Below are positions 1 to 28,164 of a stretch of 28,164 nt of DNA, piece by piece. Location of the stretch: contig FMBT01000159.1 of assembly GCA_900095095.1 (NCBI GenBank), positions 1-28,164 of the forward strand. The letters are read 5' to 3'. The notes under the pieces were generated by a model, which had not been told where the DNA came from, did not search any database, and was given only the letters and a program-made list of their open reading frames with translations. A program made the position numbers and the translations under genes. Each line of letters opens with the position of its first letter. Position 1 is the first letter of the stretch. Origin of the DNA: Fragilariopsis cylindrus CCMP1102. Lineage: Eukaryota > Bacillariophyta > Bacillariophyceae > Bacillariales > Bacillariaceae.

Positions 1-1010
1 CCGAAGGGATTGTTAAAGCCAAATCTGATCGTGCTTTTGATCTATTGTTGTCTCTGCGGCGAGAGAAGACAAAGTACGATCAAGAAAGAACAAAAATGAA
101 ATCTGTTGTGTCGAAAGATAAATTAAGAGTAAATGGCTCGGAGGATGCTAATAATAGCAGCAACAAGGGTATTGTCCCTGGCAAGAACAAACAAAGCCTT
201 ATAGATTCGCTACTCCATGATGCTGGTTTTGCCAATAATACGAACGCCACGATGATCGTCGAAAACGACGGGAAAAGTACTATTGAAGATCGTGTACGTG
301 CTAGGGCAAAGGAACGTGAACAAAATATGGAACAAGCTCGAGCCGCTCGTAAGGATCCACGAGAAGAACGTGTTGCTATAGCAGACGCACTCTATTCGTA
401 TGCTTCCCATGTTCTTCGTCGGACGCGATGTCGAACAACAAAACAACAAGCTTCGTCGACATCATCATCGAAGACATCGAATTTGGGGACAACAGGGGTT
501 AGGGGATTGTCTTCGACGTCTCGTTTTTTGGGTCGTACCACCACCGCCAACGCGAAAACCGTTAATAGAAGTAGTGACTATATAAAGCATGGTTCTTCTT
601 CTCCTTCAAAATGTATCCTGACGTTTAAGGAAGTAGTAACAAATGCGTTACCGAACCGATCGAGAAAGGAGATTGCTCGACTAATGTTGGATATTGTACA
701 AGTTCTATCGACGTCTTCACAGAAAGAAGACCATCGTAGTCCTGACTTAAGTTATAGTTTTATCAAGTGGAGAGAACCTGAAAGCGGTGGCGGAACAAAC
801 GGACTTCCAATTTCTAAAAAAGCTACAGTTTGGATCGATACTGGCAATTTTAAGCATGTCCGAGCAGTTTTGAATAAAGAAAAGATAGCGGACGAAAATC
901 AGATACAACAATCACAGAATGGTAAGAAACGTCCCGTCCCCGCGGCTGATAATAATGATGGTACGACGGATCATCGGGTGCATTCTAAATCTAAAAAGAA
1001 ATCTCGTTAA
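1..1010 (+). CDS. CDT1: CDT1-like DNA replication licensing factor, C-terminal part (5' partial)
   Basis: The frame is open from the left edge (first codon at base 3) to a stop at 1008-1010, so the start lies outside the window; about 335 codons are visible. Seen: a basic, low-complexity N-terminal part, then a charged helix with ERVRARAKE-like character (IEDRVRARAKEREQ), a helix DALYSYASHVLRR, then TFKEVVTNALPNRSRKEIARLM and a strand ending ATVWIDTGNFKHVRAVL. This order matches the C-terminal winged-helix domain of CDT1 (a LLERIRAKE-type helix, a helix preceding the domain, a helix near the MSPGEM region, and a final 'Y/W-ΦKΦD' strand). In CDT1 this domain binds MCM2-7 for origin licensing in the nucleus. 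A Ser/Asn-rich insertion splits the domain. The tail is Lys/Arg-rich and could be a nuclear localisation signal. The assignment is by eye from pattern and order, so moderate confidence. Confidence 0.55.
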   Translation, partial: EGIVKAKSDRAFDLLLSLRREKTKYDQERTKMKSVVSKDKLRVNGSEDANNSSNKGIVPGKNKQSLIDSLLHDAGFANNTNATMIVENDGKSTIEDRVRARAKEREQNMEQARAARKDPREERVAIADALYSYASHVLRRTRCRTTKQQASSTSSSKTSNLGTTGVRGLSSTSRFLGRTTTANAKTVNRSSDYIKHGSSSPSKCILTFKEVVTNALPNRSRKEIARLMLDIVQVLSTSSQKEDHRSPDLSYSFIKWREPESGGGTNGLPISKKATVWIDTGNFKHVRAVLNKEKIADENQIQQSQNGKKRPVPAADNNDGTTDHRVHSKSKKKSR

Positions 1011-1263
1011 TTTATGGATATATTCTAATAAGATATGGGAATACCGAGAAGGGGGGGGGAGAGAGAAGCATGAATACCTTTTATTTGGTTACATTGTGTA
1101 CGTTGGTGTGGACAAAAATGATGCTGCACTAATAGCTAGCTAGTTATAAACAATAAATCCATTAGGTTGCGACTGAGAATTTATCTCGTCATGTCTTCTG
1201 GTTTGATTGTTGTGATCACTTTCTTTAATTTCGCTGATTCACTAAAACGAAAGTCAATATAAC

Positions 1264-1438
1264 GAAGAGATAGGAAGTGACTAAAAGCTGTTCGTGAAAA
1301 GGATTGCTATGCAATAAAAGATCCTACCAAGCTGGAACTGTGAAAACGTTGGCGAAAGAAGAGGTATGCAGTGAGTAATAAAGAGTCTTGCCAAATTGGA
1401 ACTGTGAAAATGTTGGCGAAAGAAGAGGTAGGAGGTGA
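1264..1438. repeat. Diverged tandem repeat, 48-nt core at 64-nt spacing
   Basis: Copies at 1327-1374 and 1391-1438 share a core reading CCAA(g/a)(c/t)TGGAACTGTGAAAA followed by cGTTGGCGAAAGAAGAGGTA, with few mismatches. The segment at 1264-1289 (GAAGAGATAGGAAGTGACTAAAA) matches the 3' end of the unit and its downstream junction, so a third, truncated copy is likely. Confidence 0.8.
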
Positions 1439-1496
1439 CTAAAATGTTAGTAAAGTCGATTGTGGGAAGGGTTGCTGATTTTTTAGAAGAGGTCTT

Positions 1497-1683
1497 GCCA
1501 AATACGATACACAATGGATTGCGGTATTTTCTACTTTCGTGAAGCAAATCCGCGCTGGCTATGTAAACGGGACTGGGCTTTCTACACGCCAAATTCGATA
1601 CACGATGGATTGCGGTATTTTACTTTCGTGAATTGATGAAGCAAATCCGCGCTGGCTATGTAAACGGGACTGGGCTTTCTACA
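1497..1683. repeat. Tandem duplication of about 93 nt upstream of a secreted-protein gene
   Basis: Copy 1 (1497-1587) and copy 2 (1588-1683) are almost identical: both start GCCAAAT(a/t)CGATACAC, run through ATGGATTGCGGTATTTT, and end GGGACTGGGCTTTCTACA. Copy 2 carries an extra 8 nt next to a short TGAA direct repeat and lacks 2-3 nt in the T run, as expected from replication slippage. High identity means the duplication is recent. Confidence 0.9.
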
Positions 1684-1827
1684 ATTTTTGTCTTCTCTCG
1701 TCCCGTCGCGTAAAAGATAGGGCTCTACAATACTGCATTTTTAAGGTCAAGGAATTTTTAGAAAAAAGTAGAAATCTTTGTCATCTCACAAAATCAAAAA
1801 CCACACAACGAAAAAATATTATTAGTC

Positions 1828-2085
1828 ATGAATTTCAATCTTAAACATCTTGTTCTCTCCATCATAGCCGTCATTTTCATCATGGGAAGTGCAGCGGTAG
1901 CTGATGTAGCTCAACTTCGTGGTGTAGGCCAAGATGCTCATAACTCACGAGTACTCGATGAGAGTAAAGGTGCATTAACTGTAGATGCCAATGGTGCCAT
2001 TCCTTCAGGTCATCCTACATGTCCCCCTCATAATTTGGGGAGCACTTGTGGGCCTATTTTTAGGAGCACTTGCGAGCCTAACTAA
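1828..2085 (+). CDS. Small secreted Cys-containing protein, unknown function
   Basis: An 85-residue frame. Residues 1-25 form a textbook signal peptide (basic NLKH, hydrophobic core LVLSIIAVIFIMG, small residues SAAVA before a likely cut), so the product probably enters the secretory pathway. The mature part is about 60 residues. All its cysteines are in the last 25 residues, where a short motif is repeated imperfectly (GSTCGP then RSTCEP). No family is recognised. The ATG lies in an A-rich context and is the first in the frame; the stop is TAA. It stands alone, downstream of two tandem-repeat blocks. It could be a cell-wall, adhesive or signalling peptide, but nothing in the sequence decides this. 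Confidence 0.6.
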   Translation: MNFNLKHLVLSIIAVIFIMGSAAVADVAQLRGVGQDAHNSRVLDESKGALTVDANGAIPSGHPTCPPHNLGSTCGPIFRSTCEPN

Positions 2086-2704
2086 GGCTGTGAGGAGCGA
2101 AGAGGCAGCTACTTTAATTAAACAATAATTTCTCTAGATTGAAACTCCAACGTGAAGAGTAAATAAGTATGACTAATAAACATTTTGAATCTTCAATAAT
2201 GATGTATCCTTTCTTTAATCATAGTGTTGTTTTATTTAAGGACTATTAGTAAATTACCATATATATATTGAAGCACTTAATTAATGTACTTGTCTTTGTG
2301 CTGTCTAGTAGTAGCCTACTAGTTTCTCAAGATGTTCACGAATAAGAAAAGATGATATGAAGATGATACTAGGAAAACAATAGTACAGTAGAGTGGTAGG
2401 ATGTATTTCAGATATTTTAGTAGATACAGTAGATGTTAAAAAATCTAAATATAGTTATACATACGTAGCAAAAGTACGCCTTCTACCTACTGACAAATAG
2501 TTTCTAAAGATGTATGTATATGATAGTTTTAAACGCTAGATCTAATATGCAATATAAATATAACATTTGTGGATACTGATAGGAGTGTCCTAAAACTAAG
2601 GTTAACGTATGGGTAATATATAATGTAATATGTAATATGTAATATATAATTATTTTCCACCCATAGATTCCCCCCCCCCCCCCCATTTTAACTAGACACA
2701 AAAC
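2086..2704. other. AT-rich gene-free spacer with C15 tract
   Basis: No coding region is evident in 619 bases. The region is AT-rich, with a degenerate TATATAATGTAATATG repeat near 2617-2650 and an uninterrupted run of fifteen C at 2670-2684. That run lies 20 bases before the first ATG of the RGP1-like gene, so it would be in its 5' untranslated or core promoter region. Confidence 0.6.
2670..2684. repeat. C15 homopolymer
   Basis: Fifteen consecutive C bases just upstream of the ATG at 2705. Runs like this vary in length between alleles and between sequencing methods, so the exact count should not be trusted. Confidence 0.9.
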
Positions 2705-4605
2705 ATGAAAACTGAAAACCGACAAGGAAATTATTGCTTGTTGCGATTGGTTATTCGAAGTCAAAAGCAAACCTCTTCAAACGCTTCAAAATATAGACAC
2801 AATCCGATGATGAATGGTAACCAAAGGAAAAAGGATCCACAGTCATCGTTGTTGCCTGATGTTCAAGTCTTTTTGTCTCGACCATCCTATCCTTTAGGAG
2901 GATCCGTTGTCGGCACTATATTGATATCACAACCGCGACATGACGACAACAACAACACTACGAAGACGTCTTATCCTAGTCTACGTTCGGTATTAGAATC
3001 TGTAACGGTATATGTAGCAGGACATTGTAAGATAGATTCACGATGGCATTCCCTAGCGAATTATACGAAAATTTATGGAAAGATGCATCCGTATTTACAA
3101 CTTTTACAGGAACGTTTTGATACAGACTTAATATCACAAAGTGAAGATACTGTTTGTTTTTGGGCGACGAATGGAATGGAGGTTCTAGACTTAACCGAAC
3201 GAATTGAAGGTGGACGATGGAATAATGATGACCTTCAACGTGGTTTGCATGAAGACGATGACTGTGATGACGACAACAACAATGCAAATTGTAGCAACAA
3301 GGAGAAGGAGGACGACGACAACGACGAGAACGACAACGACGGTAACTTCAAAGATGATATTTTAGCATTTACCTTTCGAGCTGAAATTCCACCAAATTTA
3401 TCGCATTCTGTCCACGCTACAACATGTCGATATTTTTATACAGCAAATGTCTTAGTTAAAACTGCAACACAACAACAAATCTTAAAACGTACGTTTCAAG
3501 TGTATACAAAAAATAATAACTCTTATTATAATAATACTACCAATAATAATAATAATAATAATAATAATAATCAGCAACATCAGCAAGAAGATGATTACTA
3601 TCCGAATACGATCAGTAGTGCACGTGTAAAGTTTGGTAATTGCTTGGGTATGGCACACTCTAATGGTTTACCATGTCATATATCTGCAACAGAAATACAT
3701 CGTCCAAAGGATCAAATGATGGTCGTACAGAATCATTGTCTTCGACGACAACAACGAAGCAATGACGTGCAAACGTTACGAGTATCCAATGCCGCCGGTC
3801 GACCTGTCTGTGTTTTAACAGTGATCGGTTCACAAAGTCTTTCGCCTGGATCTCGGATACATCTTCAATGGGATTTCCCTAGTACAGAAAATTATTATCA
3901 TCATCAACAACAACACCAAACTGAAGAAAACGATAGCAAAAGAAAGAACAACTATTGGATTCCCTGTCATCAAGTATGTGCATGTTTACAAGGTGAAGAA
4001 TATGCTGTATATGAAGATGGCAGTAAAAAACGGACTCAGTCATTTTATTTGATACATGTCATGAATATGTCGATCCAGGTATAACAGATCGTGTCTCTAC
4101 GACGTTATGGTTAAGTAGTAGTGGTGACAATAATAACAATAATAGTACCCCACCATGTGATTTAAAAACAGACGTTATGGAAGTTTCGACGTGGTGTCAA
4201 GTGGACATTACAGTCCGTGAAATAAAATGAAAGTAGTGATGTCAATAACAAGGGTGGTGGTGGTGATGTAGAAGGAGGATACAATAATTTAAGTCTCAGA
4301 ATACCCTGTCGTATACGGCACACTAATAGTAATTTAGATGATCCAAGAAGAACAAGAGATGATGCAAGACAATTATGTACAGCCATTGAATGAATTATTA
4401 AAAATAACAACAACGTGGAAGGAGGAGGAGAAAATCAAGAAAAAATGCTAATAATGATACTCAAACAACATTATTTCCAACCAATGATATACTATCCGAT
4501 TTGAAAACAGTATCATTGGACATGGAAGAACGAGTTCGTAAAATAAAGGAATTGCCAACAATACAATCGATCAAGGAATCAGCAGCACCGTCAAATAATA
4601 AGTGA
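2705..4605 (+). CDS. RGP1: RGP1-like protein (Rab6-GEF complex subunit, arrestin-like fold), frame broken near the 3' end
   Basis: Yeast Rgp1 with Ric1 activates Ypt6/Rab6 at the Golgi; the family has an arrestin-like beta-sandwich fold. Seen: a first strand pair VQVFLSRPSYPLGGSVVGTI, then SVTVYVAGHCKIDSRW, then FTFRAEIPPNLSHSVHATTC followed by RYFYTANVLV (the family's 'P.S..G..v.Y.Y' region), and later CHQVCACLQGEE. Asp/Asn-rich insertions interrupt the fold, including (AAT)10 at 3542-3571. The first frame stops at 4084, but the family's last strands continue in other frames: ..HEYVDPGITDRVSTTLWL after the A6 run at 4025-4030, then NLSLRIPCRI after A4 at 4224-4227, then two further switches (about 4335-4355 and A6 at 4440-4445), ending at TGA 4603-4605. 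The total is about 632 residues. An in-frame Met near 2805 could be the true start. The last about 80 residues are low complexity and least certain. Confidence 0.68.
3542..3571 (+). repeat. (AAT)10 microsatellite inside the RGP1-like coding region
   Basis: Ten AAT units encode an Asn run in an insertion between predicted beta-strands. It is flanked by more Asn and Gln codons. The length is likely polymorphic without changing the frame. Confidence 0.9.
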
Positions 4606-4705
4606 AGTAAATAGCGACATGTTATCATTACAATGATATCATATATCATAATTATTTCCTGCTATAATAGAACGATACTATATAGTTTTGTCATTTATTT
4701 TTATT

Positions 4706-5395
4706 TTAATGTACATATTTTTCTAGACCTTTCACAACAAATTTATATGGTACTCCAGCATTCTTTACAGTTCGTATACAGAACATAGGACTACTGAATC
4801 CATCATGCTGTTCCAATGGATATCCTTCACCAATACGGATTCGTTTGGACGGACTAGTCGTCTCAACAGTCTCTCCATCAGTACTACTACCAGCACTAAC
4901 ACTACCCTTCAGTGTAACGTAGGCAACATCCCCATCAGGTGCCATAAATTCAACTAATTCAACTTCGTTAGATTTTAATTTTGTATTAAATCTTTATATG
5001 ATATACTTGGTTCATTTAATGTACTGGCATCTAAACCATCATATTCGCCACCACGATAATTAAAAGCAAGTCCATTAAATGCATTCACCACAACACCATC
5101 TCGCATTTCAGTTTGTTGTTCTGCAAAGCTATTCTGGCATACTGATCAAACATGTAGCTGATGCTGCTACTGAACCACCAACCACACCCATCGATTTGAA
5201 GAATGAACGACGATTGCTTGTAATAGTAGTAGTACTACTACTACTACTTGTCGCACTGGATCTTGTCGACAAACCATGAACGACAAAAAGATTGGTCGAG
5301 CAGCAGCATACCGCAATTGCTACTAGTGCTAGTAGCAAGACGGTGACATGGCTATGGGATGCTGAAGATGATGGTGGAACATTGTCAAAAGTCAC
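4706..5395 (-). CDS. Predicted plastid-targeted, thylakoid-lumen small protein of unknown function
   Basis: About 229 residues after crossing two one-base breaks (near 5131-5140, and at the T4 run 4979-4982). Residues 17-40 are a signal peptide (VTVLLLALVAIAVCCC), followed by GLSTRSSATSSSSS, a Ser/Thr-rich transit-like stretch. Then comes NRRSFFKSMGVVGGSVAASA, a twin-arginine plus hydrophobic segment typical of Tat-type lumen signals. The leader thus looks tripartite. The mature part includes SFAEQQTEMRDGVVVNAFNG, then YKDLIQ followed by KLKSNEVELVEFMAPDGD and, near the end, IRIGEGYPLEQHDGFSSP; it ends GLEKYVH. The YKDLI..L....V..V pattern recalls the small extracytoplasmic domain of FtsH proteases, but no protease part is present, so this is only a hint. 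Its 3' end faces the RGP1-like gene 100 bases away, and its 5' end faces ENY2 across 214 bases. Confidence 0.6.
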
Positions 5396-5609
5396 AAATC
5401 TGGGAATTATTATACGGTTGATAATAGATGGTGTTGTAATGAGAAATGAAAAAGAAAATGGAAGATGCCATCTTGTGTTCTTGAACGTAATCTTTCACGA
5501 GTCCCGCGGGTCTCAATTTAAGAGTTCTTGTTTTTCTTTTCTTGTAAGGGATTTTTTGTAAGCCTAGGAAAACTTCATTAAAGGAGACCGGTAATGGATA
5601 TCTATCAAG
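5396..5609. promoter_or_regulatory. Short divergent intergenic region (likely bidirectional promoter)
   Basis: Only 214 bases separate the start codons of the lumen protein (-, 5395) and ENY2 (+, 5610), so both promoters must lie here or overlap. The region contains CCCGCGGG (5514-5521 area), an AT-rich 5' part and no clear TATA box. The role is inferred from gene geometry only. Confidence 0.45.
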
Positions 5610-5907
5610 ATGACGGAAGGAAAAAAACAGAAAAAAGGAGTGCAGCTCACTCATAGCGAGACTAAGGAACGCAACTTATTGTTGAAGAAACTCGAAAAAA
5701 ATGGAGGTTTTGATAGGTGCGTTATGGTACAGTATTCGTCGCGTCGTTGTTTTTCTTGTAGAGTTTAGCTAAAGTCGTCCCGTCCCGTCCGGGATGTTGT
5801 TAGACTATTTGATTTTTCTTTTGAATAAGAAATGACAATTCGTACATAAACAAACAACGATCTCATCATAAGATTTTTATTCCTCTATCTCTTGCTCCCT
5901 AATAATG

Positions 5908-5940
<33 letters not shown>

Positions 5941-6225
5941 TTACTAAGATTGAAAAAATCCGCTTATGCACGACTTATGTTAAATGGATGGAGGGATGAA
6001 ATCAAACAACATACTCGTGAGGCTCTTAATAGAAGTAATGGTGGAACTGATAGTATCGATGAAATTACTCTTGATGAATTATCCGCAACAATCGTGGACA
6101 ATAGTGTTGGTTCCGTTCCAGTCTTATCGATTAAAGATGAATTTTCTTTTAAAATACGACAATCTTGCGGTTATAATGATACTGATCAACAACGACAACA
6201 ACAACAACAACACCAACAACGGTAA
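5610..6225 (+). CDS. ENY2: ENY2/SUS1 homologue (SAGA deubiquitinase module and TREX-2 subunit)
   Basis: Two exons, 5610-5716 and 5949-6225, give 127 residues. Exon 1 starts at ATG 5610 and ends ..LEKNGGFD plus two bases (AG). Exon 2 supplies the third base, making Arg, and continues LKKSAYARLMLNGWRDEI, then KQHTREALN. This aligns with the ENY2/Sus1 core ([20 protein letters not shown], then QLKAHCKE). Then DEITLDELSATIVD corresponds to the family's 'VTVDDLVAEI' helix and VPVLSIKDEFSFKIRQ to 'VPDSVKKELLQRIR'. The protein is a five-helix hook that binds histone H2B deubiquitination partners and the mRNA-export scaffold in the nucleus. The C-terminus is extended by a Gln-rich tail (QQRQQQQQHQQR). 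The exact phase match and family alignment across the intron make the model strong. Confidence 0.85.
5717..5948 (+). other. Intron in ENY2 (232 nt) with a TAA-type microsatellite at its 3' end
   Basis: The donor is GTGCGT at 5717 and the acceptor is CTAAG ending at 5948; splicing joins AG and A into an Arg codon inside the conserved helix. The pyrimidine-rich tract (TTCCTCTATCTCTTGCTCCC, 5880-5900) and a branch-like CTAAT are separated from the acceptor by an (ATA/AAT)n run at 5901-5940. The unspliced transcript would meet a stop codon within a few dozen codons. Confidence 0.75.
5901..5940 (+). repeat. (AAT)n microsatellite between branch region and acceptor
   Basis: About thirteen AAT-type units with one interruption (AATAATGATAAT...), ending eight bases before the ENY2 exon 2 boundary. 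Confidence 0.9.
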
Positions 6226-7449
6226 TGTAGTACTAGATACACAGGAAGATCGACGAAGGAGCGACCAAGTGCCATATTATCTTTCACTATGGGATTTCTT
6301 AACCTACCTTCATACATAAACCTATTTCTTCACAGATATCAATCATCAGAATTCACATATCAAAAAGTATATACGATACGCTTACATTGTACACACGTTC
6401 GATTACATAAATCGTTGTTCGAATTCAATCAGTCAGCATTCCTCATTGATATGATTATGCGAACGATGCATCTATACGGTAGCCGGTGTTATCACATTGA
6501 AAGAATTAAAAGCGAAGACCTTAAAGTATACCAATAAGAGAACATGTAACACACAGCTAACGATAGAATTCAAACAAACAAACAAAAATGTACAGGTTTC
6601 TTCTGTCAAAAGATCAAAAATTAAATTTAAAAAACTACATTACATTATGTGCTTGATGAATGTCTGTTATTCATCTTACTAACTACTTTGAGAAATCTTG
6701 TCCGGTCAAGTGCTCGACTATACAGTAACTTGTCTACTTTTTAATTATGATATAATTATTTTTATCTTTGAAGTTTATTTTTATTTGCTATGGTAATCCA
6801 TGGACGCGAAGGCGGTATATAGAAAAAGGAATTAGCCACCAAACTAGATTTATCACAAACATAGATAGATTATTTTTGTGGTTAGTTACTTGACTTTATT
6901 TGTGCCGCGGCACATATTTACAGCACATTTACAGAACATAGTTAGTTTCTTTTTATTCAATGACATCATAGGTCTGACTTAAACTTGAACTGTATATATG
7001 AATTGGATGTAAGATCCATATGAATCTTTTCTCGGTACATACCTCGTGCGCGTCTCGCGCAATATTAAAAAAATTGCGTGCTAATTAAAAAAAGATACCA
7101 CTTGAGCACCCTTCCATCACATGCATTCCACATAATCAACACATCATCGTCATCATCTCTCTTGATTGCTAACTCATTCATATTTAAATGTTGTGTTTAA
7201 TTAGCAAGAAGGTACAAGTAGTTGTCCAATCTGACTAGTTAGCTGTACATCGGCACAAACTCAAGAATAGAAATTCTGCCGCTGTTAATCATCGGCATTC
7301 CCAAACCACAAATTAACATACTTGTTCAGCAAAGGTGAAGAGAGAGAAGCTTTCAACAAATTCGTAGCTTCGAAAAAATCGTCGTGGAAGTTGTCGTATT
7401 CACCACACTAATTAGATACTTCTTCCCATTTAATCATCAATAATCAATC
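6226..7449. other. Gene-free spacer (1.2 kb) between ENY2 and the ABC transporter
   Basis: No frame here has recognisable protein character. The first part is the ENY2 3' flank. Further on are a perfect 14-base palindrome at 6901-6914 and a short GC hairpin at 7048-7060 (GCGCG, loop TCT, CGCGC) in otherwise AT-rich DNA. The final 300 bases are the presumed promoter and leader of the ABC transporter, with no clear TATA box recognised. Confidence 0.55.
6901..6914. promoter_or_regulatory. Perfect 14-bp palindrome TGTGCCGCGGCACA
   Basis: The sequence equals its own reverse complement and is GC-rich in an AT-rich spacer, about 540 bases upstream of the ABC transporter ATG. A dimeric regulator site is possible; nothing shows it is used. 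Confidence 0.35.
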
Positions 7450-10400
7450 ATGAGACTACAAAATAGCGGATGTCACAATTTATTATTCTGCCATGGTAGA
7501 CCAATCGCCGCTACGATGATACTTTTATTTTTCTTGGCGGCGATCGGAAACGACGTCGTTTCACCTTTCGGTAGCACTGCCGATGTGGGAAGGCAACAAC
7601 AGCGCCCAATACCATCGACGACAAAAACGACGACAACGACTACTACTGTCTCAGCAGCAGGAACGGCTTCTAAATCAACTCTTTTTCGAAATGGTCCTAC
7701 TAGTAGCCGCCACTCAATTGCCACACTACAAGCAGTAGCATCAACAGTAACAGCAGAAGGAACGGAGGAAAAGAAGAATCACAAACCTACTTCCCTATTT
7801 CGACGAATCCTTTGGAATGCTAATCCTCTCGCAGGCGGAAAGATGATCGTTGGAAGGGTGGAGAATCTACAGCAACAATCGCATCTCGTCTCGTTTTCAG
7901 TTACGTTTCTCCCCTTCTGGACATAGTTGACGACAATAACAAAAGCAACAAAGATAATAACAAAATACTCGGACGTTGACTGAAGAAGACGCTTTCGATT
8001 TATCCAAGGGACATCGATCGATGGATAAAGCTGTCGATGCTTTGGCTGAAACATACGATCGATCTAGAATCAAGGCTGGACGACGTCTAGAAGAAAAGCG
8101 ACAAGAACAACAACAGCAACAAAGTAATAACAGAAGTGGTAGCAATAATAATGAAGTAATAAAAAATTCTCAATCAATGATTTTATTGAAAGCATTGGTA
8201 CGAGATCAGAAATCTATTCTTGTGTTAACAGGTGTTCAACGGCTCTTAAATACTTGCATCCAAGCATTTCCGAGTATTCTAGTTGCACGGCTACTAAGAT
8301 CCATGAGGCAGGGAATGCACAACCCATATCGCAATCTCTTAAGGCTGCAGCTCTTTTAGTTTCTGTTCTTAGTATCAAAATGATCACAGAAAACCTATTC
8401 TTTCACAATGTGGTAAATATGTCGACACAAGTCCGTGGTGCATTGGAAGGATTAATCTTCGATAAGTCGTTAAGACTTCCTGAAGGTGGTAGTGGAGTTC
8501 AAACAAAACAAAAAAGCGGTGGTACTAAGGCTTTCGGATCGGGTGGGGTAAGTAAAATGCAACTTATTTATGTATATGTATATAGATGTATTATAACATC
8601 AAGGAGGAAAAGTAACTGATATTTTTATGTTTCTAACGTATTCCCCCCTCCTTCGTGTCTCTGATTTAGGTATTGAATTTGATGCAGAGTGATGCGGCAA
8701 CAATCGAGGGGGCTGCGATGCAGCTTCATACCTTTTGGGATGGTCCTTTGCAAATTTCCATATATACTTATCTTCTTTTTCAATATATCGGACCATCGGT
8801 TGCTTGGGGCCTTGCCGTACTACTAACCGTCATTCCACTGAATAGTATAACGTTAAGAATATTGGATCGCTTATCGCAGAAGGAAAACGAGGCCAAAACT
8901 GCTCGGACGAAACGAACCAACGAAAGCATCACGCAAATGAAATTGTTGAAGGTGCAGGGGTGGGAAAAAACATTTGCGAACGACGTCGATGCTCACCGAC
9001 GTGAGGAACTAAATATTCATCGGATGAGAGGTGTTGTGAGAGCTTTCAATTCTGCTTTTTCCAATGCAGTCCCATCGTTGGTATTAGTCGTCACGTTGAC
9101 TGCCTACGCAAAAACAGGCAATCCCATCAAAGCAGTACGATTTTTACCGCGATATCGCTTTTCAATCAATTGCGCTTCCCACTGTTTTTTTACCCTATGC
9201 TTTTAGATTCGTTGGCCAGTGCGAAGATCTCGATGCGTAAGATTGCTTCGTATTTAACTTCGGAAGAAATTACTCCATACGTCCAAATTCTATCCCCAAA
9301 GGATGATGGCGGGGGTCAAATTGAGATGAAAGATGGTAGTTTTCTTTGGTCTACATCGAATCAAATTGAAGATGGGGAAGTTGCACCGCCAAACTCTCCG
9401 GCATTATGTGGCGTGAATCTCAAAGTAAATCCTGGAGAAGTTGTAGCGGTAGTGGGTTCCGTCGCAAGTGGTAAAAGTGCACTCATTAAAAGCCTCCTGG
9501 GGGAGTTAACTCCTGTCCCCAGAATCGTTGTTGATAATAAGAATGGTGCTGCTACCAATTCGTCACAAACCGATGAATTGATGAATCGGCCACAAGTTAC
9601 TGTGCATGGTAATATTGGATACTGCTCTCAGGAAGCATGGATCCCGAAAGGAACTCTCAAAGAAGCAATTGTATTTGGGAGAGAATACGACGAAACACGA
9701 TACCAACAAGCAATCTTCGATGCAGGTTTGGACCAAGATTTGGCAGACGGAACATTATTCTCAGAAATAGATGTGGGCGAAAAAGGAGGAAGTTTATCAG
9801 GAGGACAGCGTGCTCGAGTGGCATTGGCTCGTGCACTATACGGGGATGAAAATACTAAAGTGTTCCTTCTCGACGATTGTTTGGCAGCTCTAGATGCGAG
9901 AGTTGGATCTCTTGTTTTTGAGCGAGTAACCAAACGAGCGAAAGCCTCCAAGGCAGCGTTAATTCTAGTCACAAATGACCCATCGTTACCGAGACTTTGT
10001 GATCGGGTTATTCTGATGGGGCCGGTAGACAGTCAAAATGGCAGTTTGCCTTCTCAGGAATCTAGCTGTTCAACAATAATTGACACTGGAACGTACGATC
10101 AATTGTTATCTCGGGGACATAAGCTCCAGAGAAACATTGACGATGATACCAAAGAACATGATGAGGATGCTTCTCGTATATTGGATCAAACAGAGATTAA
10201 ACAGAATTACAATCAAACCGATACGATTCGGGTCGTAGGAGGTTACAAGGTGATGAATACCGACTGTTCTTGTCATGCCGATCCTGACTTTGACGTTGAT
10301 GTAAAGAACAATCCGGACTTCATTGCAGAGCATGTTATTCCGCGCGAGATTGATGACATCGATTTGGAAGATACCGAAACAAATTCCAACTCAACTACGT

Positions 10401-12439
10401 CTACTGTTTCCCATTCTAAGTCACCATCAAGGGCAAATGGTCTACTTTCAATAGATGATGGAATGAATACCCAAGCTGTACCCATATCGACATACGTTGG
10501 GTACTTAAAAGCTGTTGCTAGTCCGTCTCTGATCATTGGAGCGTTAGCATCATTTCTAGTTGCCGACGGTGCCAAATTCTTTCAGCAATACACGGTCGCT
10601 AAGTGGACAGAATTGGCTGCTGACTCGTCATCATCTATAGCAGCCGCGATGGGAAGTAAATACTTAAGTAACATCGTTTACGCTGCTGGTGTTCTTTCTG
10701 TATTCCTTTGGCTTCGGAGCTTCCTTACGATGCATGTTGGATTACGGGCATCTACTTTCTATCACAACCGAATGCTTTCTTCTGTGTTTCGTGCTCCAAT
10801 GTCATTCTTTGATTCAACCCCATCGGGCCAAATTTTGTCACGTTTTGGCAAGGAGCTAGAGACAGTTGATCGTGCTCTCCCAGAAAGCATTGCGAGCGTT
10901 CTTTTCTGTTCTTACAGATCATGAGCTCTGTCTTGGCGTTATCAGGTGCCATATCTCCTGCTATGATGATACCAATAACATTTGCTGGAGGTATGTATCT
11001 ACGGATAATGAAACGATTCCGTCCAGCCGCTCGTGATATGAAACGAAATGAGCAGCGAACAAGATCACCTATCTTCACACACTTCGGTGAGGCACTTCGT
11101 GGCACAGAAATTATCCGCTCGATACCAGGGGCTAAACGCACGTGGTCAGGTCGACATCGAAAATTAGCAGATGTGAACTTGTCTGTCTTTTCAACCGTCA
11201 AAGCACTCGGTAAGTACAGCTTTTTAGATTTAATACACAGTAATCAACGTCACATTTTTGCCTCTAACACGTAATTCTTTTTCCTCTCCTTCCCGGTTAG
11301 ACCGTTGGCTATCCATAAACTTGGAGGCAATTGGCAACACCATGGTGTTCGTAACATCATTGAGTTGTGTTTTCCTAACAAGGTCTGGCAAGCTTCAATC
11401 TGGTGCGGCAGCTTGGGGACTTACGCAATCTCTGGCCATCACTGGATTGATGGCATGGGCTGTTAGGAATCTTACCATGCTCGAGTCACACATGATGAGT
11501 GTGACACGAGTAAGCGAGTTAACCGATATTGATACTGAGAATGGCAGTAAGGACGATACAAAGAAGAAGTCTGCAATCCCCAGGGAAATGGATAAGGCTG
11601 GCGATGCACTGAAAGTGAATTTTCCCCCAAAACTGAATTTGAGTCCGTCTCCTGTCACAGAAAACGCATTGGTAGCAGATGGTTGGCCATGGCGTGGTGG
11701 AATAGAATTCAAAAAAATATCAATGAGGTACAACCCATCATCACCGTTGGTCTTAAATCAGGTGACATTATCCGTGCCTCCCGGCAGTACTTTGGGAGTC
11801 GTAGGCCGAACAGGTAGTGGAAAGAGCAGTCTGCTTTTATCTCTGTTTCGTATAGTAGAGATCGAATCAGGAGGAAGTATTGAAATCGATGGCGTCGACG
11901 TTCGCTCAGTGTCTATGGAAAGCCTACGTGATAGCATTGCTATCATTCCCCAAGATCCAACTCTCTTCGCTGGGACTTTGGCATTCAACCTTGATGCGAA
12001 AGGCAAGGCCACACCAGAAGATATGTGGAAGGCATTGGAAGCTGCCTCTCCAGACTTAGTTCGACAATTCAAGGCTCTTGGTGGACTCGAGACTGAAATC
12101 AGTGAAGATGGTGGAAATTTGAGTCAAGGCCAGCGGCAATTAATTTGTTTAGCAAGGGCTATGCTCAAGAATAGCAAAATCCTAGTTCTCGATGAAGCGA
12201 CCAGCTCGGTTGATGCACAAACTGATCAACAAGTACAAAATACAATTCGCAAACAATTCGTAGAAAAGGGAGTTTCTGTCATAACAGTTGCGCATCGACT
12301 GGATACTGTCTTGGGATGCGACAAGATTGCTGTGTTAGGTCAAGGTGAGCTTATTGAGTATGATTCTCCGTCTAATTACTTAAGATTAGAAATGGCGAAT
12401 TCCGAAGCCTGGTCGATGCCGACCGAGCAAACAAAATGA
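7450..12439 (+). CDS. ABCC/MRP-type full ABC transporter, frame broken five times
   Basis: Two introns (8548-8669, 11210-11300) and five single missing bases (about 7831-7860, 7971, 8301, 9129-9131, 10902-10905) reconcile into one frame of about 1,593 residues, the usual ABCC size. Order: an N-terminal leader with a hydrophobic segment (MILLFFLAAIG); the ABCC entry motif ASRLVFSYVSPLL then LTEEDAFDL; TMD1; NBD1 with Walker A GSVASGKS, signature LSGGQRARVALARAL and Walker B VFLLDDCLAALD; a long acidic linker; TMD2 with PMSFFDSTPSGQILSRF; NBD2 with Walker A GRTGSGKS, signature LSQGQRQLICLARAML and Walker B ILVLDEATSSVD. NBD1 has DD where NBD2 has DE after Walker B, the asymmetry typical of ABCC proteins. 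Such pumps export or vacuolarise glutathione or organic-anion conjugates; the substrate here is unknown. The 3' end converges on the IDO-fusion gene. Confidence 0.9.
8548..8669 (+). other. Intron 1 of the ABC transporter (122 nt)
   Basis: The donor GTAAGT follows a GGG codon and the acceptor is TTTAG at 8669. Joining the exons at phase 0 gives GSGG-VLNLMQSDA, the conserved 'G..vNLMs.D' motif of ABCC TMD1. Confidence 0.88.
11210..11300 (+). other. Intron 2 of the ABC transporter (91 nt)
   Basis: The donor is GTAAGT at 11210 and the acceptor is GTTAG at 11300. Phase 1 splicing makes a GAC codon and the conserved ABCC segment ALDRWLSINLE in TMD2. Confidence 0.9.
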
Positions 12440-12442
12440 GGG

Positions 12443-12478
12443 GTAGTAAGCAGACGACCAGTAGTAAGCAGACGACTA
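12443..12478. repeat. 18-nt tandem duplication in a convergent 3' spacer
   Basis: Two copies of GTAGTAAGCAGACGAC(c/t)a lie immediately after the ABC transporter stop codon, within the 99 bases that separate it from the stop of the gene on the other strand. Confidence 0.85.
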
Positions 12479-12538
12479 GAGTATAGTATACCATCAAAAT
12501 TAAAGATTTACTATTTTTTTCTTCTTCTCAAGTTAGAA

Positions 12539-15500
12539 CTACTTGTAGCCATCTATGTTCTTGCAGACCATAGACGATTTCCGCCGGGGCAACCTAGACA
12601 GAGATTCCCCCCATCTCTTGACGTCGTCATCATCGTCAGGTGCATGATCAAGCAGCTGTTTAAGGTAAGAAGCAGACTGTTTTGCTCCTTCTGTATCACC
12701 TGAATCTAGTCGCGAGGAAATAGCGGACGATTGGAGCTCGGTTGCAATCTTGACAATTTTGCTTGACTCTGGAGCTGACAAGGCAACTTGAGCGTACCTT
12801 GTGGCCATGTTCCCCAAGACGCTATTTGACATGGCTTGGCGTTTCAAAAATTCAGTAAATGCTTTGAATCTGCGTCAAGCGGTGTTCGCAAACATCTATG
12901 CAAGTTATAAGCGTGAGGATGGAGCTCATAGAATGCCACCGTATGGTCGGGTGTATTCGAATTCATCTTATCGTCTGTTTGGGCCGTCTCCACCATAATA
13001 TCATTTAATTGATGCATAATTTGGTCCCCACCGGGATGGATGGGACTTACATGGTTGAGATCAATGATAGTACCTCCGATTTGACTTAATAAGTTACTGT
13101 CTTTAGTCAATGTTGTGGAACTCCGTAGGATTCGCAGTGTATTCAAAATTCATTCCATTTGATTCAGTGAAAGTTTGCAATGGTATAATTGCACTCTTCA
13201 CTCCGCCGCAGCAATAGGCTAAATTTAACCCATCACTCTTATATGTTTCAAATATCCTGCTTTGAAATGATTCGCATTCAAAGTAGTAGGCAGAAATCTT
13301 TCGTCGTCGTAAAACCGTTGTCTCTTCAAACGCTCCATTACGAATGCTATAGCGCATGGGACAGTTACGTCTACTCCGATCTCCGGAAATATAACCCACA
13401 ACTATGGAGCCAGGGTTCATTGCAGTAAAGTCTAGCCAGGTTTGAGAGTTACACATGAACATGTCTGATGATCTACATTGATGAATAATTGTATATGATC
13501 CTGAACGAGAACCTATCGAGTCGACTAATCCCACAAAGGGCGATATCCCTGTTCCAGAGGCAATGCAGACCAAATTAACATCCTTCGGTGGAACCAAGAA
13601 AAACGTAGCTGGAGAAAACGAGCAATGGACCTTCGTAATTTTTGGGTCACTCATTGCAGAATACCCATGATGGCGAGCCCCGTCATCTGGTTTCGAGACA
13701 AGTAGAAATACTCTATCAAGTTCGACCCCCGACACCGAGTAGACACGGGGAGAGACAGGTTCAAGTGATACAATTTTTTCCTTTGGGATCAGGGGTGGAT
13801 CAGCAAAGATCTGCCCTTTTCTCTTGCTACTCAAATCAAGAGGAGAGTGAACCCAACGCGGCTTATTAGACGACTCATCTCGAATTTTTCCTTGCTCAAT
13901 ATATCGAGCAATCAATTCCAGTGGCACCCCCTCACCACCATTTTTTTCGAATCGAAACCAGCCTAGTGCTTCATACAGCTTATCCCACCCCAACCATTGC
14001 CATTATTTTTGTGCAGTTTTAGCATGTCTTCTAATTTAAAAAACTCTTGCTCCATGCATGCTAACGAATGCAGCCAAGAACTCGTAGGATTGTCACCATT
14101 TGGTAGTAATACTTTCACCACATCGCCATATTCATAGAGCAATCCGGAACCAGATAAATCCAATGCTACTGTTGTAAAGCCTCCCGATTCACTAGTTGAA
14201 TATATAATCTTGACCACCTCGCTCATGAGGGGCGGAAGGCGCAGTACCCATCTTTCATCCGATGCCATCCGCATGTGCTTGAACATCATTGCGGCAAACT
14301 TGTGATTATCGACAGCATTTGATGATTCGTTGGCGGCTGTGCCATGGGACAACCAGAAGTGACATGTTTTGATGATTCATTGCGGGCTGTGACATGGGAC
14401 AACCAGAGGTGACATGTTTTGATGATTCATCGGCGGGCTGTGACATGGGACAACCAGAGGTGACATGTTTCGATGATTCATTGGCGGGCTGTGACATAGG
14501 ACAACCAGAAGCGACATGGTGCTTTTGCCTGGAATCACTCTTTTCATCTTCAGCGAGGTGATTGGTACCGCTCGTTGACGATTGTACATTGTTGTGATGT
14601 ATGAATAAAGTTTACGACTATGCGCTTGTAGCATACCTCCTTCACCAGCGTAGCATTCGATTAAGTGATTGTATGAAGCCAGTAGATCCTTAGGTCGACC
14701 TAGAATATCAAGAATACCTCGAAGTGAAGCAGATTCTGTGAGTTTAGAGAGACAACGAATAAATTCTCTTTGTGGTCTCGGGAAAGTTTCATCGACAGCT
14801 CCTACCGCCTCTACAAGCCCCCTATCCGTAGCTTGATCCTTTCTCTTATATTGATATCGACCCAGCACCCAATCAAGAAGATGAAAATAAGGAAACTGAG
14901 TACCTGTGGTACCCTTCATCGGTTTCGGTTCACCGCCCTTGGTTTTCCGAACGAGAACCCCATTAGAAAGCGGTTGAGTTTGCTTGATGGAAACGTATTT
15001 AGAATTGAAAGTCCTTTTAGCAGGATCGGTAGACATTTGTTGAAATTCTTCTTTACATTTTGATAGGCTAAAGGCAACTTTGTAAAGCAAATCGTATAGT
15101 CGTTGAATTTCGTAATTGTCCGTGGAGGAGTCACCGTCATCATCTGGCATATTGAGTTCGGCCTCCACAACATTTCTCATAGCTGATATTATATCCAATA
15201 TATCAAAGGGCAACGAGGATAGAGCAAAGCCCATACATGCTGGGACTAGTTGATTTATACGTTCGTGATTGTTACCAAAAGCGGGATACAACATCGTGAT
15301 ATTATCCAAATGGAATTCTATATCTTCCTCTACTCCCAGTACTGCATCATAAGACTCTCCGTAGTCAGAGTACCGAAGATTTTCGTCAAGAAATTCTTCT
15401 GCCGAATCATGAACTGTACTGCTTCCGGAGCTCTCTAGACTGACAAATGATACTCTGCGCTTACTTATGTTGTATCCTCCAGCATCTCCTAAGGAAGATG

Positions 15501-16929
15501 AATACTTTTGCTCATCGACCATGGATCGAAAGACTTCAGTGAATCGATAAAACAAGTGCTGAAAGAGAACAAGTGATGTAAAATTATTAGCGACCAAGAT
15601 AAAAATGAACTATAGGGCGCATTATACTCACGATGCAGTCAATTGTAGTTCTTCTATTAGTGTCATCGAACAAATTTTTGTGGAGACATACCTTATCTTT
15701 GAGCAAATGATGTTTCTTTACATGCTTAAAAATATTTAATCGTTGGTTGATTGCTAGAGCAAGTCCTAGACAATCTTTACGGCTTGGTGCGCAATTATTT
15801 TCCATAAGTACATCAATTAATTGACTGCCGACGAAGCACCTTTTGTAGATTCGGAACCCATATCGTCGATCTTTCACTTTGACGTATTTCATCGCATCAA
15901 CGAGGGACATTGTTTCTTGCATGGATGTATGCCTATGTGCAACGATGCGGGAACCAGTATAAGATGATGACAATCGAGCTACGGCCTTCACATTCATCGA
16001 GGAGTTTGAATCGGAATTGTTGGGTTTCGAAGTCGTATTATCACTAGAACGTTGATTGTTGTTGTCGTCGCCATTTTTAGTCTCAGGACCAAAAATAAAG
16101 CTTACGGAACGTTCTTTTCTTCCATCGTTCTCATTGCTTTCATCAATTACATTTTTACTTAATCGGCGTTTTGACAAAGCCGTAGATTTATTCTTAAGCA
16201 CACCTCTCTCTCTTCTTGGGATGTTGATGTTGTTTCGTTGTTTTTCCACATCCAATTTTCTTGTACCATAAAATGACCAGACAAAGTAGGTTCGATTTGT
16301 AGCCGCTTTGCTACCTCAATGAGTGGATCTTCGATCCAGTTAGGTAATTCTGCAGTCTTGGGTCCGTTTGGTGCTGAATTACCGTATAGGTGACTTAATG
16401 TTCCTAATAATAAAAATATACGAGCTGCATCTCGATAATCATGATAATCTTCTTCCAACAAATTAACACACGGTACCGGTTCTTCTTTTACATACAAATG
16501 CAACGGCGTATTTCCATATAGCTGCTCTCCTTCGGGTGGAAGATTCTTAACGAGGTTATAATCAGGTCGTCCGAAATCAGGTCCCTCCTCCATGGCCTCG
16601 TAACATTCGATCGGCCAAAAGAATGTTTTACAGTTTTGTAATTTAATTTCCCAAGGATAGAATTTCCCCTTTAACGGTCCTCCAAGTCCACCAGGAGCTG
16701 TGAAGCCCCATTCACGTGTACAAAAACCGTATGTACCATGACGATGGGTTTGCAACACTGATTGTAGACTACTCTCTATGTCCGCTAAATTGGTAAGAAT
16801 TTTCTGCAACGGATTAGATCTTTTTCTTCTTCTGCTGCTGCTCTCATTGTGGCGATTAGCACCGTCCTTATCCTCATGATCGGTTTTCTTGTCTACTATG
16901 TATTCTTTTGAAGAGGCAATTGCGGTCAT
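12539..16929 (-). CDS. IDO-like haem domain with inserted DEP domain, fused to a P450-reductase-type flavin module and cytochrome b5
   Basis: One gene of about 1,440 residues is obtained with one intron (15559-15631) and seven frame breaks (about 16204-16216, 14523-14526, 14381-14386, 14332-14337, 13984-13986, 13145-13148, 12846-12850). Residues about 130-230 match the IDO N-lobe (ARIFLLLGTLSHLYGNS; PLIEVAKRLQIEPTL then MVQENW). A DEP domain follows (DNA 15662-15904; RRYGFRIYKRCFVGSQLIDV). The IDO C-lobe resumes (LDNITMLYPAF; FPYFHLLDWVLG; PRPQREFIRCL) with proximal haem His at 14620-14622 in AHSRKLYSYI. Then come a 17-residue repeat linker, an FAD domain (YEYGDVVKVLLPNGDNP, RVYSVSG), an NAD(P)H domain (IASGTGISPF, AYCCGG) and cytochrome b5 with haem ligands in HPGG and ELHPHAY. 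The tail is helical and acidic. No flavodoxin domain is present. The haem domain probably gets electrons from NAD(P)H through FAD and b5. No signal peptide is evident. Substrate unknown; the individual families are clear, the single-gene reading is strong but unproven by cDNA. Confidence 0.78.
14321..14522 (-). repeat. Four tandem 50/51-nt units encoding a 17-residue repeat
   Basis: Units run 14321-14370 (50 nt), 14371-14420 (50), 14421-14471 (51) and 14472-14522 (51). In the coding frame the consensus is HVTSGCPMSQPANESSK. The two 50-nt units each lack one C in the CAGCCCGCC part, which breaks the frame; all units still carry NESS after that point. The repeats form a linker between the IDO-like C-lobe and the flavin module. 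The small, polar composition suggests a flexible spacer. Confidence 0.9.
15559..15631 (-). other. Intron in the IDO-fusion gene (73 nt)
   Basis: On the minus strand the donor is GTGAGT (ACTCAC on plus, 15626-15631) and the acceptor is CTTTCAG (ending at 15559). Phase 0 splicing joins the end of the DEP domain (RTTIDCI) to HLFYRFTEVF. The intron lies exactly at the DEP-to-IDO boundary region. Confidence 0.85.
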
Positions 16930-17996
16930 GACAAAATGCGCATGCAGAAATACTTGAGAAGAAAGTAATGTGGAAGGGGGAAGTTGTCATTACAAAATTA
17001 CTGTTTGTAATTCCTGGTACTTGTTACGATGCCGCCAATAAACTGTATTAATAGTAGGTACCAAACACGATCGATTGTTTTGTCGATGTAACACTAGCAG
17101 ATTTTGTTCAATTTTCTCAGAGACTGATGGATGATGACGATGCATTCATTTCTTTTTTCTTAAAACTCGAGGCTTTGCGCGACTCAATACTACGTATCTA
17201 CTTAATAAACACATTTAATTATTAATTGTTAAGTGTAACTGTTTCGAGTCATCATAGTAGTCTCATTTTAGATTTTACTTCTACTTTTTGTTTCGATGAT
17301 TTCGTAGGATCTAAATGAGTATTTTGTACATAACGTATATACTATAGTATATTTTAGAAAACATTTTAGCAAGAATGATGAAGAGATACAGCATCAATTG
17401 ATCAAATTAATCGCTCTTAAGTATTATTTCTACATCGACTCTAACTTCACACATTAGATTGGAGACCCAATTTGTCGGTATTTTCTAAGTTCAGAATGAA
17501 TGCTATGTTTTGTCATCATTGTTTTATTTTTACTCTGCCCATTTTACTGTGCTACGAGTAGTTGTAGGGGGACCTAAGTTAAAGTTGGGTGCTAGATTTT
17601 TTATCTTATTGGTTATAGGATTTGGGATTTGTATCTTGTATTATTATCATTTATACGTTATAATACCTTTTGCGATTTCTAGTGCAGATCTCTATGAATG
17701 ATACGATGATTGGATAATATTTTAGGATTGGTCTATTAAAAAAATTTCAATACTCAAATCTACGTACAATGCTCAATGTGGATATTCTGGTAGGAAAGAT
17801 CTGAATCTTATTCTTTTTAGAGTGTACAAAATACGTAGTCCAAAATATTTTTCTCAACCAGAATATCACTTGATTTTACACCAAAATCTGTAGGAGTATA
17901 CATTATTAAGAAATATCCGTTATAGTGCAAATGAATTCTTATTCAAATAACGATCTGTAGGATGTATACTTGACAATTTCTCAGGTATGATACGGG
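16930..17996. other. AT-rich gene-free spacer (1.07 kb)
   Basis: This lies between the divergent IDO-fusion and membrane-protein genes. It holds an 11-bp perfect inverted repeat (17781-17791 and 17857-17867, GATATTCTGGT / ACCAGAATATC) and an imperfect direct repeat ATCTGTAGGA(g)TGTATAC near 17886 and 17951. A 63-codon frame at 17510-17701 has no family character and is not called. The bases before 17996 (TTTCTCAG) resemble a splice acceptor, so an upstream non-coding exon of the membrane-protein gene is possible. Confidence 0.5.
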
Positions 17997-18848
17997 ATGA
18001 TTATGCTTGCCATGATAATGAAAACATTTGATACCAAGAATGAAGTTGTGCTGATGATATGGATCGGTGTAAAGCTAACTATCTTTTTCAGGAGGAAGTT
18101 CGACTTTATGGAAAATAAAGTGTGCCATCTTCTCAATCCTATGTGGATTGGCGGCATACTAATACTACTTGGCATCAGTAACGAAGATGTCGATTGGATT
18201 CAAATCATGCACAAAGGATTCCTTGTAGTATCTGTCATTTATGATATGTGTTTCTGTCTAGTATCTATAGAGGAAAAGATAAAAGCAGTATTCTTAACTT
18301 TTTCATTGTACCTTGCCATCTTGGGATCAATTACTGTTTTATGTTGGATCTCTACCTGTGTCATTGCAACCATACGGCTATTACGGTGGCCATCTGCGTT
18401 AAAGGTCTATCTGCGAACGCCAAGGACGATATGCGGTCCGAGCTATTCAATTCTTCTCATTGCTGCATGTTATAAAGATTTAGAAGTTGTCATGACAAGC
18501 TTCATTTGGCTACCAACCTTGTTGGAGATTGCATCAGTCTCATCATTTGTTGCAACTATGTTCTTTCGACCCGACAACCATAGCATATACATGTTGCTAT
18601 TGTCTCTGAAACAACGACGACAAACTTTGGTTCCTGACAATGATAATAACAACAACAATAAGAAGAATCATAAGTTTATTCACGCGGGGTTGATGGTATT
18701 AAGTCACATCATGTGTATGATTATCGAGTCTTTTACTATGGAATATGATTATCCCTTTCACTTTCTTGGGATCGTCTCCATTACGATGAGTTCTTTGGGG
18801 CTTTTCTGTGGTACGACTTTTGTGTTAACTCTTTCCAATCATATCTAA
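17997..18848 (+). CDS. Multispanning membrane protein, unknown family
   Basis: A 283-residue frame with seven or eight hydrophobic segments, for example WIGGILILLGI, FLVVSVIYDMCFCLVSI, FSLYLAILGSITVLCWIST, a stretch around SFIWLPTLLEIASVSSFVA, and SITMSSLGLFCGTTFVLTL at the end. A polar loop rich in Asn and Lys (DNDNNNNNKKNHK) separates the last two or three segments. No signature motif of a transporter, receptor or enzyme family is recognised. The start is the first of several Met codons (MIMLAMIM), and a stop lies only two codons upstream of it, so the N-terminus is either here or after an intron ending at the TTTCTCAG before it. The gene converges with the prolyl hydroxylase gene 259 bases downstream. 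Confidence 0.6.
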   Translation: MIMLAMIMKTFDTKNEVVLMIWIGVKLTIFFRRKFDFMENKVCHLLNPMWIGGILILLGISNEDVDWIQIMHKGFLVVSVIYDMCFCLVSIEEKIKAVFLTFSLYLAILGSITVLCWISTCVIATIRLLRWPSALKVYLRTPRTICGPSYSILLIAACYKDLEVVMTSFIWLPTLLEIASVSSFVATMFFRPDNHSIYMLLLSLKQRRQTLVPDNDNNNNNKKNHKFIHAGLMVLSHIMCMIIESFTMEYDYPFHFLGIVSITMSSLGLFCGTTFVLTLSNHI

Positions 18849-18942
18849 AATAATCTAAAACCCTATACTTCTCTATCTAAAGCCTCTCACGCAAAAGAAT
18901 GTACACTGTGATCGTATAACACCTGATAACGGAACGTTGAAT

Positions 18943-18982
18943 TATGTATATATATATACATATATACATATATACATATATT
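18943..18982. repeat. TATATACA-type microsatellite
   Basis: Alternating TATATACA units lie in the short spacer between two convergent genes. No coding content. Confidence 0.85.
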
Positions 18983-19107
18983 TTTCTAATATTTTAATAT
19001 GGTTAAGTTGTTTCTGATTATAAATATACAATTTGTTTATAATTATTATGAACACACCGAGTCAACTACATCATAATCATACTACGGTAGTTTTACTGTT
19101 TATTTAT

Positions 19108-20690
19108 CTAAGCCTTGTAAGCTGGATCCCAAATCCATAAATTGATAAGCCACTTTTCTCCACGGATAACTGGTTTGGCAGAATGCTGGGAAAAATCATC
19201 CATATTCCCATCTGGCAATTGATCATAGAATAGAATTGCTTTGCCTGCCTCGGGCTTAACCTTTAAGTCATGGAATGTTTTTCCATTGATATATCGAGGA
19301 AATGCTGTTTCGCCTCCAACCAATCCATCATGTTCATCATTTAAATAAAATAAGATCGTAGCGAAACGAGCAGCTTGCATGTTGTCATCAATATGAGAAT
19401 ATCCAAAGTCATGATGAGCTGTATACTCTTGCGTGGGATCATAATGGACCAATTGGAGTGTTTCCGCAATGGATCTCTTGCCATCAAATTCAGGAATTTC
19501 TTCCTCACTACGAGTTCTCATCAATGCTTCGTCGATTCTAGTCAAGTCAGCAGCTCGACGGTAAACAGCATCCAAGATAGGTGACTTTTCTCTTGCAACC
19601 CACGAATTTTTACTAGTCCTAACTTTAGTCTTCCTTTCGACTTTAGTGTCTGGATTTTTACCATTAGAGTTACTTCCCACATCTCCTGTGGTAGATTCAC
19701 TAAGTTTAATCCCTCCCGCAATTTCAATGATATGATCGATTTCCTTTTCCGATAAAAAGTTACGAATTTCAAAGACACGGGGAGCACATGAAAGTACTGT
19801 TAGTGTCATGTTCATAGAATCGTGTGGTACATTATTTTCATCCTTGACACGATAATCTGCAAGAAATCTTGGTTCCGATTCCTTTAAAATTCGTTCTGAA
19901 CCGTTCAAGGTAACACGTCCCAACTCTTCTGAGGGAGGCAATCGGTCAAAGTGTGTCTCCTTGGTTGTTACCCAATGTTCTTGTCCAAAATAATCAGCTC
20001 TCCACATAAAATGATTTGTTGGTGTACGAGGTCCATTGTCATCGAAATTAGAAAGATATGATCGACCAGTAAATGCACTGTATTGTTCATTAAATAGAAG
20101 TGTCTTTGTCCATTTATCGTATCGTGATCGTTCCTTTTCGTTAAGATGCTCTTTAAGATTCTTTTCCGTCTGTATTGGATCATCATCTACAAAGTACGGG
20201 TCAAACACGTATATGTTATCAGGATAATCTCCGACCACGAAAGTGACCAATTGGTTGTCGGGCTCGTCTTTTGGTGTAAAGTAAAATCTGTGTGTGGGGA
20301 AGGTTCCTGTTCCACCAGTAGAGAATGGATCATAATGACGCATCAAATGTGCTGGTCCATTCTTATAACTCTCCCAGTAAAAGTCAACATGACGATTGAC
20401 ATGTTGATGAATTTTCCCGCTAGGCCATTAAATTTTGGTTCTACCCTGCTATACCCACTATCACTTTGATAGAATGTATTGACATCTGGTTGAACGTATG
20501 CCATGAAAGATTTCGGACCGTCACCAACGTCATACGTAAATTCTTTTAATGCTGGATCCTTCTCTTCTGCGTCCAGTAAAGAACAAGTCGGTGACGACAC
20601 CTCCTGCTCTGCTCGTACAACTACATGATGAGGTTGTAGCAGTAACGATGTAGCGTAAATCACGAGGACTAAGAGAACAAACTTTGCCAT
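19108..20690 (-). CDS. Prolyl 4-hydroxylase-type 2-oxoglutarate/Fe(II) oxygenase with N-terminal VHL-like region
   Basis: About 527 residues after restoring one base at the C3 run 20416-20418. I start at ATG 20690 because MAKFVLLVLVIYATSLLL is a normal signal peptide; in-frame ATGs at 20720 and 20747 would only add a polar extension. The C-terminal about 220 residues are the catalytic domain: NFLSEKEIDHII at its start, the iron ligands H and D in EYTAHHDFGYSH, the second His and 2-oxoglutarate-binding Lys in FSQHSAKPVIRGEKW, and a closing LWIWDP. Such enzymes hydroxylate prolines in secreted or wall proteins in the ER. The N-terminal region, spanning the break, reads HVNRHVDFYWESYKNG then THRFYFTP, which resembles the beta domain of VHL (NR..V..xW..f.G and a later GH.w.F strand). 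That similarity is weaker and by eye. Confidence 0.8.
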
Positions 20691-21474
20691 CTTGATATGT
20701 TGAATAGGTAATTGTGACATTGATAGTTGATGTTCAGCATTCAGCAATAATGTGAAGAGACTTTTTTTTCTGGAAAATGACCGTTTTTTGTTTTGAACAC
20801 GACGTAGAACTGAACATTCGACTCGATCGACTAACTAACCATTGATATTTTATAAATAAAACAAGAATGTAAAAACAAAACAAAAAAACACTTTATGATG
20901 TGGGGGTCAGATACGATTCCCCTAATTCTAAGCCACCCAAAACGCATTGACTACGTACAGGGTGTGTGGGTCAGTTATGGAAGGAAATGAAATGATGCCA
21001 TGTGCAGGGGTAAATTTTTTGACTCCTGGCCATGTGGTTGTGTGTATGTCTATTAGGAGTATATGGTTCTAGTTGCAACTAACATACATCACAGCTTAGT
21101 AGTTTGGTGATGGGAAGGGATGGAAGTAGCATTTTTGCACTGGCACTGATGGAAAATGCATCAGTAGCAAACAAGGCAGCTCACCAAGTGGTATTTTTAC
21201 AACGACTGAAGACTGCAGGAGCTACCTGAAATTTGTTGAAGCAACTTCATTATACTGTAGGAGAAACCGTTTATGGTGAACAAAGATCAGAAAAAAATTC
21301 AGATCTCATGTTTGTCCAGAGTAACACACAAATGAGTTTCAATTGACCAAGAAAATAGAATAGAATAAAATGCATCTTTAGGTTCTTATAATGGTTAATT
21401 CTATTTATTTTGACTTTTTTACAGACGAAAAACAACTATGCGAACTCACTCAGGGGTAATAATTCATTACCCGG
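20691..21474. other. Gene-free spacer between P4H and TFB4 genes
   Basis: I see no coding region and no RNA gene in 784 bases. The part next to 20690 is the presumed P4H promoter; it contains a T8 run and CGACTCGATCGACTAACTAAC. The other end is the TFB4 3' flank, with an AT-rich segment near 21345-21420. Confidence 0.6.
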
Positions 21475-22614
21475 CTATGATATTCGTTGTTGTTTATTAT
21501 TTTTGGATATTGTTGGTAACCGAATTTCTGCATCGCATGTTGGACATCTATCAACTGGATTTTTCTTAAAAATACTCAAACATTGATTACAAACGTAGGC
21601 CATGTCTAAAATATCTCCAGTATCAAAACACCGTGCTCGAAAATCGACCTTGTTGATTGCGGGTAGGTTCAGTCGAGATCGGCTCGTACGGGGGGGCAGG
21701 AATACACTCAATAAAACCTCCGTCAATGCCTTATTTGATTGTGCACCACCCTTCGGTACCAACCATAATCCTCCCGTTAAATCACAGGTTTGTTCCAAGT
21801 ATGGGCTAGTCTGGGCGTAATTTGCACTCGCCGGAGCGGGAATGAAACATCCATCAACGACGACGTTCTGTTTCACAGAAGCAAAGCTACAATTCATAAA
21901 TGCGTTATAGTCAGATGGACGATCGTCCGATGCCTGGATTAGAAGGACGCGAGGTGACCATGCTCGGTTTTTATTTCGAGAGGAACTTCTCCCATTGCCA
22001 CTACCATTTCCTCCTAATGCACCGATAACTCCTTCATCATCCCCATTGCCTCGATTCCAAGAATCATTATTTTTCAATGCAGAAATTCCAGCATTAGATG
22101 CAACTAAAAATCGATTAATTATGCAAAGGGACATAGAAAAAGCAGATGCCATGGCCGCAAGAGAATCTGTAAGGGGTTGATTGTCTTTGTTGTTGTTTTT
22201 CGTCGTTGATTGCTTCGTAGCTGCCCTCGACACCAGTTCTGCTACACCTTCAATTAGATCACTTTGAATCTTTCTACTGTCGAGTTTATTTTCTGGATTA
22301 GAAAAATAATTTTCAAGATCATCCTTGCGTGGATGGACTACGGCCACCTCACTCCCTGCCACTGCAACTAATATCAATGCCGAGTCTCTTTCGAGGCTGG
22401 AAAATGCTGATGCAAATGCCTGCACACCTGATAGTAGCTCCTGTAATGTTGCTGGACCGACGCTACCTTTTCCGGCGGCTTTTCTTGCCTTGTCGGAGGC
22501 TGTTCGCTGTAGTTCCCGATGCCCCCATGTAACCGGAGACACATCAACGACTAAGATAGTCAATGATCTTTCGCCTGATTGTTTCATCGGTGATGATGTA
22601 GATTGTAGCAACAA
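21475..22614 (-). CDS. TFB4: TFIIH core subunit TFB4/p34 (GTF2H3)
   Basis: A complete 379-residue frame with no breaks. It has the p34 plan: an N-terminal von Willebrand A-like fold beginning SLTILVVDVSPVTWG (family: a hydrophobic strand with D.NP..W), a central RVLLIQASDDRPSDYNAFMN, then VVVDGCFIPAP, followed by YLEQTCDLTGGLW (matches the conserved 'yLqQasdiTgG.Yl'), LLSVFLPP and VDFRARCFDTGDILDMAYVC. A zinc-binding motif CNQCLSIF..CPTC ends the domain. p34 binds p44 in the TFIIH core and serves in transcription initiation and nucleotide excision repair in the nucleus. An insertion rich in Asn, Gly and Ser (about residues 185-215) is extra compared with the animal protein. The gene has the same orientation as the polyamine oxidase gene upstream of it. 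Confidence 0.92.
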   Translation of the reverse strand: MLLQSTSSPMKQSGERSLTILVVDVSPVTWGHRELQRTASDKARKAAGKGSVGPATLQELLSGVQAFASAFSSLERDSALILVAVAGSEVAVVHPRKDDLENYFSNPENKLDSRKIQSDLIEGVAELVSRAATKQSTTKNNNKDNQPLTDSLAAMASAFSMSLCIINRFLVASNAGISALKNNDSWNRGNGDDEGVIGALGGNGSGNGRSSSRNKNRAWSPRVLLIQASDDRPSDYNAFMNCSFASVKQNVVVDGCFIPAPASANYAQTSPYLEQTCDLTGGLWLVPKGGAQSNKALTEVLLSVFLPPRTSRSRLNLPAINKVDFRARCFDTGDILDMAYVCNQCLSIFKKNPVDRCPTCDAEIRLPTISKNNKQQRIS

Positions 22615-23125
22615 ACAAGAATATTGTGCTTGGATTTACTGTGTAACATCAAACATCAAACTTCAAACAACAAACTTCATAATCTCGTCTGATTTCTCAA
22701 AAATTCATCACGAACAAAAGGGGTTTTGGTCACCCCCACATTCAAGTAAACCCCAAATCCACCTTCCCCTTCCCTGAATCAATCCATTCGTCCCTATTCT
22801 AATACTAGTAGTACTAATAGTACACTGTATTATTAATACTTGAAAAGGGGTACTGTACTACCAGTATTGGCTATCACATTGAATATAATGTTGCTGCATA
22901 TGAAATTCAATTCAGCTAGCACCTCAATAATTCACTGATATCAAACATAGGAACTACCAAAATACACAATTTTCTTAGTGGAACGCATCAGTGACCCCAT
23001 ATTGCCTTTTATGTGTAATTCTCTGATAATATTATATCTGAAAGGAAGTACCATTACGATCCATTGGAAATAATGAGGCAGCAAATATTTGAATTTATTT
23101 TCACACTAGCTAGAAGAAAATTCAA
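22615..23125. other. Gene-free spacer, TFB4 promoter region
   Basis: These 511 bases hold no coding region. They contain a near-perfect inverted repeat with 14-nt arms (22801-22814 and 22855-22868) and a TACACTGTA word at 22821-22829 inside its loop. The stretch next to 22614 has short ATCAAAC/TTCAAAC-type repeats. Confidence 0.55.
22801..22868. promoter_or_regulatory. Imperfect inverted repeat (14-nt arms, 40-nt loop) upstream of TFB4
   Basis: AATACTAGTAGTAC is matched by GTACTACCAGTATT with one mismatch. It lies about 190-250 bases upstream of the TFB4 start codon. It could form a stem or bind a dimeric factor; no function can be shown. Confidence 0.4.
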
Positions 23126-25080
23126 CTACATATTAAGTAAGCTTAAAACATCTGCTGCTGCTCGATTTCCACTTATCAACGCACCATGAACACTCCCCAT
23201 ATGATCAATCTCAGTAGCTTCACCGGCAAACAGCAAACGTCCATCCCATTCTGAAGATTGGAGTACACCAACATGTTGGTCAGTTGTCCCTAAACGGAAT
23301 GTCGAATACGACCCTCTTGTATGCATATCTTCCTCCCATCTAGTAACGTGGAAATCTGTGCAGGAAGATGAGAGATCGTTGAGACCCATAGAAGCCTCCA
23401 AAAATTCGATCACTGCTTGTTGTATAATTTCGTTACTTTTTTCAAAGCACCACACACCTAAATTTCCACACAAAATTGCCTCAATGCATGGTATATTATT
23501 TCGAGCCCAGAGATTGTTCAAGAGGAGATGGCATCCTGGTAAAACGGAAGTTAATTTCGATGACCTATCCGGTTGCTGCCGTCGTCGTCGTGGTTTATTC
23601 CGGATAAGACCAATCATTGGTGGTTCTTTTGGCCAAAATATATGATCAAACGTTAGGAATACTTTTCTATACGAACCAGAACAAATGGATTGATAGCATT
23701 TATTTTTTCATCACAAAGTCTTGGTTGAAAGAATGACGTATCGGTTTTTGCTATTACATGTTGCAAGCATCCCAACGGTATAGTGCAGACGCAACATTTT
23801 GCTTCGATAATTTTCCCTGATGCCATCTCAATCCGGACATAATTCTTTTTATCAACAATCGAAATTACCTCTTCTTTTAGGCGTATAATATTGTGGTCGT
23901 CACCATCGTCATTTTGATGCCGCTCTATAATTTTTATCAATGGTTCTAAGACTGTAATCATTCCTTCCCTTACTTTACAATGAGGACCAGAAAAATCTCC
24001 TGCACCATCGTGATGTTTATCGATATCCATAAAAGTCACACCGTTTCTTTCTATTTCTTTTTTCTCCTCTTCCTCCTTTTTATGTTCGTAGCTGTCTTCG
24101 TTGCCGTCTACTTCTTCGTTGTCACCGTTGTCTTGTTGCTCTGGCAAAAATAACTCCACAAGCTGTTCTACACTCGTATCCTTCATGGAGGCACCATTCC
24201 AGTTTTCGATCAAGAATAGATAGAAAGACGCCAGTAAATTCACAAGAACCTTATCATCCTCTTTATTATTATTATTATTATTCGTCGGAACAGTATCATT
24301 CTTCTCCATATTATCACTGATTCCGCCTTTGTTGGTATCGATTACGTCCATAATATCTAAATGTGCTGCGCCTGCCACAATTGATGCGGACGCGTCCTTT
24401 GTTTGTTTACTTAGTTTGTCATTATTTGTGCCTAGCAGAGTACTGTTCAACCGCTTGTATATTTGGTCGACGCTCAATTCAACAACAGATGTTGGCGATA
24501 ATGCTGATACCTCCTCATCGCTGAGTAGGTTATGAACATTATGTTCGCTCCCATAATTTTGCGTGATGATTTCGAGAAATCTATAATGTCGTCGTAGGGC
24601 TTGCGATATCAGTGTCGATGATACTGGCAGCGATTCGTCGTCGACAATTGATCCGTTTACAAAAAACGATATCAAGCTTTTCCTTGCTCTCTCATCATCG
24701 CCGTTATTATGATGCAGCACTGTATTCGGTCGTATCCAAGGATTTCCTTCAAAGATAGGATCGAGTGACTTCAACACGGGCGTCTTACACTCTTCAAGAA
24801 GTTTTACCATAGGATTATCGTCGCTTGCTCCGTGAACCCAAGAGGCTCCGAGATCTCTGCGGAATGAAACTTTATTGTTGGATCCACCATTGTCATCAGC
24901 AGTAACAACGTCAACCGTCTCGTGTCGAGTGTGAATTCTACCGCCAATTCGATCTCTTGCCTCGACAACGACAACGTCAACGTCAGGATGCTCGATAAGA
25001 CGAGCGCAACATTGTAGTCCACTTGCTCCCGCGCCGATTATTACACAGTCAAACATGTGGCAAACTGCATATGAGGTCAA
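23126..25080 (-). CDS. FAD-dependent amine oxidase, polyamine oxidase-like
   Basis: About 651 residues after adding one A at the run 23663-23666. The N-terminus has the Rossmann fingerprint CVIIGAGASGLQCCARL, then VVVEARDRIGGRIHT and LGASWVHG, the GG and substrate-entry motifs of the MAO/PAO/LSD1 family. The C-terminus has the second FAD motif RLLFAGEATEIDHMGSVHGA, then LISGNRAAADVL. The middle reads VREGMITVLEPLI, VCTIPLGCLQHV and, across the break, RIEKVFLTFDHIFWP; that Lys is the flavin-site lysine expected in amine oxidases, and it sits exactly at the break. Such enzymes oxidise spermine or spermidine at a secondary amine and release H2O2. Two low-complexity insertions are present (NNNNNNKEDD and a run rich in Glu, Asp and Lys). 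No leader is seen, so cytosolic or peroxisomal; the C-terminus LLNM is not a clear PTS1. A histone demethylase is less likely as no SWIRM domain is present. Confidence 0.85.
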
Positions 25081-25593
25081 TAACCCTCCATATTTCCTCC
25101 GATTCGATGATTGGATTCGATTCTATATCACACACAAAAATTGACGACAGAAACCTTGAAATTATATACACTGTACACTGTATGGGAATTCTCGCGCGCT
25201 ATTACTGCAGGACATGTTCACCCTACCAGAGTACGGTGAAGTTTGTGGATTTAAACATTATTTTCATATGATACAGTACTGTATATAAACTTATAATCTG
25301 CTAGAAGCAGTATAATATTTCTAAATGGCAATTATTATCAAGCCTAGACAAAAATATTTCTATTGTTTGAGAAAGCTAAGTCTTGAGATTTTTATTTTCT
25401 TCAAATACTTTCGTATCTATATCTCACTCTCATATAATTCGTATCAGAATAAAAAAGGAAAGGAAACAAAGTTGGTTTCCTAATTTTGGAATACAAACTA
25501 TTTACAATATTGTTTGTTGATGCAATCCCTTATAGCTCAACAATAGAAGGAGATAGTAAACATTGTCCGCTTCTAGTCCCCATGTTTTGGTGC
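25081..25593. other. Gene-free spacer, polyamine oxidase promoter and SMC5 3' flank
   Basis: No coding region in 513 bases. Two overlapping TACACTGTA words lie at 25167-25182 and a perfect 14-bp palindrome at 25271-25284, roughly 90 and 190 bases upstream of the polyamine oxidase ATG. The remainder is AT-rich. Confidence 0.6.
25271..25284. promoter_or_regulatory. Perfect palindrome ATACAGTACTGTAT
   Basis: The 14 bases equal their reverse complement and lie about 190 bases upstream of the polyamine oxidase start. A binding site for a dimeric factor is possible but only inferred. Confidence 0.35.
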
Positions 25594-28164
25594 CTAGTTT
25601 TTGGTTTGATCCTCCTCCTCCAACTCATCATCGACATTAGATTCCTCTCGACGACGCTTTCTTGTGGCAATGAGATCTTTGGTGGACCAGTCTTGTGGGT
25701 TCTTAAGGTTGTATGGACCATTGAAAATGAAGAGGACGTTCATCGCTTCGACTTCCATGTCCGTAAGATTAGGAAGGAGTTTCGGTGTAATCAGCCAATA
25801 TTGTCCACAATGATCTGTTGGTCCATTTGCTCCCGGAGGTTTTGTTGAGTTTTCAACAATCCTCTTAAAGACCAAACGTTCATTTCGATCATCCAAACCT
25901 TGGTTGATCTCGTCTACGCACCGGAAGGGAGCACACATCATATCTTGCATGGCCATCAAGTACATGATGGTAGAAACTGACCGCTCACCACCTGATTGAA
26001 CTTGGGCTGATAGCACTGACGGTGGGACATTCTCACGAAAGGAGACCCTGATCTCAACGCCCCATTCTTCGAAGCTAGATTCCTCATTATCATTACTGTT
26101 CTCATCTCCTGATTTTCCCTTTCTCAAACGGACCTCTCCCTTGCAACCAAGCTCCCTCATATAATTGCCAAAACGCTTGTCAATTGTAGTGACAATCTCG
26201 TCAAGGGACAATTCCCATGGCTTTTTTTTAAGATTTAATTCATCTATTTTTTTCTCTTTCCTGTTGGTCATATCATCAAGATCTCCTCTTGTTTCCTCGA
26301 GCTCTTTTTTCTTTTCTTCGTACAGACGTACGACGTTCGGATCCGAGTGGATGTTGTTGACCTTCGCCTCTGCATCTTCAAGTGCAGCCTCAGCATGATC
26401 AACTGTTTGAAATTGGTGCAAGTCAACCTCTAGTACCTTCATAAGAGGCAAATCGTTTCCATCTTCGTCTTCGATTGGTGCCTCTTTCATAGCGATAGCT
26501 CTCGATGTCTTATAAAGAATCTTTGCGGCCTTAAGATCACGTTTGATTCTAAGACATTCTTGCCTTTTCCCATCATGTTCGTCTGTGGCCAATATCACTT
26601 TTTCTCTATTGAATACGTACGAACCGGAAAAATCAAAAGGGTGAGACTTTCGTATATAAATAACTTACAATATCAAATATTCTTTGGACGCAATATACGA
26701 TATTTAAAGTAGAATAAAATAAAAGAGAACGAAACAAAAACAAAAACATACCTACTGGTTCTTTCCTCGACCACAGCAAGTTCCTTGTTCAATCGCGCAC
26801 CGGATGCTTTCACCGTCGCTTCCATCACCTTATTGTAGCTTTCAGAGTGAGCATTCATAGCCTTTAGTGATACAATGGCGCGCTTTTTTAAATCACCAAC
26901 CAGTTCTTTCTTTTGCTCATCATCATCAGTATCTAATTTTTCCTCAGTTTCACTTAGCTTGCGCTGAAGTTCTTTAATTTTCTGTGTACCTGTTGAATCC
27001 TATGACAATCCGCCTTGGTATCCTTAACTCGTTGTTGTGAGTTTTGACTTTCTATTAGAAGCTCCTGTTGTTCACGGTCAACCCGTTGGATGTCTGGTGT
27101 AATCTTGTTCTTACGGTCTTCTAGTTCTTGCATTTTCTGGGTCAATTCCTGCTTCGCGACGTCATTGTTCCCTCCTTTTGTCAGTATCTTTGAAGGTCTG
27201 ATGTCATCGACACGAAGTGATGGTTTTCCGGAATAACGAGAAATCTGTGAAGTGTACTTGAACGACTTTCCTTGCTTGCTGGCGAAAATACAATATCCTA
27301 AGAGGCGATTTCCCTGATTTTCAGACTCTGAAAGAATGTTGCCCAAGTCTCTATCGTCCAAACTGTCCTGAGTATCATCGTTTCCAACCAAAACTTTATG
27401 GATATTTGAACTCGACTTTAGCGCTTCGATAACGACCTCTGGCCCTTCAAACGATTCGTCCAAATACCCGACAATACCATGATCTTGTTTGAGCATAGCC
27501 ATCTTTTGATCTGAATGTGGTCGAGGTTCGGCTTGGTCAATACGATCGATTTGAATAATATTAATGGCGATCTTTTTCTCTTTTCGAACTTTCTGATATA
27601 GTAATCGTAATCGACTTGTCTTGCACAACGAAAGATTTTAGCGTGTTGTTTGAAATGTGCTGTTCTAAATATGCCGCAGCGTTGTTTGACTTGGGTGAAA
27701 TCTCACAAGCAATGGGACCAATAACTTCCTTTCGAAATAAATTTCGATTGTTATGAATCCAGTAGTATGCATCTTTGACTTCCCTGAATTGTCTCAGAAC
27801 GTGATTACGTCGTTGCTCCTTTTCATCCTGAAGTCTATCTAGCCTTCTTTTCGCATTGGTCCATTCGTCCTCCACAGATAATACTTTATGCTGAAGTTCT
27901 TGTAATTCGGCTTTCTTATCTTGGTACCTTGGAAGATTATTCTTTTGGTCTTCTTTTGCTTGACGAAACGCCTCTTCTAGGTCTTCTATGGAAGGGCTCG
28001 TATTCAAGGCGTTCTGAATATCTTCGACCTTAGTACGATAATCTTCTGCCTTTCTTTCCGTGTTTAAACGATTGGTATCAATACCTGTGATATCTATTAG
28101 AATCTCTTCGATTCTGTCATCGTGTTGTTGGTATTTTGCCTCTTCCTTCTTCATATCGTTTTTT
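25594..28164 (-). CDS. SMC5: SMC5, Smc5/6 complex ATPase (5' partial: hinge to C-terminus)
   Basis: The frame is open at the right edge, so the N-terminal ATPase half (Walker A) and first coiled coil start are outside. Seen in order: a coiled coil; the SMC5 hinge (AYYWIHNNRNLFRKEVIGPI, NTLKSFVVQDKS, then GIVGYLDESFEGPEVVIEAL and IHKVLVGN); a returning coiled coil; and the C-terminal ATPase head with signature VQSGGERSVSTIMYLMAM and Walker B FRCVDEINQGLDDRNER, closing QYWLITPKLLPNL. The NQG motif after Walker B is diagnostic for SMC5 within the SMC family. One intron (26606-26751) and two small breaks (about 27610-27625, where two bases are missing or one is extra, and near 27003) are crossed. 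SMC5 pairs with SMC6 in recombination repair and replication-fork maintenance. The C-terminal tail is basic then acidic (KRRREESNVDDELEEED). Confidence 0.92.
26606..26751 (-). other. Intron in SMC5 (146 nt)
   Basis: On the minus strand the donor is GTATGT (26751 downward) and the acceptor is CAATAG (ending 26606). Joining AG with A gives an Arg codon and a continuous coiled coil EERTSR-EKVILATDEHDG. The intron interior is T-rich and has stops in all useful frames. Confidence 0.8.

Follow-up and report, generated by a model that had tools for sequence, protein, structure and literature searches.

A diatom gene that appears to join an IDO-type fold, most likely without its haem histidine, to a flavin reductase

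Results

On balance, one diatom gene appears to encode an indoleamine 2,3-dioxygenase (IDO)-type two-lobed fold split by a DEP domain, followed by a repeat linker, a CPR/FNR-type reductase without an FMN part, and an HPGG-bearing stretch. As judged from sequence comparison, the IDO-type part lacks the haem histidine and would be a module other than a dioxygenase. That the IDO-like fold and the flavin reductase belong to a single gene is supported by three observations: the frame is open and coding-like, the repeat linker is in phase, and all six substitutions between two copies of the gene are synonymous. The architecture of the fusion protein is unusual.

The window analysed here is contig C387 in full (28,164 bases), part of a 67.9-Mb genome assembled in 818 contigs. 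Encoded on the minus strand, the gene starts with an ATG at 16929, reaches its stop codon at 12539, and is tiled by eight ORFs of at least 100 codons each. The encoded order is IDO-like N-lobe, linker, DEP domain, IDO-like C-lobe, linker of 51-bp repeats, CPR/FNR-type FAD section, NAD(P)H section, HPGG stretch, and tail, giving a product of ~1,440 residues. A 73-bp GT-AG intron (GTGAGT...TTCAG; 15559..15631, minus strand), read from the sequence, joins ORF o2 to ORF o3 in phase. The stretch upstream of the gene is AT-rich (GC 0.31 at 17001-18000), and downstream an ABC-transporter gene on the other strand ends at 12439.

By hexamer coding scores, trained on long ORFs (300 codons or more; n = 42) in 200 kb of contig C706, a single minus-strand frame was open and top-scoring almost everywhere between 16929 and 12540, switching at each frame break. 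Scores were weak or negative at 15840-15900 (inside the DEP domain), at 14940-15000, at 13560-13680, and around the breaks; because of this patchiness, the open frame supports coding but falls short of proof. A crude segmentation yielded 11 frame switches for the gene: the intron accounts for one, the breaks for six (with the pair in the repeat array counted once), and two brief excursions for the other four. It additionally assigned a short piece at 13494-13659 to the opposite strand as coding. No stop-rich gap was found between the IDO-like and flavin parts, the minus-strand frame being open throughout with its switches. The first-pass annotation had described a single gene direction without a stop-separated gene boundary, and both statements held: all parts lie on the minus strand, and the frame runs open with switches, coding scores being weak in places.

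IDO family homology was detected over both lobes. The N-lobe (ORF o1, starting at ATG 16929; 16204..16929, minus strand), with mostly positive coding potential, matched the IDO family profile PF01231 at 26.7 bits over residues 91-236. Joining it to the C-lobe (14578..15378, minus strand) without the DEP part raised this score to 43.7 bits against a cut-off of 26, covering profile positions 30-339 of 412, which bears out the IDO-like lobes noted earlier. The full joined protein scored 39.5 bits. The C-lobe ORF alone gave no PF01231 match; adding the final 32 N-lobe residues brought it to 29.9 bits. The genome search with PF01231 listed this locus only; it missed the second copy described below, so the listing is incomplete.

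For comparison, bacterial IDOs were taken from a PF01231 search of 398 genomes, in which seven genomes had a match at E 0.001 and six were over the cut-off; six bacterial IDO sequences were used, two of which (L054 and L055) are near-identical. Aligned globally to a profile of these six, the C-lobe gave a z of 5.1, with none of 300 shuffles scoring as high; the gap setting used places Asp at the histidine column. With HMMER and the same profile, the joined lobes scored just 12.3 bits and the C-lobe ORF −1.1. Single-sequence PDB searches returned IDO1 at E 0.16 or worse. The structure prediction for the C-lobe failed, at a mean pLDDT of 46. In a Foldseek search of this model, IDO1 and IDO2 chains came out on top (best E 0.11); we gave the result no weight, because no match reached E 0.001 and bacterial IDOs had served as guides for the model. 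When prokaryote genomes were scanned for a DNA pattern of the IDO motif, 14 stretches came up; none of them was an IDO gene when the translations were read, and in six of these genomes no PF01231 match was found. Searches of viral contigs with three of the ORFs as queries found no relative.

In IDO, which converts L-tryptophan to N-formylkynurenine, the proximal histidine is the ligand of the haem iron. At the corresponding column the window carries a Gln codon (CAA; 14770..14772, minus strand), as aligned by MAFFT with the six bacterial IDOs, and the same letters are present in C706. In this alignment, bacterial P-x-x-H-R-x-F-I stands against P-R-P-Q-R-E-F-I of the window. Shortened Pfam queries placed both His305 of L053 and the window Gln at column 304, provided that the last 7-8 residues are ungapped. 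Spacing gave a further measure: counted from the first G of G-x-TG-x-QSS, the histidine is at +40 in all six bacterial IDOs, and in the window histidines follow the matching G only at 10, 82, and 97 residues, with none near the expected 40. A cruder pairwise profile alignment put Asp at the histidine column in four of five gap settings, Gln in one, and His in none. Ungapped motif scans ranked the Gln site first in all three windows scanned, yet not above shuffles (476, 323, and 69 of 1000). Semi-global alignment at six gap settings produced a meaningless end match and was discarded. From these alignments, the proximal haem histidine has most likely been replaced by Gln. With Gln at this column and no histidine at the matching distance, a self-sufficient haem dioxygenase is not supported.

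The DEP domain between the lobes (15692..15883, minus strand) matched PF00610 at 40.7 bits (cut-off 32.7; E 2.3e-10; residues 145-208 of the minus-strand stretch 15590-16315). A linker rich in Ser, Asn, and Asp precedes it at about 15884-16200. A 63-bp piece of this linker (window about 16058-16120) has a 92% identical copy at C91:536364-536423, close to an apparent ABC-transporter gene start as read by eye. After the C-lobe, Tandem Repeats Finder identified a 51-bp (17-codon) repeat in ~4 copies (14318..14518, minus strand), which forms the linker SGCPMSQPANESSKHVT and holds two frame breaks.

Next in the gene comes the first FAD-binding section of a putative CPR-type reductase (ORF o5; 13985..14330, minus strand; FAD_binding_1, E 0.028), with Met codons near the start of the ORF. 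It is followed by the remaining FAD section and the NAD(P)H section (ORF o6; 13112..13984, minus strand; NAD_binding_1, E 0.023, or E 0.0044 on the shorter piece 13106-13567). The strings on which a CPR-type FAD/NAD(P)H reductase had been proposed, RVYSVSG (13727-13747), GTGISPF (13535-13555), and YCCGG (13202-13216), are all present; the FAD_binding_1 and NAD_binding_1 matches all fell below their Pfam cut-offs. Against the PDB, the joined reductase matched methionine synthase reductase (2qtl) at E 0.015, a chain named cytochrome P450 monooxygenase at E 0.2, and CPR at E 0.45. The order of FAD before NAD(P)H was correct in both Pfam and PDB matches. Just some tens of residues separate the repeat linker from the FAD section, too few for a flavodoxin domain.

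The HPGG-bearing stretch (12880..13116, minus strand; HPGG codons at 13027-13038) may be a degenerate cytochrome b5-like piece, as suggested by the motif only. Cytochrome b5 holds its haem by two axial histidines. The His of HPGG is present as a candidate for the first; the second cannot be picked out, because the tail does not align with two b5s of the same genome. PF00173 did not match the stretch at E 10 (a b5 of the same genome, L006, scores 92.5 bits), the stretch was absent from the 34 PF00173 matches in the genome, and its seven PDB matches included no b5. Structure prediction for this stretch also failed (mean pLDDT 34). The cytochrome b5 domain of the first-pass annotation is thus reduced to its HPGG string. 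The C-terminal tail with the stop codon (ORF o8; 12539..12869, minus strand) showed positive coding potential at 12660-12780 and matched no family above cut-off.

Seven gap-free frame breaks occur in the gene: the repeat array (14318-14518) contains two of them, and the other five are near 16213, 14560, 13978, 13129, and 12867. A second copy of the gene, which may be an allele or a recent duplicate, is located at C706:18083-22530, and within the gene the copies differ by six substitutions and two one-base indels. In the proposed frames, none of the six substitutions changes an amino acid (the per-type chances multiply to 7e-4); the one in the linker, at 14477, is silent when read in the frame of the linker and changes the amino acid in the other open frame. 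Most of the frame breaks of this gene are common to both copies. At window 19108-28163, breaks in three conserved neighbouring genes differ between copies: the amine oxidase is split into 193 and 489 codons in the window but is a single 665-codon ORF in C706, the 2OG oxygenase comprises two ORFs against three, and the SMC-like gene four against three. Genes from this assembly therefore need polishing. On C706, 199 gap-free switches were counted in 151 kb called coding, a number that also takes in short introns and false calls. Matches to the silicon transporter family PF03842 numbered 27 stretches in the genome (best 757 bits), in keeping with a diatom, and on three contigs they adjoin in different frames. 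Given the six synonymous substitutions and the breaks of neighbouring genes that differ between copies, assembly errors probably account for most frame breaks, although the two copies have the majority of this gene's breaks in common.

Two local repairs were considered and rejected. An intron with the donor GTACAAG as the cause of the first frame break would delete the conserved ENW of the N-lobe; this rejection covers that donor alone. The extra C706 base at window 13113 shifts the frame only part of the way needed to mend the break ahead of HPGG.

Elsewhere on the contig, ~1.2 kb of the window (1262-2481) has no match in the second copy, in which the flanking parts abut at C706 8007/8008, a presence/absence difference. 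This stretch includes a 97-bp imperfect tandem duplication (window 1497-1683; two copies, 88% matches).

Discussion

In the mechanism that we propose, FAD in the CPR/FNR-type part would be reduced by NAD(P)H, and the electron would then pass to the C-terminal HPGG stretch or to an external acceptor protein. The lobes of IDO type would no longer act as a tryptophan dioxygenase and may instead serve as a binding, sensing, or docking module, and the DEP domain may bring the protein to a membrane or a partner. This reading draws on a single species, and the role given to the IDO-like part is inferred.

The same locus can be read in other ways. It had been annotated as a fused, self-sufficient enzyme, with the haem of an IDO domain receiving its electrons from NAD(P)H, FAD, and b5 within the same chain. 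Gene order and PF01231 homology agree with this, as does the ability of b5 with P450 reductase to reduce IDO1 in cells. Our analysis supports the fusion itself, of IDO-like lobes with a flavin reductase. It does not support the function: Gln stands at the proximal histidine column with no histidine at the matching distance, and b5, unsupported by any profile used, is present by motif alone. We regard a self-sufficient IDO as very unlikely. An IDO-type fold that works as a new redox module, fed by its own NAD(P)H-FAD reductase and binding cofactor or substrate without the proximal histidine, is unlikely too; in such a module another residue might hold the haem, for example, or the chemistry might be flavin-only.

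The frame breaks bear on two further readings. Two head-to-tail genes, one for IDO-DEP and one for the reductase, could look fused through assembly errors, and the Met codons near the start of ORF o5, together with the position of three of the seven breaks in or just before the repeat linker, would suit such a boundary. Against it, the parts are not separated by a stop-rich non-coding gap, the 17-codon repeat is in phase with both sides apart from slips, and the substitution at 14477 is silent when read with the linker but alters the residue in the alternative open frame. Two genes seem rather improbable. If the breaks were instead real mutations, the gene would be a decaying pseudogene, to which the sharing of most breaks by both copies and the loss of the haem histidine would both be suited. 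This is quite unlikely in view of the six synonymous substitutions out of six, the general frequency of frame switches in the assembly (as counted on C706, short introns and false calls included), the amine oxidase that is broken in the window and whole in C706, and the silicon transporter matches that change frame where they adjoin. A single fused gene with an IDO-type part that is not a dioxygenase is the reading we prefer.

Known systems resemble parts of this protein. Like CPR and methionine synthase reductase, to which it has weak PDB matches, its reductase carries FAD and NAD(P)H motifs in the same order; it differs in having no FMN/flavodoxin part and in scoring below curated cut-offs. 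The GGTIIDL ahead of HPGG resembles the start of the cytochrome b5 (PF00173) core, whereas a profile match and the AGDDAT...H stretch of the two b5s of the same genome are both missing. Self-sufficient P450s and NO synthases are oxygenases fused to their own NAD(P)H reductase. The coding region described here likewise combines an oxygenase-type fold with an NAD(P)H reductase-like part of its own, but the fold is of IDO type without the haem histidine, there is no FMN domain, and a DEP domain is inserted.

With the IDO family (PF01231) the encoded protein shares two-lobed homology over profile positions 30-339 of 412 and the G-x-x-G-x-Q motif, kept as GTTGTQ. It departs from the family in the Gln at the proximal histidine column, the DEP insert between the lobes, the fused reductase, and an identity of 18-23% to four bacterial IDOs in the aligned C-lobe. 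The case also shows that function can be overestimated when it is read from motifs by themselves: a single Gln codon takes away the basis of the chemistry first proposed. Should other diatoms share this architecture, it would represent an IDO-type fold physically linked to a reductase and interrupted by a DEP domain, and nature would have provided an experiment on the capacities of the fold in the absence of its haem ligand. Among the bacterial sequences, a 420-codon open frame (L059, genome G246) matched PF01231 over profile positions 252-372 only, at 22 bits and below the cut-off, and may encode a distant IDO-like protein.
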